A stretch of DNA of 64,000 nucleotides, from assembly GCA_025360815.1 (NCBI GenBank), contig JANYBL010000058.1:1-64000 (forward strand). Reading direction: 5' to 3'. Shown in pieces: positions 1 to 64,000 of the stretch. The stretch comes from Burkholderiales bacterium. Its GTDB lineage: Bacteria > Pseudomonadota > Gammaproteobacteria > Burkholderiales > Usitatibacteraceae. The number at the start of each line of letters is the position of its first letter. Position 1 is the stretch's first letter. The position numbers and the translations under genes were made by a program. The notes under the pieces were generated by a model. The model had not been told where the DNA came from. It did not search any database and was given only the letters and a program-made list of their open reading frames with translations.

Positions 1-2
1 AA

Positions 3-476
3 CAGCCTTCTATGATGGCAATGGTGGAAGCGGCCCGTGAACGGCGGCGTTTGGCGGAAATCGCGGCGGGGCGCGAGAATGCAGCGGGGCGTGAAAACAA
101 TCGCGAAATGTCGGCAGAAGAAATTCGAAATGCCAACATCAATCGCAATTTGCAGACGCTTAAGCAGCAAAAAGACGGCACCAATGGCGTTTTCCAAATT
201 TTGCATAAAGGCCACCGTGCTGCCGAATTTGCCTTCCGTGGCTGGACCACAGACGAGCGCGCCAGTGTACGCCAAGTTTACGAGGTCGATGCGGGGCTGG
301 GCGGCGACGTGGAGCTGGCAACTGTGCGAAAAATGATTGAAATCATCCGCATGCATTACAAAGATAAATTCAACTGGGAATCCAATCGCTTGGGGCGTGT
401 GATTCAGCTCTCAGCCCGGATGGAGGATTCGGCGCAACTTGAAGCGTTTTTAGTCCGCGAATTCTTTGGGACTTAG
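3..476 (+). CDS. Conserved hypothetical protein, 5' partial
   Basis: The reading frame is open to the left edge of the window, so the ATG at 12 is probably internal and the true start lies outside. The visible C-terminal part begins with an Arg/Glu/Ala-rich, probably helical stretch. It then forms a compact domain containing GVFQILHKGHRAAEFAF and ending LEAFLVREFFGT. From memory, similar C-terminal domains occur in hypothetical proteins of Burkholderiales, but I cannot assign a function. It ends at a TAG. The next gene on this strand starts about 190 bases downstream and need not be cotranscribed. Confidence 0.6.
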   Translation, partial: QPSMMAMVEAARERRRLAEIAAGRENAAGRENNREMSAEEIRNANINRNLQTLKQQKDGTNGVFQILHKGHRAAEFAFRGWTTDERASVRQVYEVDAGLGGDVELATVRKMIEIIRMHYKDKFNWESNRLGRVIQLSARMEDSAQLEAFLVREFFGT

Positions 477-669
477 AAAGCACGGGTTTAGCGACGTACT
501 GACATAGCGAATTAGTGCGCATGCTCTAAAAATTTTAACGAAAATCCAGCAGGTCGTTCCACTACGGTAATGTATCGGCTGGTCAAGTAACATCGAATCA
601 TAAAAACTTAATATTGCGCCACAGCGGCACATTACCTGTGCGCCGCCATTGCCAAAACCGGACTTAGCA

Positions 670-2277
670 ATGAATCAAAACCCAGACTTCATCATTATCG
701 GCGGCGGCTCGGCGGGCTCGGTGCTGGCCGCGCGATTGAGCGAAGACAGCAATGTCACCGTCACATTGTTAGAAGCAGGCGGCGATGGCCGCGATTGGGT
801 GATCCGCACACCGTTGGCCAATGTTGCCATGTTGCCCACCAAGCTCAACAACTATGCCTTTGAGACCGTACCGCAGCGCGGGTTAAATGGCCGCCGTGGC
901 TATCAGCCGCGTGGCCGCGCGCTGGGCGGGTCATCAGCCATTAACGCGATGGTCTATATGCGCGGCCACCCGAGTGACTACGATCATTGGGCGGCACTGG
1001 GCAATCCGGGCTGGTCTTTTGCAGACGTTTTGCCGGTCTTCAAACGCACCGAAAACAACGAGCGTTTTACAGATAAGAATGATCCATTCCATGGCCAAGG
1101 CGGCGCGTTGAACGTTGCAGATTTGCGCTCTGATAATCCGTTCCAGCAACGCTATCTCGATGCCGCCAAACAGGCAGGCTTCCCGCTTAATGATGACTTT
1201 AATGGCGCAACCCAAGAGGGAATCGGCTTGCATCAAGTCACGCAAATCAATGGCGAACGCAGCAGTGTCGCACGCGGCTATCTGCACCCGATCATGGGCA
1301 AGCGAGCCAATCTTGAAGTCATTACCCACGCGCAAGTGCAGTCGGTGGTTATCGATGCGAAGTCCAAACGCGCGGTGGCGGTTAAGTTTTTGCAAAATGG
1401 TTCGTTACGAACCATCGCTGCCAAACGCGAAATCATCCTCTCTGCCGGTGCATTCCAATCCGCCCAGTTGCTGATGCTTTCCGGCGTTGGCGATTCGGCA
1501 CATTTGCGGGACCATGGCATTGGCGTCGTGCATCACTTACCTGGCGTGGGGCAAAATTTACAGGATCACCCTGATTTTATTTTCCGTCATTCAATTGATA
1601 GTACCGATTTGGTCGGCGTCTCGTTTGGTGCGGGGCCTAAGATGGTCAAAGCGTTCTACCGCTATCACCAAGCACGGCGCGGCTTGGTGACCACCAACGG
1701 CGCGGAGGGTGGCGGCTTTTTTAAACGTTCTTCGGATTCCGTTGCGCCCGAATTTCAACTCCATTTTGTGGTTGGTAGTATCGAAGACCACGCCCGCAAA
1801 GTGCGGTGGGGACATGGTCTTTCATGCCATGTCTGCCTGCTGCGCCCTAAAAGTCGCGGCACGGTGAAACTCGCGAGCAATAATGCTGCCGATCCGCTAC
1901 TGATCGATCCCGCGTTTTTGGATCATCCCGATGATCTCGAACAACTACTCGAAGGCTACAAACTCACCCGCCGCTTGTTGCAAGCGCCTGCTTTGTCGTC
2001 ACTTTACAAAAGCGATCCCTATGCGAACATGAGCGATGACGATATTCGCGAGCAATTGCGCAACGGTGTCGATACCGTTTACCACCCGGTTGGCACCTGC
2101 AAAATGGGCCCACCTGATGATCCGCTCGCCGTCGTGGATGCAACCTTAAAAGTGTACGGGGTCAAAAATTTGCGGGTGGTCGATGCATCCATCATGCCGA
2201 CACTGATTGGCGGCAATACCAACGCACCGACCGTCGTGATTGCCGAAAAAGCGGTTGGGTTTATTCGCGCGGTTTGA
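670..2277 (+). CDS. GMC-family FAD oxidoreductase (choline dehydrogenase-like)
   Basis: A flavoprotein alcohol dehydrogenase or oxidase of the glucose-methanol-choline family. The N-terminal Rossmann motif is IIIGGGSAGSVLAARL. GMC signature 1 is seen as GRALGGSSAINAMVYMRG and signature 2 as GAFQSAQLLMLSGVG. The C-terminal active site has His (YHPVGTCKMG, about residue 472) and Asn (GGNTNAP, about 516). The length of 535 aa is normal for the family. The ORF track starts at a TTG at 649. I prefer the in-frame ATG at 670, because the FAD motif then begins at the expected distance, although no clear ribosome site precedes either. There is no choline operon (betB, betI) next to it, so the substrate is open: a primary alcohol such as choline, a PEG-type alcohol or an aryl alcohol. 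Confidence 0.9.
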   Translation: MNQNPDFIIIGGGSAGSVLAARLSEDSNVTVTLLEAGGDGRDWVIRTPLANVAMLPTKLNNYAFETVPQRGLNGRRGYQPRGRALGGSSAINAMVYMRGHPSDYDHWAALGNPGWSFADVLPVFKRTENNERFTDKNDPFHGQGGALNVADLRSDNPFQQRYLDAAKQAGFPLNDDFNGATQEGIGLHQVTQINGERSSVARGYLHPIMGKRANLEVITHAQVQSVVIDAKSKRAVAVKFLQNGSLRTIAAKREIILSAGAFQSAQLLMLSGVGDSAHLRDHGIGVVHHLPGVGQNLQDHPDFIFRHSIDSTDLVGVSFGAGPKMVKAFYRYHQARRGLVTTNGAEGGGFFKRSSDSVAPEFQLHFVVGSIEDHARKVRWGHGLSCHVCLLRPKSRGTVKLASNNAADPLLIDPAFLDHPDDLEQLLEGYKLTRRLLQAPALSSLYKSDPYANMSDDDIREQLRNGVDTVYHPVGTCKMGPPDDPLAVVDATLKVYGVKNLRVVDASIMPTLIGGNTNAPTVVIAEKAVGFIRAV

Positions 2278-2370
2278 GATTTGGGTGAAGGGTGAAAATA
2301 TATAAAGTCTTTGCTTGGCGGGGTTTTCCAAGCGAAACTGGCTGGAGATGCTTGCTAGAGCTAGGGTTTT

Positions 2371-2430
2371 AAAGTTTATTCTCTTAAATTTTATTACCTC
2401 AAAGTTTATTACCTTAAATTTTATTCCCTT
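2371..2430. repeat. 30-bp AT-rich tandem repeat, two units
   Basis: Two adjacent 30-base units starting AAAGTTTATT and containing TTAAATTTTATT lie at 2371-2400 and 2401-2430, with a third partial AAAG. The units differ at a few positions. They sit in the 200-base gap between the convergent GMC and glycine-rich genes. Function is unknown. Confidence 0.7.
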
Positions 2431-2481
2431 AAAGCGCCAAAACCGAAAATCTGCCGTTGAATTGGTCAGATAGTTTCGGTC

Positions 2482-3243
2482 TTACTCGGATCCACAACCA
2501 CCCCCACAGCCGCCACCGCCATCCCCTCCACCGCCATCGCTGCCACCATCGCCCTGATTCCCCCCGGAATCTGATCCGCTGTCCGACGAGCCCCAAGAAT
2601 CAAATCCGCTTGTACCGCCATCAATACTCGAATCGGCAAAATCACCACCGCAGTAAATCACGCCGGACGTTGCGCTGTTGGCCGGAGCGCCGCCAAACTT
2701 CTGCCGAAACGCGTTGCAGTCGGCTGAATAATGAAACCCGGCTTTGATTTTTAGTTTCGCATCCAGCGCAAACAGCAGCGGCAAGCGAGTGGGTTTTTTA
2801 GGGTTGATCAATTCTTCGCGGCAGGTGTGCCACCAAACGCGGCGCAGGCCTTCATTACTTTTACTGCCCGATTTCAACACCGCTGCCGGGATGTGGTGCA
2901 TAAAATTGCCAAAGGCTTGCTTACAAAATGCTTGGTACTGCTTGGTGTACAAAATAAATTCATGCCACAGATCGTCCACCACCTGCGACGGCATCGACAC
3001 ATATTTCCCGTCAGCTTTCTGATAGGCCAAAAAATATTGCCGTAGCCCTTTGCCGACGAGCTGGCAATCCTTTAATGCAAGATGGGGGTGATGCTTTTGC
3101 AGCTTCTCGTACAAACCCTGCGGCAGCGAAAACGTACGGATATACTCCGCCCGCCGCGCTCGGCGAAGCTTCGTCCAGATCGTCCAACTAATGAGAGACG
3201 TGCCTGCTACCGCGACGGCGGCGATAACTAGAATGGGGGCCAT
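2482..3243 (-). CDS. Glycine-rich domain-containing membrane protein
   Basis: The 253-aa protein has an N-terminal membrane anchor (ILVIAAVAVAGTSLISWTIW) followed by basic residues. A conserved globular segment carries VDDLWHEFILYTKQY, CKQAFGNFMHHIP and WWHTCREE, resembling the repeat of glycine-rich domain proteins (DUF1399/GRDP type). The last 60 or so residues are low complexity, rich in Gly, Ser and Asp, and end in GGGGCGGGCGSE with two cysteines. The role is not known. The His/Cys-rich motifs suggest a metal site, which is inference. It is preceded on the same strand by an unrelated hypothetical gene. Confidence 0.7.
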   Translation of the reverse strand: MAPILVIAAVAVAGTSLISWTIWTKLRRARRAEYIRTFSLPQGLYEKLQKHHPHLALKDCQLVGKGLRQYFLAYQKADGKYVSMPSQVVDDLWHEFILYTKQYQAFCKQAFGNFMHHIPAAVLKSGSKSNEGLRRVWWHTCREELINPKKPTRLPLLFALDAKLKIKAGFHYSADCNAFRQKFGGAPANSATSGVIYCGGDFADSSIDGGTSGFDSWGSSDSGSDSGGNQGDGGSDGGGGDGGGGCGGGCGSE

Positions 3244-3276
3244 GTTTTTTTTCGCGGTTAGATGGTGGGTGAAAAC

Positions 3277-3795
3277 CTATAGACCTGTAAATTCGAGGGT
3301 GAAAAGACCAGCCCTGCTGGCCAAGTCAATTATTGGCTCTGACTTTTCTCTTGAGTGATAAAAGAGAACATTGGTATCGTCCCAAGATGCCGCATAAATA
3401 CAATCATATTCAGGGATAACGATAAATTGAGAAGGCGCGTTTTGCTTGTCAAAATGACATTGTTGTAAAAAGCCAGTTCTGTCGAGGTATTTTTTAAGAA
3501 ACCTCTTTGATTTGTGGGGCCAGCAACCGCGAGAGCGAATCGTATAAATGGGTGCTAGGGCAAACACAGCTTGCCAGTGGAATTCGAATTTTTTATCGCG
3601 ATTGATGCGTTCGGGACCCTCGTAACATTCCTTCAAATGCCATTCACTTTCATCCACAAGCCAGTGATCAAAAACTGAAATAGCGATTCGCTCCATCTTG
3701 GTCTCGCCTTGATGCCAATGTAGATTAAACAGCTCGGGAAACTGACTATTGATTTGATCCGACAGAGCGGGGCTAACGATAGATAGAAGCTTCAT
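3277..3795 (-). CDS. Hypothetical protein, 172 aa
   Basis: A clean ORF with protein-like composition but no family I recognise. It has no signal peptide or membrane segment. It is rich in aromatic residues and His/Cys (for example RGCWPHKSKRFLKKYLDR and IPEYDCIYAASWDDTN), suggesting a small soluble globular protein. It lies 33 bases upstream of the glycine-rich membrane protein on the same strand, so the two could be cotranscribed. Single small proteins of this kind between unrelated genes are sometimes immunity proteins, but nothing here supports that. Confidence 0.5.
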   Translation of the reverse strand: MKLLSIVSPALSDQINSQFPELFNLHWHQGETKMERIAISVFDHWLVDESEWHLKECYEGPERINRDKKFEFHWQAVFALAPIYTIRSRGCWPHKSKRFLKKYLDRTGFLQQCHFDKQNAPSQFIVIPEYDCIYAASWDDTNVLFYHSREKSEPIIDLASRAGLFTLEFTGL

Positions 3796-3921
3796 TCGTT
3801 ATTTTCGTTTGCCGCTCTAGTTTTTCTGCATTGCAGGATACACTTTGAAGGCGCACATTGACATGCAATCATCTGAAGAATGGCTCCAGTCAAGGCGCTC
3901 CGAGATATTGCCATCATGAAA

Positions 3922-4623
3922 TTATGCCCAGCCACCCGCAATCAACCCCCGAGTCTCCTCAACCGCTACCTGCCACAACTGATCCATCAACTCGTCGGAT
4001 TTCTGATACTCCCCCGCAAAATTACCATCGCCCAAATAGGCGCGCGTCTCGGCGGGGTTCATGAGTTTTAGTTTGGTGTTGTCAATCGGCGTGCGCGGCA
4101 TCGTGGGCTGTGCAGCGCCTGCAATGCGGGTCGCACGAAAATTTTCCATCCACGAGGCATGCGAGGCGATGGGGTCAATCGCCATCACTTTCGCCCATGT
4201 TTTTGGCGCTGCCCACCAGTTGTGGAATTTCACTTTTATGCTGGGATTGTCGGCCATCCATTCGCCCACAAAATACGAAATCGGCGTGTTGCCGCCGTGG
4301 CCGTTGACAATCAGGATTCGTTTGAAGCCGTGTGTGGCCAAGCTATCGAGCACATCGCGCATCATGGCGATCAGCGTTTCCAGCCGTAAAGAAATCGTGC
4401 CCGGATAGGCCATGAAAGTGGGGGTGTGGCCGAACGGAATCACTGGAAACACCGGCACGCCAAGTGGCTCGGCGGCATCGGCAGCGACATTCTCTGCCAA
4501 GATCGCGTCGACGGCCAGACTTAAATACGCATGCTGTTCAGTGCAACCAATGGGCACGACGCAGCGGTCGTCGGTTTTGAGATATTGCTCGATCATCATC
4601 CAGTTGGTGTCGCGGATTTTCAT
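3922..4623 (-). CDS. Creatininase family protein
   Basis: A metal-dependent amidohydrolase of the creatinine amidohydrolase superfamily, which also includes the mycofactocin MftE and F420-linked FAPy hydrolases. Expected metal ligands are visible in GCTEQHAYLSLAVDA (Glu, His, Asp) and in VNGHGGN. The motif FGHTPTFMAYPGTISL matches the family core. At 233 aa it is slightly shorter than creatininase itself. The start at 4623 gives MKIRDTNWMMIEQYL, typical for the family. The substrate is not determined by the sequence, and no creatinine or mycofactocin genes are near. Confidence 0.85.
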   Translation of the reverse strand: MKIRDTNWMMIEQYLKTDDRCVVPIGCTEQHAYLSLAVDAILAENVAADAAEPLGVPVFPVIPFGHTPTFMAYPGTISLRLETLIAMMRDVLDSLATHGFKRILIVNGHGGNTPISYFVGEWMADNPSIKVKFHNWWAAPKTWAKVMAIDPIASHASWMENFRATRIAGAAQPTMPRTPIDNTKLKLMNPAETRAYLGDGNFAGEYQKSDELMDQLWQVAVEETRGLIAGGWA

Positions 4624-4661
4624 GGGTGATTGCCTTGGAATTGTGAGTGTTAGTGTTATTG

Positions 4662-5513
4662 TTATTGGTCGATGGATTGCTTATACCGCTGTCTCGCCGC
4701 TTCTTCCTTTATTACTTCGTCGATTTCTTTGATCAGCCCCTTCACATCGGCTTTCTTCTCGCTGCGTACAAAATGGCCGGTGAGCGGTGTATCGCTTTGC
4801 AGTTTGCCTGTTTTGTAAATTGCCCAGAGCTCGCGGCCATAGTCGGTCAGGAGCAGGTCAGGCGCAAAATTGCCGAACCAATTTTTTAAATTCTCGACGT
4901 CGCGCAGCAGTAGCGCCTCCGCACTGTTGTTACCGGCGGCATCAACGGCCTGCGGTAAATCAATAATTACCGGTCCATCTGCATCAATGAGTACGTTGTA
5001 TTCAGAAAGATCGCCGTGGATCATGCCCGCACAGAGCATTAGCACAACTTGACGAATCAGGAACTGATGATATTCGCGCGCCTTTTGGGCAGTGAGTTCG
5101 ACGTCGTTGAGCCTCGGCGCAGCGTGCCCGTTTTCATCGGTGACGAGCTCCATAATAAGCACGCCGTTGAGGAAATTATAGGGCTTGGGCACGCGCACAC
5201 CTGCAGCGGCCAGCCGATGCAGGGCATCAACCTCAGCGTTTTGCCATGCCTCTTCTTGCTCTTGGCGGCCATAGCGCGAACCCTTGGCCATCGCCCGTTC
5301 GCGACGGCTATTCTTGACCTTGCGACCTTCTGTGTATTGCACCGCTTGGCGGAAGCTGCGCTTGTCGGCTTCTTTATAAACCTTGGCGCAACGGACATCA
5401 TCTCCGCAGCGCACCACAAATACGATCGCCTCTTTCCCGCTCATTAGCTGGCGCACGACCTCGTCAATCAGACCTTCTTCAATGAGTGGCAATAGTCGTG
5501 CGGGGGTTTTCAT
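4662..5513 (-). CDS. RIO1-like serine protein kinase (PA4780 family)
   Basis: A bacterial RIO-type atypical protein kinase. It has the ATP-site Lys in FVVRCGDDVRCAKVYKEADK, the catalytic loop MIHGDLSEYNVL and the metal-binding VIIDLPQAVD. The 283-aa length from the ATG at 5513 is normal; the ORF-track start is a TTG two codons upstream. The insert KVKNSRRERAMAKGSRYGR is typical of the proteobacterial group. The physiological substrate is unknown. It lies 38 bases upstream of the creatininase gene on the same strand, and the link between them is unclear. Confidence 0.9.
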   Translation of the reverse strand: MKTPARLLPLIEEGLIDEVVRQLMSGKEAIVFVVRCGDDVRCAKVYKEADKRSFRQAVQYTEGRKVKNSRRERAMAKGSRYGRQEQEEAWQNAEVDALHRLAAAGVRVPKPYNFLNGVLIMELVTDENGHAAPRLNDVELTAQKAREYHQFLIRQVVLMLCAGMIHGDLSEYNVLIDADGPVIIDLPQAVDAAGNNSAEALLLRDVENLKNWFGNFAPDLLLTDYGRELWAIYKTGKLQSDTPLTGHFVRSEKKADVKGLIKEIDEVIKEEAARQRYKQSIDQ

Positions 5514-5632
5514 GGGCAAATTAGACGTTGGAAAAGGAAAAGTTTGATTCTACTAGCCTTTAACCCTGCCATCTCTGAATCGCGCTATCCATGCGCTACG
5601 CACGCTATGCCCAGTCTATTCCTGCGCTATTC

Positions 5633-5893
5633 CTATTTAATCGCAAGTGCAATATTGACCGCCTTTAAAAACAGCGCTTGCTCCGCCCTGGTAGAAACCC
5701 GAAACCGCTCAAATTCCTTGCCGTTCAATTTCACGTCGACAAACAACCCAGCGGGGACTTCATGAAAATGTAAGAACGCGCTGGATTTGCGATAAAACGA
5801 GCCGGGCGTGCGCTCATTGAGCGCGGGAATATTTCGGAGCGACGCGAGCAGGGTAGGGTACTCTGTGAGCGCTGCGGCGCTGGCGTGCTTCAT
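5633..5893 (-). CDS. Small conserved hypothetical protein, 86 aa
   Basis: A compact soluble protein with SSAFLHFHEVPAGLFVDVKL and EFERFRVSTRAEQALFLK, a pattern that looks like a conserved small proteobacterial domain, but I cannot name its function. It starts 5 bases downstream of the stop of the MacB-like permease gene on the same strand, so the two are probably cotranscribed. No signal peptide or membrane segment is present. Confidence 0.6.
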   Translation of the reverse strand: MKHASAAALTEYPTLLASLRNIPALNERTPGSFYRKSSAFLHFHEVPAGLFVDVKLNGKEFERFRVSTRAEQALFLKAVNIALAIK

Positions 5894-5898
5894 ATTCT

Positions 5899-7122
5899 CT
5901 ATTCGTAGCGCAGCGCCTCAACCGGCCGTAACGCGGCTGCCCGCTTGGCGGGATAAAGCCCGAAAAAAATCCCGATCAGCGCCGAGAAGCTAAACGCGAT
6001 AATAATCCCGCTCATGGAAATGCCCACCGCAAGCGGCGAAAATTTGGTGATCGCCGCGCTGCCCAAGTAGGCCAAAAAAACGCCCAGCGCACCGCCGCAA
6101 ACACAGATCACGACCGCTTCGGTTAAAAACTGTAACAACACATCGCGGCGCTTGGCGCCCAGCGCCATCCGAATACCGATCTCGCGAGTGCGCTCGGTGA
6201 CTGAGACCAGCATGATATTCATAATGCCAATGCCGCCGACCAGTAACGAGATTGAGCCAATCGCGCCCAGCAGCAAGGTGAGCATGGTGGCAATCCCCTG
6301 AGCAGCCTCGGCGATGGACGCTAAATCGCGGATCGTAAAATCATCTTCTTGGTCTTCACGTACGCGGTGGCGAATACGCAGCAATTGTGAGGCGTCGTAT
6401 ATCGCGTCTTGCACTTGGCCAGCGCTCGCCGCTTGCGCCAACGCATAGTGGATGCTGCCTGGCTGCCCCCAGCGGATGAGTTGCTGGCGTGCGGTGGTGA
6501 GCGGCACGAACACGGCATCGTCCTGATCGCCGCCGCCCAAATCGCTACCTTTGTTTTCCAACACGCCAATAACTTCAAACGGGCGATTTCGAATACGAAT
6601 TGTCTGTCCGACCGGATCCGCCTCGCCGTAAAGATTGCCTGCCACCGTACGCCCAATCACTGCCACCCGCGAAGCCGAGCGGATTTCGACATCGCCAAAC
6701 AACGAACCAAGATCAGCGTTCCAGTCCTTGATCGTGAAAAATTCAGGTGTGACACCCATGACATTCGCGTTCCAGTTGGTCGTGCCGCTGGCCACTTGAA
6801 ACGGCTGCTGAACAATCGCCGCCACGCCGTTAAAACTCGGCAGCTGGCCGATGGCTTGGGCATCTTGCAGGGTAAGCGTCTGAACCACACCACGACCGGC
6901 GCGAACGCCATTAGAAGTCGACGAGCCGGGGAAAATCACCATCACGTTCGAGCCCATTGCCGAAATCCGGCGGTTAATATCCTCACGCACGGATTCGCCA
7001 ATCGCCAGCATCAGCACCACCGCACCCACACCGATGATGATCCCCAACATTGTTAAACCCGCCCGTAAGCGGTTCATGCTCATAGCGCGGAATGCTTCAA
7101 GAAATACTTGGATGAGATTCAT
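5899..7122 (-). CDS. MacB-like ABC transporter permease (FtsX/MacB_PCD family)
   Basis: An inner-membrane permease subunit of an ABC transporter of the MacB/LolE type. The first membrane helix follows the typical LRAGLTMLGIIIGVGAVVLM. A large periplasmic domain (about residues 55-280) comes next, then three helices at the C-terminus, with SVTERTREIGIRMALGAKRRD between them and an end at RPVEALRYE, all family hallmarks. I use the ATG at 7122 (407 aa) rather than the TTG at 7179. There is no fused ATPase and no ATPase or membrane-fusion gene beside it, so its partners must be encoded elsewhere. Export of a peptide, antibiotic or lipoprotein is inference. Confidence 0.88.
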   Translation of the reverse strand: MNLIQVFLEAFRAMSMNRLRAGLTMLGIIIGVGAVVLMLAIGESVREDINRRISAMGSNVMVIFPGSSTSNGVRAGRGVVQTLTLQDAQAIGQLPSFNGVAAIVQQPFQVASGTTNWNANVMGVTPEFFTIKDWNADLGSLFGDVEIRSASRVAVIGRTVAGNLYGEADPVGQTIRIRNRPFEVIGVLENKGSDLGGGDQDDAVFVPLTTARQQLIRWGQPGSIHYALAQAASAGQVQDAIYDASQLLRIRHRVREDQEDDFTIRDLASIAEAAQGIATMLTLLLGAIGSISLLVGGIGIMNIMLVSVTERTREIGIRMALGAKRRDVLLQFLTEAVVICVCGGALGVFLAYLGSAAITKFSPLAVGISMSGIIIAFSFSALIGIFFGLYPAKRAAALRPVEALRYE

Positions 7123-7479
7123 TTTTTGCTCGTATTTTGGTCGCGTAAGTCGTGAGAAATACACCTGTTTAATTGCCAATTTCTAACATTATGCCGTTTA
7201 TTTTGCCTGGCCTTTGCTTTGCTTTATGTTGGTTGGACATCACACGTTCTTGATCGGCTCAGCGGCAGAAGGTTCAAGGCCGCTTTATTTGCTAGCGTGG
7301 CATCTATGGAGATGGCACCCATTTCGGCCTCGCCGTGAATCTACTTCGTCTGTGCGCGTGATGTAGATCCTTGGCGCTTCGCGAGATTGGTGATAACGTT
7401 TCCAATCATAAAAATGCTTGCTAAAGGCCAGTTCGACCACCTGCAACCACGTCCAGCCACCCTCCATCTCAAGGTATCC
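7123..7479. other. Divergent intergenic region
   Basis: About 360 bases between the permease (minus) and the amidase (plus). It must hold both promoters. ORFs listed here are shadows or non-conserved upstream extensions of the amidase frame. I see no convincing hairpin or repeat. Confidence 0.5.
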
Positions 7480-9303
7480 ATGAAATCACGTCGCCAATTC
7501 CTGATCAAAGCGCCTCTCGGCTTACTCGGTGCGTCTGCTGCTATTGCACAAGCTGCCGACACTCCAGCTACATCGACAGCCACTCCGCCAGCGGGCGCGC
7601 CGCCGACTTTCGGTGCGGCACCTGCCGTGGGTCCTGAGGTTTCGAGCGCTACGTTTGCCGAGGCCGAAAAGTTGATGCAGGTGACGATGACTGCTGCGGA
7701 GCGCGATATGGCGGCCAAGACTTGGCGGGTGTCGATGGCTGGTATGTTGGAGCGCCGCGTGGGGCCGCGCAAGGTGCCGCTGGCCGACAATCTGGCCCCT
7801 GCCACGTTGTGGAACCCGATGTTGCCCGGCGTTAACATGAAGCCGGGGCCGGCGCGGGACCGTTTTGTTCGCAGTGGCACTAAAGGAAAGCTAGTTATTG
7901 AACCGCTACCGTCGCGCGACGCAGATATTGCATTTTCACCGGTGACAAAACTCTCGCGATGGATTGAGACGAAAGCGATAACGTCTGAGCGCCTCACGCA
8001 AATCTATTTGGAACGTATTAAACGGCTTGATCCAAAGCTACGCGCGGTGATCACGGTGACGGCTGAACACGCCTTAAAGCAAGCCAGACAAGCTGACAAA
8101 GAAATCGCGGCGGGCAAATATCGCGGCGCGCTCCACGGCATTCCGTATGGCGTGAAAGATTTGCTCGACACGGCCGGCATCGCCACCACCTACGGCGCGG
8201 AACCGTTTCGCAATCGTGTGCCTGCAACAGATTCTGCTGTCGTGGCGCGCCTCAATGCGGCCGGCGCGGTGCTGATTGCGAAATTAAGTTTAGGTGCGCT
8301 GGCTTTGAACGATATTTGGTTTGGCGGGCAGACCATGAACCCATGGTTGCTAGAAGAGGGCGCTTCCGGCTCGAGTGCGGGGCCTGGCGCGGCAACCGCT
8401 GCTGCGCTGGTTGCGTTCTCCGTCGGCAGTGAAACTGGTGGCAGCATCGTCAGCCCTGCGATGCGGTGCGGCATTACCGGCTTGCGACCGACGTTTGGCC
8501 GCGTGCCGCGCACCGGCGCGATGACACTGTGCTGGTCACTCGATAAGCTGGGGCCGATGACCCGCACGGTTGAGGACGCCATGCTCGTACTTAAGGCGAT
8601 TACGGGCCGCGATGCGGGCGATCTGGGTAGCGTGCCGTCCAAACTGGCGTTCGACGCGAATGCACCGATCAAAGGTTTGAAGGTCGGCTATGTGCCCGCT
8701 TGGATGAAAGAAAATCCGGCAACCGATGTCGATCGCGCTGCGCTTGAAACCTTAAAATCGCAAGGGCTCATTCCGACCCCGATCACCCTGCCAGATTGGC
8801 CTTATGAATCGCTGAATTTGATTTTATTTGCCGAGGGTGCGGCAGCATTTGAAGAGCTGATTCTGAGCGGTCAAGCGAACCAATTAAAAGTGCAAGTGCC
8901 CGATGCGTGGCCGAATATGTTTCGCGAATCGCGCTTTTTGTCGGCGGTGGATTTTGTGCAGGCAGATCGGATGCGCAGACGGGTGGCGCAAGAAATGGCA
9001 AGAATATTTACCGAAGTCGATCTGTTGTTGGTACCGTCGCTTCGCGATGAAATGCTCACAATCTCGAACCAAACTGGTCATCCCTCGCTTACGTTGCGGA
9101 CCGGAACCGTTGAGGTTTCAGAAGCGCGTAGTGATTGGGCACCAGACCCGGCAAACCCGATGCCAAAATTTTCACCACCGCGTAAAGTGCCGCATGGCGT
9201 AACGTTAATTGGCCGGTTGTTTGATGAAGGCACCATTGCCAACGTCGGGATGGCACTGGAAAAAGCGGCCGGTGTTTCGGCGTTACGACCACTCGGATTT
9301 TAG
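7480..9303 (+). CDS. Exported amidase (amidase signature family)
   Basis: A 607-aa amidase. The start at 7480 gives MKSRRQFLIKAPLGLLGASAA, an N-terminus resembling a Tat or Sec signal with a twin-arginine (SRRQFL); the upstream ATG at 7387 would bury it. The amidase signature triad is visible: catalytic Lys in GIPYGVKDLLDTAG, cis-Ser in GASGSSAGPGAATAAAL and nucleophile Ser in GSETGGSIVSPAMRCG. The region from about residue 40 to 140 is a Pro/Ala-rich linker plus a helical segment outside the core. The family hydrolyses amide bonds in very diverse substrates, and this one probably acts in the periplasm. It has no operon partner. Confidence 0.9.
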   Translation: MKSRRQFLIKAPLGLLGASAAIAQAADTPATSTATPPAGAPPTFGAAPAVGPEVSSATFAEAEKLMQVTMTAAERDMAAKTWRVSMAGMLERRVGPRKVPLADNLAPATLWNPMLPGVNMKPGPARDRFVRSGTKGKLVIEPLPSRDADIAFSPVTKLSRWIETKAITSERLTQIYLERIKRLDPKLRAVITVTAEHALKQARQADKEIAAGKYRGALHGIPYGVKDLLDTAGIATTYGAEPFRNRVPATDSAVVARLNAAGAVLIAKLSLGALALNDIWFGGQTMNPWLLEEGASGSSAGPGAATAAALVAFSVGSETGGSIVSPAMRCGITGLRPTFGRVPRTGAMTLCWSLDKLGPMTRTVEDAMLVLKAITGRDAGDLGSVPSKLAFDANAPIKGLKVGYVPAWMKENPATDVDRAALETLKSQGLIPTPITLPDWPYESLNLILFAEGAAAFEELILSGQANQLKVQVPDAWPNMFRESRFLSAVDFVQADRMRRRVAQEMARIFTEVDLLLVPSLRDEMLTISNQTGHPSLTLRTGTVEVSEARSDWAPDPANPMPKFSPPRKVPHGVTLIGRLFDEGTIANVGMALEKAAGVSALRPLGF

Positions 9304-9335
9304 TCGTAGATAGCGTGCGGATGTTGTGCGTGTCT

Positions 9336-9382
9336 GGGGAGAAGGGCGGGGGCAGGTGAGGTGGGGGGCGCTGGGGCGGGGG
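9336..9382 (+). repeat. G-rich tract between convergent genes
   Basis: A run of at least six G-blocks of three to six bases (GGGG, GGG, GGGGG, GGGGGG, GGGG, GGGGG) lies between the convergent amidase and dgkA genes. This fits a G-quadruplex-forming pattern. It also explains the Pro-rich shadow ORF on the other strand. Confidence 0.5.
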
Positions 9383-9411
9383 TAGCATTCGCGCGGGAAT
9401 TTAGCGCTAGT

Positions 9412-9849
9412 CTAAATCATCGCCGCAAAGAACCTCACCACGACCGGGCCGGCGAGCACGATCCACGCGAGCGTCATGAGAATGACCGCTAACAGCACCG
9501 CAGCGCTGCCCAAATCTTTTGCCCGCCCTGACAACGGATGCCGCTCGGTGGAGACGCGATCCACGGTCGCTTCGATCGCGGAATTTAAAAGCTCGACGAT
9601 CAGCACGATCAGGACGGTTCCCAGCAGGACAATCTTTTCGACCATGCTCAGGGGTAAAAACCACAAGCCGATCATCGCGGGTATTGCAACCATCAATTCT
9701 TGTCGAAATGCGGCTTCATAGCGAATCGCATGCGTCAGCCCTTGCAACGAATAACGCAGGGCTTTGCCAATACGGCCGACGCCGTCAGTACTTTTTAGCG
9801 TGCTTGTCGTTGCGCTGGGTTGTTCAGGCGATGAGGGCGGTTCAGTCAT
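9412..9849 (-). CDS. dgkA: Diacylglycerol kinase
   Basis: An integral-membrane diacylglycerol kinase that phosphorylates diacylglycerol released during membrane-derived oligosaccharide or LPS modification. The family signature is seen as ELLNSAIEATVDRVS and AKDLGSAAVLLAV, with three hydrophobic helices after an amphipathic RYSLQGLTHAIRYEAAFRQE segment. At 145 aa it is about 20 residues longer than E. coli DgkA, the extra being a Ser/Thr/Pro-rich N-terminus. It is convergent with the amidase and not in an obvious operon. Confidence 0.93.
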   Translation of the reverse strand: MTEPPSSPEQPSATTSTLKSTDGVGRIGKALRYSLQGLTHAIRYEAAFRQELMVAIPAMIGLWFLPLSMVEKIVLLGTVLIVLIVELLNSAIEATVDRVSTERHPLSGRAKDLGSAAVLLAVILMTLAWIVLAGPVVVRFFAAMI

Positions 9850-9992
9850 GGGGTCTGTGGTGGTTGGGCCTGTTGAAGCGGTGGATGGTGGCGGTGGAGC
9901 TCAATGGCTGAACGACTCAATGGCTCAATGGCTGTATGGCTGAACAGATGGATGAGTGAGTGTGAGATTGAGTGTGAGAATGAGTGAAAGTT

Positions 9993-10022
9993 GCCTCAAA
10001 CGCCGCGCCAATACTCGGGTTT
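9993..10022 (+). repeat. Dispersed intergenic repeat, copy A
   Basis: The sequence starting CCTCAAACGCCGCGCCAATA and ending TCGGGTTT resembles copies at 17629-17661, 40026-40064 and 61403-61443. It lies in a gap otherwise made of GAGTG/GGCTG-like low-complexity sequence. Confidence 0.4.
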
Positions 10023-10059
10023 ACGATGGCGGCTCCGGTGCCGGGCGGGCATTTAAAAA

Positions 10060-11070
10060 TCAGTGATCGGCCTTCATACTGGCTTTTTGGGCGATGCGTC
10101 CCAGGCGCTCGCGTTCGCCGGCTATGAAGGTCGCAAACTGCGCCACGCTGCCGGGCATCGGCTCGATGCCGCTGGGGACCAATTTTTCTTGCAGATCCTT
10201 GCCGTTGAGTGCGGTTTGAATCTCGGCATTCATCCGCTCTATGATGCCTTGCGGCGTGCCTTTCGGCGCAAATAAACCGGCCCAGTGTTCAATCTTTACG
10301 GAAGGAAAGCCGAGAGCCGCGGTAGTCGGAATCGTCTTGTAGCTCGAGATAGGCTTTTCGGATGTAACCGCCAATGCCTTTAATTTTCCCGCTTTGATGT
10401 GCGGCAGCACAACCACGCTTGATTCGGATGTCGCCGTGACCTGATTGCCAAGCACCGCAGTGACGCTTTCTTGGCCGCTTTTGAACGGGATCGCGGTGAA
10501 GTTGGCGCCTGTCGTCCCCGAGGCAACTGTCGCATCTTTCAACATTTCGATAACAAAATCCGGTGTGCTGCCGCTGCCTGCGGTGGCAAAATTAATGCCT
10601 TCTTTGCCCTGTTTTTTGGTGTACTCAAACAACTCTTTGAGGGTGTTCACCGGCAAACTTGGATGCACCACGATGACGGAAGGGCTCGCCGCAAGCATGG
10701 CGACCGGTACGATGTCGCTATCTGCATAAGGAACTTTTTCGCGCAGGAAACTGTTGGTCACTACACCGGCCGCACCGATCAAAAACGTGTACCCATCCGC
10801 TTTGCTTTTGGCGACATAATCGGTGGCGATAACGGTACCGCCGCCGGGTTTGTTGTCAATCAGGATCGGTTGCCCCAAACGTTTGCTGACCGCTTCAGCG
10901 GCCGTCCGGGCGACGAGATCGTTGGCCCCGCCAGGCGAGAACGGAACGACCCATTTGATCGGCCGCGTCGGCCATGTCTCGGCCCGCGCAGCGTTACCGC
11001 TGGCTACCGCGAAGGCAGCCAGAACGATGCTGCCACAACACGTCAATGCACCATTTTTTATGTTGATCAT
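10060..11070 (-). CDS. Tripartite tricarboxylate transporter substrate-binding protein (Bug/TctC family)
   Basis: A periplasmic solute receptor of the Bug family, greatly expanded in Burkholderiales. It has a Sec signal peptide cut near NAARAETWP, then the hallmark WPTRPIKWVVPFSPGGANDLVAR. LIDNKPGGGTVIATDYVAKSK and the C-terminal IERMNAEIQTALN are also family features. The length of 336 aa is normal. TctA/TctB membrane partners are not adjacent, which is common for orphan Bug receptors. The ligand (a carboxylate or similar) cannot be read from the sequence. The downstream dgkA is on the same strand but separated by about 210 bases. Confidence 0.92.
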   Translation of the reverse strand: MINIKNGALTCCGSIVLAAFAVASGNAARAETWPTRPIKWVVPFSPGGANDLVARTAAEAVSKRLGQPILIDNKPGGGTVIATDYVAKSKADGYTFLIGAAGVVTNSFLREKVPYADSDIVPVAMLAASPSVIVVHPSLPVNTLKELFEYTKKQGKEGINFATAGSGSTPDFVIEMLKDATVASGTTGANFTAIPFKSGQESVTAVLGNQVTATSESSVVVLPHIKAGKLKALAVTSEKPISSYKTIPTTAALGFPSVKIEHWAGLFAPKGTPQGIIERMNAEIQTALNGKDLQEKLVPSGIEPMPGSVAQFATFIAGERERLGRIAQKASMKADH

Positions 11071-11126
11071 CTTGCATTTCCCGGATATTTTTATGTGAAT
11101 GATTTGCGTCGTCGTAAAGGCAAGCT

Positions 11127-13100
11127 TTATTTACTGATGCCTGGCATCACCTGCAACACCACGCCAGAAGGCATTTGCGCCGAACGATACACACGCTGCG
11201 AGGCAACTTTAAAATCCTCCGGCTTGGCATCTGGAATCCGCATGAACACTTGCGGGTTGCGGTCCGTCAGCGGGAACCATGACGATTGGACTTGCACCAT
11301 CATGCGATGCCCGCGGCGGAAGGTGTGCATCACGTCGGGCATGGTGAAATTGACCGCAGTTGGTTGGTTGGGCACAAACGGCTCCGGGTTCTCCCAGCTA
11401 TTGCGATATTTGCCGCGAAACGGTTCACCACGCACCAATTGCTGATAACCGGCGAGCTTGATTTTGGGTGGCGCGACATCTTTCCCAGGCGCTTCAGCGG
11501 CATCGCCTTTGGGATCAGGCAACTCGCTCGGGTAAACATCAATCAGTTTTACCACCCAGTCACTATCGGTTCCAGACGTCGATACAAAAAGCTTTGGCGA
11601 AATTGAGCCTGCAATGGTGACATCAGTTTCTAAAATATCCGTTTGATAGGTCAACACATCGGTACGCGTGCTCGCAAAGCGCTGATCGCTGACCATGTAT
11701 TCCTGCGGCACACTCACCGATGTGTAGCCGATGTAAGGAACAGGTTTTGCAGGGTCGCTGATGTACGCGTCGAAGGCCGGTTCGGTGGTGGCTGGCGCGT
11801 TATAACCGAGCTTGCCGCTTTCGTGAAAGTAGAGTGTCGTTGCCCGCACCTGCGATGGCGGCCAAGCTGGGAATTGCCGCCAAATGTTGGTGCCGGTTTC
11901 AAATATGTGCGCTTTGGCGAATTTGATGTCTGCGGTCTTAGTCTCCGGCTTTTCCTTGAGATTTTTTTCAAAGAACGGGAAGAGGATATTTTTTTGGTAA
12001 TACTCGCTGGTTTTCGACGCAAAACTCACCATGCCAATGCGTTCACCCTCTGAACGTGCCCAACCGCCGTGTACCCATGGCCCAAGCACTAGCCCGTTAT
12101 AAATGCCAGGATTGTTTTTTTCAATCGCACGGAAAGTAGTAAGCGGACCTTGCGGGTCTTCCGCATCAAAGACGCCGCCCACTGTGAGTACGGCGGCTTT
12201 GATATTTTTAAGGTGATTTGAAATGTTGCGGCTCTTCCAGAAATCGTTGTAGAGATCGTTTTGCCACGTGTTTTTCCACATGAAATATTCCGGCTTATCG
12301 ACCAGTTTATTCAGGTTGCCCAAAGTGCCGTGTTTTAAATAAAATTCATAACCGTCGTCAGTCGCGTAATCAAACGGTTCCCATTTTTGCGGACGCGTGG
12401 TCGGGTTTTCTTGTTGTTTAAAACTGGCGTAAAAATCAAAATTGGCAGCCAGCATGAATGCACCGCCGTGATAGGAATCGTCGTTCATGTACACATCTGT
12501 CACCGGTGCCTGTGGCGAGGCAGCTTTAATCGCAGGATGGGAATCAATAATACTGGCCGATACATAAAAGCCGGGCGATGAAATGCCCCACAAACCAATT
12601 CGATTGTTATGGTTGGGGACATTTTTCAATAACCATTCTGCTGAATCAAACATATCGGTGGATTCATCGATGTCGGCGTTGGCACCGGTCGCAATTTTTT
12701 TCACCGGTTTGTGGGGCCGCATATCGATATAAACGCCTTCAGACTTGTGGCGGCCACGCACATCTTGGAATACAAAAATATAGCCTGCTTTGTCGAAATC
12801 CGGTGAGGGACCGAGTTTTTTAGGATATAAATCCACACCATAAGGTGCGACGCTGTAAGGGGTTCGCACCATCAGCATTGGATAAGTTTTCGACAAATCC
12901 TTTGGCACATAAACAGATGTGAACAGCAATTTGCCGTCGCGCATCGGGATTTTATATTCGTATTTGGTGTAGTGTTCTTTGATGCTAAACGCTGTCTGCT
13001 CATCCGATTTTGGCTGGGCTTGGATTCCCCCCGAAACAGTCAACATCGCTAGCATTGCCGACAAAGCCACGATAAAAACAGCACGTCTCATCAATCGCAT
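11127..13100 (-). CDS. CocE/NonD family hydrolase (peptidase S15-like)
   Basis: An exported alpha/beta hydrolase of the X-Pro dipeptidyl-peptidase/cocaine esterase group. A signal peptide ends near GGIQAQPKSDEQ. The nucleophile elbow is GLWGISSPGFYVS (G-x-S-x-x-G), and the C-terminal jelly-roll region includes VMHTFRRGHRMMVQVQSSWFP. The ORF track starts at a GTG at 13112. I prefer the ATG at 13100, which has GAGG six bases upstream, giving 657 aa. Family members cleave acyl esters or N-terminal dipeptides or acylate beta-lactams, and the substrate here is unknown. The gene starts 31 bases downstream of glnS on the same strand and could be cotranscribed. Confidence 0.9.
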   Translation of the reverse strand: MRLMRRAVFIVALSAMLAMLTVSGGIQAQPKSDEQTAFSIKEHYTKYEYKIPMRDGKLLFTSVYVPKDLSKTYPMLMVRTPYSVAPYGVDLYPKKLGPSPDFDKAGYIFVFQDVRGRHKSEGVYIDMRPHKPVKKIATGANADIDESTDMFDSAEWLLKNVPNHNNRIGLWGISSPGFYVSASIIDSHPAIKAASPQAPVTDVYMNDDSYHGGAFMLAANFDFYASFKQQENPTTRPQKWEPFDYATDDGYEFYLKHGTLGNLNKLVDKPEYFMWKNTWQNDLYNDFWKSRNISNHLKNIKAAVLTVGGVFDAEDPQGPLTTFRAIEKNNPGIYNGLVLGPWVHGGWARSEGERIGMVSFASKTSEYYQKNILFPFFEKNLKEKPETKTADIKFAKAHIFETGTNIWRQFPAWPPSQVRATTLYFHESGKLGYNAPATTEPAFDAYISDPAKPVPYIGYTSVSVPQEYMVSDQRFASTRTDVLTYQTDILETDVTIAGSISPKLFVSTSGTDSDWVVKLIDVYPSELPDPKGDAAEAPGKDVAPPKIKLAGYQQLVRGEPFRGKYRNSWENPEPFVPNQPTAVNFTMPDVMHTFRRGHRMMVQVQSSWFPLTDRNPQVFMRIPDAKPEDFKVASQRVYRSAQMPSGVVLQVMPGISK

Positions 13101-13131
13101 TTCAAACCTCACTCAATTAAATTATTCAACA

Positions 13132-14934
13132 TTACTTTTGACCACTGCTCCAACCATCGCGTAACGTCACGGCGCGATTAAATATTGGCTTGCCCGGTGT
13201 CGAATCAACCCGGTCCGCCACAAAATAGCCGTGCCGCTCAAACTGGTAACTGGCTTCGGCTTCGGCAAGTTTCAACGACGGCTCCAAATAGGCCGTAATG
13301 ATTTGCTTGGCGTTCGGGTTTAGATCGTCAAGAAAATTTGTCGCGCCGTTTGCATCGGCCGCGCGACCCGGATGGGGTACTTTAAAGAGCCGATCAAACA
13401 AGCGCACTTCGCATTCATAGGCGTGCTGAACCGAAACCCAGTGAATATTGCCTTTGACTTTAACCGAATCAGCGCCAGCCGTGCCGGACTTTGTTTCGGG
13501 CAAATATTCGCAATGTACAGCGGTCACCTTGCCGGCCGAGTCTTTTTCTGCGCCAATGCATCTGATCACAAACCCATAGCGCAACCTGACCATGTTGCCG
13601 GGAAATAATCGGAAGTAACCCTTGGGGGGCGTTTCTTCAAAATCCTCGCGCTCGATCCATAGCTCGCGCGAAAACGGCACCGCGCGTTTGCCCAGTTCAG
13701 GCTGCTGCGGATGGTTTGGCGGAAAACATTCTTCAGATTGTCCAGCAGGGTAATTATCAATGATCAATTTGAGTGGATTCAACACCGCCATCCGACGTTC
13801 ACACACATTCAGCGCCTCACGCTGGCAATCCTCTAGTACCGATAAATCAATCCATGAATCAGATTTACTGACACCGATCCGCTCAACAAATAATTTGAAA
13901 CCTGCGGGAATAAATCCGCGTCTGCGCGCGCCGATCAGTGTGGGCATACGTGGATCGTCCCAACCATCAACATGCTTTTGATCGACCAGCTGTTTCAAGT
14001 AGCGCTTGCTGATAATAATATACGTGAGATTCAAACGGGAAAATTCAATCTGCTGCGGCAACGGCGTGTTGATTGCGCCGAACTCAGCTAATTTCGCTAG
14101 CAGCCAGTCATACCATGGGCGCTGATCGGCAAACTCCAAAGTACAAATCGAGTGTGTAATATTTTCCAGGGCATCCTCAATTGGGTGAGCGTAGGCATAC
14201 ATTGGATAAATGCACCATTTGTCTCCGGTACGGTGGTGGTGGGCGTGTTTAATGCGATAGATCGCCGGGTCGCGCAGATTGATATTGGGTGAAGCCATAT
14301 CAATTTTGGCGCGAACAATATGCGTGCCCTCGGCGTGCTTGCCTGCTTTCATCTCACGAAAGAGCTGTAAATTTTCGGCAATGCCGCGGCTGCGGAAGGG
14401 TGAATTTTTGCCCGGCTCAGTCAACGTGCCGCGCGTGCTGCGCATTTCGTCGGCAGATTGTGAATCCACGTAGGCCAAATCATGCTCAATGAGCGTTTCG
14501 GCGAACGCATAAAAATAGTCAAAATAGTCGCTGGCAAAATACAAATGTTCCTTGCCAAATTTTTTGTAATCGCCGCCTATCCAATGCACCGAGTCGATGA
14601 TGCCATCGACAAATTGCTGTTCTTCTTTTTCGGGATTGGTGTCATCAAACCGTAAATGGCAGACACCATCATAGGTATTTGCTAAATTAAAATTAAGCAA
14701 AATCGATTTTGCGTGGCCAAAATGCAGATAGCCGTTCGGCTCCGGTGGAAAACGGGTGCGGATTTTGGCAGGGTCAACGGGTTGATTTTTTTGCGCAGCA
14801 GCGTCACCCGGCGTGCCGCGCCAAGTCCGGCTAGTGTATTTGTGCGTTGCCAAATCATCGTCGATGATGTTGCGAATGAAGTTACTGGTCTGGACGACGT
14901 CAGAAGGTAGTGCAGAATTTTTATTAGTGCTCAT
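13132..14934 (-). CDS. glnS: Glutaminyl-tRNA synthetase
   Basis: A class Ic aminoacyl-tRNA synthetase charging tRNA-Gln. The HIGH-type motif is PPEPNGYLHFGHAKS and the KMSKS-like loop is YIIISKRYL. DDPRMPTLIGARRRGF is a GlnRS hallmark, and the C-terminal anticodon-binding beta-barrels end in YFVADRVDS. The length of 600 aa is slightly above E. coli GlnRS owing to an N-terminal extension of about 25 residues. The presence of GlnRS means direct Gln charging, as in beta- and gammaproteobacteria. The start at 14934 gives MSTNKNSALPS. Confidence 0.97.
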   Translation of the reverse strand: MSTNKNSALPSDVVQTSNFIRNIIDDDLATHKYTSRTWRGTPGDAAAQKNQPVDPAKIRTRFPPEPNGYLHFGHAKSILLNFNLANTYDGVCHLRFDDTNPEKEEQQFVDGIIDSVHWIGGDYKKFGKEHLYFASDYFDYFYAFAETLIEHDLAYVDSQSADEMRSTRGTLTEPGKNSPFRSRGIAENLQLFREMKAGKHAEGTHIVRAKIDMASPNINLRDPAIYRIKHAHHHRTGDKWCIYPMYAYAHPIEDALENITHSICTLEFADQRPWYDWLLAKLAEFGAINTPLPQQIEFSRLNLTYIIISKRYLKQLVDQKHVDGWDDPRMPTLIGARRRGFIPAGFKLFVERIGVSKSDSWIDLSVLEDCQREALNVCERRMAVLNPLKLIIDNYPAGQSEECFPPNHPQQPELGKRAVPFSRELWIEREDFEETPPKGYFRLFPGNMVRLRYGFVIRCIGAEKDSAGKVTAVHCEYLPETKSGTAGADSVKVKGNIHWVSVQHAYECEVRLFDRLFKVPHPGRAADANGATNFLDDLNPNAKQIITAYLEPSLKLAEAEASYQFERHGYFVADRVDSTPGKPIFNRAVTLRDGWSSGQK

Positions 14935-15059
14935 GGTGCTTGTGGTTGTACTTCGCGTTAGGTGTTGGTTTGTCGTTGCGTTTTAATGGCAGAAGGGATT
15001 GCGGAAGACTTAAGCATGGATTTTCTCATAGTTCAACTGGTTCACACGAGGGATACAAA

Positions 15060-16106
15060 ATGACGAACACGACAACGCAGCCAGTCAGCACGAGAGGGCG
15101 CGTATTGTGGGCCATTGGAACGAGCCTAGCGGCCCTGTCAGGTTGTTTTTTATTCGGCGGTTGCGCGACGACAGTGGAAATTCAAGGCCATCGCGGCGCA
15201 CGAGGTTTAATGCCCGAAAACACCTTGCCGGCCTTCGCCAAGGCCTTGGAAATCGGTGTGGATATGTTGGAGTTTGATACCGGCGTGACCGGTGATGGTG
15301 TGGTCGTAATTTCGCATGAGCGCTGCCTGAATCCCGACTTGGCGCGCGACGTGAATGGCGATTGGCCACCCGCTTCAGCGCCGCGCCCCTGTATCAATGC
15401 CATGGGCTTGCGTGAATTGCAGCAATACGACGTCGGCCGAGTTCGTCCGGCCAGTGAATACGCCAATAAATTCCGCGAGCAAAGCGCAATCGATGGCACG
15501 CGGATTCCCACGCTCGCATCATTGTTCGAAATGGTCAAAAAATCCGGCAATACGCTGGTGGGTTTTAATATCGAAACCAAGTTGGAGCCGGCGTTTCCCA
15601 ACGAGGCACCTGCCCCGGAGGCTTTTGTGGATGCGCTTCTTGGCGCTATTGAGCGGGAAAAAATGCTGCATCGCGTGACCATCCAAAGTTTTGATTGGCG
15701 GACGTTAAAGCTGGTGCAGCAACGCTATCCGAGGGTGCCAACCGTGTATTTGAGCGTGCAACAATCGTGGATGGATAACATTAGGGTCAGCGATGCCGGC
15801 GGCTCGCACTGGACAGCGGGCGTACAAGCAAAGGACTACCAGGGATCGGTCCCGAGGATGGTCAAAGCCGCGGGCGGGGCAGTGTGGTCACCGTATTTCG
15901 GAGATGTTGATCTGTCCAACGTGAAAGAAGCGCGCTCATTGGGGCTTCAAGTCATCGTGTGGACGGTGAATGAAGCGGCCAATATTGAGAAAATGCTGGA
16001 TTTGAAAGTGAATGGCATTATCAGCGACTATCCTAATCGGGTTCGCGATGCAATGCAAAAACGCGGGATGCGCCTGCCACCAGGCATGACCGCGCTGAAA
16101 TATTGA
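15060..16106 (+). CDS. Glycerophosphodiester phosphodiesterase lipoprotein
   Basis: Hydrolyses glycerophosphodiesters to glycerol-3-phosphate and an alcohol. The start at 15060 follows a GAGGG ribosome site; the ORF-track TTG at 14940 does not. The N-terminus is a lipoprotein signal with lipobox LFGGC, so the enzyme is probably anchored in the envelope. GDPD residues are clear: IQGHRGARGLMPENTL (catalytic His, Glu), DMLEFDTGVTGDG (metal ligands) and VVISHE (second His). The end shows VIVWTVNEAANIEKML followed by GIISDYPNRV, typical of the TIM barrel. It is 348 aa long and stands alone between glnS (divergent) and the nuclease gene. Confidence 0.93.
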   Translation: MTNTTTQPVSTRGRVLWAIGTSLAALSGCFLFGGCATTVEIQGHRGARGLMPENTLPAFAKALEIGVDMLEFDTGVTGDGVVVISHERCLNPDLARDVNGDWPPASAPRPCINAMGLRELQQYDVGRVRPASEYANKFREQSAIDGTRIPTLASLFEMVKKSGNTLVGFNIETKLEPAFPNEAPAPEAFVDALLGAIEREKMLHRVTIQSFDWRTLKLVQQRYPRVPTVYLSVQQSWMDNIRVSDAGGSHWTAGVQAKDYQGSVPRMVKAAGGAVWSPYFGDVDLSNVKEARSLGLQVIVWTVNEAANIEKMLDLKVNGIISDYPNRVRDAMQKRGMRLPPGMTALKY

Positions 16107-16318
16107 AGGTGATCGCCTGATTGTATGACGTGGGATTCGGCTACTATTGGCGGGCACGTGGTTCGATAGGCTTGCCCGATGGAGCTGCCCGACATACTTG
16201 CCCGGCGCCGCTGCCCCCAAACTTGCCCCAACATTGCTTATGAAGCCCTTAAAAACTTCACCAATCCCGCCATCCCCTATTATCTACACATCTCACCTCA
16301 ACAAAAATTAGGCTGCAA

Positions 16319-17221
16319 ATGAATAAGTTTTTCGCTCAAGTATTAACCACCGCTACCGGATTCGCCATGTTGCTAGCCGTGGCGCCAACCAGCGTGCTCG
16401 CCTGGGGAGCTGAAGGGCACCGCATCACCGGGCTGGTGGCGACCGATCTGCTCACCCCCAAGGCGCGAATTCGATTAAACCAGCTTATGCCGGGTGCGGA
16501 TTTGGCCGATATTTCGCTCTATATGGACGACAAGCGCCGCGAATTGGCGATTGAAATCCCGGCCTCGGATAAATGGCATTACGATAATCAGCCGGTTTGT
16601 GAAGCCAAGCCATATTCGGATTATTGCCGAAACGGCAATTGCGCTTCAGCGCAGATACCCATTTACTTTAAGGTCCTGAGCAACGCTGAGGCGACGACCG
16701 AGGCACGGGTGCAAGCGCTACGGTTTTTGGTGCACATGGTGGGTGATATTCACCAGCCGCTGCACGCCGCTGATGATGGTGACCTTGGCGGCAATTTAAA
16801 ATTTGTGTTGATTCCTGACAACGATTTTCCGCGCCGATTGCATGGCGTGTGGGATAGCGATTTGGTTAAGCTCGCAATGCGCGGGCAGAGCGAGGCAGAT
16901 TATGCCAAAGCGCTGGTCGGCCGTTATCGGGCGAATGAAATTCCGTTATGGCAAAGCGGGATGTCGGCTGGCCTGATTGATGTAAAGGTTGATGTAAAAA
17001 GCTGGATGAATGAATCCTATTTGCTCAGTAAAAACACCACTTATGCCAAGCTGGATCTTTTTGAATGCGGCAAACCTTGGCAATCCTCGCTAACGGTACC
17101 GACACCGTTGAGCAAAACCTATATGGATGCCTCAGGGGAAACTATTGCGCCGCAGTTGGCAAAGGCGGGGGCGCGAATCGCTTGGGTCATCAATCAGGCG
17201 CTGGATGGGGCCGCAAAATAG
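16319..17221 (+). CDS. S1/P1 family nuclease
   Basis: A secreted zinc-dependent nuclease acting on single-stranded nucleic acids and removing 3'-phosphates. The signal peptide ends at SVLAWGAEGH, so mature Trp1 and the following His are the first zinc ligands, as in P1 nuclease. Further ligands are in FLVHMVGDIHQPLHAADDGDLGGN. Cysteines in CEAKPYSDYCRNGNC can form the usual disulphides. The length of 300 aa is typical. It may serve phosphate or nucleotide scavenging together with the neighbouring phosphodiesterase, which is inference from adjacency. Confidence 0.94.
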   Translation: MNKFFAQVLTTATGFAMLLAVAPTSVLAWGAEGHRITGLVATDLLTPKARIRLNQLMPGADLADISLYMDDKRRELAIEIPASDKWHYDNQPVCEAKPYSDYCRNGNCASAQIPIYFKVLSNAEATTEARVQALRFLVHMVGDIHQPLHAADDGDLGGNLKFVLIPDNDFPRRLHGVWDSDLVKLAMRGQSEADYAKALVGRYRANEIPLWQSGMSAGLIDVKVDVKSWMNESYLLSKNTTYAKLDLFECGKPWQSSLTVPTPLSKTYMDASGETIAPQLAKAGARIAWVINQALDGAAK

Positions 17222-17296
17222 TGGTTGCTTCGCAAAAATCATAAAAAGCGTTAAAATGTCGCTAGGCTATATTGCCTTTCATATTGGGTGAACAGC

Positions 17297-17608
17297 ATGA
17301 ACAACAGCAAAATCAACGCACGTCGCAACGTTCTCAAACAAATTTCGCTCGGCTTGGCGAGTATTCCCGTGATTGCGATCGCCGGCAATGCCCACGCGGC
17401 CAAAAGCGACGCGTTACGTACCGCGTTGAAATATGTCGACAAGGCCCCGACCGTCGCTGGGGTGACGCAGCGCTGCGACGGATGTATGCAATGGGTTCCC
17501 GGCAAAACGGCCAAAGATTTGGGCGGCTGCAAAATTATCCCGGGCGATACCGAGATCAATCCAGCTGGTCATTGCACCGCTTGGGTCGCGGCACCAGCTA
17601 AAAAGTAA
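17297..17608 (+). CDS. High-potential iron-sulfur protein (HiPIP)
   Basis: A small periplasmic electron carrier with one 4Fe-4S cluster. Four cysteines have HiPIP spacing: RCDGCMQWVPG, then LGGCKIIPGD, then AGHCTAW. The N-terminus has a twin-arginine-like signal (ARRNVLKQISLGLASIPVIA) cut near AHA-AKSDAL, as expected for cofactor-loaded HiPIPs exported by Tat. I choose the ATG at 17297, which has GGGTG just upstream; the track uses a GTG at 17288. It may donate electrons to a terminal oxidase or reductase encoded elsewhere. Confidence 0.92.
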   Translation: MNNSKINARRNVLKQISLGLASIPVIAIAGNAHAAKSDALRTALKYVDKAPTVAGVTQRCDGCMQWVPGKTAKDLGGCKIIPGDTEINPAGHCTAWVAAPAKK

Positions 17609-17628
17609 CAAGACCGTTAAACCATAAC

Positions 17629-17661
17629 TGCCTGAAACGCCGCGTCCAGACTAGAATTTGG
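17629..17661 (+). repeat. Dispersed intergenic repeat, copy B
   Basis: TGCCTGAAACGCCGCGTCCA and the following bases resemble copy A at 9993. It lies just downstream of the HiPIP gene and upstream of the terminator. Confidence 0.35.
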
Positions 17662-17725
17662 TCAGAAAGTGATTTCTTTTATGTCTTAGTTCAGGCGTTG
17701 CTGCATCATTGGCTTTGGTAGGTGC

Positions 17726-17762
17726 TAAATAAAAAACCGGGCAATGCCCGGTTTTTTATTTA
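17726..17762. terminator. Bidirectional rho-independent terminator
   Basis: A perfect 17-base stem (TAAATAAAAAACCGGGC and its complement) with a 3-base loop AAT, flanked by A and T runs. It separates the convergent HiPIP and acnA genes and can serve both strands. Confidence 0.95.
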
Positions 17763-17873
17763 TTACAAATTTCGCTGCCGTTTTCGATCAAATTTCTGAA
17801 CGCAAGCCGCATGCGCCGCGATGCACTATGCCTTCAAGCATCCGGGCATCTGGGCATCTGAACCTCCAAGTCC

Positions 17874-20579
17874 CTAAGCCGCCTTGGAGATCAACTCACG
17901 CAACACATAAGGCAGAATGCCACCGTGCAAGTAATAATCGACTTCAATCGGCGTATCAATACGTAACAGCACCGCGACCTCTTTAGTGCTGCCATCACGG
18001 CGCTTGATCACCAGGGTCACATCCATCTGCGGTTTGATGCCGTTCTCTACGCCAACCAGATCAAACTCCTCATTGCCGGTAATGCCGAGCGAGTCAACCG
18101 TGTCAGTGCCTTTGAATTGGCAAGGCAATACGCCCATCCCAACCAGATTAGAGCGGTGAATACGTTCGAAGCTCTTGGCAATCACGGCCTTAACACCCAG
18201 CAATTGTGTGCCTTTGGCGGCCCAATCCCGCGACGACCCGGTGCCGTATTCTTCGCCACCAAAGATCATCGTTGGCGTACCGGCCGCAATGTAGCGCATG
18301 GCCGCATCGTAGATATAAGCTTGCTCGCCCGAAGGTTGCATGAGCGTCACGCCACCCTCGACCCGCGAGCCATCCGGCTTGGCGGGCAGCATCAAATTTT
18401 TGATCCGCACGTTAGCAAATGTACCGCGCATCATCACATCATGATTGCCGCGTCGTGCGCCGTAGCTGTTGAAATCAGCTTTCATGACTTGATGTTCGAT
18501 CAAGTATTTGCCTGCCGGCGAGGTATCTTTAATCGAGCCCGCCGGGGAAATGTGATCGGTGGTCACGGAATCGCCGAAGACGCCCAAAGCACGCGCACCC
18601 TTAATGTTGTGTGCAGTGCCGGCCAGCATGCCGAAATCGTTACTAAAAAACGGAGGCTCGGCAATGTAAGTTGAAGTCGGCCAGTCGTAAACTTGACCAG
18701 TTGTGCCTTTGATATTTTGCCAAAGCGGATTATCCGCGCCCAAGTTTGAATACAAGCGTTGGAAAGTGGCGGGGTCTTTGGCAAATTGCATAACGGCGGC
18801 AATCTCCGCACTGGTAGGCCAGATGTCTTTTAAGAAAACAGGGCCATTTGTGCCTTCACCGACCGGTTCGCTTTCCAAATCTTTCATGACCGACCCGGCA
18901 ATCGCATACGCTACAACTAGTGGAGGCGAAGCCAAGAAATTCGCGCGCAAATTGGGGTGAATCCGCGCCTCGAAATTGCGGTTTCCAGATAGCACCGCCG
19001 CGCACACCAAATCATTCGTAACAATCGCTTCGTTAAATGCCGGCGTCAAATCGCCTGCATTGCCAATACAAGTTGTACAGCCATAACCTGCCAAGAAAAA
19101 GCCTAATTTTTCGAGGTATGGGAGCAAACCCGATTTGGTCAAATAATCAGTAACGACACGTGAGCCGGGGGCGAGTGATGTTTTGATATGTGGCTTAACC
19201 TTTAGGCCTGCTTCCACAGCTTTTTTGGCCAGCAAACCGGCCGCTATCATCACGCTAGGGTTCGAGGTGTTGGTGCAGGATGTAATAGCGGCAATCAGCA
19301 CATCGCCCGAGCCCAATTCAATGTCGTCCTTCGTCTGAAAGCGTTTCGGCAAGTCAGCCGCGACTTTGCTAAAACCGTTCTCAGTCGGCGGCTTGGAAAA
19401 CAGTGACGCGAATTGCGATTTCATATTGCCAAGCTCAATGCGGTCTTGCGGACGCTTCGGTCCTGCAAGCGACGCGTTCACGGTTGAGAGATCCAATTCA
19501 AGCGTGGTGGAATAATCCAGATCGCCTTTTTTCGAGACGCCGTACATATTCTGGGCTTTGAAATAGGCTTGGAATGCAGTGACCTCATCGGCCGTCCGGC
19601 CGGTGGATTTCATGAATTCAACGGTCGCATCATCGACCGGGAAAAAGCCCATCGTCGCGCCGTATTCCGGTGCCATATTGGCTATCGTGGCGCGGTCCGG
19701 AACAGATAATGACTCGGTGCCTTCGCCAAAGAATTCGACAAATTTGCCCACTACTTTTGCTTTCCGCAACATCTCGGTCACCACCAGCACCAAGTCTGTC
19801 GCAGTGCGGCCTTCTTTCAATTTGCCGGCGAGGTTTACGCCAACGACATCGGGCGTCAAGAAATAAACCGGCTGGCCCAACATGCCTGCTTCCGCCTCAA
19901 TCCCGCCTACGCCCCAGCCGACGACACCGATACCGTTAATCATGGTCGTGTGCGAATCCGTGCCAACCAATGTGTCGGGATAATAAACGCCATCTTTGGC
20001 ATGGACGCCGCGCGCCAAATATTCCAGATTCACCTGGTGAACAATGCCGATACCCGGTGGCACCACTTTAAACGTATCAAACGCCTGCATGCCCCATTTC
20101 ATGAATTGATAGCGTTCTTCGTTGCGTTTGAATTCTAATTTCATGTTGAGGTCGAGCGAATCTTTACTACCGTAGCTATCAATTTGCACCGAGTGATCGA
20201 CCACTAAATCCACCGGCACTAACGGCTCGATAATCTTGGGGTTCTTGCCCATTTTGTGGGCGACACCACGCATCGCGGCCAAGTCAGCCAACAGCGGCAC
20301 ACCGGTAAAATCTTGCAGCACAATGCGCGCTAAAACAAACGGTATCTCATCTGTCCGCGCCGCGTTCGGTTTCCAGTTTGCGAGCTGTTTGATGTGTTCC
20401 GCTGAAACTTTTTTGCCATCACAATTACGCAACACACTCTCTAAAACGATACGAATAGAAACCGGCAGCCGGTTAACGTTGGGATAGGTTTGCGCCAATT
20501 CAGGCAATGAATAAAATGTGCCCGTTTTGCCTTCGGTGGGGCTGAACGTTTGTTTAGTGTTGTGTAAGTTATGAGCCAT
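17874..20579 (-). CDS. acnA: Aconitate hydratase A
   Basis: Interconverts citrate and isocitrate in the TCA cycle and can act as an iron-responsive RNA-binding protein when the cluster is lost. The 901-aa length and the start [12 protein letters not shown] fit the AcnA/IRP1 type rather than AcnB. Cluster cysteines are visible in [13 protein letters not shown] and [12 protein letters not shown]. Other hallmarks are [23 protein letters not shown] and [16 protein letters not shown] good ribosome site (AGGA) precedes the ATG. It ends next to the strong terminator shared with the HiPIP gene. Confidence 0.97.
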
Positions 20580-20690
20580 GATGGTTTCCTAAGCGTGAAG
20601 GAGTGGAGATGGACGGTGGTGATAAGAATGCGGCATCCAAGTAGCGGCGTGTGGGTGCGTTGAGCGTACGTCAAAATAATGGCAGTAAAA

Positions 20691-21098
20691 TTACGCGAGT
20701 GGATTAATGATTTTAAGCCCTTTGAAATAATCGCGGAAAAAACCTTGATCGCGGGTTATGAGTGCGTTGCATTGGAGCAGGGCATGAGCACCAATGATGA
20801 AATCTGAAACGACACGATCATGGCGGTGACCGCCGCGCTCTAGGAACCGGCGCTGCATGATGCCAGCCCTGAGCGCCGCTTGCTCACTTGTGGAAGAAAA
20901 ATTAACTCGCAATTCAGCAAGCGCATCCAATAAATCTTCAACAGGTTGAATTTTAGTGGCGATTTCCGCCAAGACAATATCGCAAACCACTACATCATCG
21001 CGTTCCAATGCGCTTTGTAATTTAGCGCTAGATGTTTCGCCATGGACGGGGTCGTCGGTCAGGACATCAATCAGCGCGGAGGAGTCAATGGCAATCAT
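20691..21098 (-). CDS. PIN-domain ribonuclease toxin (VapC-like)
   Basis: A 135-aa PIN domain protein. Acidic active-site residues are visible in IAIDSSALIDVL, VLAEIATKI, VSDFIIGAHAL and ALITRDQGFF. It is the second gene of a pair with an AbrB-type antitoxin 31 bases upstream, a standard type II toxin-antitoxin arrangement. VapC toxins usually cut tRNA or rRNA. Whether this one is active cannot be seen, but all four acidic positions are kept. Confidence 0.88.
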   Translation of the reverse strand: MIAIDSSALIDVLTDDPVHGETSSAKLQSALERDDVVVCDIVLAEIATKIQPVEDLLDALAELRVNFSSTSEQAALRAGIMQRRFLERGGHRHDRVVSDFIIGAHALLQCNALITRDQGFFRDYFKGLKIINPLA

Positions 21099-21129
21099 GG
21101 GGTCTCAATCATCTGGCGTCCGAAACCAT

Positions 21130-21375
21130 TTACGGCTCCACAGGGTCACTGGGTGCACGGCCACGCAGTTCGCGCATTGCATCGTCGGTTGTCATCCCAT
21201 CAGGAAGCTTAAAACGGCCCCGAACGCGTTTAATAGCTTCGCCTACGTTTTTACTCAAGATCAGCTTGCCGTGGTCGATCTCGATGGTGAGCGGTGTGCC
21301 CTTTGATAAACCTAGGGCATCCCGCACCGACTTTGGTAACGTAATTTGGCCGCGTTCGCCTAGCGTAACTTCCAT
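21130..21375 (-). CDS. AbrB/MazE-type antitoxin (VapB-like)
   Basis: An 81-aa protein with an N-terminal swapped-hairpin DNA-binding fold: VTLGERGQITLPKSVRDALGL followed by TIEIDHGKLILSK. The C-terminal tail (RFKLPDGMTTDDAMRELRGR) is the likely toxin-neutralising segment. It is the first gene of the pair, and its own promoter region holds a 16-base inverted repeat that is a good operator candidate. Confidence 0.88.
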   Translation of the reverse strand: MEVTLGERGQITLPKSVRDALGLSKGTPLTIEIDHGKLILSKNVGEAIKRVRGRFKLPDGMTTDDAMRELRGRAPSDPVEP

Positions 21376-21390
21376 ATTTTTACCGTTCAG

Positions 21391-21461
21391 AAAAGTATGT
21401 TCGAATACTGCGCCTAAAATTAGTATGTGTCAATAAATATGGCTAATTCGAGCATACTTTT
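21391..21461. promoter_or_regulatory. Long inverted repeat, candidate antitoxin operator
   Basis: AAAAGTATGTTCGAAT at 21391-21406 and ATTCGAGCATACTTTT at 21446-21461 are inverted copies of each other with one mismatch, centred about 50 bases upstream of the antitoxin ATG. A third half-like AGTATGT lies at 21422-21428 between them. This fits cooperative autoregulation by an AbrB-type antitoxin. Confidence 0.6.
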
Positions 21462-21509
21462 GTAATGCCCTTATTTTTCCAAGGCGTTGATCTATTCCTT
21501 GGCGAGCGG

Positions 21510-21623
21510 TCAGTTCCGCTTTTTCATCGCCTTCAGCCATTTTTTGTACGTCTTCGTCGTTCGTTTGGTTTCCTGCTGCTCGTCAATTCGCTTGTTCGCC
21601 TCGTGGCCAATTTGCGCGATCAA
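21510..21623 (-). CDS. Possible small basic protein overlapping copA stop
   Basis: A 37-codon frame beginning with a TTG that overlaps the copA stop codon (AATTGA), so it could be read by translational coupling. The product would be highly charged and helical, with [20 protein letters not shown] and an end at KKRN. It is absent from the ORF track because of its length. Its composition looks protein-like, but there is no ATG and no ribosome site. Confidence 0.25.
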
Positions 21624-24226
21624 TTGCTATTGCCGGGTTTTAGTTTCAAGCCTCGCAGCCGTAGGGCGTTGGTGATCACCGAGGCGGAACTTAGGCTCAT
21701 TGCCAGTGCCGCTATCATGGGTGATAGCAACCAGCCCGTAAACGGATAAAGCGCGCCAGCCGCCAACGGCACGCCAAGCGCGTTGTAGAAAAACGCGAAG
21801 GCGAGATTTTGTTTCATGTTACGAATCGTTTCAACCGACAATTCACGGGCGCGTGCGATCCCGTTCAAATCGCCTCTTACCAACGTCACTTGGGCGCTAT
21901 TCATCGCCACGTCAGTGCCGGTGCCCATCGCCACGCCAATATCGGCTTTGGCCAACGCGGGCGCGTCGTTGATGCCGTCACCCGCCATCGCGACAATCCG
22001 GCCTTCTTTTTGCAATCGCTCAACCAGCGCCAATTTGTCGGCCGGCTTTACTTCGCCATAAAACTCTACGATGCCTAATATTGCGGCAACCGCCTGCGCC
22101 GTTATAAGCCCATCACCGGTCGCCATCATGACGCGAATGCCGGCCGCTTTTAACCCTGCCAATGCTTCTGGTGTGCTGGTTTTGATCGGGTCAGAAACCG
22201 CCAAGATGCCCGCCAGTCGGCCATCTACTGCCAAATACATCACGCTGGCGCCGGTGGCTCGCAGCGCATCAGCCTTGGTCGTAAGATCGCTGATGTTTAT
22301 GTTTTCTTGCGTCATTAACGCGGTATTGCCGAGCGCATATTTCTTGCCGTTGATCGTGCCATGAACACCAATACCGGTACTGGATTCAAACTGTGCGGGT
22401 TTATCCAACACAAGTTTTTGTTCACGCGCGGCGGCAACAATGGCGTCGGCTAACGGATGTTCGCTGCCTTGATCGAGACTCGCACTTAGACGTAATACTT
22501 CTTCAGGGGTAAATCCAGCTGCCGCGATGGCCTGCTCAAAGACCGGCTTCCCTTGAGTTAGGGTGCCGGTTTTATCAACAATCAAGGTATCAATTTTGCG
22601 AAAATTTTCGATCGCTGCGGCATCGCGAAATAAAATTCCTTGCGTGGCCGCTTTGCCCGTCGCCACCATAATCGACATTGGTGTTGCCAACCCCAACGCG
22701 CACGGGCAGGCGATGATGAGCACCGCCACCGCGTTAATTAAGCCATATACCCAGCTCGGAGAAGGGCCAAAAAATCCCCAGACGAGAAAGGTCAAGATCG
22801 CCAGACTTACGACACTGACCACGAAATAACTGGAAACAGTATCCGCCATTCGTTGCATTGGTGCTTTTGAGCGCTGCGCCTGTGCCACCATCTGCACAAT
22901 TTGCGCGAGCATCGTGGCGCTGCCCACTTTGTCCGCCCGCATCACTAGGCTGCCATTGCTGTTCAGTGTTGCGCCAATCAGTTTGTCGCCCGCGCGCTTG
23001 GTTACCGGAATCGGCTCACCGGTCAGCATCGATTCATCCACCGCCGAGCTGCCCTCGGTGACCACGCCGTCCACCGGAATTTTTTCGCCTGGCCGCACCC
23101 GTAAGCTGTCGCCAATGTGCACATTGACTAACGGCACATCTTCCTCGCTGCCGCCGGCTTTGATGCGTCGCGCCGTTTTGGGCGCTAATTTAAGCAATGA
23201 TTTAATCGCTGCTGAAGTCTGTGAGCGGGCTTTTAGTTCCAACATTTGGCCAAGAAGAGTCAGAGAAATGATTACGGCTGCGGCTTCAAAATAAACGCTA
23301 ACGCGTCCGTTCATTGAAAACGAGATTGGAAAAAATTGAGGTGCAATGGTCGCGATCACGCTGTAAATAAACGCAGCACCGGTACCCATGCCGATGAGCG
23401 TAAACATGTTCGGGCTCCGATTGATGAACGACTGCACGCAGCGCACAAAGAAAGGATAGCCCGCCCACAGAACGACCGGTAACGAGAAAGCAAATTCAAT
23501 CCAGTTTTGGCTTTGCGCGACACGACCAAATGGCTTGAATTGATGGCCGAACATGGCGAGTGAAAACACAATCAGTGTGAATGGTAGCGTCCACCAGAAC
23601 CGCCGCCGAAAATCCGTTAACTCATGGTTTTCATCATCATCCAAGCTCGGCATTTCAGGTTCTAAGGCCATGCCACATTTGGGGCAACTACCGGAATGAT
23701 CTTGGCGGATTTCGGGATGCATAGGGCAGGTGAATATAGCCCCAAACGCTAGCACTGGCGCGGGGTTTTTATTTTTTTCTGGATGTAAATAATGCGCCGG
23801 ATCGGCCTTAAATTTATCCACGCAACGCGGGCTGCAAAAGTAATAAGTCGTGCCGTCGTGGCTGGCAGATTTATCGGGGTTGGTCGCTGCCTTCATGCCG
23901 CAGACGGGATCGATATTTGGTTTATCAACCGTTTTCACACTCAGTCCCCGGTCAGGCTCGTTAGCAGTCGTTCCGCAGCAAGTGCCGTTGGGTGATTTAG
24001 CGGTGGAACCCGCCAATAATTTTGCGGGCGGCTTATCGGTTGAATCAGCAGGTGAGCAGCACGACATTTTGCCGCCCGCGCCGGGTTTTTCCCCTTGCGC
24101 AGCGTCGGGCTTCGCTGCCGAGCCGCAGCCCGGACCGCCGACGCTGTTAGTTTCCGGCGGCGATGCCACTGCTTGAATCACATCTTGAACGTTACTGCTT
24201 GCGTTCGAAATCTCACGTTCAGTCAT
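21620..24226 (-). CDS. copA: Copper-translocating P1B-type ATPase with YHS domain
   Basis: Exports Cu(I) from the cytoplasm. The N-terminus (about 85 aa) is a low-complexity linker with Cys pairs ([15 protein letters not shown]). A YHS domain follows ([26 protein letters not shown]), then a heavy-metal-binding segment ([19 protein letters not shown]). No classic HMA CxxC domain is present. The ATPase core is complete: TGEPIPV, membrane CPC in [31 protein letters not shown] and [16 protein letters not shown]. It is 868 aa long. A GGAGG site precedes the ATG. It is divergent from a truncated merR-type gene that would normally regulate it. Confidence 0.93.
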
Positions 24227-24268
24227 GATGAACCTCCATTGGTTTGATTGCCAGAATAAAAGAAATAG

Positions 24269-24299
24269 GATTAACGCCGTACTAGCCCCCCCGCGTCAA
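24269..24299 (-). promoter_or_regulatory. Candidate copA promoter with 19-base spacer
   Basis: On the minus strand TTGACG (24299-24294) is followed after 19 bases by TTAATC (24274-24269), about 40 bases before the copA start. Elongated 19-20-base spacers are typical of promoters remodelled by MerR-family activators such as CueR. The internal dyad is weak, so confidence is limited. Confidence 0.35.
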
Positions 24300-24430
24300 G
24301 TGCTATGTTGACGTCCCTGCTGCCGTTTTTGTGGGCATTATCGCCATAGCAGATCAATCGATATGCCGGGGTCCCGCAACACCAAGATTCTGATCGCATC
24401 CGCCGCCTATATTTTTAATGAGGTTTTCTG

Positions 24431-24655
24431 ATGAGCGATTCACTTCTTACTATCGGGCACCTTGCCCGAGCTGCCAATGTGGATATCGAGACCGTCCGTT
24501 ATTATCAGCGAAGAGCGTTACTGCCACCGTCCGGTGTGATGCGGGGCGCATTTCGTTACTACTCCGCGCAGCTCGTTGATCGCATCCGGGGTCGTCTCAG
24601 AAAACGGAAAATAAAGCACGCTAAGGCGCGACATCGCGCCCAGCCAGTCATTTGA
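24431..24655 (+). pseudogene. MerR-family regulator truncated by transposon end
   Basis: The first 50 or so residues are a good MerR winged-helix domain (LLTIGHLARAANVDIETVRY and FRYYSAQLVDRIR). A normal MerR/CueR would continue with the long dimerisation helix and metal-binding cysteines. Instead, at 24588 the frame runs into a Tn3-type terminal repeat and encodes RGRLRKRKIKHAKARHR before a stop. The protein lacks effector binding and dimerisation, so it is a broken gene. Its position divergent from copA suggests it was the copper-responsive activator. Confidence 0.85.
24588..24625 (+). mobile_element. Tn3-family 38-bp terminal inverted repeat (single end)
   Basis: The 38 bases begin GGGGTCGTCTCAG and end with CGGAAAATAAAGCACGCTAAG-type sequence. 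This matches, from memory, the terminal repeat of the Tn21/Tn5393 branch of Tn3 transposons. The GGGG end faces the merR fragment, so the element extended to the right, over the copper operon. The 5 bases before it (CATCC) would be the target duplication. I found no partner repeat, transposase or resolvase in the window. Confidence 0.8.
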
Positions 24656-24998
24656 CGGGCTGCACGTCCGTCACCATCAGTTTGCCGTTGTCGCTGATGG
24701 CCCGAAACTTCACCTTGTCGCCAGGCTGCACCTTGTCGAGCAAGCATTTGTCCTTGACCGTGAACACCATCGTCATGCCGGGCATGTCGAGGTTCTTGAT
24801 GTCGCCGTGCTTGAGGGTGATTTTCCCGGCGTCTTTGTCGATCTTCTTGACTTCGCCGTCGGTCATGTCGGCCGGGTTGTTTGCAGCCTGCGCAGCAGTT
24901 TGGGTATCGGTAGCGGCGGACTGTGCAGCAGCACTCAAAGGAAGGCCAGCAGCTGTCAAAAGGCTGATGGTCAATGTGATAACGGGAATGGTTTTCAT
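24648..24998 (-). CDS. CusF-like periplasmic copper-binding protein
   Basis: A 116-aa protein with a Sec signal peptide ending near LSAAAQSA. It has a CusF-type OB-fold: GEVKKIDKDAGKITLKHG, then NLDMPGMTMVFTV, whose Met residues together with a nearby His and Trp/Phe bind Cu(I) in the family, and LQPGDKVKFRA-like strands. It is the last gene of the minus-strand copper operon, 78 bases after the cupredoxin gene and just inside the Tn3 terminal repeat. A good ribosome site (AGAGGA) precedes the ATG. It probably buffers periplasmic copper. Confidence 0.9.
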   Translation of the reverse strand: MKTIPVITLTISLLTAAGLPLSAAAQSAATDTQTAAQAANNPADMTDGEVKKIDKDAGKITLKHGDIKNLDMPGMTMVFTVKDKCLLDKVQPGDKVKFRAISDNGKLMVTDVQPVK

Positions 24999-25076
24999 AA
25001 CGTCCTCTTTCGGTTGAATTTGAGCGGCTCATCCAAAATTGGTGGGCCACCCGATTGATGCAATGGGGTTGATAGT

Positions 25077-25610
25077 TCAGTGCTGATGGTCAGTGTGGCC
25101 GTCCATCGGCTTGGCGTCATGGCCGCTCATCTTCTTGCCCATGACCATCACCGCGCCCTTCATTCCGGCGTCGTAGTGACCGGGCTGCAAACAGGCGAAG
25201 TCGATCTTTCCCGCCTTGCTGAACTGCCAAATTACTTCGCCGGTCTGGCCAGGCGCGACCGTCACCATGTTCGGGTCGGAATGCTCCATCTCCGGGAACT
25301 TCTTCATCACTTCATAGTGTTCTTTAAGCGCCGCAGCCGTGCCCAGCACGAATTCGTGCTTGACCTTGCCGGCGTTTTTGACCACAAAGCGGATCGTCTC
25401 GCCCTGTTTGGCCTGGATATTAGCCGGGGTGAAGCGCATGGTGTCGCTCATGTCAATGTTGACGGTGCGCGTCACCTTGGCGGCGTCGCCTGCGGTGCCG
25501 ATGGCCTGGGTGTCATTGCCGTGGCCTTCGTGTTTGTCATGGGCGCTCGCCCAGCCGCTGGCGGCCAGCATGGCGCAGAGTGTGAGGGTGCGGAGGGTGT
25601 TGGATTTCAT
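25077..25610 (-). CDS. Cupredoxin-domain periplasmic copper protein
   Basis: A 177-aa secreted blue-copper-fold protein. The signal peptide ends at SGWASAHDKHEGHG, leaving a His-rich N-terminus. Type 1 copper ligands appear as VKHEFVLG (His) and FACLQPGHYDAGM (Cys, His, Met). The tail is again His-rich (SGHDAKPMDGHTDHQH), which could sequester extra copper. It lies between the multicopper oxidase gene (45 bases upstream) and the CusF-like gene in one operon, with a strong AAGGA ribosome site. Confidence 0.92.
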   Translation of the reverse strand: MKSNTLRTLTLCAMLAASGWASAHDKHEGHGNDTQAIGTAGDAAKVTRTVNIDMSDTMRFTPANIQAKQGETIRFVVKNAGKVKHEFVLGTAAALKEHYEVMKKFPEMEHSDPNMVTVAPGQTGEVIWQFSKAGKIDFACLQPGHYDAGMKGAVMVMGKKMSGHDAKPMDGHTDHQH

Positions 25611-25654
25611 GGTCTGTCCTTTCGTTGGATGGTTGAATGGGTGAGTGAGTTGTT

Positions 25655-27079
25655 TCAGTGATCGGAATGGCCGACCGGCTTGCGCACCTGCACCTGGACA
25701 GGTGGCGCGTTGCGTTGGGCACGCGGCATGGTCTGCCCGCCTTCCGACTGGAAGCGAGCAGGTTCAGAGACCGGCCCTGTGTATTCAAAGGCCGTCGTGC
25801 CTGGCGGCTGTTTGTACCAGCCTGGATCTTTGTAGTCGCCCGATTTTTGCTCGCGCCGAACTTTCAGCACTGAAAACATGCCACCCATCGCAACGGACTC
25901 AAATGGCCCCTCGCCGGTCATCATGGGCGCGGTGTTATCGGGCATCGGCATTTCCATTTCGGTCATATCCGACATCCCGCGCTCGCCCATTACCATGTAG
26001 TCCGGCACCAGCGAGGTGATTTGCTTGGCTACACCCCGATGATCGACCCCGATCATGGTGGGCACGTTATGGCCCATTGCGTTCATGGTGTGATGTGCTT
26101 TATGGCAATGAAATGCCCAGTCGCCTTCTTCGGTGGCGACGAATTCGAGCTGGCGCATTTGCCCAACCGCGACGTCCGTGGTCACTTCCGGCCAGCGTGC
26201 CGATTTGGGCACCGCCCCGCCGTCAGTGCCGGTGACCATAAATTCATGGCCGTGTAAATGGATGGGATGATTAGTCATCGTGAGATTGCCGATACGAATC
26301 CGCACTTTGTCATTTTGCCGTACCACCAGCGGATCAATGCCGGGAAAAATGCGGCTGTTCCACGACCATAAATTGAAATCAAGCATGGTCATGATTTTCG
26401 GGGTGTACGCGCCCGGATCAACATCGTAAGCGTTGAGCAAAAACACAAAATCACGATCCACTTCCTCAATCAATGGATGCTTATTTTTAGGATGCGTGAC
26501 CCAAAAACCCATCATGCCCATCGCCATTTGGGTCATCTCGTCCGCATGCGGGTGATACATGAATGTGCCGGGACGCCGAGCGATGAATTCGTAGACAAAG
26601 GTTTTGCCTGGTTGAATTGCGGGCTGGTTTAAGCCCGTCACACCATCCATGCCGTTGGGTACCCGCTGCCCGTGCCAGTGAACCGAGGTGTGTTCGGGCA
26701 ATTTATTGGTGACAAACACTCTGACCCGATCACCTTCCACCACTTCAATCGTGGGTCCAGGCGATTGCCCGTTATAGCCCCACAAATGCGCGGTGAAGCC
26801 TTCACACATTTCACGCACTACCGGCTCGGCCACCAGATGAAATTCTTTTACGCCGCTGTTCATTCGCCACGGCAGTGTCCAGCCATTTAGGGTGACCACC
26901 GGGTTGTAGTGGCGGCCATTCGCTGGCAGGAGCGGGGGCATGGTGTCCGATTTGGTTTGCAGCACAGGTTCAGGCAGCGCCGCCAACGCGACGCGGCTCA
27001 CCGATGTTGCCGCGACGGCACCGACAGCGGCAGCACCCGCTACACCGGCGTTCTTAAAAAAGCTTCTTCTGGAAATCAT
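25655..27079 (-). CDS. Multicopper oxidase (copper-resistance type)
   Basis: A periplasmic laccase-like enzyme that probably oxidises Cu(I) to less toxic Cu(II). The N-terminus is a Tat signal (MISRRSFFKNAGVAGAAAVG). All four copper-ligand motifs are visible: HWHGQRVPNG, FMYHPHADE, HPIHLHGHEF and FHCHKAHHTMNAMGH. The 474-aa length is in the range for three-domain oxidases. Met/His-rich sequence near residues 370-400 (MSDMTEMEMPMPDN) resembles the Met-rich segments of CueO. It is 24 bases downstream of the TolC-like gene, with an AAGGA ribosome site. Confidence 0.95.
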   Translation of the reverse strand: MISRRSFFKNAGVAGAAAVGAVAATSVSRVALAALPEPVLQTKSDTMPPLLPANGRHYNPVVTLNGWTLPWRMNSGVKEFHLVAEPVVREMCEGFTAHLWGYNGQSPGPTIEVVEGDRVRVFVTNKLPEHTSVHWHGQRVPNGMDGVTGLNQPAIQPGKTFVYEFIARRPGTFMYHPHADEMTQMAMGMMGFWVTHPKNKHPLIEEVDRDFVFLLNAYDVDPGAYTPKIMTMLDFNLWSWNSRIFPGIDPLVVRQNDKVRIRIGNLTMTNHPIHLHGHEFMVTGTDGGAVPKSARWPEVTTDVAVGQMRQLEFVATEEGDWAFHCHKAHHTMNAMGHNVPTMIGVDHRGVAKQITSLVPDYMVMGERGMSDMTEMEMPMPDNTAPMMTGEGPFESVAMGGMFSVLKVRREQKSGDYKDPGWYKQPPGTTAFEYTGPVSEPARFQSEGGQTMPRAQRNAPPVQVQVRKPVGHSDH

Positions 27080-27103
27080 GTGTATATCCTTTTTATATCT
27101 GTG

Positions 27104-28528
27104 TTAATGACCAGCGGGAGCGTCACTGGTTGGCATCGCACTGGAATTCATTTGGGTCACGTACGGTTTGCCGATCATCGCCATATCAAGGTCCTCCTTG
27201 GCGAGCCAAAAATCACGCAGGGCTTCGATATAACCGTTCACGCTCGTGATCTGGGCGCGTGCGTCAGCGAGCAGATCAAAGACGCCAATGAGCATGCCGT
27301 TGTAGCGCAACAGGTTTTCATCGGCGATGCGTTTACGAATCGGTACGATTTCATCGCGATAGTGTTTGGCGATATCGTAGGTCAATCGGTAGCTTTGGTA
27401 GGTTTGGCGGACTTCTGACCGGGCGTTAATCGCCACTTCAGCCGTGCGGTTAACCGACTGCATGTAAAGCGATTCCGCTTTGACTACTTTGGTGGTGCCC
27501 CAATCAAAAATTGGAATCTCCAAGCTCACCTCAAACCCTTTTTTATACGGATCCGATTTGGCACCCTCCAGTACACGCGTGGGACCGATTTCGAGCACAT
27601 TGATAAAGCGGGTGGCCTTCGACAGGCCGAGGTTCTTGGCAAGTGATTCAGTGCCCAATTTCATGGCTTGCACATCTAAACGCTGCGCCATGGCGATTTG
27701 TTCGACATTGGGCAGATCGTCCACCGCTGTTGGCAGATCCGGTAAGCGGTCCGGTAATTTGTACTGAATTTCCTCGCCCCATAGCCCAAGCAAACGCGAC
27801 AATTTCTCACGCGTGCTGCTCTGGTTCTGCGTGGCGCGTGCGTGATTCAGCGCTGCATCAGCATAGAAGCCCTGCTCTCGTGCCTGCGAGAGCTTATTGA
27901 AATTACCAACGCTAACCATTCGCCGCGCTAATTCAGCGCTGGATTCTGCGACAGTCTTGACCTTGGCCATGTAGCGCACCGATTCCTCCGCCGCCAGCGC
28001 GAGGATGTAGGCTTTTCGGGTTTCCGATGCTAGCCGTAGTACCTCCATCGTCACCATGCGCTGCGTTTGTGCAAAGCTTCGCTGGGATAGTTCTGTTTTC
28101 AACGGAATCGTGAGAATAGATAGCAAATTGAACGTTAGTGTTTGCTCGATCGTAAACTGATCGCGAATGCTCGCCTGCCGCCACGTAAAGTGTGGATTGG
28201 GCAAGCGCCCAGCAGCCACTAAATCTGCTTCAGAAATCCCTAATTCGTCAAACGAGGCTTGCAGACCGCGATTATTGATCACGGCGATTTGCACCGCGTC
28301 GTCAATTGTTAACGATTTTTGCAACAGTTCGCCCACGCGCTTGGAAACAATTTCGCGGTCGGCATCGCTGCGTGACCATTTAAGGTCGTAGCCAGTGCGG
28401 GCTTTAGTGGTTTGCGCAACGGCCGCCAACCCGCCATCTTGCGTGAATGAGGCGCAGCCGCCGAGTGCCAATAAAACAAACGCTGCAGCCAATCGTTGGT
28501 GCTTGAAACGAGAGGGGACGTCCATCAT
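27104..28528 (-). CDS. TolC-family outer-membrane efflux lipoprotein
   Basis: A 474-aa outer-membrane channel of the OMF/CusC group. The lipoprotein signal is LAAAFVLLALGGCASF. The two long helical-hairpin repeats of the family are present, with QAREQGFYADAALNHARATQ in the first half and conserved YxSYRLTYDIAKHY near the end. Its ATG overlaps the preceding stop by four bases (ATGA), implying coupling. No RND pump or membrane-fusion protein gene is in this operon, so it must pair with a pump encoded elsewhere or act with the periplasmic copper proteins alone. Confidence 0.9.
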   Translation of the reverse strand: MMDVPSRFKHQRLAAAFVLLALGGCASFTQDGGLAAVAQTTKARTGYDLKWSRSDADREIVSKRVGELLQKSLTIDDAVQIAVINNRGLQASFDELGISEADLVAAGRLPNPHFTWRQASIRDQFTIEQTLTFNLLSILTIPLKTELSQRSFAQTQRMVTMEVLRLASETRKAYILALAAEESVRYMAKVKTVAESSAELARRMVSVGNFNKLSQAREQGFYADAALNHARATQNQSSTREKLSRLLGLWGEEIQYKLPDRLPDLPTAVDDLPNVEQIAMAQRLDVQAMKLGTESLAKNLGLSKATRFINVLEIGPTRVLEGAKSDPYKKGFEVSLEIPIFDWGTTKVVKAESLYMQSVNRTAEVAINARSEVRQTYQSYRLTYDIAKHYRDEIVPIRKRIADENLLRYNGMLIGVFDLLADARAQITSVNGYIEALRDFWLAKEDLDMAMIGKPYVTQMNSSAMPTSDAPAGH

Positions 28529-28959
28529 TTTTTCGCCTCAGGCGGATGTTGTCCCGCCTGTTTTGCTTCGGTTGGTGGTGTCGCTAAAGCCGAGCTTGGC
28601 GCTCCGGGTGATGGCTGAGAAACCAGTACTGGTGCGGCGTTTGGGGCAGTCTGGGTTCGTGAGGGGCTTGCCGTAACCGATGGAGCCGCTGCCTCGCGCG
28701 CATACGCGCGCCAGCCGCCGACTTTGCCCACCTCATCATTCGCCGCTTTCCACGGTTTGCGCTTGTCTTCGCCCAGCAGGTGGTAGTCGGAAAATGGCGA
28801 CTTGTAGAGAGCGGGCGTGGAGGGCGCTTGCGCGCTGGTTGCGTCCTTCGCGCTGCCCTCATTGCGCTCTGCAGATGCCGATAGTTCGCTCGAGCCAGAT
28901 GACACTAAGGCGATAAAGGTTGCCACGTAAGTTGTTGCGTTTTTTGGTATGAATTGCAT
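28525..28959 (-). CDS. Small secreted protein of heavy-metal efflux operons
   Basis: I use the ATG at 28959, preceded by GAGGATCAAT, giving 144 aa; the track extends further to a weaker start. A signal-like N-terminus (TYVATFIALVSSGSSELSASA) is followed by a conserved core, SPFSDYHLLGEDKRKPWKAA then NDEVGKVGGWRAYAREA. I recall similar cores in small proteins heading metal-efflux operons of Burkholderiales. The C-terminus is Pro/Ala/Ser-rich and ends EAKK. The function is unknown. It is coupled to the TolC-like gene by a four-base overlap. Confidence 0.7.
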   Translation of the reverse strand: MQFIPKNATTYVATFIALVSSGSSELSASAERNEGSAKDATSAQAPSTPALYKSPFSDYHLLGEDKRKPWKAANDEVGKVGGWRAYAREAAAPSVTASPSRTQTAPNAAPVLVSQPSPGAPSSALATPPTEAKQAGQHPPEAKK

Positions 28960-29021
28960 ATTGATCCTCGCTTCGTAAATTGACATAACGAAAAGCGGAG
29001 GATGCCATAACCCATACAATG

Positions 29022-29041
29022 GTGACACGCGATGGCGTCAC
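29022..29041. promoter_or_regulatory. Inverted repeat upstream of copper operon
   Basis: GTGAC and GTCAC arms separated by 10 bases (GTGACACGCGATGGCGTCAC) lie about 65 bases upstream of the first core operon gene. It could be an operator, for example for a CopR-like response regulator, but no regulator gene is adjacent. Confidence 0.3.
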
Positions 29042-29062
29042 AACGCGCGCCGCATTGCATAA

Positions 29063-29554
29063 TTAGTCAGGCAAGAACCCCCGCCGATAAGCGAGGGCGG
29101 TGCGCGGCGGCGGGGCGAGAAGGTCCGGGATATAGGAGGGGTAGAGTGGCGGTGGCGTTAACGCAAAAACATTGGTCGGCGAAACGCTCGGCATGACTGG
29201 CATCGCCTGCATGGCTAACGCGCCAGCTAAATGGCAGAGAACACAGTGGGTACACGGCTTGCCAGCCGGCAGCTTTTTTCCGACGGCATTGCCATGGCAG
29301 GGCATCAGCAAAAGATCAATCTCGTTAGCGCTTGTTGTATCGCTGACTTTGGTCAGCCCGTTAGCGCCAAAAGTTGGCCCGGAAAATCCGTCGGATATCG
29401 TTTTAGTGAAACCACTGACATCCAGCGGAGTAACACGATCGGAAGTCCCGGCAATACCCGACATCCCCGTAATGGGCATAACGGCCGCAATCACGCCGGC
29501 AACGGGTAGCCAAAGGATCATCCATGCTAAAAGTAACTGACGCGATAACTTCAT
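29063..29554 (-). CDS. DUF2946-like secreted protein
   Basis: A 163-aa protein with an N-terminal hydrophobic segment (LLLAWMILWLPVAGVIAAVM). A Cys-rich centre, LMPCHGN followed by CTHCVLCHLAGALAM, resembles the HCPLC-type motif of DUF2946 proteins found beside copper and TonB genes. The tail has PPPLYPSYIPDLLAPPPRTA and a basic end typical of that family. It is the most upstream gene on the minus strand of the copper block, separated by about 100 bases from the next gene, so it may have its own promoter. Confidence 0.6.
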   Translation of the reverse strand: MKLSRQLLLAWMILWLPVAGVIAAVMPITGMSGIAGTSDRVTPLDVSGFTKTISDGFSGPTFGANGLTKVSDTTSANEIDLLLMPCHGNAVGKKLPAGKPCTHCVLCHLAGALAMQAMPVMPSVSPTNVFALTPPPLYPSYIPDLLAPPPRTALAYRRGFLPD

Positions 29555-30373
29555 GAATTTGAGACGAGCTTATGCTTAATTGGTTCAAATGATTAGTGTA
29601 GCGCGTGTCAGGTTAAAAATACTGCCAAAATTATTGCCTATTGGGGGCGCTTGAGCCGGTTCTCTGCTGCGACTTCAGGAAAAAATGGGCCTAGGCAGGT
29701 CAGTTTAGCGCCTGAATCTTGGCACACGGCCTCCAAATCAACCTGCACGGATTTTACGCGTATTCAATTTTTTGTTAAGTACGCTTGCAACAAAAAAGCC
29801 GCAGGGCAAAGTGCCCGATCGACCGATGATGGAGAAATGCTGCGGTCGCTATTTGGCACGAGCTTGCAACGGCTGGCACCGGCAAAAAACGGCGATGGAC
29901 CAGTCGCATCACCGCAAGCCAGCCCGGCACGTTACGCAGCCTATGCGGTCAATCGGGCGCGTTCTACCACGGGCCCGTCAGGAGGGAGGAGGGCTAGCGC
30001 ACAGCAAACCGGGTTGCGAAATTGCCCGTCGTTAAAACGAATGGTCGTCGTTCTGCGGCTGTGGGGGTAACCGGCTAAGTCTTGAGTAGCCCGAGTTTGT
30101 TTGTAGGCGCAAGCTGACACAAACCTCCACCAACACCCGACATTAAGCCCATCGCCAAAAAACTAATATTGCTCGGTGGATGCTACCTTCATTTTTTGTT
30201 TACGGGAAACCGATTTTTTCGGCCTCAATCATTGCTTCAGTCATAACCGCCGCTGCAGCATTCGTTGCAGCCTCCGTTGCAGCCTTCGTTGCAGCCTTTA
30301 GCGCAACGAATGATAACCGCCAAATAAATCCGATGAAAAGCATTTTGACCAACACTATTTTAGGAGATTCGCC
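29555..30373. other. Long gap between copper block and stress island
   Basis: About 820 bases with no gene I can support. A 139-codon plus frame (29651-30070) has unnatural composition and no family features. A possible 65-residue hydrophobic Ala/Val peptide (30180-30377) is encoded across the 12-base repeat noted separately. The gap includes GC-rich and pyrimidine-rich stretches and may be the remains of the inserted element. Confidence 0.45.
30252..30299 (+). repeat. 12-base tandem repeat, four units
   Basis: Units GCTGCAGCATTC, GTTGCAGCCTCC, GTTGCAGCCTTC and GTTGCAGCCTTT follow one another without gaps. In the plus frame they encode alternating AAF/VAAS/VAAF, a hydrophobic helix. They lie just upstream of the csbD-like gene. 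Confidence 0.8.
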
Positions 30374-30604
30374 ATGAATTGGGACACCATCGAAGGTAAT
30401 TGGAATCAATTAAAAGGCAATGTGAAACAGCAGTGGGGCAAGCTTACCGATGACCAAATTGAGGTTATTGCTGGTAAGCGCGACCACCTCGCGGGCAAAA
30501 TTCAAGAGCAATACGGCATCACTAAAGATGAAGTCGAAAAGCAAATAACTGCGTTTCAAAAGCGCCACGCTGACGTCATCAACGCTTTTTCGATTAAAAA
30601 ATAA
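30374..30604 (+). CDS. CsbD family stress protein
   Basis: A 76-aa soluble helical protein with the complete CsbD pattern: MNWDTIEGNWNQLKGNVKQQ, then WGKLTDDQIEVIAGKRDHLAG and YGITKDEVEKQI. CsbD-like proteins are induced by general stress in many bacteria, but their molecular function is unknown. A strong ribosome site (TTAGGAG) precedes the ATG. It is the first recognisable gene of the stress island and is followed by the Cys-repeat secreted protein. Confidence 0.95.
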   Translation: MNWDTIEGNWNQLKGNVKQQWGKLTDDQIEVIAGKRDHLAGKIQEQYGITKDEVEKQITAFQKRHADVINAFSIKK

Positions 30605-30861
30605 TTTTTGCCGATTCGTTATTGCGTCAGACTCAGCGTTTGGCGTTCAACGGATTGGCAATTTTATCTGTATTTTTTGAGCCGCTGCACCGTATCGTTG
30701 CACTATCAAAATTTGCAGCATTAGGTCGAGCGCCGCGCTGATCGTAGAGCGGTGCCGATAAAAGCACTAAAAATAGACCATCCCGCCAATGGGGCGTTTG
30801 ATTTACAAAAAATATTTTTAATTTACCAAGCCACATTACTAACATTGAATCTGGAGCCATT

Positions 30862-31410
30862 ATGAACAAGAAATTATCCCTTACCCTAGCTGTTGCCATG
30901 GCACTTTTCGCTTCAGCCAGCATCACTGCAAATGCAATGACAAAAGTTGAATACAAAGCTGAGAAAAACCAAATCTCTGTTAACTATAAATCCGCCAAAG
31001 CAGCCTGCGCAAGCATGGCTGGAAACCCCAAAGATGTATGCGTCGCTCAATCAAAAGCCGATGAAAAAGTCGCCAAGGCTGATCTTGAATCACGCTACAG
31101 TGGGAAAGAAAAAGCACAGCTTAAACTTCAAATCGCAAAAGCCGAAGCAACTTACAGCGTGTCGAAAGAAAAATGTAACGCCAGCACCGGGAACGTTAAA
31201 GACGTGTGTGTGAAAGAAGCGAAAGCGGTGGAAGTAAAGGCAAAAGAAGATGCAAAATTGTATAAAGCCGTTAAAGCCGAAACGAAAGATTCGATTGAGG
31301 CCCGCATGAATGCCGATTACAAAGTGGCCATTGAAAAATGTGATGCACTGACTGGCGACACAAAATCAGCATGTGTAAACAGCGCAAAAACTAGCTTTAA
31401 AAAGAACTAA
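30862..31410 (+). CDS. Secreted protein with three Cys-bearing repeats
   Basis: A 182-aa exported protein. The signal peptide ends near SITANAMTKVEYKAE. The mature part is Lys/Ala-rich and helical with three similar segments, AACASMAGNPKDVCV, KCNASTGNVKDVCV and KCDALTGDTKSACV, each placing two cysteines 10-11 residues apart. Each segment sits between charged helices of about 40 residues. This suggests three disulphide-stapled helical hairpins in the periplasm. From memory, such proteins occur as hypotheticals in Burkholderiales. The function is unknown; a periplasmic stress role is inferred only from its neighbours. Confidence 0.75.
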   Translation: MNKKLSLTLAVAMALFASASITANAMTKVEYKAEKNQISVNYKSAKAACASMAGNPKDVCVAQSKADEKVAKADLESRYSGKEKAQLKLQIAKAEATYSVSKEKCNASTGNVKDVCVKEAKAVEVKAKEDAKLYKAVKAETKDSIEARMNADYKVAIEKCDALTGDTKSACVNSAKTSFKKN

Positions 31411-31626
31411 TACTCTTCTCTAAGGTCGTTCTACGGTTGTTGAATTTGAGTGAATAGCGCAGAATTGCTGTAATGTAAGAGAGGCGCGATTGGTCCATTC
31501 GGTTATTGTTTTAACAGAACCAGGCCGATCGCGTTTATTTCTAACTGGCGTTTAAAGATACTTTTTTGCGCAATTTTTGAATACCAACTTTGCACTGTGG
31601 ATTATGTTGTTGAAAATAACGTCGTC

Positions 31627-32271
31627 ATGAATACCAGTGAGATCAAACTGTTGATTGTTGATGATCATGACGTCGTTCGGGTTGGTTTCCGGCAAATTTT
31701 ATCGGAGAGCGGGCGTTTCCTCGTTGCTGGTGAAGCTAATTCAGCCGCACAGGCGTTCGACCAACTGCGCAAAGATTCTTTCGATATCGTCCTGCTTGAT
31801 ATTTCGCTACCGGACGGTTCGGGCGTGGATGTTCTCAGAAAAATCCGCGAGCGTTATCCAGATACCAAAGTACTCATTCTCTCTGGTTTCGCTGAAGAAC
31901 AATATGGCGTAAACATGCTCCGGGCGGGCGCTGCTGGTTTCTTGAGCAAGACGTGCACCAGCCAACAACTGATCAGTGCAATCGAGACGATCGCGATTGG
32001 TCGGCGCTACGTGAGCCCCAAGCTTGCCGAGATACTGGCCGAAGGCCTGAGCGCGCCGACGGACAAGCCTGTTCATGAGCAACTCTCTGAGCGAGAATTT
32101 CAAATTTTTTGCCGCTTAGCCGAAGGCAAAACCATTTCTGAAATCGCGGAAAGTCTGTTTATTAGCGTCAAAACAGTCAGTACCTACCGATCGCGTCTAA
32201 TGGAAAAAATGGGCTTGAAAACAAATTCAGAACTAACTTATTACGCATTGAAAAACGGCCAGATCCAGTAG
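31627..32271 (+). CDS. NarL/FixJ-type response regulator
   Basis: A two-component transcription regulator of 214 aa from the ATG at 31627; a GTG at 31597 is an alternative, and neither has a clear ribosome site. The receiver has the acidic pocket LLIVDDHDV, phospho-acceptor Asp in VLLDISLPDGSG, Ser/Thr in ILILSGF and Lys in AGFLSKTC. The C-terminal LuxR HTH is LSEREFQIFCRLAEGKTISE continuing to VSTYRSRLMEKMGLKT. HisKA_3-type kinases pair with such regulators, and two CHASE3 kinases of that class lie 13-15 kb downstream in the same island, so they are likely partners. Confidence 0.93.
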   Translation: MNTSEIKLLIVDDHDVVRVGFRQILSESGRFLVAGEANSAAQAFDQLRKDSFDIVLLDISLPDGSGVDVLRKIRERYPDTKVLILSGFAEEQYGVNMLRAGAAGFLSKTCTSQQLISAIETIAIGRRYVSPKLAEILAEGLSAPTDKPVHEQLSEREFQIFCRLAEGKTISEIAESLFISVKTVSTYRSRLMEKMGLKTNSELTYYALKNGQIQ

Positions 32272-32312
32272 CGGGTCGTTCATGCCAATATGCGCCATAA
32301 AAAGTCACGGCA

Positions 32313-32747
32313 ATGAGTCAACACACAAATATAATTGTGCAAAATGTTAAGCATAGCGCCGCCAACATGAACAGCTTAAGAGTGGTGATTGTTGAAGATT
32401 CAGCGAGCATACGAATGCGTCTCGTTGAGCTTGTCCAAGAATTAGTGGGCGTGAAAGTTGTCGGCGAGGCCACAACTGAAACGGGGGCTATTGAGTTATG
32501 TCGCCGCGAGCATCCGGATGCCATTATTCTGGATATGCAACTCGGGGTTGGCAACGGTCTTGGTGTTTTAAAAGCGATGGGCTATTCGACCATGCACGCT
32601 AAGCCCATCATTATTGTACTGACGAATTTTCCTTCACCATCTGTTGAGCGCGCTGCGATTGCGTTAGGGGCCACTGTATTTTTAGACAAATCACACGAGT
32701 TTAATAAGGTTGGTCCGTTACTTCAATCAGCAGCGAGCGCAATTTAG
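32313..32747 (+). CDS. Stand-alone receiver (CheY-like) protein
   Basis: A 144-aa single receiver domain without an output domain. Acidic pocket residues lie in VVIVEDSASIRMRLVE, phospho-acceptor Asp in AIILDMQLGVGNG, Thr in IIVLTNFPSPSVE and Lys in TVFLDKSHEF. It starts 41 bases after the NarL-type gene and is probably cotranscribed. An internal ATG at 32367 (MNSLRVVIVED) is a possible alternative start. It may act as a phosphate sink or a phosphorelay intermediate for the island's kinases, which is inference. Confidence 0.9.
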   Translation: MSQHTNIIVQNVKHSAANMNSLRVVIVEDSASIRMRLVELVQELVGVKVVGEATTETGAIELCRREHPDAIILDMQLGVGNGLGVLKAMGYSTMHAKPIIIVLTNFPSPSVERAAIALGATVFLDKSHEFNKVGPLLQSAASAI

Positions 32748-32807
32748 TCCCGTCAAACGCGCGGAGCCCGCTACGTCAAAAAACAGCCCGAAAATAGCTT
32801 AAACCCA

Positions 32808-34184
32808 ATGGAAAATAATAAAACGCCATCAGACGGCCCAGCCGCGATCGACGCCGCCCAAGCTCAAGCTCAACCCTTAGCGCCACGAGCAGCGACAGAA
32901 AATGGTCGTATAGATACCGGCGATAGCAGTTACAGCAGCGACTCTACGCCGTCAGCGGTAGAATCTATCGAGTCTATGCAAACCTTTCAATCGGTGGCGC
33001 TCGGCGTGCTGGCAATCGCCGCGTTCATATGGTTGCTAAAATTTGCTGAAGCCGTGTTTGTGCCGGTTTTACTTGGCCTTATCTTAAGCTATAGCCTGCG
33101 CCCGTTTGTTGATTGGCTCCAGCGTGTGCTGTTCATCCCGCGCATTGCGAGTGCTGCATTGCTGCTACTTTTGTTGTTCGGCAGTGTGGGCGCTGGGTTG
33201 TGGAATTTGCGGGCTGACGCTGCTTCTGTTGCCGCTGAACTACCTAAGGCAGCTCGCATGATTCGAGAATTTATTGGCTCACCGCGCGGCGAAACTTCGG
33301 GGCTTATGAGCGATATTCGAAGCGCCGCTCGAGAATTGGACCAGGCTTCGGCCGCGCTAAGCATCAATCCCGCGGCCGACCAAAAAGCGCCCGCGACGGC
33401 GCCAACAACCGCGAACGCTGGATCTCGCGCCGCATTAGATGAGATTTCTGCTGCTAACGTAAAAAAAATCTACAGCGCCGCCGCGTTACAAAGGGAAAGG
33501 GCGCAAACGCAACCAAGCGCAGCATCGCCTTCGATGGCGGAACGTTTGCAGAGTTTTGCAAGCGATCGTATTGGGGAATTGTTGGGCGTTGCGTCGACTG
33601 TCGGTGTGGCTGGTTTGCTCGCTTTTTTATTACTTTGCGCGGGTACCGAGCACCGTAAAAATTTGCTGCAAATGGTCGGCCAGTCGCTAAGCCGTAAGAA
33701 AATAACGCTTACGATACTGAACGAAATCCACGCGCAGGTTCAATATTATTTGGCTGCGACGGCGGTTACAAATATTGCGCTGGGCCTGTGCACGTGGGCG
33801 CTGTTCGCCTATTTTGGTATCGAGAGGGCGCTTCTTTGGGGCGTTGTGGCGGGGCTCTTCCATCTGATTCCGTATATTGGCACAGGTCTTTTTTTGGGCC
33901 TGTGCTTCCTCGTCGGCCTTGTGTCGCTTGACGGATTCTGGCCCGCATTTTATTTAACCACCATCTGGCTGTTGTTTCAATTCGCGATAGGGTTTGGTTT
34001 AAACAACTATATCCAAAGCCGCTCTTCAAGGATTAACAGCGCCGCGCTCTTTGTTGGTTTCCTGCTGTTTGGCTGGCTGTGGGGTGGTTGGGGGTTAGTC
34101 GTGGCAGCGCCGGTTTTAGCCGCCATGAAAGCTGTTTCGGATCGTGTGCCAAGCCTCAGACAAATCAGCACCTTGCTGTCCTGA
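32808..34184 (+). CDS. AI-2E/PerM family membrane transporter
   Basis: A 458-aa multi-spanning inner-membrane protein of the UPF0118 (PerM, AI-2 exporter-like) family. After a disordered N-terminus of about 50 residues come the family's first helices (SVALGVLAIAAFIWLLKFAE, PVLLGLILSYSLRPFVDWL). A long central loop (about residues 120-235) is rich in Ala/Pro. The C-terminal motif region reads LLWGVVAGLFHLIPYIGTGL and a late GWLWGGWGLVVAAPVLAAMK. Substrates of the family are debated (AI-2, Na+/H+ and others). It follows the two response-regulator genes at about 60 bases. Confidence 0.9.
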   Translation: MENNKTPSDGPAAIDAAQAQAQPLAPRAATENGRIDTGDSSYSSDSTPSAVESIESMQTFQSVALGVLAIAAFIWLLKFAEAVFVPVLLGLILSYSLRPFVDWLQRVLFIPRIASAALLLLLLFGSVGAGLWNLRADAASVAAELPKAARMIREFIGSPRGETSGLMSDIRSAARELDQASAALSINPAADQKAPATAPTTANAGSRAALDEISAANVKKIYSAAALQRERAQTQPSAASPSMAERLQSFASDRIGELLGVASTVGVAGLLAFLLLCAGTEHRKNLLQMVGQSLSRKKITLTILNEIHAQVQYYLAATAVTNIALGLCTWALFAYFGIERALLWGVVAGLFHLIPYIGTGLFLGLCFLVGLVSLDGFWPAFYLTTIWLLFQFAIGFGLNNYIQSRSSRINSAALFVGFLLFGWLWGGWGLVVAAPVLAAMKAVSDRVPSLRQISTLLS

Positions 34185-34277
34185 TTTGCCTAAGTCTTGG
34201 GCTTTTGACCTCTCGGGTCCTGTTTTCGGTCTTGCTAGAGCCTGCGGAACCACGCGCTGCTGCGAGGACCCTAAACG

Positions 34278-34427
34278 TTAAAGTGGCTTTCTGCCGCTGA
34301 TCACTCGAAGTAATATCACGACGATGGCAATCACCAACAAAATATGAATCAATCCCCCCATGGTGTACGACGTCACCAAGCCAAGCAACCATAGAATAAC
34401 CAGCACTACCGCGATTGTATAAAGCAT
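34278..34427 (-). CDS. Small membrane protein, lmo0937 type
   Basis: A 49-aa protein missing from the ORF track. The minus-strand sequence reads MLYTIAVVLVILWLLGLVTS followed by YTMGGLIHILLVIAIVVILL and a basic tail RVISGRKPL. This two-helix layout, with WLLGLVTSYTMGGLIHILLV, is the hallmark of the lmo0937 family. It has an AGGAGAAC ribosome site six bases before the ATG. Such peptides are commonly found in stress-induced sets with CsbD and BON proteins. The function is unknown. Confidence 0.93.
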   Translation of the reverse strand: MLYTIAVVLVILWLLGLVTSYTMGGLIHILLVIAIVVILLRVISGRKPL

Positions 34428-34750
34428 TTTTGTTCTCCTGTTTAAGGTGCCAGAGTTGACCTTTCAACCCCGTATGCAAACCGATCATGCATGGGTAAAG
34501 TAAATTAGTCTGTTTGATAGCGCACATTAAACGCAACATGGACGGAGGCGGAAAGGCGCAATACCCGATATTTAATGTGACGACGGCGGCTCAGGTGTAT
34601 AGACTCAATTGGTCCAATTTTTGCTTATCGCGGTAGTTTCGTTTGTTCGATTTGTAAGAAAGCGCTTTCACGAAGATAGGATATTTGCCGATTTATCGTG
34701 CGCATGCATTTGTCAATAATAGAGTTTTACTGACAAACTAAGGACGAAGC
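34428..34750. other. Divergent regulatory gap with inverted repeat
   Basis: About 320 bases between the lmo0937-type gene (minus) and the Crp-like gene (plus). The only clear structure is the TTTGTCA/TGACAAA inverted repeat at 34709-34737. No further small gene is convincing. Confidence 0.5.
34709..34737. promoter_or_regulatory. Inverted repeat before the Crp-like gene
   Basis: TTTGTCA and TGACAAA arms with a 15-base spacer end 13 bases before the ATG. Crp/Fnr proteins bind TGTGA- or TTGAT-type dyads, so this may be an autoregulatory site or a hairpin in the leader. Confidence 0.35.
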
Positions 34751-36016
34751 ATGCCAATTGCAGCCAACTCACAGTTAGGGAATTTTCAGCACTTCATGTC
34801 GTCAGTAGAGTTAATGCGACATTTAGTGTTGTGCGGTGATGCCCGCGCGAGCGCCAGCACCACTATCGGCACAAATGTCGCTAGCAGCGCGCCTGGATTC
34901 ACTGACACAGCGTCCCGCCCGAACAGCAATTACACCAATCGCCACGCGGACGCAGTTGGGGCTGAGAGTCCATTGGCGATGCGCCATGCCTTTGAACCGA
35001 TTGATCAGCAGCCGATGCCATTGGCACATACGCTCACACCAGCCCTCGAACAGTTACCCAAATCGCCAAAATCAACGGTTCGCCTAGCTTCCGCCGTTGT
35101 CGCCTCACCGCCCGCATCAGTTACTCAGGTTTCAACAGCATCAAAACCAGCGCTGGCAGTGCGCTTTTCGCAACCGAGTTCGACCCAGAACAAATTACTG
35201 GCATTGCTGCCCCATGCGGCACTAGAGCGTTTTGCCGCATACCTCGAATGGATACCCATGCCACTGGGCAAAGTTTTGTACGAGGCGGGCGACCAACTTG
35301 AGTATGTCTATTTTCCCTCAACATCGATTGTCTCGCTTTCCTATGCGCTATCAGATGGCGCATCGGCCGAAGTTGCCATCGTCGGAAATGAGGGGATGGT
35401 CGGTATTTCGCTTGTGATGGGTTGCGAAACGACGCCTACCCAAGCGTTTGTACAGAGCGCGGGTTACGGTTTCAGGCTTAGGGCGAGCGTGATGGTTGCC
35501 GAACTGCAGCTTACCGGTGCGGCAATGCAGCTTTTCTTAAAGTATGCCCAAGCGCTCATGGTGCAGATGACTCAAACAGCAGTCTGCAATCGCCATCATT
35601 CTTTGGCGCAACAGCTAAGTCGCCGGCTGCTGCTAAGCCTCGATCGCGGTTCGACCCATTCACTGAAAATGACGCAGGAACTCATGGCGGCCATTCTAGG
35701 GGTGCGCCGAGAAGGCGTAACCGAGGCGGCCGGCAAATTGCAGCGGGAAGGCTTGATTCGATACAGCCGGGGCGTGATTGAAATTTTGGACCGGGAAAGC
35801 TTGGAACGCGCAAGCTGCGAGTGCTACAGCGTGGTCAAGCTGGAATTTAATCGGCTGTTTCCGAGCCCTGCTAAAGATAGCTCGAGCTGTAGCTCCCCAG
35901 ATGATCCGACACAGGGCCCGCGTCTGCGTGCCCATCAAAAAATGAACAGTGAAACAACGACTAAGAGATTTTCGCAGGGAGGGCGGGCAACGGCAACCGT
36001 TGGGCAAATCGCATAG
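34751..36016 (+). CDS. Crp/Fnr-family regulator with long N-terminal extension
   Basis: A 421-aa protein; a normal Crp/Fnr is about 230 aa. Residues 1-140 are a low-complexity, probably disordered extension rich in Ala, Ser, Thr and Pro. The cyclic-nucleotide-binding-like domain begins near NKLLALLPHAALERFAAYLE and contains EYVYFPSTSIVSLSYALSDG and IVGNEGMVGISL. The HTH region is MTQELMAAILGVRREGVTEA, followed by LQREGLIRYSRGVIEILDRE. A Ser/Pro-rich tail of about 50 residues follows. The Cys cluster of Fnr is absent and the cAMP site is not the standard one. The start has an AAGGA site. This type often controls stress genes in Burkholderiales. Confidence 0.9.
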   Translation: MPIAANSQLGNFQHFMSSVELMRHLVLCGDARASASTTIGTNVASSAPGFTDTASRPNSNYTNRHADAVGAESPLAMRHAFEPIDQQPMPLAHTLTPALEQLPKSPKSTVRLASAVVASPPASVTQVSTASKPALAVRFSQPSSTQNKLLALLPHAALERFAAYLEWIPMPLGKVLYEAGDQLEYVYFPSTSIVSLSYALSDGASAEVAIVGNEGMVGISLVMGCETTPTQAFVQSAGYGFRLRASVMVAELQLTGAAMQLFLKYAQALMVQMTQTAVCNRHHSLAQQLSRRLLLSLDRGSTHSLKMTQELMAAILGVRREGVTEAAGKLQREGLIRYSRGVIEILDRESLERASCECYSVVKLEFNRLFPSPAKDSSSCSSPDDPTQGPRLRAHQKMNSETTTKRFSQGGRATATVGQIA

Positions 36017-36193
36017 ATCGCAATTGCAATCACAATCGCCGCCGCAAACGCAATCGTGAATTGCTTGTCAGCCATCGCGCAACTGTCCGACGCCATAAAT
36101 CGGTATCTGGGCCGAATTTGCACCAGCTAGTAATTGAACCAATCAGCATTTGAAACAGGACGCGCTGCTTTTTTAATCACAGGAGAAATAAAA

Positions 36194-37072
36194 ATGAACG
36201 CAATCACGAACAAATTCAACGATGCAAACTCAACACCACTGCCGTTAAAATTAAAATCCAAATCAGCAATTCACGCCATCGCCGGCTTGGCCGGCGCAGT
36301 AGCATTGGTACTAGGTGCACAGGCTTTCGCCCAAATTACCCTCTACGAACACGAGGGCTTTCGCGGTCGTGTATTTAGCGCCTCCAGACAAGTTTCCAAC
36401 CTCACGCAGTACGGATTTAATGATCGTGCCTCGTCGGTTATTGTCGAGCGCGGCCGATGGGAAGTATGTGAAGACGTGAACTTTCAAGGACAATGCGCAG
36501 TGTTGCGCAAGGGCAGCTACGATTCACTCAGAGGGCTGGGGTTGAATGACCGCATTTCTTCAATGCGGGCGGTGAACAATCGGGCAAATTACGAAAACGA
36601 GGCGCCAGAACCACTCGCCGCTCCATCCTACGATTATCGCCGCCGCCCAAACGAGCGCCTGTACGAAGCACCAGTGACTTACTCGCGCGCCGTATATGGC
36701 CAGCCATCACAGCGCTGCTGGGTTGATCGCGAACAAGTCAACGAGCCGATCCGAGGCGACGCCAATGTGGGTGGTGCGATCCTGGGCGGGATTCTGGGTG
36801 GCGTTCTTGGCCATCAGGTCGGCGGCGGTCGTGGACGTGACGTTGCCACAGCAGTGGGTGTTTTGGGTGGCGGTGCCGTCGGTGCGAATGTCGGCCGCAA
36901 CAATAATAATATAACCGAACGCGATGTTCGGCGCTGTGAGACCGTTCAAAATGGCCGTCCCGAGCAATGGGATGTCCGATACAACTTTCAAGGGGTAGAG
37001 CACAATATGCAGATGACATCGCAACCGGGCACCACCATCACGGTCAACCGAAATGGTGAGCCGCGCCTTTAA
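36194..37072 (+). CDS. Beta/gamma-crystallin plus glycine-zipper envelope protein
   Basis: I start at the ATG at 36194, which has AGGAGAAATA before it, giving 292 aa. A signal peptide ends near GAQAFAQITLYEH. Two crystallin-type Greek-key motifs follow (ITLYEHEGFRGRVFSASR and WEVCEDVNFQGQCAVLRKG). A linker precedes a glycine-zipper membrane segment, GGAILGGILGGVLGHQVGGG with a second GVLGGGAVGANVG. A C-terminal domain (RDVRRCETVQNGRPEQWDVR) resembles those of 17-kDa-antigen-like proteins. It is probably outer-membrane associated. Crystallin domains can bind calcium, but the binding residues are not certain here. Confidence 0.85.
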   Translation: MNAITNKFNDANSTPLPLKLKSKSAIHAIAGLAGAVALVLGAQAFAQITLYEHEGFRGRVFSASRQVSNLTQYGFNDRASSVIVERGRWEVCEDVNFQGQCAVLRKGSYDSLRGLGLNDRISSMRAVNNRANYENEAPEPLAAPSYDYRRRPNERLYEAPVTYSRAVYGQPSQRCWVDREQVNEPIRGDANVGGAILGGILGGVLGHQVGGGRGRDVATAVGVLGGGAVGANVGRNNNNITERDVRRCETVQNGRPEQWDVRYNFQGVEHNMQMTSQPGTTITVNRNGEPRL

Positions 37073-37313
37073 CATCTCCCAGCATCAGTTCTGGGCGAAA
37101 TGTCGTTGCGATAGCGTTTCGTGCGGGCGCAAATGTAAATGGGCGCCGAGCGTGGGAGCTGAGTGCGGACTGACGCGAACGTAAAGTCGACGCCAACGCG
37201 ACCATTGCCATTTGCAAAATAAACGCTAAAGCCGCGGCAGAATTTCGATTCTCAATCGCGATGGCCTTGAAAAAGCAGCTTGCTCTTGTTACTGCTTCTA
37301 CGAAGGCGGAAAG

Positions 37314-37448
37314 ATGAGCAGCGGCATCATCGGTGCGCGGAGAAATAGCGTCAAAGAAGCCGTTGAAAAATCCGTAACGGCATTGAAAAAAGTCTTGGAT
37401 AAAGCGACAAAAAAGACAAGACGCCGCAAAACCAGCAGTGACAAATAG
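37314..37448 (+). CDS. Possible small basic protein, 44 aa
   Basis: A short frame MSSGIIGARRNSVKEAVEKS continuing with an amphipathic Lys/Val/Leu helix and a basic end (TRRRKTSSDK). It has a weak AAGGCGG site before the ATG and sits between the crystallin gene and a minus-strand terminator. The composition is protein-like, but I recognise no family. Upstream, a separate 18-codon frame (MALKKQLALVT) in another register may be the front part of the same gene after a frameshift, which is inference. Confidence 0.3.
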   Translation: MSSGIIGARRNSVKEAVEKSVTALKKVLDKATKKTRRRKTSSDK

Positions 37449-37497
37449 CAAAATCTGAAATAGCTAAGTCTGGAACAGCAAAAATATCGAAAATATC

Positions 37498-37532
37498 AAA
37501 AAAAACTCGGTAACGACATGATCGTTACCGAG
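37498..37532 (-). terminator. Rho-independent terminator, minus strand
   Basis: A perfect 11-base stem (CTCGGTAACGA / TCGTTACCGAG) with a 5-base loop. On the minus strand it is followed by eight T residues, so it terminates transcription coming from the broken BON lipoprotein gene. Confidence 0.85.
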
Positions 37533-37898
37533 CGAATCACTCAGCTTTTACACTCAGGTGCCGAAAAGGGAGGTAAATCAGCACCCTAGTAATTTTGTCT
37601 TGGATTGTTTTATGTTTCTGTGCGGTAGCGAACATAAAATGCAAAAATATTGTTGATGATTTGTTGCAACTTTATCTGCCGCGAATTGGGGCGACTCATT
37701 GGGGCGACTAATTGGGACGACAAACTGGGACGACTCGATATGTCCTCAATCGGTTCCCGAGCTAGGCTAACGGTTGCGGAAAATCTGCTTCAGCCAGCAA
37801 TGCTTAGAGGCTTCAATCAGTCCGCTACATCAGTCCGATGGGGTTCTAGTTGCGATGCCTCCCAATCAACGTTCGCAAGCCTGTTGTATCCTCAACGG

Positions 37899-38477
37899 CT
37901 AAATTGTTTGCCACGTTTTCACGCCATCCACGCGACCGTCGATCTCGACGGTGCTGTCAATTTGTGCTTGGTTGCTGGCCAAGCCGTTCAACGCCAGTTT
38001 GCCGCCATCCGCAACGACGGTCATTTTGCCGCTATCCACATAAAGGTCGGCTTGCAATACGCGCTGCACTTTTTCTACAAGCGCACTATTCACCGCTGCA
38101 TTGATCGCCGCCAAATTCATGGCATCATCGGTATTTTTGAGTCCGATTTATTATCGAGCCCTTTAATTGTTTCGATACTCTGCGCTAGCGCCGCAATCGG
38201 ATCAATCTGCGCTTTGCTGGTGGCGGTGCCGTGCAGCGCGATGACCCCGGCTTGGGTGTTTATACCAATATTGAGATCTTTCAAGCTAGCCGATGCCAGC
38301 AACTTTGATTTCAATTTTACGGTCGCCATGGTGTCGTCGATCGATGCCGTCTATGATGTTACAAGCGAAGCTCGTGGATTTGCGTTCGTGTTAGGTGCAA
38401 GCTCCGCTTCAGAACGGCTGCAGCCGGTCAGCAAACAAATTCCAATCCAGAAAAAAATTGTATGAAGGCGTTTTCAC
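37899..38477 (-). pseudogene. Broken double-BON lipoprotein
   Basis: Two short ORFs (38117-38329 and 37899-38120) each encode one BON domain and together make one OsmY-like protein. Reading upstream in the first frame gives a lipoprotein signal with lipobox LLTGCSRS, then an in-frame TAG at 38351-38353, then TASIDDTMATVKLKSK of BON 1. The two BON halves are out of register by one base. One extra A in the run near 38140 would join them as SDSKNTDDAMNLAAINAAV. A second homopolymer, the T run near 38450, also breaks the frame back to a GTG start at 38477. Three lesions argue for decay. The terminator at 37498 still belongs to it. Confidence 0.8.
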
Positions 38478-39027
38478 AGGCGACTTTTCATTAAAAATCC
38501 ATGATTGGGATCCATTGAAGAACCCAATTAACATTAAAATTGAAACGAAGTCCCAGGAAAATCGACCGCGGCGTTCCGGTATTGTGCACGGTTAATGTTG
38601 TCGACAAATGCAGCCCTAAAAATTCCAAACGCTGTAGGACTAGACGTAATTCTCAGGCATGAATTGTTGGTCTCTCCGCGCAAGAAGTATGTACGATATC
38701 GCACATATAGCGGGTATTTTTTGATGTTGCCCATGGCGTTGTGGGACGCCCTGAGACTGGTTTTGGGGTGTGTTTGGGGTGCCTTTGGGGGGTGCCTTTG
38801 GTAATGGGTTTAGGAATGGCCGAGCGAAAGGCCTTAGTGAATGGTTTGCGAACGGGAAAGCCAAATTAAATTTCGCTCGTTGCGCTTGTTGACTTGGTAC
38901 ACTATTTGCCTGAATAATAAGCAACGAGTAGTTGTTGCTAGCTGGCGCGAGCACATCCACTAAAATAATAAAATAGAAATCTACCCAGCTAAGAACGAAT
39001 GGCATCAATCAATCAAACGGGCCCCCA
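38478..39027. other. Gap without a supported gene
   Basis: About 550 bases upstream of the GGDEF gene. It contains a TTTGGGGTG/TTTGGGGGG low-complexity stretch near 38765-38800 and AT-rich sequence before the next start. The 122-codon minus frame 38640-39008 has Pro/Gln-rich, non-conserved composition and looks accidental. Confidence 0.45.
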
Positions 39028-39984
39028 ATGTCGAAATCTCAACCAATTACTCAACCGTTCACTCAGCCTTCATCGCAGCCAACATCAACTCCATCGGGGA
39101 TTCCAGTCGCCTCAAAAGGCTCGCCGTCTCCGTCGCATATGGCGGATTTGGTGTTGCAAAGCCATGAAGTTCTCGTTGAAGTGCGCGATCAGACTGCGCA
39201 AGTAAAAGATAAAGTCGAGGATTGCGCCCTCAGCTTGTCCGTCGTGAACGCGGTGCTGGCAAAAGATACGACTTCGGGTGCCCCGCTTCACGAGGTTAAA
39301 CTAGCCATCGCCGAAAATGCAGCGATTGAGGGCAAAGTGCAAGAGTGCTTGGACGAGCTGGCCACGGTGAACAAGTCATTGACCGAAGAAATTGACGTGC
39401 ACAAGAACTTGGTCGACGCACTGGATTTGAGCAACGCTGCCCTGGCTGAAAGCCAAGCGATGGAGGCGGAATCAGCCTACAACGCGATGCATGACGGGCC
39501 ATCCGGGTTACCAAACGTGACGCTGTTTAACGACCAATTGCAAATCGCTTTAACGCAGGCAGCGCAACACCAACGATTGTTTGCAGTGATGTTTATTGAC
39601 CTCGACAATTTTGAGCAAATCAATGACACGCATGGTCATGCAGTCGGCGATCGCGTGCTCTCGACCCTTGCGAAACGATTGCAGGCGCTGGTCAAGGCTG
39701 GCGATACTGTCAGTCGCCGTAGTGGCGATGAATTTTTATTTTTGATGCTCGACATTGAAGATGCTGCGAGTGCGGTCGGCTTTGCGACGAAAATAAATAG
39801 CAGCCTAGCGCTGCCTGTTGAGATTAGCGGCGAGAAAATTTCGCTATCCGCCAGTATCGGTATTGCCCTCTATCCGGAACACGGGCAATTGGCAGCCGAT
39901 TTGTTGAAAAATGCTGACACTGCAATGTATGTCGCAAAGCGGCGGACTAATTCCGGTGGCTGGGCGCTTTATGAACCAGAATAA
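39028..39984 (+). CDS. GGDEF-domain protein (putative diguanylate cyclase)
   Basis: A 318-aa cytoplasmic protein. The N-terminus (about 40 aa) is Gln/Pro/Ser-rich. Residues 45-150 form a helical, probably coiled-coil sensor or dimerisation segment without a recognised domain. The GGDEF domain spans about 160-318 with FIDLDNFEQINDTHGHAVGD and active-site RRSGDEFLFLM, that is SGDEF instead of GGDEF. SGDEF variants include active cyclases. No RxxD I-site is obvious five residues before it. No PAS, receiver or membrane segment is visible. It is likely to make c-di-GMP in response to an unknown input. Confidence 0.88.
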   Translation: MSKSQPITQPFTQPSSQPTSTPSGIPVASKGSPSPSHMADLVLQSHEVLVEVRDQTAQVKDKVEDCALSLSVVNAVLAKDTTSGAPLHEVKLAIAENAAIEGKVQECLDELATVNKSLTEEIDVHKNLVDALDLSNAALAESQAMEAESAYNAMHDGPSGLPNVTLFNDQLQIALTQAAQHQRLFAVMFIDLDNFEQINDTHGHAVGDRVLSTLAKRLQALVKAGDTVSRRSGDEFLFLMLDIEDAASAVGFATKINSSLALPVEISGEKISLSASIGIALYPEHGQLAADLLKNADTAMYVAKRRTNSGGWALYEPE

Positions 39985-40025
39985 ACCGCTGTAAACGCAA
40001 AACTCTTTTAGCGGCGCGGCTTTTC

Positions 40026-40064
40026 AGCCATTTTTACCTCAAAATGCCCGCTAATAGGCGGTTT
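40026..40064 (+). repeat. Dispersed intergenic repeat, copy C
   Basis: CAGCCAT, seven variable bases, then CTCAAAATGCCCGCTAATAG. It matches copy D at 61403-61443 at 28 of 33 aligned positions. It lies just downstream of the GGDEF gene. Confidence 0.6.
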
Positions 40065-40107
40065 CTGGTTCGGCGAATCGGATGGGGTTATCGCGGGTTA
40101 TCGCAGA

Positions 40108-40422
40108 TTATCGTGCGTAATTTTCCTGCCTACCAGCGCCACCATCCGACCGCAGCTTGGACCCAGGCTTGGCCTCATGCTTCACGATAATCAATGACAC
40201 TCGCCGCTCGTCTCGCGTACGCCATAGGTGGATGAACACACCATCCGGCGGTGCGGTGCCGGAATTTCGGGTGTCCCATCGGTTAGTACTCGTGCAGATT
40301 CCCTCGCCAACGTGCGGGCAGTGGCGACGCGCTGCTGCGGGCAGATACCGCTCGATGCCCATTGCCGCCTGTCGCATCCGCACATCGTATTTAAGACGAT
40401 TTTTTGATCCTGCATTCGTCAT
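40108..40422 (-). CDS. Hypothetical protein, 104 aa
   Basis: A minus-strand frame with moderately protein-like composition: KNRLKYDVRMRQAAMGIERYL, then GICTSTNRWDT and GVFIHLWRTRDERRVSLIIV. No family is recognised, no ribosome site is clear and a plus-strand frame overlaps it. It may be genuine or a chance ORF. There is no signal peptide or membrane segment. Confidence 0.35.
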   Translation of the reverse strand: MTNAGSKNRLKYDVRMRQAAMGIERYLPAAARRHCPHVGEGICTSTNRWDTRNSGTAPPDGVFIHLWRTRDERRVSLIIVKHEAKPGSKLRSDGGAGRQENYAR

Positions 40423-40669
40423 GGTGAACTTGGATTGCGCCTATGTTACAACGAAGCGCGATGCTCTCCTCATTGTTGCTCGGCGTGGTAGGGGACTCGG
40501 CACTGGTCAGGGCGGAAAACCGGCGAATTTCTCTGCTGCCACCTTAAATTGATTCATATTCTTTAGAACTATGTATGCCAGCGTACAGGCGTCGCCATCT
40601 GCAAGCCTTATATTATTGGTTAATTGCAGTTTTAGCGTCTCTGCATCATCACATCTTTGGGGAATTTGA

Positions 40670-41226
40670 ATGAAAAGCTCAGTCGTTAACAAAGCACAAA
40701 AGCGCGCGATCTTAAACAGCGCCGAGCGGCACCCTTAGCGATGCCAACCGATATGGAATCGTCGGCAACAAACGATATTGCGGCCGGCTTAAATCTGATG
40801 TTGGCCGATGTATTCGCGATTTATCTCAAGACATAGAATTTTCACTGGCATATGAGCGGTCTGCACTTCCGTGACTACCATTTAATGTTCGATGAGCAGG
40901 CCGACCAATTGTTTGCGATGACGGATCCGATTGCCGAGCGGATCCGCAAAATGGGCGTGCCGACCCTGCGCTCCATTGGTCATATTGCCCGTATGCAGCG
41001 AGTGCGGGATAACGATGCAGACTACGTTGAGCCGTGCGATATGCTGGCTGAACTTCGCGATGACAACAAAACGTTCGCGGCCAACTTTCGCGCGGTGCAC
41101 GATCTTTGTAACGAACATTGCGATATCGCGAGTGCCAGTTTGATCGAAGTATGGATCGACGAAACAGAACAACGCACGTGGTTCCTGTTTGAATCCACAC
41201 GCCGGGCGCACACCACCGAGCATTAA
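40670..41226 (+). pseudogene. Broken dps-like DNA-protection ferritin
   Basis: The intact frame 40852-41226 (124 aa) is the larger C-terminal part of a Dps: MSGLHFRDYHLMFDEQADQL and SLIEVWIDETEQRTWFLFE. Upstream in the same frame, GLNLMLADVFAIYLKT is followed by TAG (40834-40836) where Dps has Lys, then NFHWHMSG with ferroxidase-type histidines. Further upstream a GGGGAATTTGA site and ATG at 40670 open MKSSVVNKAQKRAILNSAER in another register, matching a Dps N-terminus and implying a second lesion near 40735. The 40852 ORF alone lacks helix A and ferroxidase residues, so function is doubtful. Confidence 0.85.
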
Positions 41227-41355
41227 ATTTTAGCGCGCAACCTAATATTGAGACGCCGCCCGTGCAGTGCGGTTGTCAATTCAGCTTCCGACTTTGCATT
41301 AAAAAAGTACGTTGGCCATCGACTCCCGATTGCCTGGCAAACTAAAGGAACAGCC

Positions 41356-41709
41356 ATGTCGCACTTTCGTTGCGTTGTATTGATTGATCATCAACAGGCG
41401 AAGATTCTGCAATTCAACGACGATAGCGTTGATTCGCAAAAAATTCATGCCCACAAACACGATACCCCTCGGCACAACAGCACGGTTCGCACCGAGCATG
41501 CGTTTTTTGGTGAGGTGTGCGCTGCCTTGGCCGATATTGGCGAAATAGTTGTCACCGGCTCGCATACCGCGATCGCAGACTTTCGTCACTATGTGACCAA
41601 GCACCACCCAACCATCGCGTTTCGCATCGTCGGATGGGAAATTGTCGACCATCCGACGGACGGCCAGTTGGTCGCGCTGGCAACAAAGTATTTTGTGAAA
41701 TTTGACTAA
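41356..41709 (+). CDS. Small eRF1-like-fold protein (translational machinery protein type)
   Basis: I start at the ATG at 41356, which has AAGGAACAG before it; the track start at 41248 is a weak extension. The 117-aa protein begins MSHFRCVVLIDHQQAKILQF and has DIGEIVVTGSHTAIADFRHY and VGWEIVDHPTDGQLVALATK. This matches small proteins of Burkholderiales annotated as translational machinery protein, related to the central domain of eRF1/Pelota. The role is not established. It lies 130 bases after the broken dps gene and before a strong terminator region. Confidence 0.8.
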   Translation: MSHFRCVVLIDHQQAKILQFNDDSVDSQKIHAHKHDTPRHNSTVRTEHAFFGEVCAALADIGEIVVTGSHTAIADFRHYVTKHHPTIAFRIVGWEIVDHPTDGQLVALATKYFVKFD

Positions 41710-41951
41710 ATGGCCGGCACGCGCGCGTTACCGGTTACACCGGATTTACCGACTGCATCGACGGCGTAACAATGCTCTCAGCACAAGCTGTTGCTGTTTG
41801 CCGTTGCAATGGCGGCGAACAGAACGTCGATGGATACAACGATTAAACTGACCTTCATCTACAATGCCTTGGCGGTGGGGTTATAAAAAAATCACCACGC
41901 AGTGGCGCTAAACCACTAAAGCGCTAAAAACAGAAAGCTTGTCAGCCAATC

Positions 41952-41990
41952 AAACCGCCAGCTCACATAGTTCGAGCAGGCGGTTTTTTT
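41952..41990 (+). terminator. Rho-independent terminator
   Basis: AAACCGCC pairs with GGCGGTTT, with an inner GCTC/GAGC extension, and is followed by seven T residues. It lies between the eRF1-like gene and the convergent OmpA gene and can stop plus-strand transcription. Confidence 0.88.
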
Positions 41991-42002
41991 GTGCTGCGGC
42001 GC

Positions 42003-42986
42003 CTATGGCGTAAAAACAATTTCGACGCGACGATTCATTTGCCGTCCGGCAGACGTGGTGTTATCAGCCACTGGTTGTTCCTCACCGTGTGCCTTCATGG
42101 TTAATTGGCCGGCTGATACACCGAGATTAATGAGTGCCGTCATCACGGCCTCGGCGCGCCGCTCTGAGAGCGTGTAGTTCGCGTTAGCACTACCCACGCT
42201 GTCGGTATAGCCGTCAATGATAGCGTTGCGCCGCGGATTATTTCTAAATACTTCTGCCAACTTGACCATGTTTCGATTGCCGTCAGGCAAAAGTTTTGCC
42301 TGTCCACTATCGAATAAAACATCGCCGAGTGTTACTACGATGCCGCGATCGGTTTTTTTGGCGTTGAGGTCTTTCAGTTGCATTTCAAGGTCGTTGACGC
42401 GGTTCGCATTGGCTTGATCCCGTAACGCGTTGGCTGAAGCATTCGCCTGCTCGCGCAGTGCCGTCGCATTTGCGGTGGTGACAGCGGCAGCATCTGCATT
42501 CGCAAGTTCAGCCTTGGTAATGGCATTGTTTTGCTGGGACACGGCAAGCTGGCGCTGGGCGGCATTGACCTCGCTGGTGCGCGATGCCAAGCGCATACGA
42601 TCCCGTTCGGCTGCTGCACCCGCGGTGACAGCTTGCGCGGATTTGGCGGCAGCCGTTTCTTGGGCAATGGCCACGCGCTGGCTGGTCATGTAGGCCAGAT
42701 GGTCAACCGTGGAAATAGTTGCACCATCGGCCAGTGCTTTGTCGGCGATGCGTAATGAATCGCCCGCTTGTTTTAATTCATCTGCCGCCATTGATGCAAC
42801 ATCGGGATTGTTTTGGGCTACATTAAAGCGGTTGCGGGCCTGATCCAGGGCTGCATTGTTCGCGGGCATGGAGCTACAGGCGGAAAGCGTTGCGTACACG
42901 GCTGAGAACGCGAGCGCGGCTAAATTTCGCTGGTTGCCGGTGTTTGCAACTCGCATGGTTTTCATATTCATATTTTCAGTTTTCAT
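42003..42986 (-). CDS. OmpA-family lipoprotein with DUF4398 domain
   Basis: A 327-aa outer-membrane lipoprotein that binds peptidoglycan. The N-terminal signal has lipobox TLSACSS. Residues 45-200 are a DUF4398-type alanine-rich coiled coil (DQARNRFNVAQNNPDVASMA). The C-terminal OmpA domain reads GDVLFDSGQAKLLPDGNRNM, IDGYTDSVGSANANYTLSER and MNRRVEIVF, with the diaminopimelate-binding Asp and Arg kept. A GGAA site precedes the ATG at 42986. It follows a DUF4398 lipoprotein gene by 15 bases, so the two are an operon, possibly spanning envelope and cell wall together. Confidence 0.93.
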   Translation of the reverse strand: MKTENMNMKTMRVANTGNQRNLAALAFSAVYATLSACSSMPANNAALDQARNRFNVAQNNPDVASMAADELKQAGDSLRIADKALADGATISTVDHLAYMTSQRVAIAQETAAAKSAQAVTAGAAAERDRMRLASRTSEVNAAQRQLAVSQQNNAITKAELANADAAAVTTANATALREQANASANALRDQANANRVNDLEMQLKDLNAKKTDRGIVVTLGDVLFDSGQAKLLPDGNRNMVKLAEVFRNNPRRNAIIDGYTDSVGSANANYTLSERRAEAVMTALINLGVSAGQLTMKAHGEEQPVADNTTSAGRQMNRRVEIVFTP

Positions 42987-43001
42987 ATTGGTTCCGATTA
43001 T

Positions 43002-43412
43002 TTAATTGGGTAGTTTGCGATTAAGCTCTTCGCTTAATACGCGTGCAGCATCTTGCGAATCCTGCGCAGCTTTGCGTGAAGCCACTGTTTGCGCGTGTAG
43101 CTGTGCTACGCGCGCATCGAGTTCTGCTTCTGCCGCGAGCTGCTTTGCACGATCGTAATCCTTATTTGCGACCGCCTGCCGCGCACTCGCAAGTTTGGCA
43201 ACCGCAATCTGCAATTCAGCACCGGCCCGCTCGCTGGTGGAACTGTTGTTGGCAGCTTGAACGGCAGCTTCGGCCGCCGCCATTTGTTCGATGGATACCG
43301 GCGCACTGGCGCAGCCGCCCAGAAGCACAAACAACGACAGCGCGACGATTGCCGCTGGCAAGCCAAGGTTAGTGGGAGGGGTGATGCGACAAAATGGGTG
43401 CATTTTTTTCAT
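43002..43412 (-). CDS. DUF4398 lipoprotein
   Basis: A 136-aa lipoprotein. I start at the ATG at 43412 with a strong GAAGGAG site; the longer track ORF is not supported. The lipobox is FVLLGGCASAP. The rest is a helical, Ala/Glu-rich DUF4398 domain (IEQMAAAEAAVQAANNSSTS and ELQIAVAKLASARQAVANKD). It is the first gene of an operon with the OmpA/DUF4398 protein. The shared domain suggests that the two proteins interact or arose by duplication and fusion. Confidence 0.9.
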   Translation of the reverse strand: MKKMHPFCRITPPTNLGLPAAIVALSLFVLLGGCASAPVSIEQMAAAEAAVQAANNSSTSERAGAELQIAVAKLASARQAVANKDYDRAKQLAAEAELDARVAQLHAQTVASRKAAQDSQDAARVLSEELNRKLPN

Positions 43413-43709
43413 GTTGGCTCCTTCAGATTGATTCGTTAATGTTGATTCACCTAATTCGCTCCAGATGGAGGCCGCAGCTTGTGATTTTGGCGAACTAACT
43501 ATGGCCATGATCGCCGAAACTGTCTGTTCGTTACCGCACAGTAAGCGCAGGTTGGTGCCAGCGAGGAAGCGCCCTGCGCAGGCGCCAACCGGGCAATGTC
43601 TGACACTGCTTATCTGTTTGCGCCGACATACCGGATTGAGTCTTTGGGGCAACATTTAGATACTCGAGTTCGACCTAGACATAGAATAAATTTTGCGATT
43701 GGATTCAAC

Positions 43710-44234
43710 ATGGCTCCGCTCTTTTTAGGTTCACTGCGGACGACTGCGACAACGTATTGGACGCGAGATGCGTGGCTTCATCCGTCGTTGCCACGCATTG
43801 CGGTCTACATAATATTTTTTGCGCTGCTCGCAATGGCAATTAGCGTTGATGGAGATGCTTTCCCGCCACGATTGCTGCAGCTGACACAATTAGCGCAGAT
43901 TGAGCAGTTGATGTCCGGGTCACCTGGAACAGAAAGTATGCGAGGTGCGCTCGCAAATGGCGTGAGTGAAGCGTTGTTCACACCGGAGGAGTTCTTGTCG
44001 GCAAAGGCAAAAATATGGAAAAACTTTCGCGAACGAGCACATCAATGCGGGCGGAGTGCTGGGCTAGCGCCGGGCCAAAATAGCAACCCGGAAAATAGCA
44101 AGGCAAAAAACAGCAAGTACGATGCCTGCGTTGAGTTGGCGCGACGCGAGCGGCGTGCGGCGCAGGCGATGGCGAAAGCGAGAATTGCGCCAACGCCCCA
44201 TTCCGCGGAAGATCGTTCGGTTGCCCTCTATTGA
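43710..44234 (+). CDS. Hypothetical protein with one membrane helix
   Basis: The frame extends back to 43596, but the ATG at 43710 (174 aa) seems more natural. One hydrophobic helix is visible (LPRIAVYIIFFALLAMAISV), then FPPRLLQLTQLAQIEQLMSG, and a basic, Ala/Arg-rich C-terminus (ARRERRAAQAMAKARIAP). No known family. It is flanked by the DUF4398 gene (divergent) and the first histidine kinase (convergent). The composition supports a real gene only moderately. Confidence 0.45.
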   Translation: MAPLFLGSLRTTATTYWTRDAWLHPSLPRIAVYIIFFALLAMAISVDGDAFPPRLLQLTQLAQIEQLMSGSPGTESMRGALANGVSEALFTPEEFLSAKAKIWKNFRERAHQCGRSAGLAPGQNSNPENSKAKNSKYDACVELARRERRAAQAMAKARIAPTPHSAEDRSVALY

Positions 44235-44492
44235 CAGGTGGCGACAGGTGGCACCCATGCGCCAGGATTCTCAACTTCCCATGTGAAGATTCCCTTGCCT
44301 GCTCATCTTGGCGCATTTTTTCTATGGCAAGCAAATCTGTTGCGATTGATTCGAGAAATGAATCGATCCATTGATTCGGTGCGAATTCTGGAAACTCCTC
44401 GCGCACGACCAGCGGGCGGGTACACGCGTAATTACCGAGAATTCACCTTGAAATTTGTGTTGACCGTTCATGAAATGACCGTTGCTTGTACT

Positions 44493-45986
44493 TCAACTAT
44501 AGGCGCCGTCGCCTCTGAAGCCCTCAGCGTTACCGGGGTCGTCGTTACCCCCAACATCGCGGGGAATCGTAATGGTAATGACGGTACCTTTCCCGGATGT
44601 TGAACCCCACGAAGCGTCACCACCCAGCGCGCGCGCGCGCTGTCGGATGCCGGACAGGCCATGCGATAGTTTGGCGGGGTTAAACGTTAACGGTAGTCCT
44701 TTGCCATCGTCTTCAAGTATCAGTTGAATATTTTCTTGGTCAAAATGCAGCGTGGCAGTGAAATTCTTAGCATCGGCATGGCGCAGCATATTGGTGGTGC
44801 CTTCCTGCACGATACGAAACAGTGCAATGGATGCATCCGGAGAAATGGCACCCAGTTCCTCGGCTAGATTTAGCTTGCATTTAATGCCGCCCTTGGTGCA
44901 ATTTTCGTTGATGTACCACTCAAGCGCTGCGGCTAACCCCAAATTATCCAATAGCGACGGACGCAGGTTTTCAATGATGCGGCGTTTGATCGCGACAGCG
45001 TCATCGAGCAGTTTCGAAAAGGTCTCAAGTCTCTTGGCGCCATCTGGAATTAGCGATCCGCGGGCCCGCAACCATTCTAAATCCATCTTGGCCGAGGTCA
45101 AGATGCCGCCCAATTCATCGTGCAGATCTCGCGCCAACGCGGTGCGCTCACGCTCGGCAGAGGTGTGAAGGTGATTCGACAATTCGTTTAGCTCGACGGT
45201 TCTGTCTGAAACCAGTGACGATAGGCGCTCATTTTCCGTTTGGCGGATGGCAACCAGCGCCAGCCTGCGGTTAAAATCTTGCAAGAAATAATAGATAACG
45301 AAGCCTAGCAACACTAAATTCAGGACCGCGATGGCCAATATTCCCATCCTCGCGTTGAGCATGTTTTGTTCCTGAAGAATACGGCCTTTCAATAAATCCT
45401 CATTCAGGATCAGCGTGATTTTTTCAACGCTTAATTGCGCTTCATCCATCAAATTTTTGCCGTCGTTCAATTTGATCATCTCGATGGCCTGATCATGTTT
45501 CCCCTGACGTTCGAGTGCGACCGTTGTCTCGATCTCAACAAATTTATTAAAAACGTGCGTCAAAAGGCGATCAAACTCTGGCCTGATGTCTTCGCGGTTT
45601 GCCAATGCTTGCGTTAACGCGACTTGCAGTTGGGGCAAATCTTGTTTGGCACGTGCTAGCGGTTCCAAATATTTTTGATTCTCGGTTAAAAGGTACCCAC
45701 GCTGTCCTGTTTCTGCACTAAGTACGGCCGTAGATAGACGCTCGACCAAGTCAAGATTGTCACGTGCCGCCCGAACCGTCATCCAGCTTGTGTTTACGTT
45801 GCGGTAATTTTGCTCTGAAACCACGACAAAGGTGCACGTTAGCGCCAACGCCGCAATCACTAGGAACAACAAGGCGTTGGGAACGGGTTTTAAAAATGCG
45901 GTTAGCCGCTGCATTCTGGTTTGAAATTCGGGTTTGCCGGTGCCAGCGTTGCTGATTCTTTCAGCGGCGTTATTTTTTTCAGTCAT
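44493..45986 (-). CDS. CHASE3-domain histidine kinase (NarX-type), copy 1
   Basis: A 497-aa inner-membrane sensor kinase. The first membrane helix is about residues 36-56, followed by a periplasmic CHASE3 domain with LSAETGQRGYLLTENQKYLE. A second helix is near 220-240, then a coiled linker. The HisKA_3 motif is ALARDLHDELGGILTSAKMD with the phospho-His, and the HATPase has ILEDDGKGLPLTFN and HGLSGIRQRARALGGDASW. HisKA_3 kinases phosphorylate NarL-type regulators, so the island's NarL-type gene at 31627 is a plausible partner. It is paralogous to the next gene upstream, with a similar layout throughout. Confidence 0.93.
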   Translation of the reverse strand: MTEKNNAAERISNAGTGKPEFQTRMQRLTAFLKPVPNALLFLVIAALALTCTFVVVSEQNYRNVNTSWMTVRAARDNLDLVERLSTAVLSAETGQRGYLLTENQKYLEPLARAKQDLPQLQVALTQALANREDIRPEFDRLLTHVFNKFVEIETTVALERQGKHDQAIEMIKLNDGKNLMDEAQLSVEKITLILNEDLLKGRILQEQNMLNARMGILAIAVLNLVLLGFVIYYFLQDFNRRLALVAIRQTENERLSSLVSDRTVELNELSNHLHTSAERERTALARDLHDELGGILTSAKMDLEWLRARGSLIPDGAKRLETFSKLLDDAVAIKRRIIENLRPSLLDNLGLAAALEWYINENCTKGGIKCKLNLAEELGAISPDASIALFRIVQEGTTNMLRHADAKNFTATLHFDQENIQLILEDDGKGLPLTFNPAKLSHGLSGIRQRARALGGDASWGSTSGKGTVITITIPRDVGGNDDPGNAEGFRGDGAYS

Positions 45987-46086
45987 GTTTTCCCTGATTG
46001 ATGTTTAGCGTTGCGCGCTTTAGTTTTGAACGTAGATTTCGGGTTTGCTGGTTACGGTATCTTTTGAGGGGGCTAATATATTCATC

Positions 46087-47529
46087 CTATTCACCATCAA
46101 TCAGTTCGGCAGCATCGGGTGGGCAGACCGCAGAGTGCAAACGCGGGATCGAAACCGTAACGGTAGTACCCGTTCCGGGCACCGACTTCCAGACCGCATC
46201 TCCGCCCAGCGAGCGGGCGCGCTGGCGCATGCCTGACAGGCCGTGGGAGAGCCGCATTGGATTGTAAGTGCTCGGTAAACCTGACCCGTCGTCCTGCAAA
46301 ATAAGGTTGATGGCTGTTTCAGATGCCCACAGGCTAACCGACAAGTGGTGTGCTTTAGCGTGACGCAATACGTTGGTCGTCGCTTCCTGCACAATGCGAA
46401 AAATCGCAATCGCCGTATCGGGTGAGACGCTTCCTAGTCCCTCTGACAGACTGAGGTTGCAGACCAAGCCTGACCGATCACACTGTTCAGTTAAATGCCA
46501 TTCAAGCGCGGCCGCCAGCCCCATATTGTCGAGCAACGACGGTCGCAGGTTCTCGACGACCTGCCGCTTGACAGCCACGGCATCGTCAATCATGCCGCTT
46601 ATCTGATCGCAACGCGCCTCGCCTTCGGCTGATAGTGAGGAGTGATTGCGCAACCAATCCAAATCCATTTTGACGGACGTTAAGATGCCGCCGAGCTCAT
46701 CATGTAGGTCACGCGCTAAGGTGGCGCGATCTCGCTCCGTTGAAGTTTGTAGATGCGATGAAAGCTCATTTAACTCGTCGGTACGTTCCGCCACCAAGCT
46801 GCCCAAGCGCTCGTTTTCGTCGTTTCGTAACGCAACTAGTAGCTGTTTACGCATTAAGTCCAGCATAAACAAATAAACCACAAAACCCAGCAAAATTAAG
46901 TTCAAGGCCGCAAGCAAAAGCATACCGAGCCGGGAGACAAGCGTGTCCCGCGCCCAGAAGGCACGCATTTGTTCAACTTCTAGATCCATTTCGCCAATCA
47001 TGACCGCGACTTTCCTTCTTGCGTCCGACATAAGCGCATTGCCGGCATTTAAGTCAACTACTCTTAACGCCTCATCATACTTACCTGCCTCTGCCAACGC
47101 GACCGCCGTTTCAATCGAGACAAACTTATTGTTGACAGTCGTAGCCAGTTGGTCAATTTGGGCTAGCCGCTCCGGTTGGTTAGCGAAAGCATGCTCCAGC
47201 GCTTGTTGCAATCCAGGCAAATCTTCTTTTGCCTTATCGAGTGGCGCAAGATAGCTTTTATTTCCGCTTAATAGATAGCCGCGTTGCGCTGTCTCAGCGT
47301 TTAACAGTAGCGTTTGCAGCTCAAAAATGAGGCCAAGTTTGTCCCGGCCATCCCGGGTGGCGACGACGCCTTTTGCGATGTTCCGGTAGCTTCTCTCCGA
47401 CGCAATGATGAATGTGACGGTCAACGCCAGCGCTGCGATTAACAAAGCGACCAATGATTTAGGCACGGTTTTCCAAAGGATGGCGAATGTTTCTCGTCTG
47501 CTCATTTTGGGGTCTACTGTTTTCGGCAT
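46087..47529 (-). CDS. CHASE3-domain histidine kinase (NarX-type), copy 2
   Basis: A 480-aa tandem paralogue of the preceding kinase, 100 bases upstream on the same strand. Two membrane helices flank a CHASE3 domain with LNAETAQRGYLLSGNKSYLA. The HisKA_3 motif is TLARDLHDELGGILTSVKMD, and the ATP-binding domain reads ILQDDGSGLPSTYN and HGLSGMRQRARSLGGDAVW. The catalytic parts are nearly superimposable on copy 1, while the periplasmic domains have diverged. This suggests duplication with split input specificity. No response regulator is adjacent. Confidence 0.93.
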   Translation of the reverse strand: MPKTVDPKMSRRETFAILWKTVPKSLVALLIAALALTVTFIIASERSYRNIAKGVVATRDGRDKLGLIFELQTLLLNAETAQRGYLLSGNKSYLAPLDKAKEDLPGLQQALEHAFANQPERLAQIDQLATTVNNKFVSIETAVALAEAGKYDEALRVVDLNAGNALMSDARRKVAVMIGEMDLEVEQMRAFWARDTLVSRLGMLLLAALNLILLGFVVYLFMLDLMRKQLLVALRNDENERLGSLVAERTDELNELSSHLQTSTERDRATLARDLHDELGGILTSVKMDLDWLRNHSSLSAEGEARCDQISGMIDDAVAVKRQVVENLRPSLLDNMGLAAALEWHLTEQCDRSGLVCNLSLSEGLGSVSPDTAIAIFRIVQEATTNVLRHAKAHHLSVSLWASETAINLILQDDGSGLPSTYNPMRLSHGLSGMRQRARSLGGDAVWKSVPGTGTTVTVSIPRLHSAVCPPDAAELIDGE

Positions 47530-47698
47530 GTCTGCTTATCCCATTAACGCTGCGTGTGTTGCGAGAGGAGCGGGTGCTTTGTTCGCAGTTTTCAACTCAC
47601 GGGTGCCGCGCCTGCGCCTCGTACCGATGCCCATTTGCGATCGTTTTCGGCGCTGGCTTTTACGCATCAAGATGACAAAACTTGGCATACAAAATCAC

Positions 47699-47731
47699 AA
47701 AGCCGTCTGCGCTTTCTGCGGCAGACGGCTT
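47699..47731 (-). terminator. Rho-independent terminator
   Basis: An 11-base stem AAGCCGTCTGC / GCAGACGGCTT with a 10-base loop. On the minus strand it is followed by TTGTGATTTTG, so it probably ends the DUF1328 transcript. Confidence 0.7.
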
Positions 47732-47754
47732 GGCGATTGTCCGATCGGATTGGT

Positions 47755-47919
47755 CTATTTTTTATTGATCAAACCCATCGCCAGCAATATTAGAAATACA
47801 ACGATAGAAATATAGAAAAGTATTTTGGCAATTTCAACAGCACCGCCGGCAATGCCGCCAAAACCAAACACGGCGGCGATTATGCCAATGACAAAAAATG
47901 TGGCCGCCCATCCCAACAT
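47755..47919 (-). CDS. DUF1328 family small membrane protein
   Basis: A 54-aa protein absent from the ORF track. It reads [20 protein letters not shown], then [20 protein letters not shown] and a second helix ending MGLINKK, the classic DUF1328 (YtjA-like) pattern. AAAGGAGC lies seven bases before the ATG. The family is widespread in stress and stationary-phase sets and has no known function. A terminator follows about 25 bases downstream. Confidence 0.95.
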
Positions 47920-48027
47920 GATCATGCTCCTTTAAACAGGGCGCTGCCGAAAATAGGTAAATTTTGTAAATAAACGCTGCATCGCGTGAAGCAAGCGCTG
48001 GACTGGCGCTTCAATACAGGATTTAAA

Positions 48028-48756
48028 TCAAATCTCGAGCAGATCGGTCAGGTCGTCAGCGTGCTCTTCTTCCATCGCCAAAATAGATTCAAGCAGTCTT
48101 CGCGTAGTTGGATCCGCATCGCCTAAATACTGTATGAACGCGCGGTAATTCTCGATGGCAATGCGCTCGGCCACCAAATTTTCGCGAATCATTTCTTGTA
48201 AATTTGTGCCTGAGTGATACTGGGCGTGGCTTCGCTCCGCCAGTCCGACCGGATCAAAGTTAGGCGTGCCACCGAGTTGCATAATACGCTCGGCAATTTG
48301 ATCCGCATGCTGCAATTCTTGGTCTGCATGTTCCACAAACTCTTTTGCCACCATGCGCCCCTTTATGCCGCGGGCGACGTATGAATGTCGCTTGTATCGC
48401 AGCATGCAGACAATCTCGGTTGCCAGCGATTCGTTCAGCAAATGAATGACGGTTTTCTTATCCAAACTATAGTCGGGAGTGACGGCACCATCATCGACAT
48501 TTTTGCGCGCCATTTTTTGCAACAACGCTTTATCAACCAACAATTGCGGCAGTTTTGAATTACCTCTGCCGCGCTTGGGTTTATTAAAATCTATCATGTC
48601 AGGGATCGGCTTGAGCCCGGGAGGGCGGCTTTTTTTATCGCCACGGACTGGGTTCGGGCTTTGCTCTGCTTTTACCTTGAGTTTGTCACCAGGGGATTTA
48701 TTGGGCACCGTTCTTTTAAACGGCGTTGATGCTGGTTTAAGCGCTGGTTGCCTCAT
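48028..48756 (-). CDS. Ferritin-like (bacterioferritin-type) protein with basic N-terminal extension
   Basis: A 242-aa protein from the ATG at 48756, which has AGGGA upstream; the track TTG at 48780 is less likely. Residues 1-85 are a Lys/Pro/Arg-rich, probably disordered tail. The ferritin-like four-helix bundle follows with the di-iron pattern: LNESLATEIVCMLRYKRHSY (Glu), EFVEHADQELQHADQIAERI (Glu-x6-His), ENLVAERIAIENYRAFIQYL (Glu) and MEEEHADDLTDLL (Glu-x2-His). It may store iron or remove peroxide; the basic tail could bind DNA like a Dps tail. It may compensate for the broken dps, which is inference. Confidence 0.88.
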   Translation of the reverse strand: MRQPALKPASTPFKRTVPNKSPGDKLKVKAEQSPNPVRGDKKSRPPGLKPIPDMIDFNKPKRGRGNSKLPQLLVDKALLQKMARKNVDDGAVTPDYSLDKKTVIHLLNESLATEIVCMLRYKRHSYVARGIKGRMVAKEFVEHADQELQHADQIAERIMQLGGTPNFDPVGLAERSHAQYHSGTNLQEMIRENLVAERIAIENYRAFIQYLGDADPTTRRLLESILAMEEEHADDLTDLLEI

Positions 48757-48815
48757 CACGATCCCTGACATTTTTAACAATAGATTTGAGATGCAAAAAT
48801 TGGTGTTTGCAACGC

Positions 48816-49142
48816 TTACTTATTGTTTGATGTTTTTAAACGGATATCGTTTTTAACAGCAACCACGCCTTTGACGCCACGAGCAATTTCCACGGCGCGA
48901 TTGATTTCATTGGTGCCGTCCGCAAAACCACTTAGCTGCACGGTGCCTTTGAAGGTTTCAACGTTAATGTTGAGCGCGTTAACGGCTTTATCTTCAACAA
49001 ACAATGCCTTTACTTTTGTCGTGATGAATGTGTCGTCCACGCCTTCGCCAAAGCTCTCTTGGCGGGGCGTGCTTGCACAACCGGCCGCCAACATTGAAAA
49101 TGCAACCATCATGCTTACAAACAGTTTTTGAATCGAATTCAT
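48816..49142 (-). CDS. BON-domain lipoprotein
   Basis: A 108-aa lipoprotein. The signal has lipobox SMLAAGCAST. The single BON domain reads GVDDTFITTKVKALFVEDKA and VQLSGFADGTNEINRAVEIA, then VKGVVAVKNDI. BON domains are thought to bind membranes or envelope ligands, as in OsmY and Kbp. An AAGGAAAT site precedes the ATG. It sits 60 bases upstream of the ferritin-like gene on the same strand and may share its transcript. Confidence 0.93.
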   Translation of the reverse strand: MNSIQKLFVSMMVAFSMLAAGCASTPRQESFGEGVDDTFITTKVKALFVEDKAVNALNINVETFKGTVQLSGFADGTNEINRAVEIARGVKGVVAVKNDIRLKTSNNK

Positions 49143-49434
49143 GAAAATTTCCTTGGGTTAAACGTTATAAAGGGTGTAGGTTTACGTTTCTAAATGTACA
49201 CAAGTGGCGCTAGAGTTGGTCATCATTACTGGATTTACTTACCGCTAGATTCTTGTTTGTTGTGTGGCTGCTTAATTGTGTTTGTGCATGATTAATTTGC
49301 GCAAGCAGGTTTGCAGTTGACATGTGTAGATTACCGCCCCGGGTGGATATTCTGCGTAGGCGTATTTCGGCAACTAATGACAAGAATTTCCGCGCGATGT
49401 GTAGGTGGAAGCCTACGTCCAATTTAAGTCGGCA

Positions 49435-49968
49435 CTAGCCTGATTTGACCAGCGATGCCAGCCGATACAAGGTGATCGCTTTCCCACACCAGCCTACCAG
49501 ACGGTTTGGCCCGATTAAAATCGCCATACCAACACCGACACCAACCCACAGCGGCCGGGCGGCGGCAAATCGGAGCAGCGGAAATAACTGCTGTGTTATG
49601 GGTGGGGAAGCGGATTGCGATGCTGCAGACGATGTGGATGCGGTTGATAACGTCGATCGCCGATAACGCCGATACCACTCCTCCGCCATACCCACCACGG
49701 ACAGTAACACCGCGCTAAGATTTAACGGTTGGTTGCGCGCCTCGCGTTGTTCATTTGCACGCTCGTCAATGCCGGACTGCATGTGTTGCCGGTAGTGATC
49801 AAGCGCGGCTATTATTTGCGCGGGAGTTCGTGGCGTCGGTTGCACGCGTGTGGCTGATTCACGGGTATTGCCTGTTGCGTTTGCCAAACCGTTGCCCAGA
49901 GCGCTGTTGGGCGACGGCGGGCATAAATTTAATTCGCTTGGCTGAATTGATGGACCCGAATTGGTCAT
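49435..49968 (-). CDS. Membrane-associated hypothetical protein of the yqjDE-like operon
   Basis: A 177-aa protein. The N-terminal half is Ser/Pro/Asn-rich with a helical AQIIAALDHYRQHMQSGIDE. The C-terminal part has a hydrophobic segment (PLWVGVGVGMAILIGPNRLV) and a final GKAITLYRLASLVKSG. The position, right after a YqjE-type holin-like gene with a four-base ATGA overlap, matches the place of YqjK-like proteins in other proteobacteria, but I cannot claim homology. It is probably an inner-membrane-associated stress protein. Confidence 0.7.
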   Translation of the reverse strand: MTNSGPSIQPSELNLCPPSPNSALGNGLANATGNTRESATRVQPTPRTPAQIIAALDHYRQHMQSGIDERANEQREARNQPLNLSAVLLSVVGMAEEWYRRYRRSTLSTASTSSAASQSASPPITQQLFPLLRFAAARPLWVGVGVGMAILIGPNRLVGWCGKAITLYRLASLVKSG

Positions 49969-50363
49969 AACAAGCCTATTAACCAGTTTGCATCTTTTTT
50001 AATTTCGGCGGCACTCAACGCAAATGGCGGGTCTTCCGATACTTCTAACGTGGCAGCTCGATAGCAAATGCCGGCGATTATTAGGAGCAGTAACGGCAAA
50101 CAAAATAGAGCAAAAAATCGATAGGGCGTATCCCAGAACGCTGCAATAATAGCCACCAATAAAAACACGACCGCAATGGCAAGGGCTATAAACGATACGC
50201 ACAATAATAGTGCTTTTCGTTTCAGCCTTTCACGTTCGATTCTCGCTTCTGCGATGAACAACTCAATATGTAACCGGCTCATATTCGAGAGGTCTGCGAT
50301 AAGCCCTTTCACATAGGGCTTATCGTCCATCAACGCCCGCCATCCGAGTTGCATTAAATTCAT
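49965..50363 (-). CDS. Phage-holin-family/YqjE-type membrane protein
   Basis: I start at the ATG at 50363 (132 aa), which has GGAAGCG upstream. The protein begins MNLMQLGWRALMDDKPYVKG and has a charged helix (LHIELFIAEARIERERLKRK). Two membrane helices follow (CVSFIALAIAVVFLLVAIIA and FALFCLPLLLLIIAGICYRA). This is the YqjE/holin superfamily III layout. It is cotranscribed with the DUF883 gene upstream and the hypothetical downstream. In E. coli yqjD-yqjE-yqjK are stationary-phase genes linked to ribosome binding at the inner membrane. Confidence 0.88.
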   Translation of the reverse strand: MNLMQLGWRALMDDKPYVKGLIADLSNMSRLHIELFIAEARIERERLKRKALLLCVSFIALAIAVVFLLVAIIAAFWDTPYRFFALFCLPLLLLIIAGICYRAATLEVSEDPPFALSAAEIKKDANWLIGLL

Positions 50364-50426
50364 TGCGACGCTTCCCTGATTGATTGAGTTGGAATTCTTT
50401 CGCAACAATTCAGATTAAAGGTCAGA

Positions 50427-50825
50427 CTATCGACGTGCAGCCAACCAGCCAATCGTCAGACCAATGGCGGCACCAACGCCGGCACCAATGGCCACTGACT
50501 GCCAAGGCTTATCGTGAACGTAGGTGTCGGTCGTGTCGGCAACCTGCTTTGCCGCGTCGCGACCTTTTTGTTGCAACGTAATCGCCGAATCAGCCATGGC
50601 AGTAACATAGCTCGACAAGCGTTCTGCCGCGGCGGCCAGCTCGGCTTTGCCGGATGATTTTGCCGATTCGATTAACTGGTGCATGTCAGTTTTGATTGCA
50701 TCGCTCGCATCCGATGCTGTTTCACGCATTTGTTGCGCAGCAGCGCTCAGATCGTTTTTGACTTCGCCAATTGTATTGGTTGCCTTTGCGCGGAGTTGAT
50801 CTAAATTGTTGGTGGTTGCATTCAT
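50427..50825 (-). CDS. DUF883 (YqjD/ElaB-type) protein
   Basis: A 132-aa membrane-anchored helical protein. A long amphipathic region (LDQLRAKATNTIGEVKNDLS and later AAAERLSSYVTAMADSAITL) precedes the signature DKPWQSVAIGAGVGAAIGLT and the anchor ending GWLAARR. YqjD and ElaB of E. coli are C-tail-anchored ribosome-binding proteins of stationary phase. It is the first gene of a three-gene operon with the YqjE-type protein and the hypothetical, and has an AAGGAATC site. Confidence 0.93.
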   Translation of the reverse strand: MNATTNNLDQLRAKATNTIGEVKNDLSAAAQQMRETASDASDAIKTDMHQLIESAKSSGKAELAAAAERLSSYVTAMADSAITLQQKGRDAAKQVADTTDTYVHDKPWQSVAIGAGVGAAIGLTIGWLAARR

Positions 50826-50952
50826 GATGATTCCTTTAGTTGTAAATCAGACTAAAAATAGTTTGCTTAAAGTAGGACTGCTCTTTATTGAACGTCGGTT
50901 GCAACGCGCTGAAGTACGGAGCTGCGGAAATAACAATATAAAAAATCGCCGT

Positions 50953-51441
50953 CTATACTTTTTTTGCCACGATGTTATTTTTAACCTCCTTCACACCTTT
51001 AACGGAAGCTGCAATTCGTCCTGCGCGCAGTCGTGCTGCCTCGTTGGGTGCCAAGCCATTCAACGTCACCACACCGAGCTTCACATCTACGTCGATTTTA
51101 AAGACGCTCAGTTCGGTGTCTTTTAGTAAGTCAGCATTGATTGAGCCATGAATGGCACCGTCGGAAATAATGTCTCCTGCTTTTTCGGCAGTTGCGCTTG
51201 TGCTTGCCGAAATTGACGATGCCGCTTTGGATACCGCTGCACCAGCCTTATCTATTTCTGCCCCCACCTTTGCGCTGGCGACGGCAACGTTTTCATTTGA
51301 CTTGTCAATGGCGCTATCGAGCTTTTGGCCGACGGTTTTACCAGAATCTGTTTGCCGTTCACAGGCAACGAGGGTTACTGTGCCCATAATCGCGACAATC
51401 GCCATCGGCAAAACAAAAAATGTTGATTTAAAATTATTCAA
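50953..51441 (-). CDS. BON-domain lipoprotein with helical spacer
   Basis: A 162-aa protein. The N-terminal signal has a lipobox-like TVTLVACERQ, so it is probably lipidated. A helical Ala/Ser/Lys-rich spacer of about 65 residues follows (DKSNENVAVASAKVGAEIDK). The C-terminal BON domain reads GSINADLLKDTELSVFKIDV and GVVTLNGLAPNEAARLRAGR, then VKGVKEVKNNI. It is another member of the island's BON set, about 130 bases upstream of the DUF883 gene. Confidence 0.9.
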   Translation of the reverse strand: MNNFKSTFFVLPMAIVAIMGTVTLVACERQTDSGKTVGQKLDSAIDKSNENVAVASAKVGAEIDKAGAAVSKAASSISASTSATAEKAGDIISDGAIHGSINADLLKDTELSVFKIDVDVKLGVVTLNGLAPNEAARLRAGRIAASVKGVKEVKNNIVAKKV

Positions 51442-51815
51442 GATACGTTCCTCTCATGATTGCGTTGGTTACTGTGGCGGTGGTGTTATAAATGAATCGT
51501 CCGCGTGAATCGTATTTAAATTAAATCCAAATGCTCGTTATTGGGTGAGAAAGTTAGACGGAAAACACATGTGAATATGATTCCACGAGGGGCCGTGCTT
51601 CAGTGTCAGCATGTTTGGTGAAGCGTTGTAGGAAGATGCTGACGATACTGATGGGCGAAAGCGCGGCGCTTTCAAAAGTGACAAAGAAGTGACCTAGGAG
51701 TAGCAAGGGAATCCTTGCTGTTAAACCCGTTCTACACCGCTTCTTAGTTTTACGCTGTCTTCTGACAACAGCGGTGGGTCGATGGCGACAGGTTGTTTCG
51801 ATTACGCGTCTCAAC
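51442..51815. other. Divergent gap
   Basis: About 370 bases between the BON lipoprotein gene (minus) and the NPPGQH-motif gene (plus). It must contain at least one promoter. I see no gene, strong hairpin or repeat. Confidence 0.4.
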
Positions 51816-52506
51816 ATGAATTTTTGTGCGAACAACGGAGAAATTATTGAAAGCACGATCGCAGCCACGATTGAAGTTGGTCAGCAATGTCATACAGACA
51901 GAATCATTGCAGGCCGATTCGGGACCAAAGCTCAAGCCGACATAATTGCGCAACAAATTTTGCTCTATGTGGCTGATCACGACGTATCCATCTCCCACAA
52001 TAACCCGCCCGGGCAGCATGGGTTATCGGTGTTTGGACATGAAGCTGAGATAACCAGTACCGTTTTTTGGCCGGGCCGCATTATTAAGACGCCAACAATC
52101 AACGTAAATCATGCACGCGCGATCGCTACGCAAAAAGATAATGGTGAAACTGCTGGGCTTGCACAGAAGTTCGGTGTCCAAGGTGCTGCTGCAGTGGCAA
52201 GTTTTGTAATCGGTGCAACTGCGGGACCGATTGTGGCGCTGGAGGGCGCATTTGGCTGCGTAGATGATGCGATGGCAACGATGACCATTCAACACATGGC
52301 CCAGCAGAACGTCAGGGGGCGTTATTCTGGCCGTGCGCATAGCGCACCCAGCCAATGAATTCGGAGTGATTCTAGACTTGGAGAAAGCGGGTGCGGCAGA
52401 TATCGAGTGGGCCGACGGCGAATGGCGTGACGGTGGTTGGGCTGACTTCAATCCGATGAAATCGCCTAATTTGGTAGCGCTTGGTGAGCATCTTGGCCAT
52501 CGTTAG
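51816..52506 (+). pseudogene. NPPGQH-motif stress protein, frameshifted
   Basis: The first frame (51816-52358) encodes an N-terminal domain (IIAGRFGTKAQADIIAQQIL), the motif SHNNPPGQHGLSVFG and a hydrophobic middle (AAVASFVIGATAGPIVALEG), recalling DUF1269-like or glycine-zipper general stress proteins of Burkholderiales. The frame breaks near 52313-52318 in a run of five G. Dropping one G continues the protein as GVILAVRIAHPANEFGVILD and GAADIEWADGEWRDGGWADF to a TAG at 52504. That C-terminal pattern belongs to the same family. The gene is therefore a single-base frameshift mutant or a homopolymer error in the sequence. Confidence 0.75.
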
Positions 52507-53003
52507 GCGAAACAGTCCAGAACGCCTCGCGAGTGGTTTTTCGACCAAAAGCGCGCCTACTGTCGTGAAAACGCTGCGCGGGCGGTATGGTAGAGGCGTC
52601 TAAAATTAACGGCAGGTAGCATCCTCTCGCCCGTTCGCGGGTGATCGCGCAACGGGTGGCACGGAGCAGGCACTGGCACAAAGTTGAAATTAAATTTGAA
52701 ACCACGTCGGCGCTGGTCGCGGCGGGGCAGGATTTGCATTTGGAATGCTATTAACCCCTATCTTTGCGCCAATGGCACTATGTGGTGCGATGTTATGGCC
52801 ATTCAATTGCCAGTCAATTGCCAGTCAATGTGGTGTTCCTCGCGGGATGGTCTGGTAACATCACTATCTTCGAAGACGGCGCTTTTGCCTCCGTTTTTTG
52901 CCGCTTGAGTCTCAATCATTGATCGTATGAGCAATTTTTGCAGTCGCCGGCAGTCCACATATTTTTGTACCTATTTATGACGTTAATCGCGCTTTCGACC
53001 GAT
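52507..53003. other. Boundary gap between stress island and core genes
   Basis: About 500 bases without a supported gene. Minus frames here (52466-52705, 52557-52739) look accidental. A short direct repeat CAATTGCCAGTCAATTGCCA lies near 52803-52830. The aroA gene, which often precedes cmk in betaproteobacteria, is not here. Confidence 0.45.
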
Positions 53004-53723
53004 ATGGTCAGCAACACCACAAACCGCATAAATGTTCCGGTGATTGCCATTGACGGCCCGACCGCGTCGGGCAAGGGCACTGTGGCAGCACGGTTAGCGG
53101 ATGCCTTGGGCTTCCATTATTTGGATTCGGGTGCACTTTATCGGCTAACCGGACTGGCGGCAAGGCGGCAGGCGATTGATTTATCTGCGGGGAGAGAAAT
53201 TGCGGATATCACCTGGCGGCTTGATATCCGCTTTCAGGGAGATAAAATTTTTCTCGCTGGCGAAGATGTGAGCGACGAGATTCGTGGCGAAGCAGCCGGG
53301 CAAAATGCTTCCGTGGTGGCCGCCCATCCGGCGGTTCGCGAGGCGCTGCTCGCGCGGCAACGGCAGTTTCGCGAGGCGCCTGGCTTGGTATGTGACGGGC
53401 GGGATATGGGCTCGGTTATTTTCCCGGATGCGGCGCTCAAGGTTTTTCTCACTGCGAGCGTGGAAGCGCGTGCCGAAAGACGCACTAAGCAGTTGAAACA
53501 AAAAGGAATCTCTGCAATAATAGACGACGTTGTAGCGGAATTACGCATCCGGGATGAGCGAGATTGCAATCGCCCCGTTGCGCCACTTCAGTGTCAAGCA
53601 GACGCGCAACTACTTGATACAACTGAGATTTCTGCTGGTATGGCAGTCGAAAAAATCTTAGGCTGGTATAAAACAGCAATTTATAACCGTGACTTAGCTT
53701 CAAACACGCGAGTAGATGCCTGA
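53004..53723 (+). CDS. cmk: Cytidylate kinase
   Basis: Phosphorylates CMP and dCMP. The P-loop is AIDGPTASGKGTVAARLA, the CMP-site region has FHYLDSGALYRLTG, and the catalytic segment CDGRDMGSVIFPDAALKVFL is typical. LRIRDERDCNRPVAPLQ is the family lid and end. The start is uncertain: the track uses 52938. I take the ATG at 53004 (239 aa), closest to usual length, with 52977 also possible. It precedes rpsA, the standard order in proteobacteria. Confidence 0.94.
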   Translation: MVSNTTNRINVPVIAIDGPTASGKGTVAARLADALGFHYLDSGALYRLTGLAARRQAIDLSAGREIADITWRLDIRFQGDKIFLAGEDVSDEIRGEAAGQNASVVAAHPAVREALLARQRQFREAPGLVCDGRDMGSVIFPDAALKVFLTASVEARAERRTKQLKQKGISAIIDDVVAELRIRDERDCNRPVAPLQCQADAQLLDTTEISAGMAVEKILGWYKTAIYNRDLASNTRVDA

Positions 53724-53880
53724 TTGCAAAGTGTTTTTTACAATCGTAATGTAGATTTATTAGCAAATTTAATGTTGTTTCGTGCCGGATTTCACATGAA
53801 ATACCGGTTTTGTATAACGTGTTCTACCCCGATCTTAAGTGGTAGGAGACATTAACCCTCCCGAAAGTGTTTTCTTTCTT

Positions 53881-55608
53881 ATGTCCGCAACCCAAACCGC
53901 AGTAGCTTCTGCAATTAAAACGATGCCCCCGATGGATTCATTCGCTGCTCTATTTGAAGAAAGCGAAACTCGCCAAGAGATGCGGGTTGGCGAAATGATT
54001 ACCGCCGAAGTTGTGTCTGTTGACCAAAATATCGTCGTTGTGAACGCCGGCCTCAAATCTGAGTCCGTGATTCCCGTCGAAGAATTCAAAAACGATAAAG
54101 GCGAGCTTGAAGTTAAAGTTGGCGATTTCGTCACAGTAGCGATTGAGCAAATCGATGATGGCTACGGTGCTACCAAATTATCGCGTGATCGAGCGAAAAA
54201 GCTCTCCGCATGGCACGATCTGGATGTCGCGCTCGACAAGGGCACGATCATCACTGGAATGGTTTCGGGCAAAGTAAAAGGCGGCTTGACTGTGATGGTC
54301 AATGGTATCCGCGCTTTCTTGCCGGGCTCGTTGGTGGATACGCGTCCGATCAAAGACACCTCTGCATTTGAAGGTAAGGAACTGGAATTTAAAGTCATCA
54401 AGCTCGATAAAAAACGTAACAACGTGGTCGTTTCGCGTCGTGCGGTGATGGAAGCTTCAGCCGGCGCGGATCGCGCAGCGTTGATGCAAACACTGAAAGA
54501 AGGCTCCATCGTTAAGGGCGTGGTTAAGAACATCACAGACTACGGCGCGTTCGTTGATTTGGGCGGTATTGATGGCTTGTTGCACATCACTGACTTGGCG
54601 TGGCGTCGCGTGAAGCACCCATCCGAAGTATTGACGGTTGGTGATGAAGTTGAAGCGAAAATCTTGAAGTTCGATCAAGAGAAAAATCGCGTGTCGCTCG
54701 GCATGAAGCAGTTGGGCGATGATCCTTGGATGGGCTTGGCACGTCGCTACCCACAGGGTACGCGTCTGTTCGGCAAAGTGACCAATCTGACTGACTACGG
54801 CTCATTCATTGAGATCGAAGCCGGTATCGAAGGTCTGGTACACGTTTCCGAAATGGATTGGACGAATAAAAACGTACACCCCGCTAAAGTCGTCTCGTTG
54901 GGCGACGAAGTTGAAGTCATGATCTTGGAAATTGATGAAGAACGTCGTCGTATTTCGCTCGGCATGAAGCAGTGCAAACCGAATCCATGGGACGAGTTCT
55001 CGATGTCGCAGAAGAAGGGCGAGCGCGTTAAAGGCATTATCAAATCGATCACCGACTTCGGTGTGTTTATTGGCTTACCAGGCAATATCGATGGTTTGGT
55101 GCATTTGTCTGATTTGTCTTGGAATCTGCCCGGCGAAGAAGCGGTCAAGAATTTCAAGAAAGGTGACGAACTTGAAGCCGTTGTTTTGGCCATTGACGTT
55201 GAGCGTGAGCGTATTTCACTTGGCTTGAAGCAAATGGACGATGATCCTTTTAATAACTACGTTGGCATTAACGACAAAGGTGCATTGGTCAAGGGTACTG
55301 TTAAAGCAATTGATGCTAAAGGCGCAACCATTGCGCTGTCGGGCGAGATCGAAGGCTATTTGCGTGCGTCCGAAATTTCACGTGAGCGTGTGGAAGATAT
55401 TCGCACCCATTTGAAAGAAGGCGATGAAATCGAAGCCGTGATTGTCAACGTTGACCGCAAGACACGCTCGATCAATTTGTCGATCAAAGCAAAAGATTCA
55501 GCCGACGAAAAAGATGCCATGAAAAAGATGGTTGATGATTCGCCGAACAACGCCGGCACAACCAACTTGGGTGCGCTGCTAAAAGCCAAACTCAAGCAGG
55601 GCGAATAA
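53881..55608 (+). CDS. rpsA: 30S ribosomal protein S1
   Basis: Binds mRNA leaders and helps the 30S subunit unfold and position them. I start at the ATG at 53881 ([14 protein letters not shown]) because the core [20 protein letters not shown] then lies at the usual distance; the track GTG at 53839 is upstream. Six S1 repeats are visible, for example [20 protein letters not shown]-like and [20 protein letters not shown] segments. The length of 575 aa is normal. No good Shine-Dalgarno precedes the ATG, as is known for the autoregulated rpsA of E. coli. Confidence 0.96.
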
Positions 55609-55617
55609 AACTGTTTT

Positions 55618-55641
55618 GGCACTATTTGTGCCGCCGTTTTT
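55618..55641 (+). terminator. Weak terminator-like hairpin after rpsA
   Basis: GGCAC-TATTT-GTGCC is followed by GCCGTTTTTG, 10 bases after the rpsA stop. The stem is only five bases, so it may attenuate rather than stop transcription into ihfB. Confidence 0.4.
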
Positions 55642-55830
55642 GTGTTGCGTTAAAGTAGAAAAAGAAATCGCATTCAGGGTGGTTGCGAGAGGATGAGGTA
55701 AGCACTGGAAGGGCTTGGGTTGGCGACAATCCTGCCTCTTCCAATGATATTTTCCAGCCATTGCTGAATGACGATTGTTTTGGTTGAAAACCCACCATTA
55801 TTTGAATATTGGATGTCCCACTTGAAATCC

Positions 55831-56172
55831 ATGACGAAGTCCGAGCTGATCGAAATCTTGTCGGCGCGCCATAGCCAATTGGCACCGAAAGACGCGGAGC
55901 TCGCGGTGAAAACAATGCTAGATGCGATGTCGCATACCTTAGCTCAAGGTGATCGTATCGAGATTCGCGGCTTTGGCAGCTTTGGCCTAAATTATCGGCC
56001 GCCTCGCACGGGACGCAACCCCAAGACGGGTGAAAAAGTGCAGGTCCCTAAGAAATATGTTCCGCATTTCAAGGCAGGCAAAGAGTTGCGCGAGCGCGTC
56101 GACTCGTTGGTGTTTGAAGACGATGTGCTGATATCGCCGGTTAAACAGCCGATGCGAGCCTCGGGTGACTGA
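55831..56172 (+). CDS. ihfB: Integration host factor subunit beta
   Basis: A DNA-bending nucleoid protein subunit. The start at 55831 gives [20 protein letters not shown], the normal N-terminus; the track start is 21 codons upstream. The family signature is [23 protein letters not shown]-like, with the beta-arm Pro and the later [14 protein letters not shown]. At 113 aa it has a C-terminal tail about 15 residues longer than E. coli IhfB. It follows rpsA as in most proteobacteria and ends at a clear terminator. Confidence 0.95.
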
Positions 56173-56201
56173 TCAGGTGCACCGCGCAATCACGGTAGAA
56201 C

Positions 56202-56233
56202 AGCCAGACGTGGCAACACCTCTGGCTTTTTTT
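56202..56233 (+). terminator. Rho-independent terminator after ihfB
   Basis: AGCCAGA pairs with TCTGGCT, with an inner GTG/CAC pairing, followed by seven T residues, 30 bases after the ihfB stop. Confidence 0.88.
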
Positions 56234-56395
56234 CGTCCGAAACTTGTTGTTCCTATTTCTAGCTTAAAAATCTCCCAATGAACTGCAACGGAAAATTCGT
56301 TCACTGCATTGAGGGCAAGACTGCCATTACAATAGTGGGTGTATCAGTTTTGCCTCGATTTCATATTTTGCCAACGCAACTGCGGATAAATTGAC

Positions 56396-56749
56396 ATGCG
56401 AATTTTGATCTGGTTTTTACGCGCAGTGATTGTCGTTTTGCTACTCTGGTTTGCTGTTAAAAACGTCGACTCGGTCACGCTGCGCGGCTATCTTGACTAC
56501 AGCGTCACCGCGCCACTTGCGCTCATTGTGCTCGCCTTTTTTGGTGGCGGTTTGCTGCTGGGGTTGTTAGCATCGTTGCTAACTATTTTTCGCCTCAAAC
56601 GTGAAGTACGAAAACTCAATCGCGCCCTACAACATAAAACCCGCGAGGATGTTGAACATCTCCCGCCGTTAGCGAATAAAAATATAACCAATGCAAGCCC
56701 CAACGCAGTGCTTGCGGCGGCACCACAGTCAATGAATCCGACATCGTGA
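56396..56749 (+). CDS. lapA: LapA family membrane protein (DUF1049)
   Basis: A 117-aa inner-membrane protein with two helices (FLRAVIVVLLLWFAVKNVDS and PLALIVLAFFGGGLLLGLLA) followed by a cytoplasmic coiled segment (IFRLKREVRKLNRALQHKTR). In E. coli LapA works with LapB (YciM) in the assembly and quality control of LPS. It is 37 bases upstream of lapB, the conserved pairing. Confidence 0.9.
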   Translation: MRILIWFLRAVIVVLLLWFAVKNVDSVTLRGYLDYSVTAPLALIVLAFFGGGLLLGLLASLLTIFRLKREVRKLNRALQHKTREDVEHLPPLANKNITNASPNAVLAAAPQSMNPTS

Positions 56750-56786
56750 TCGTGCCTCTATTGTCTAATCGACCGGTGCCGAAAAT

Positions 56787-58091
56787 ATGCCGCTAGATTG
56801 GGGATGGGGTCCATGGCTGCTGCTTGGCGCCCTCGCGTTTTTTGCGGCGGGCTGGATAGCGGCGCGGTTTGATGTTCGCCAGCTCCTGCGTGAGTCCAAA
56901 GTGCTACCGCAGTCCTATTTCCGAGGACTCAATTTTCTGCTGAATGAACAGCAGGACAAAGCGATTGAGGCCTTTATCGAGGCCACCAATGCGAACCCGG
57001 AAGCGATAGAGCTGCAGTTCGCATTGGGTAGCCTGTTTCGGCGACGCGGCGAAGTGGATCGCTCGATCCGTGTGCACCAATCGCTCTCGGAGCGAAGCGA
57101 TATTAATGCTGAGCAACGGGTGACAGCCTTAATCGAGTTGTCGATGGACTATCAAAAATCCGGGCTACTCGATTACGCCGAAAAGATACTTTCCGACATC
57201 GGTGCTAAGGGCTCCGGCACCGTACCGCAACAGGCCCAAACATTAAAGCTGTTGCTTGATATCTACGTGCAAGAAAACGATTGGAAAAAAGCGATTGATG
57301 TTGCCGAGCAGCTCATCGCGGGGCTCGCTGGCGATGCCAGTAAATTGCGGCAACACAAAGCAATGACGAAAGAAATTGCACACTATTATTGCGAGTTAGC
57401 CGCCGATGAATATGCGAAAGCGTCGGCTAAAAGTCATGGCCAAATCCAAGCCCAAAATCAATCCGAAGACTATGCACTAGCAGAACGGGCGCTCAGTGCC
57501 GCACTGAACACCGACCCGCAATGTGTGCGTGTTCACCTGATGCGCGGCGAGTGGTTGCAAGCGGCGGGACAACATGAAGCCGCCATCGCTGAATGGCAAA
57601 AAATCGAAGTGCAGGATCCAACCTACCTCGGTTTAATGGCCGAAAAATTATTGGCAAGCTACGATGCTTTGGGACGCGGTGCAGAAGGGTTGGCACACCT
57701 GCGCGAGTTGCAACGCCAATATGCCGCGCTAGATTTACTGAATGCGATTTTTACCGCGACCATGGCCAGCGCGGGACCGCAGGCAGCTTATGAATTGGTC
57801 AAAGAAGATTTGCGCACCAATCCGACACTGGTAGGCTTGGATCGTTTGCTGGAAGCGCAAATTTTAGCGGCGCCAGATGATCGAAAAAAAGATCTGACGA
57901 TGCTAAAGGCGCTTGTACACTCGCATTCAAGCCGATTGGCGGTTTATTTGTGCAAGCAATGCGGATTCAAGGCAAAGCAATTTTATTGGCACTGTCCGGC
58001 ATGTGGTGGCTGGGAGACTTTCCCGCCACGTCGGACGGCAGAATATGATTCAGCAGAACGACATTTGGCAAGATCGCATGTGGAAGGTTGA
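56787..58091 (+). CDS. lapB: LPS assembly protein LapB (YciM)
   Basis: Inner-membrane-anchored TPR protein that recruits FtsH to degrade LpxC and so limits LPS synthesis. It has an N-terminal anchor (WLLLGALAFFAAGWIAARFD), then TPR repeats starting YFRGLNFLLNEQQDKAIEAF and FALGSLFRRRGEVDRSIRVH. The C-terminal rubredoxin-like metal site is LCKQCGFKAKQFYWHCPACG. The length of 434 aa is somewhat longer than E. coli LapB. It sits after lapA and before pyrF, ugd and the heptose genes, consistent with an LPS role. Confidence 0.93.
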   Translation: MPLDWGWGPWLLLGALAFFAAGWIAARFDVRQLLRESKVLPQSYFRGLNFLLNEQQDKAIEAFIEATNANPEAIELQFALGSLFRRRGEVDRSIRVHQSLSERSDINAEQRVTALIELSMDYQKSGLLDYAEKILSDIGAKGSGTVPQQAQTLKLLLDIYVQENDWKKAIDVAEQLIAGLAGDASKLRQHKAMTKEIAHYYCELAADEYAKASAKSHGQIQAQNQSEDYALAERALSAALNTDPQCVRVHLMRGEWLQAAGQHEAAIAEWQKIEVQDPTYLGLMAEKLLASYDALGRGAEGLAHLRELQRQYAALDLLNAIFTATMASAGPQAAYELVKEDLRTNPTLVGLDRLLEAQILAAPDDRKKDLTMLKALVHSHSSRLAVYLCKQCGFKAKQFYWHCPACGGWETFPPRRTAEYDSAERHLARSHVEG

Positions 58092-58319
58092 TCAATTGTA
58101 GACGTAGCTTCACCGGCGAAGCAGTGACAAGGCGAAAAATTCGCTTTGTATTTCTGGCCGTCGCTATTGCGGAACCAGCATTTCTTCATCACCGTTACGG
58201 CCTATAAATCAATCACGCTTAAGCTCACTCTCACTCAATCTCGCTCGACCTTACTCTCACTGCAGCTTACCCAATTGCTCGCACTCCACGGATACCTCAA
58301 TGAACAGAGAAAACCAAAA

Positions 58320-59051
58320 ATGACTGACAAACCCATTATCGTTGCCCTCGATTTCGACAGCGCTGCCGCCGCCTTGGCGCTGGCTTCACGACTTGATCCG
58401 GCGCTGTGCCGTCTTAAGGTGGGCAAGGAGCTTCACACGGCGGCAGGCCCGCAAATCGTTGACGCATTGATGAAACAAGGTTTTGATATCTTTCTCGATC
58501 TGAAATTCCACGACATTCCCAACACCGTCGGCAGCGCCTGCAAAGTGGCCGCCAGTCAAGGTGTTTGGATGATGAATGTGCATGCGTCAGGTGGGGAAAA
58601 AATGATGGCAGCGGCTCGTGAGGCGGTGGACTCGGTGACTGCAGCGGCCGGCAAAAAATCGTTGTTGATCGGCGTCACCGTTCTCACCAGCGTTTCGCAG
58701 GAAGATTTTAGTAGGATGGGCTTTGGCTTTGAGGGTGATCTAAAAGCAGCGGTTGGTTTTTTTGGAGAATTGGCTTATGACGCGCATTTAGACGGTGTTG
58801 TTTGCTCGGCACAAGACCTTGATATATTCAAATGGAAGCGCAAAGAATTTTTACGGGTCACGCCTGGAATCCGCTTGGCGGGTGATGCGGCAGGTGATCA
58901 ATCACGTATCGCTGCACCTGCTGATGCCATTAAAATGGGGGCCAGCTATCTGGTGATTGGTCGCAGCATCACTGGCGCAAAAGACCCAATCGCCACGCTT
59001 CAACAAATAAATCACGAACTTTCATTAATTGAACAGAAAGCGACAGTATGA
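58320..59051 (+). CDS. pyrF: Orotidine 5'-phosphate decarboxylase
   Basis: Catalyses the last step of UMP synthesis. The start at 58320 gives [20 protein letters not shown]; the track extends 58 codons further with implausible sequence. Active-site motif: [20 protein letters not shown]. Later [13 protein letters not shown] and [20 protein letters not shown] match the type 1 family. It is 243 aa long. Its stop overlaps the ugd ATG by four bases (ATGA), so the two are translationally coupled. UMP supply feeding UDP-sugars may explain the link. Confidence 0.96.
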
Positions 59052-60379
59052 AAATCACGATCATAGGCACTGGTTACGTTGGCTTGGTGACAGGCGCTTG
59101 CTTGGCGGATGTTGGCAATAAGGTGCTCTGCCTCGATTTGGATCAACGAAAAATTGATATTTTGAAATCCGGCGGTATCCCGATTTACGAACCCGGCTTG
59201 AAAGAAATTGTTGCCAACAATATTGCCGCTGGTCGTCTCACGTTCACGACTGATGTCGCCGAAAGCGTTGCGTGGGGCGACGTACAATTTATCGCTGTCG
59301 GCACGCCGCCGGGCGAAGATGGCTCGGCAGATTTGCAGTATGTCGTGGCAGCTGCCCGCAATATTGGACGTCACATGACATCCGAAAAAATTGTAATTGA
59401 TAAATCGACTGTGCCGGTTGGAACTGCAGACAAGGTGCGAGCCGCGATTGCGGAAGAATTGAAATCACGCTCTCAAGCTGCCAAATTTTCTGTTGTTTCG
59501 AACCCTGAGTTTTTGAAAGAGGGCGCAGCGGTAGAAGATTTCATGCGGCCAGATCGAATTGTCATCGGTGCGGACGACGATGCCACCATCGAGACCATGC
59601 GCAAGCTTTACGGTCCATTCCAGCGCAATCATGACCGCCTGATGGTCATGGACATCCGCTCGGCTGAACTCACCAAATACGCGGCAAATGCGATGTTAGC
59701 GACTAGGATTTCGTTCATGAACGAGCTGGCGCTGCTCGCTGAAAAATTAGGCGCCGATATTGAATCTGTTCGCAAAGGCATGGGCTCCGATCCGCGCATT
59801 GGCTACCACTTTTTATATCCAGGCATAGGCTATGGCGGATCGTGCTTCCCAAAGGATGTACAGGCGCTTATTCGCACCGGTCAATCGGCTGGTATGGAGT
59901 TGAAGCTACTCGAAGCAGTAGAGCGGGTGAACTACGCGCAAAAACATGTCTTGAGCGAAAAAATCGTCAAGCGTTTCGGATCCGAGTTGAGCGGCAAAAC
60001 CATTGCGCTTTGGGGCCTGTCGTTCAAACCCAACACCGATGATATGCGTGAAGCGCCAAGCCTTGTGTTGATCGATGACCTGACCAAACGCGGCGCGAAA
60101 ATTGTTGCGTTTGATCCGGTCGCGATGAGCGAAGCAAAGCATACGCTCGATGCGAACCCAAATGTCTCGTTCGCAACCGATGCAATGGCGGCGTTGCAAG
60201 GTGCCGACGCCTTGGCGATAGCCACCGAATGGAAAAATTTCCGCGCGCCGGATTTTAACGCGATGAAGGCAGCGTTAAAGACGCCCATTGTGTTCGATGG
60301 CCGCAACCTTTATGAGCCGGAAACCATGGCTGAACTTGGCATTAACTACTACCCTATCGGCCGCAAACAGGCAGTCTAA
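59048..60379 (+). CDS. ugd: UDP-glucose 6-dehydrogenase
   Basis: Oxidises UDP-glucose to UDP-glucuronate with two NAD+. The N-terminal NAD fold starts [20 protein letters not shown]. The middle domain includes [19 protein letters not shown]-like sequence, and the catalytic Cys lies in [17 protein letters not shown]. The C-terminal domain has [20 protein letters not shown]. The length of 443 aa is typical. UDP-glucuronate feeds capsule or exopolysaccharide and 4-aminoarabinose modification of lipid A. It is coupled to pyrF upstream and is 3 bases from hldA. Confidence 0.96.
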
Positions 60380-60382
60380 CGA

Positions 60383-61327
60383 ATGGCCATTGCAAAACTC
60401 TCGCTCCCAGATTGTAAAAATGCCCGCGTCTTAGTGGTTGGCGATGTCATGCTTGACCGCTATTGGTTCGGTGATGTCGATCGCATCTCGCCGGAAGCGC
60501 CGGTACCGATTGTGCATGTGCAGCGCACCGAAGAGCGCCCTGGCGGGGCCGCCAACGTAGCGCGCAACGTGGCGGCGATGGGCGGGCAGGCAATCTTGCT
60601 ATCCGTGGTGGGCGACGACGAAGCAGGACGCTCACTCAGCGCATTGCTCGAGATAGAAAACGTCAAAACGTTATTCCACAAAGACGCACAGCTACCAACC
60701 ACCGTCAAGCTCCGGGTGATTGGCCGACAGCAACAGTTGATGCGCATTGATTTTGAAACCTTGCCGTCCCGCGAAGTCTTGGAGGACAAGCTCGGTGATT
60801 TTGAATCACTGATGGATTCCGTCGATGTTGTCATTTTGTCGGACTACGGCAAAGGGGGGTTAACCCATGTCAGCAAAATGATAGAAGTCGCCAAATCCCA
60901 CGGTAAACGGGTGTTGATTGATCCCAAAGGGGATGATTACGAAAAGTATGCCGGTGCGACGCTGCTCACGCCTAATCGCAGCGAATTTCGGCAGGTCGTC
61001 GGTCGCTGGAAGGATGAAACAGAGCTTGCTGCCAAAGCTGCGCAGCTCCGCGAAAAACTGCAGCTCGATGCCTTGCTGGTGACACGTTCTGAAGAAGGGA
61101 TGTCACTCTTTACGAGCCAAGCGTCTACCCACGAACCCACCCAAGCGCGCGAGGTTTATGATGTTTCCGGCGCGGGCGATACTGTTATTGCCACACTGGG
61201 CTTGATGCTCGCCGCTGGCGCGAGCATGAGCGACGCGATGCGAATGGCGAATCGTGCGGCGGGCGTGGTGGTGGGCAAGTTAGGTACGGCTACGGTCACG
61301 CGGGCGGAATTGTTGGCGGCGTTATAA
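60383..61327 (+). CDS. hldA: D-glycero-beta-D-manno-heptose-7-phosphate kinase
   Basis: Phosphorylates heptose-7-phosphate to the 1,7-bisphosphate in ADP-heptose synthesis. It is a PfkB/ribokinase-fold enzyme with VLVVGDVMLDRYWFGDVDRI, ERPGGAANVARNVAAMGGQA and the C-terminal DVSGAGDTVIATLGLMLAAG with the catalytic Asp. At 314 aa it corresponds to domain I of the fused E. coli HldE, so the adenylyltransferase (HldC) must be a separate gene not seen here. It is 3 bases after ugd. Confidence 0.95.
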   Translation: MAIAKLSLPDCKNARVLVVGDVMLDRYWFGDVDRISPEAPVPIVHVQRTEERPGGAANVARNVAAMGGQAILLSVVGDDEAGRSLSALLEIENVKTLFHKDAQLPTTVKLRVIGRQQQLMRIDFETLPSREVLEDKLGDFESLMDSVDVVILSDYGKGGLTHVSKMIEVAKSHGKRVLIDPKGDDYEKYAGATLLTPNRSEFRQVVGRWKDETELAAKAAQLREKLQLDALLVTRSEEGMSLFTSQASTHEPTQAREVYDVSGAGDTVIATLGLMLAAGASMSDAMRMANRAAGVVVGKLGTATVTRAELLAAL

Positions 61328-61402
61328 TTCACCGTGAGCTACCGTTGGCAATCTGTACCCATTAAACAATCAAATTTAAATACGACAGCCTGAGCCACTT
61401 CC

Positions 61403-61443
61403 CAGCCATAATTGGCTCAAAATGCCCGCCAATAGTCGCGTTT
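61403..61443 (+). repeat. Dispersed intergenic repeat, copy D
   Basis: CAGCCATAATTGGCTCAAAA followed by TGCCCGCCAATAGTCGCGTTT, similar to copy C at 40026 and more distantly to copies A and B. It lies just upstream of hldD. The inverse of its core, TGCCCGCCAATAG, also occurs at about 16144-16156. Confidence 0.6.
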
Positions 61444-61466
61444 TAAACCTTAATTGATCGAAAATT

Positions 61467-62462
61467 ATGACTACTATCGTAACCGGCGCTGCCGGACTCA
61501 TCGGCAGCAATATCGTCAAAGCCCTTAATCTACGCGGCATTCGGGACATTGTAGCCGTTGACAATCTCACCAAAGCGGACAAATTTAAGAACCTGGTCGA
61601 TTGCGAAATTGCGGAATATGTCGATAAAAAAGATTTTCTGGAGGTTGTCGAATCCGGCGAATTGGGCGGTGAAGTCGATGCCGTGTTCCACCAAGGTGCC
61701 TGCTCCGACACGATGGAAACCGACGGTCGTTATATGATGGAAAATAACTATCGCTACTCGCTGTCGCTGCTCGAATGGTGCTTGGAGGAGGGGGTACCGC
61801 TAATTTACGCGTCTAGCGCTTCGGTCTATGGAGATGGCAAAGTATTCCGCGAAGACCGTTCCTGCGAAGCGCCATTAAATGTCTACGGCTATTCCAAATT
61901 TTTGTTCGACCAAGCGGTGCGCGAGCGGATCGATACAGCCGGTTCACAGATTGCGGGCTTTCGATATTTCAATGTTTACGGCCCGCGCGAATCGCACAAA
62001 GGCCGGATGGCATCGGTCGCGTTCCACTTTTTCAATCAGTACAAGGCTACCGGTAAAGTTCGGATTTTTGAAGGTACAGATAGGTACGCGAATGGCGATC
62101 AGCGGCGCGATTTTATCTCGGTAGAAGACGTGGTGAAGGTAAATTTGTTTTTTCTCGATAACAGCCATGTCTCGGGTATTTTTAACGTCGGTACAGGTCG
62201 CTCACAGCCGTTTAACGATGTTGCCGTGGCCACTGTCAATACGCTGCGCAAAGCGGAAGGCAAGCCCGCACTCTCGCTCGAGCAAATGATGAGCGGCGGC
62301 ATCGTCGAATACGTGGCTTTCCCCGAAGCGCTCAAAGGTAAATACCAAAGTTTTACCCAAGCCGATATTTCGCTACTGCGAGAGGCCGGCTATTCCGATG
62401 AGTTCTTGACCGTTGAAGATGGCGTGGCGCGATATATGCCTTGGCTTGTTGATCAAAAATAG
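61467..62462 (+). CDS. hldD: ADP-L-glycero-D-manno-heptose 6-epimerase
   Basis: Converts ADP-D-glycero- to ADP-L-glycero-D-manno-heptose, the donor for LPS inner-core heptose. It is an extended SDR enzyme: the NADP motif is [16 protein letters not shown], the catalytic region [11 protein letters not shown] with [12 protein letters not shown], and [20 protein letters not shown] is characteristic of HldD. The length of 331 aa is typical. It follows hldA after 140 bases. Confidence 0.96.
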
Positions 62463-62520
62463 CGGCAACGATCAATTGATTGAATTTATACTCACGCCAC
62501 TTTGGATAGCTGAAAATCGA

Positions 62521-62548
62521 TTGAAAAAACGAAAAAACGCCGTATAAT
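62521..62548 (+). promoter_or_regulatory. Sigma-70-type promoter
   Basis: TTGAAA, a 16-base spacer and a perfect TATAAT lie about 350 bases upstream of comEA. A short 41-codon frame (62599-62724, MLSQAYEKIKHIETCRVYF) follows it, so the transcript may have a long leader, a small ORF or a small RNA. Confidence 0.6.
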
Positions 62549-62895
62549 CAGTGGGTTTTGTGATTTTTCTGTATGTTTTTCTGGTTGGTTTGGGCTGCAT
62601 GTTGAGCCAAGCATACGAAAAAATAAAACATATAGAAACCTGCCGTGTTTACTTCGTCAACCGTTCATCTTTAGCCCCGTTTGTAACAGTGCGTAACAAG
62701 GCTTTCAAGGCCTATCCAAGTTGAAGAGGCTGATATAAATGTTGGTATTTTCAATGCTGTGGAGGTCGTTCCAGCACCGATTGCCTTAATGTTCTGTTGT
62801 TTTGGTGTTCGGCGCGTAAAGCGTTTTCGTATTTACTTTTTATTTGCTTCCCGTTTTTTGCTTTGTAATTTTCACACTCACTCCAAGGAAAACTC
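62549..62895 (+). other. Long leader of the ComEA-like gene
   Basis: About 350 bases between the promoter and the ComEA-like ATG. It contains the 41-codon frame 62599-62724, for which I see no ribosome site and no known family. No riboswitch class is recognised. Confidence 0.35.
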
Positions 62896-63609
62896 ATGAA
62901 AAAAATCACCGCAATCATCTTGGCGTTTTTTGCCTCGATCAGTATCGCGTTTGCCGCCGTAAACGTTAACACCGCAACAAAGGACGAACTCGCTACGCTG
63001 AACGGTATTGGTCCGGCTAAAGCGCAAGCTATTATCGACTTCCGTACCAAAAACGGCCCATTTAAATCGTTTGCTGACATTGACAACGTTCCCGGTATTG
63101 GCGCAGGGACCATGGCCAAAATTGAAAAAGACGTAAGCTTGTCTGGTAAGACTACGGTTGTTGCAGTACCAGCCAAAGCTGATGCAAAAGCAGCGCCAGC
63201 CGCACCTGCAAAAGACGCAAAAGCTGACATGAAAGCTGACGCTAAAGCTCCCGCAGCGCCTGAAAAAGCTGCAGCGCCAGCCAAGAAAGACGAAAAAGCG
63301 ATGGCTGCTGATGCCAAGAAAGCAGACAAAAAAGAAATGAGCCCAGCTGACGAAAAGAAAGCAAAGAAAGAAGCTGCTAAAGCCGAAAAAGCCGCTAAAG
63401 CTGATGCTGCCAAGAAGGAAAAAGCAGACAAAGCCGCTAAAGCTGCTGAAGAGAAAAAAGCCAAAGCTGACAAAGCCAAAGCTGAAAAAGATGCCAAATC
63501 AGCAAAGCCAGCCGCTGACAAACCAGCTAAGAAAGACGACGCTAAAAAAGACGCACCAAAAGTTGATGCCAAGGCTGACGACAAGAAAGCCGATGCACCG
63601 AAGAAGTAA
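62896..63609 (+). CDS. ComEA-like helix-hairpin-helix protein with Lys/Ala-rich tail
   Basis: A 237-aa exported DNA-binding protein. The signal peptide MKKITAIILAFFASISIAFA is followed by a ComEA HhH domain (VNVNTATKDELATLNGIGPA and ADIDNVPGIGAGTMAKIEKD). ComEA binds incoming DNA in the periplasm during natural transformation. Residues from about 85 to the end are an unusually long tail of Lys, Ala, Asp and Pro (KKEAAKAEKAAKADAAKKEK) resembling histone H1/AlgP-type repeats. Typical ComEA-like proteins here are about 80-110 aa. An AAGGAAAA site precedes the ATG, and a strong terminator follows. Confidence 0.88.
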   Translation: MKKITAIILAFFASISIAFAAVNVNTATKDELATLNGIGPAKAQAIIDFRTKNGPFKSFADIDNVPGIGAGTMAKIEKDVSLSGKTTVVAVPAKADAKAAPAAPAKDAKADMKADAKAPAAPEKAAAPAKKDEKAMAADAKKADKKEMSPADEKKAKKEAAKAEKAAKADAAKKEKADKAAKAAEEKKAKADKAKAEKDAKSAKPAADKPAKKDDAKKDAPKVDAKADDKKADAPKK

Positions 63610-63680
63610 TATCGACGCTGGGTTTGAAGAAATCCAGCCGCGGCTTACGAGTCAACGCAATTTGAAGCAACTCAGAATCA

Positions 63681-63714
63681 ACAAAAAGCCCCGCAAATAT
63701 GCGGGGCTTTTTGT
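63681..63714. terminator. Bidirectional rho-independent terminator
   Basis: ACAAAAAGCCCCGC and GCGGGGCTTTTTGT form a perfect 14-base stem with loop AAATAT. It serves the ComEA-like gene and the convergent partial gene at the right edge. Confidence 0.95.
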
Positions 63715-63804
63715 TGGCAATTGGAGGATCGCTAGTTTTTGCTATCGCAAGTTTAGTGAATAATAATTTTTGCGCCATCAAGTTGATGCAACCGACAACC
63801 GTCC

Positions 63805-64000
63805 CTATCTGTTCTGCAAATTCGACTGACTCAACGGATGCCCAATGAACGCTAACGCAATGGTGCGTGTTGTCGGATTGATTTTCGAATTAGCGACCTG
63901 CGTCTCTTTCAAGGCAAATTCTTGTGCCACAAATTTCCTCGCTTTTGTTTTGAAGACGTCATCATTGACCAGCTGCATTGCCAAGTAAGCACGCGGAACT
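63805..64000 (-). CDS. Partial hypothetical protein at right edge
   Basis: The minus strand is open from the window edge to a TAG at 63805-63807. It encodes a C-terminal fragment VPRAYLAMQLVNDDVFKTKA continuing with KFVAQEFALKETQVANSKIN and an end at IGHPLSQSNLQNR. The composition is protein-like and the stop is near the shared terminator, so it is probably the 3' end of a real gene. I do not recognise the family. Confidence 0.5.
   Translation of the reverse strand, partial: VPRAYLAMQLVNDDVFKTKARKFVAQEFALKETQVANSKINPTTRTIALAFIGHPLSQSNLQNR

Follow-up and report, generated by a model that had tools for sequence, protein, structure and literature searches.

The window analysed here is a stretch of 64,000 nucleotides (positions 1-64,000, forward strand) of contig JANYBL010000058.1 from a Burkholderiales bacterium of the Usitatibacteraceae (GCA_025360815.1). 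At 62896..63609 on the plus strand it carries a comEA-like gene of 237 codons plus stop, which was recognised by matches to PF12836 and TIGR00426. A likely ribosome-binding site, AAGGA (62885..62889, +), can be read from the sequence 6 bases upstream of the ATG. Between hldD and comEA, a promoter-like TTGAAA-16-TATAAT element (11/12; 62521..62548, +) is suggestive at most; two promoter-like sites were found in the region vs 1.8 expected by chance. An intrinsic terminator, an 18-bp hairpin with a T run, lies 68 bases 3' of the stop codon (63678..63717, +) and folds at -31.1 kcal/mol (z -7.4). A search for structured RNA near comEA gave sub-threshold matches only, and these fall on the terminator hairpin. 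The antisense ORF over comEA (62751-63584, -; 277 aa) is a by-product, because in that frame no stop can arise opposite GCN, AAR, GAN, or CCN codons.

The protein begins with a putative Sec signal peptide (residues 1-20, MKKITAIILAFFASISIAFA, followed by A; 62896..62955, +, boundary at 62956), assigned by eye from a signal-peptide-like start and an apparent cleavage site between AFA and A. Residues A18, F19, and A20 are invariant in 16 aligned sequences. The HhH DNA-binding domain (residues 21-84; 62956..63147, +) starts directly behind it, with no N-terminal anchor or preceding oligomerisation domain. Over residues 21-79, this domain scores 68.2 bits against Pfam HHH_3 (PF12836; cut-off 27) and 67.8 bits against the ComEA HhH model TIGR00426 (cut-off 53.1), which bears out the first-pass annotation of a ComEA-like protein with a normal HhH domain; the full-length model TIGR01259 reaches 74.5, far under its cut-off of 152. 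The AF2 fold is confident (pLDDT 82-92 over most of the domain). Solved structures of ComEA rank among the closest matches, the best being Geobacillus ComEA (8dss). The hairpin motif reads G37 I38 G39 P40 A41 K42. By motif alignment, Lys42 (63019..63021, +) is equivalent to V. cholerae ComEA K63 (GIG+3), the main DNA-contact residue of that protein (PMC3879209), and the neighbouring K62 position is occupied by Ala. Lysine stands at GIG+3 in 128 of the 134 relatives that show the motif, and K42 is invariant in the 16-sequence alignment.

Genomic setting of comEA

On the 5' side of comEA, the genes run rpsA-ihfB-lapA-lapB-pyrF-ugd-hldE-hldD; cysM lies further downstream on the contig. Wherever the contig reaches, other family members have these genes in this order with comEA after hldD; the hldD-comEA arrangement is an old one shared by the family, not an operon. 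It had been remarked earlier that the gene sits beside LPS heptose genes and not beside competence genes. As a description of position this is true, and comEC and dprA do lie away from comEA; yet both are present in the genome (one comEC, dprA, and five secretins). The implied link to LPS falls away: the neighbourhood carries no weight because the position is conserved, comEA has a terminator of its own, and uptake genes are present in the genome. Judged by its domain, its key residue, and this gene complement, the window protein is the ComEA of the genome. It would be located in the periplasm, and the organism presumably takes up DNA.

Among 45 near-complete genomes, comEA was present in 25 of the 37 with comEC and in 2 of the 8 without it (Fisher p 0.045). 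Within the family, comEC is present and no ComEA orthologue was found in G011, G020, G022, and G024, while neither was found in G018 and G027; some of these assemblies are incomplete. Two other identities were considered and rejected. A defence system has no PADLOC match, and for a plasmid or phage origin the plasmid and phage matches cover the HhH domain only.

Composition and evolution of the tail

Behind the HhH domain follows a tail of 153 residues (85-237), which more than doubles the size of the protein, as first annotated. It contains 46 K, 0 R, 20 D, 10 E, 55 A, and 11 P, and carries a net charge of +16, or +0.10 per residue (46 K vs 30 D+E). The HhH domain has a net charge of 0; therefore, the tail supplies all of the net positive charge. 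Its charges are mixed far better than chance, and it is a finely charge-mixed, weakly basic polyampholyte. The original label, a 150-residue Lys/Ala tail, is correct in length and in Lys/Ala richness and omits the 30 acidic residues.

The AF2 model divides the tail into three parts: a P/A-rich proximal part (residues 85-149; 63148..63342, +) predicted to be disordered (pLDDT <50 for 86-145), a middle part of K/A/E/D (residues 150-201; 63343..63498, +) predicted with moderate confidence to form a single helix (pLDDT ~70-78), and a charged distal part (residues 202-237; 63499..63606, +) predicted to be disordered. If disordered, the tail would have a radius of gyration of ~3.5 nm. The Pfam search and the AF2 model revealed no oligomerisation domain in the protein, and no other copy of the tail was found elsewhere in the genome. 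The helix pattern is kept in some relatives, not all. A conserved helix or coiled coil was rejected, as only 16 of 38 long tails have a Pro/Gly-free run that exceeds the shuffled controls; i/i+3,4 pairing is likewise inconsistent among long tails.

The tail is neither a chance reading frame nor a product of mere DNA slippage, as its degenerate repeats, mixed codons, and conserved protein sequence show. A tandem-repeat scan of comEA returned short degenerate units only, and the synonymous codons of the tail are mixed. In close pairs, tail protein identity is 74-87% at a pS of 0.63-0.76 (synonymous sites near saturation) with pN/pS 0.10-0.25, compared to 42-47% identity and pN/pS ~0.5 for codon-shuffled tails realigned likewise. 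The tail is under purifying selection.

The protein ends in Lys236-Lys237 (63601..63606, +), a feature that emerged from the alignment and from end-residue counts. K236 is invariant in the 16 aligned sequences. A KK end occurs in 78 of 135 ComEA (58%; a count inflated by shared descent), vs 8.3 expected from tail composition, yet this end is kept while the preceding tail varies in length and sequence. Among other genes called at the same loci, 4/519 (0.8%) end in KK, and at least one of those four is itself a ComEA that got past the filter. At position -3, Lys is back down to 21%. Bacteria generally favour a C-terminal Lys by ~2.3-fold (PMC7246954), a bias that is too weak to account for the KK ends of ComEA.

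A survey of 138 ComEA from the order and near relatives gave tail lengths between 0 and 210 residues. Short tails (<40), with much A, P, and K, are the most frequent, and long ones (>=100) are present in several families. In the 20 family members that have an orthologue, the tail is always 59-210 residues long, with fast variation within the window's genus (59-179), and in one of the 20 (L024) it is fused to a further HhH domain. In the public record, N. gonorrhoeae ComE has a short A/P/K tail of ~18 residues of the form ...PAPKGPAKPVLPAVKK that ends GAPAPKGPAKPVLPAVKK. Burkholderiales ComEA usually have a short A/P/K tail that ends in Lys-Lys, of which the window tail is, on sequence grounds, a lineage-specific expansion. 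The surveyed tails contain 2214 K and 46 R, vs 20% R in the HhH domain. Mean net charge climbs slowly, from ~+5 at 20-40 residues to ~+16 at >=180, because acidic residues rise alongside lysines in longer tails. In long Burkholderiales tails, the net-charge scatter around the trend has a residual SD of 1.9, vs 7.8 if residues are independent and 2.8 if they come in blocks of 40 (relatedness uncorrected), and local mixing is tight in the surveyed tails (variance in windows of 20 residues 1.33 vs 7.46 shuffled). Proline is richer in the proximal half of the tails and charge in the distal half.

In most gammaproteobacterial ComEA the tail is absent or very short. The tails in three gammaproteobacterial genomes (L230, L236, L224) are K/S-rich, 58-124 residues long, and carry net charges of +25 to +39; they are far more basic than, and unlike, the betaproteobacterial tails. 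Lys-rich tails on ComEA probably arose more than once, to judge by these sequences. Sec export as a general ceiling on net charge was also rejected: the gammaproteobacterial tails reach +39, so that the low betaproteobacterial net charge reflects no general limit, and TolA of the window's genome uses Arg.

Several related genes were encountered during the survey. The window's genome encodes a second secreted-looking HhH protein of 163 aa (L002:860-1351, -; contig C55), with a signal peptide, an A/P/K-rich linker, a single HhH, and a K-rich tail ending MKK; its gene adjoins tRNA-Phe and an integrase-like ORF. In genome G023 (L024 / L045:2772-3463), one ORF joins a ComEA HhH, a charged tail, and a second HhH of the L002 kind, and is cut by the contig end. 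Genomes of family f44 (L237, L238) have 3-4 near-identical comE copies near rRNA operons, and N. gonorrhoeae records place comE at four positions.

Possible roles of the tail

Some role with incoming DNA would be the most reasonable reading. Our preferred explanation, to which we give about an even chance, is that the tail strengthens the hold of ComEA on incoming DNA, as a reinforced Brownian ratchet. Soluble periplasmic ComEA would bind incoming double-stranded DNA non-specifically via its HhH domain; DNA bound in this way could not slide back out of the cell, and ComEA would hand it to ComEC. We infer every step that involves the tail. It would act as an arm that is long, flexible, charge-mixed, and only weakly basic, and its lysines would touch the DNA backbone weakly at many points and raise local affinity. 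These contacts may let adjacent ComEA molecules hold or bridge DNA, and a tail of this bulk would hinder the withdrawal of bound ComEA through the secretin. The acidic residues would keep the arm soluble, exportable, and weakly basic.

The reinforced ratchet is supported by the HhH domain with Lys42, the presence of comEC, dprA, and secretins, the family-wide tails, Arg avoidance, charge mixing, and purifying selection, as well as by the Lys-rich tails on gammaproteobacterial ComEA and the short KK-ended form in N. gonorrhoeae. Other observations speak against it. The first-pass annotation, which proposed that the tail could condense incoming DNA or bind anionic LPS, named short-tailed relatives of identical function as counter-evidence, and a survey of tail length largely found short tails: they are typical of most Burkholderiales ComEA, many relatives including Neisseria have tails of 10-40 residues, and many gammaproteobacterial ComEA have none. 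The tail, and a long tail in particular, is therefore not needed for the basic or core function of ComEA. With so low a net charge density, the tail need not bind DNA strongly, and tail length shifts quickly even within a genus.

Alternatively, the tail may be a nearly passive, low-complexity product of cheap repeat growth that selection on charge balance keeps soluble and exportable, doing nothing more than the short ancestral tail did. The family length range of 59-210, the repetitive sequence with frequent indels, the lack of a conserved helix pattern, and the fact that short-tailed relatives are the rule all fit passive expansion. However, the tail protein is conserved well above shuffled controls with synonymous sites near saturation, the tail was lost in no family member with comEA, Arg is avoided and net charge stays positive throughout, and separate Lys tails occur in Gammaproteobacteria; we consider passive expansion possible but on the whole somewhat unlikely. 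In Gram-positive ComEA, a second domain on a flexible linker condenses DNA, and linker length matters (PMC13168374). A tail that condenses or bridges incoming DNA would be the Gram-negative counterpart of the Gram-positive oligomerisation domain, with its DNA condensation and pulling force. The window protein has a long, flexible, charged arm, and the predicted helix might self-associate, but no oligomerisation domain or conserved helix pattern was found and net charge is low, which makes this role distinctly doubtful.

The Lys-rich arm, placed in the periplasm by the putative signal peptide, could also tether ComEA in the envelope via anionic LPS, the outer membrane, or peptidoglycan, with the C-terminal Lys-Lys possibly as a contact or attachment point. 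The excess of KK ends in ComEA (58% vs 0.8% of other genes) favours such a tether, whereas the LPS gene neighbourhood is an ancestral position rather than an operon, V. cholerae ComEA is freely mobile (PMC3879209), and C-terminal Lys is favoured across bacteria too, though far more weakly (PMC7246954). We regard a tether as very improbable.

To explain how DNA is pulled across the outer membrane, current papers invoke a bare-domain ComEA for Gram-negative bacteria. A bolder reading, unlikely as it is, would make Gram-negative ComEA more than a DNA-binding domain: betaproteobacterial ComEA would have a conserved C-terminal Lys-Lys arm, grown in several families to a charge-mixed tail of 100-210 residues that actively bridges or compacts incoming DNA, so that a disordered arm would do what oligomerisation does in Gram-positive bacteria. 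The natural series of tails from 0 to 210 residues, with its conserved KK end and regular charge pattern, could readily be used to test if it is affinity, bulk, or bridging that limits the ratchet.

Comparison with known systems

Like AlgP, PhaF, and histone H1-like proteins, the window ComEA has a Lys/Ala/Pro-rich, low-complexity C-terminal tail of similar length (the AlgP repeat region is 154 aa). The resemblance to histone H1 or AlgP repeats proposed at first is sound for content and length and fails for charge. AlgP is intracellular, with a net charge of +55 and KPAA repeats (PMC9239181), whereas the window tail lies behind a putative signal peptide, has 30 acidic residues and a net charge of +16, and contains no KPAA array. 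No AlgP, PhaF, or histone H1-like Pfam match was found in the window protein, and no histone-H1-like Hc1 protein in the genome.

Domain II of TolA is likewise an A/K/E/D-rich helical stretch in the periplasm (helical by prediction in the window protein). TolA of the same genome (contig C118) has 10 R and 15 K in 83 residues; in contrast, the ComEA tail has 0 R and 46 K and lacks the TolA end domains, and Pfam and NCBIfam gave no TolA match to the protein. Lys passes Sec easily, unlike Arg (PMC9110029), and the choice of Lys over Arg, with lysines beside acids, suits Sec export. Sec alone does not account for the Lys preference, however, since Arg is used in TolA of the same genome.

Gram-positive ComEA (B. 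subtilis, G. stearothermophilus; 8dfk, 8dss) shares the HhH domain and an extra region on a flexible linker. The window protein differs in that it lacks both a transmembrane anchor and a folded oligomerisation domain, and its extra region is C-terminal, low-complexity, and charged. With ComEA/ComE of V. cholerae and N. gonorrhoeae it shares the signal peptide (putative here), the HhH domain, the GIG hairpin, the Lys at the K63 position, and the absence (apparent here) of a membrane anchor. N. gonorrhoeae ComE also has an A/P/K tail ending in KK, which is short. The tail has 153 residues here and ~18 or none there. Gram-negative ComEA is described as a DNA-binding domain alone in papers of 2022 and 2026 (PMC9747964, PMC13168374), and no paper on such ComEA tails was found in the literature searched. 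The long charged tail is a new form of the known protein ComEA, and its mechanism is testable.
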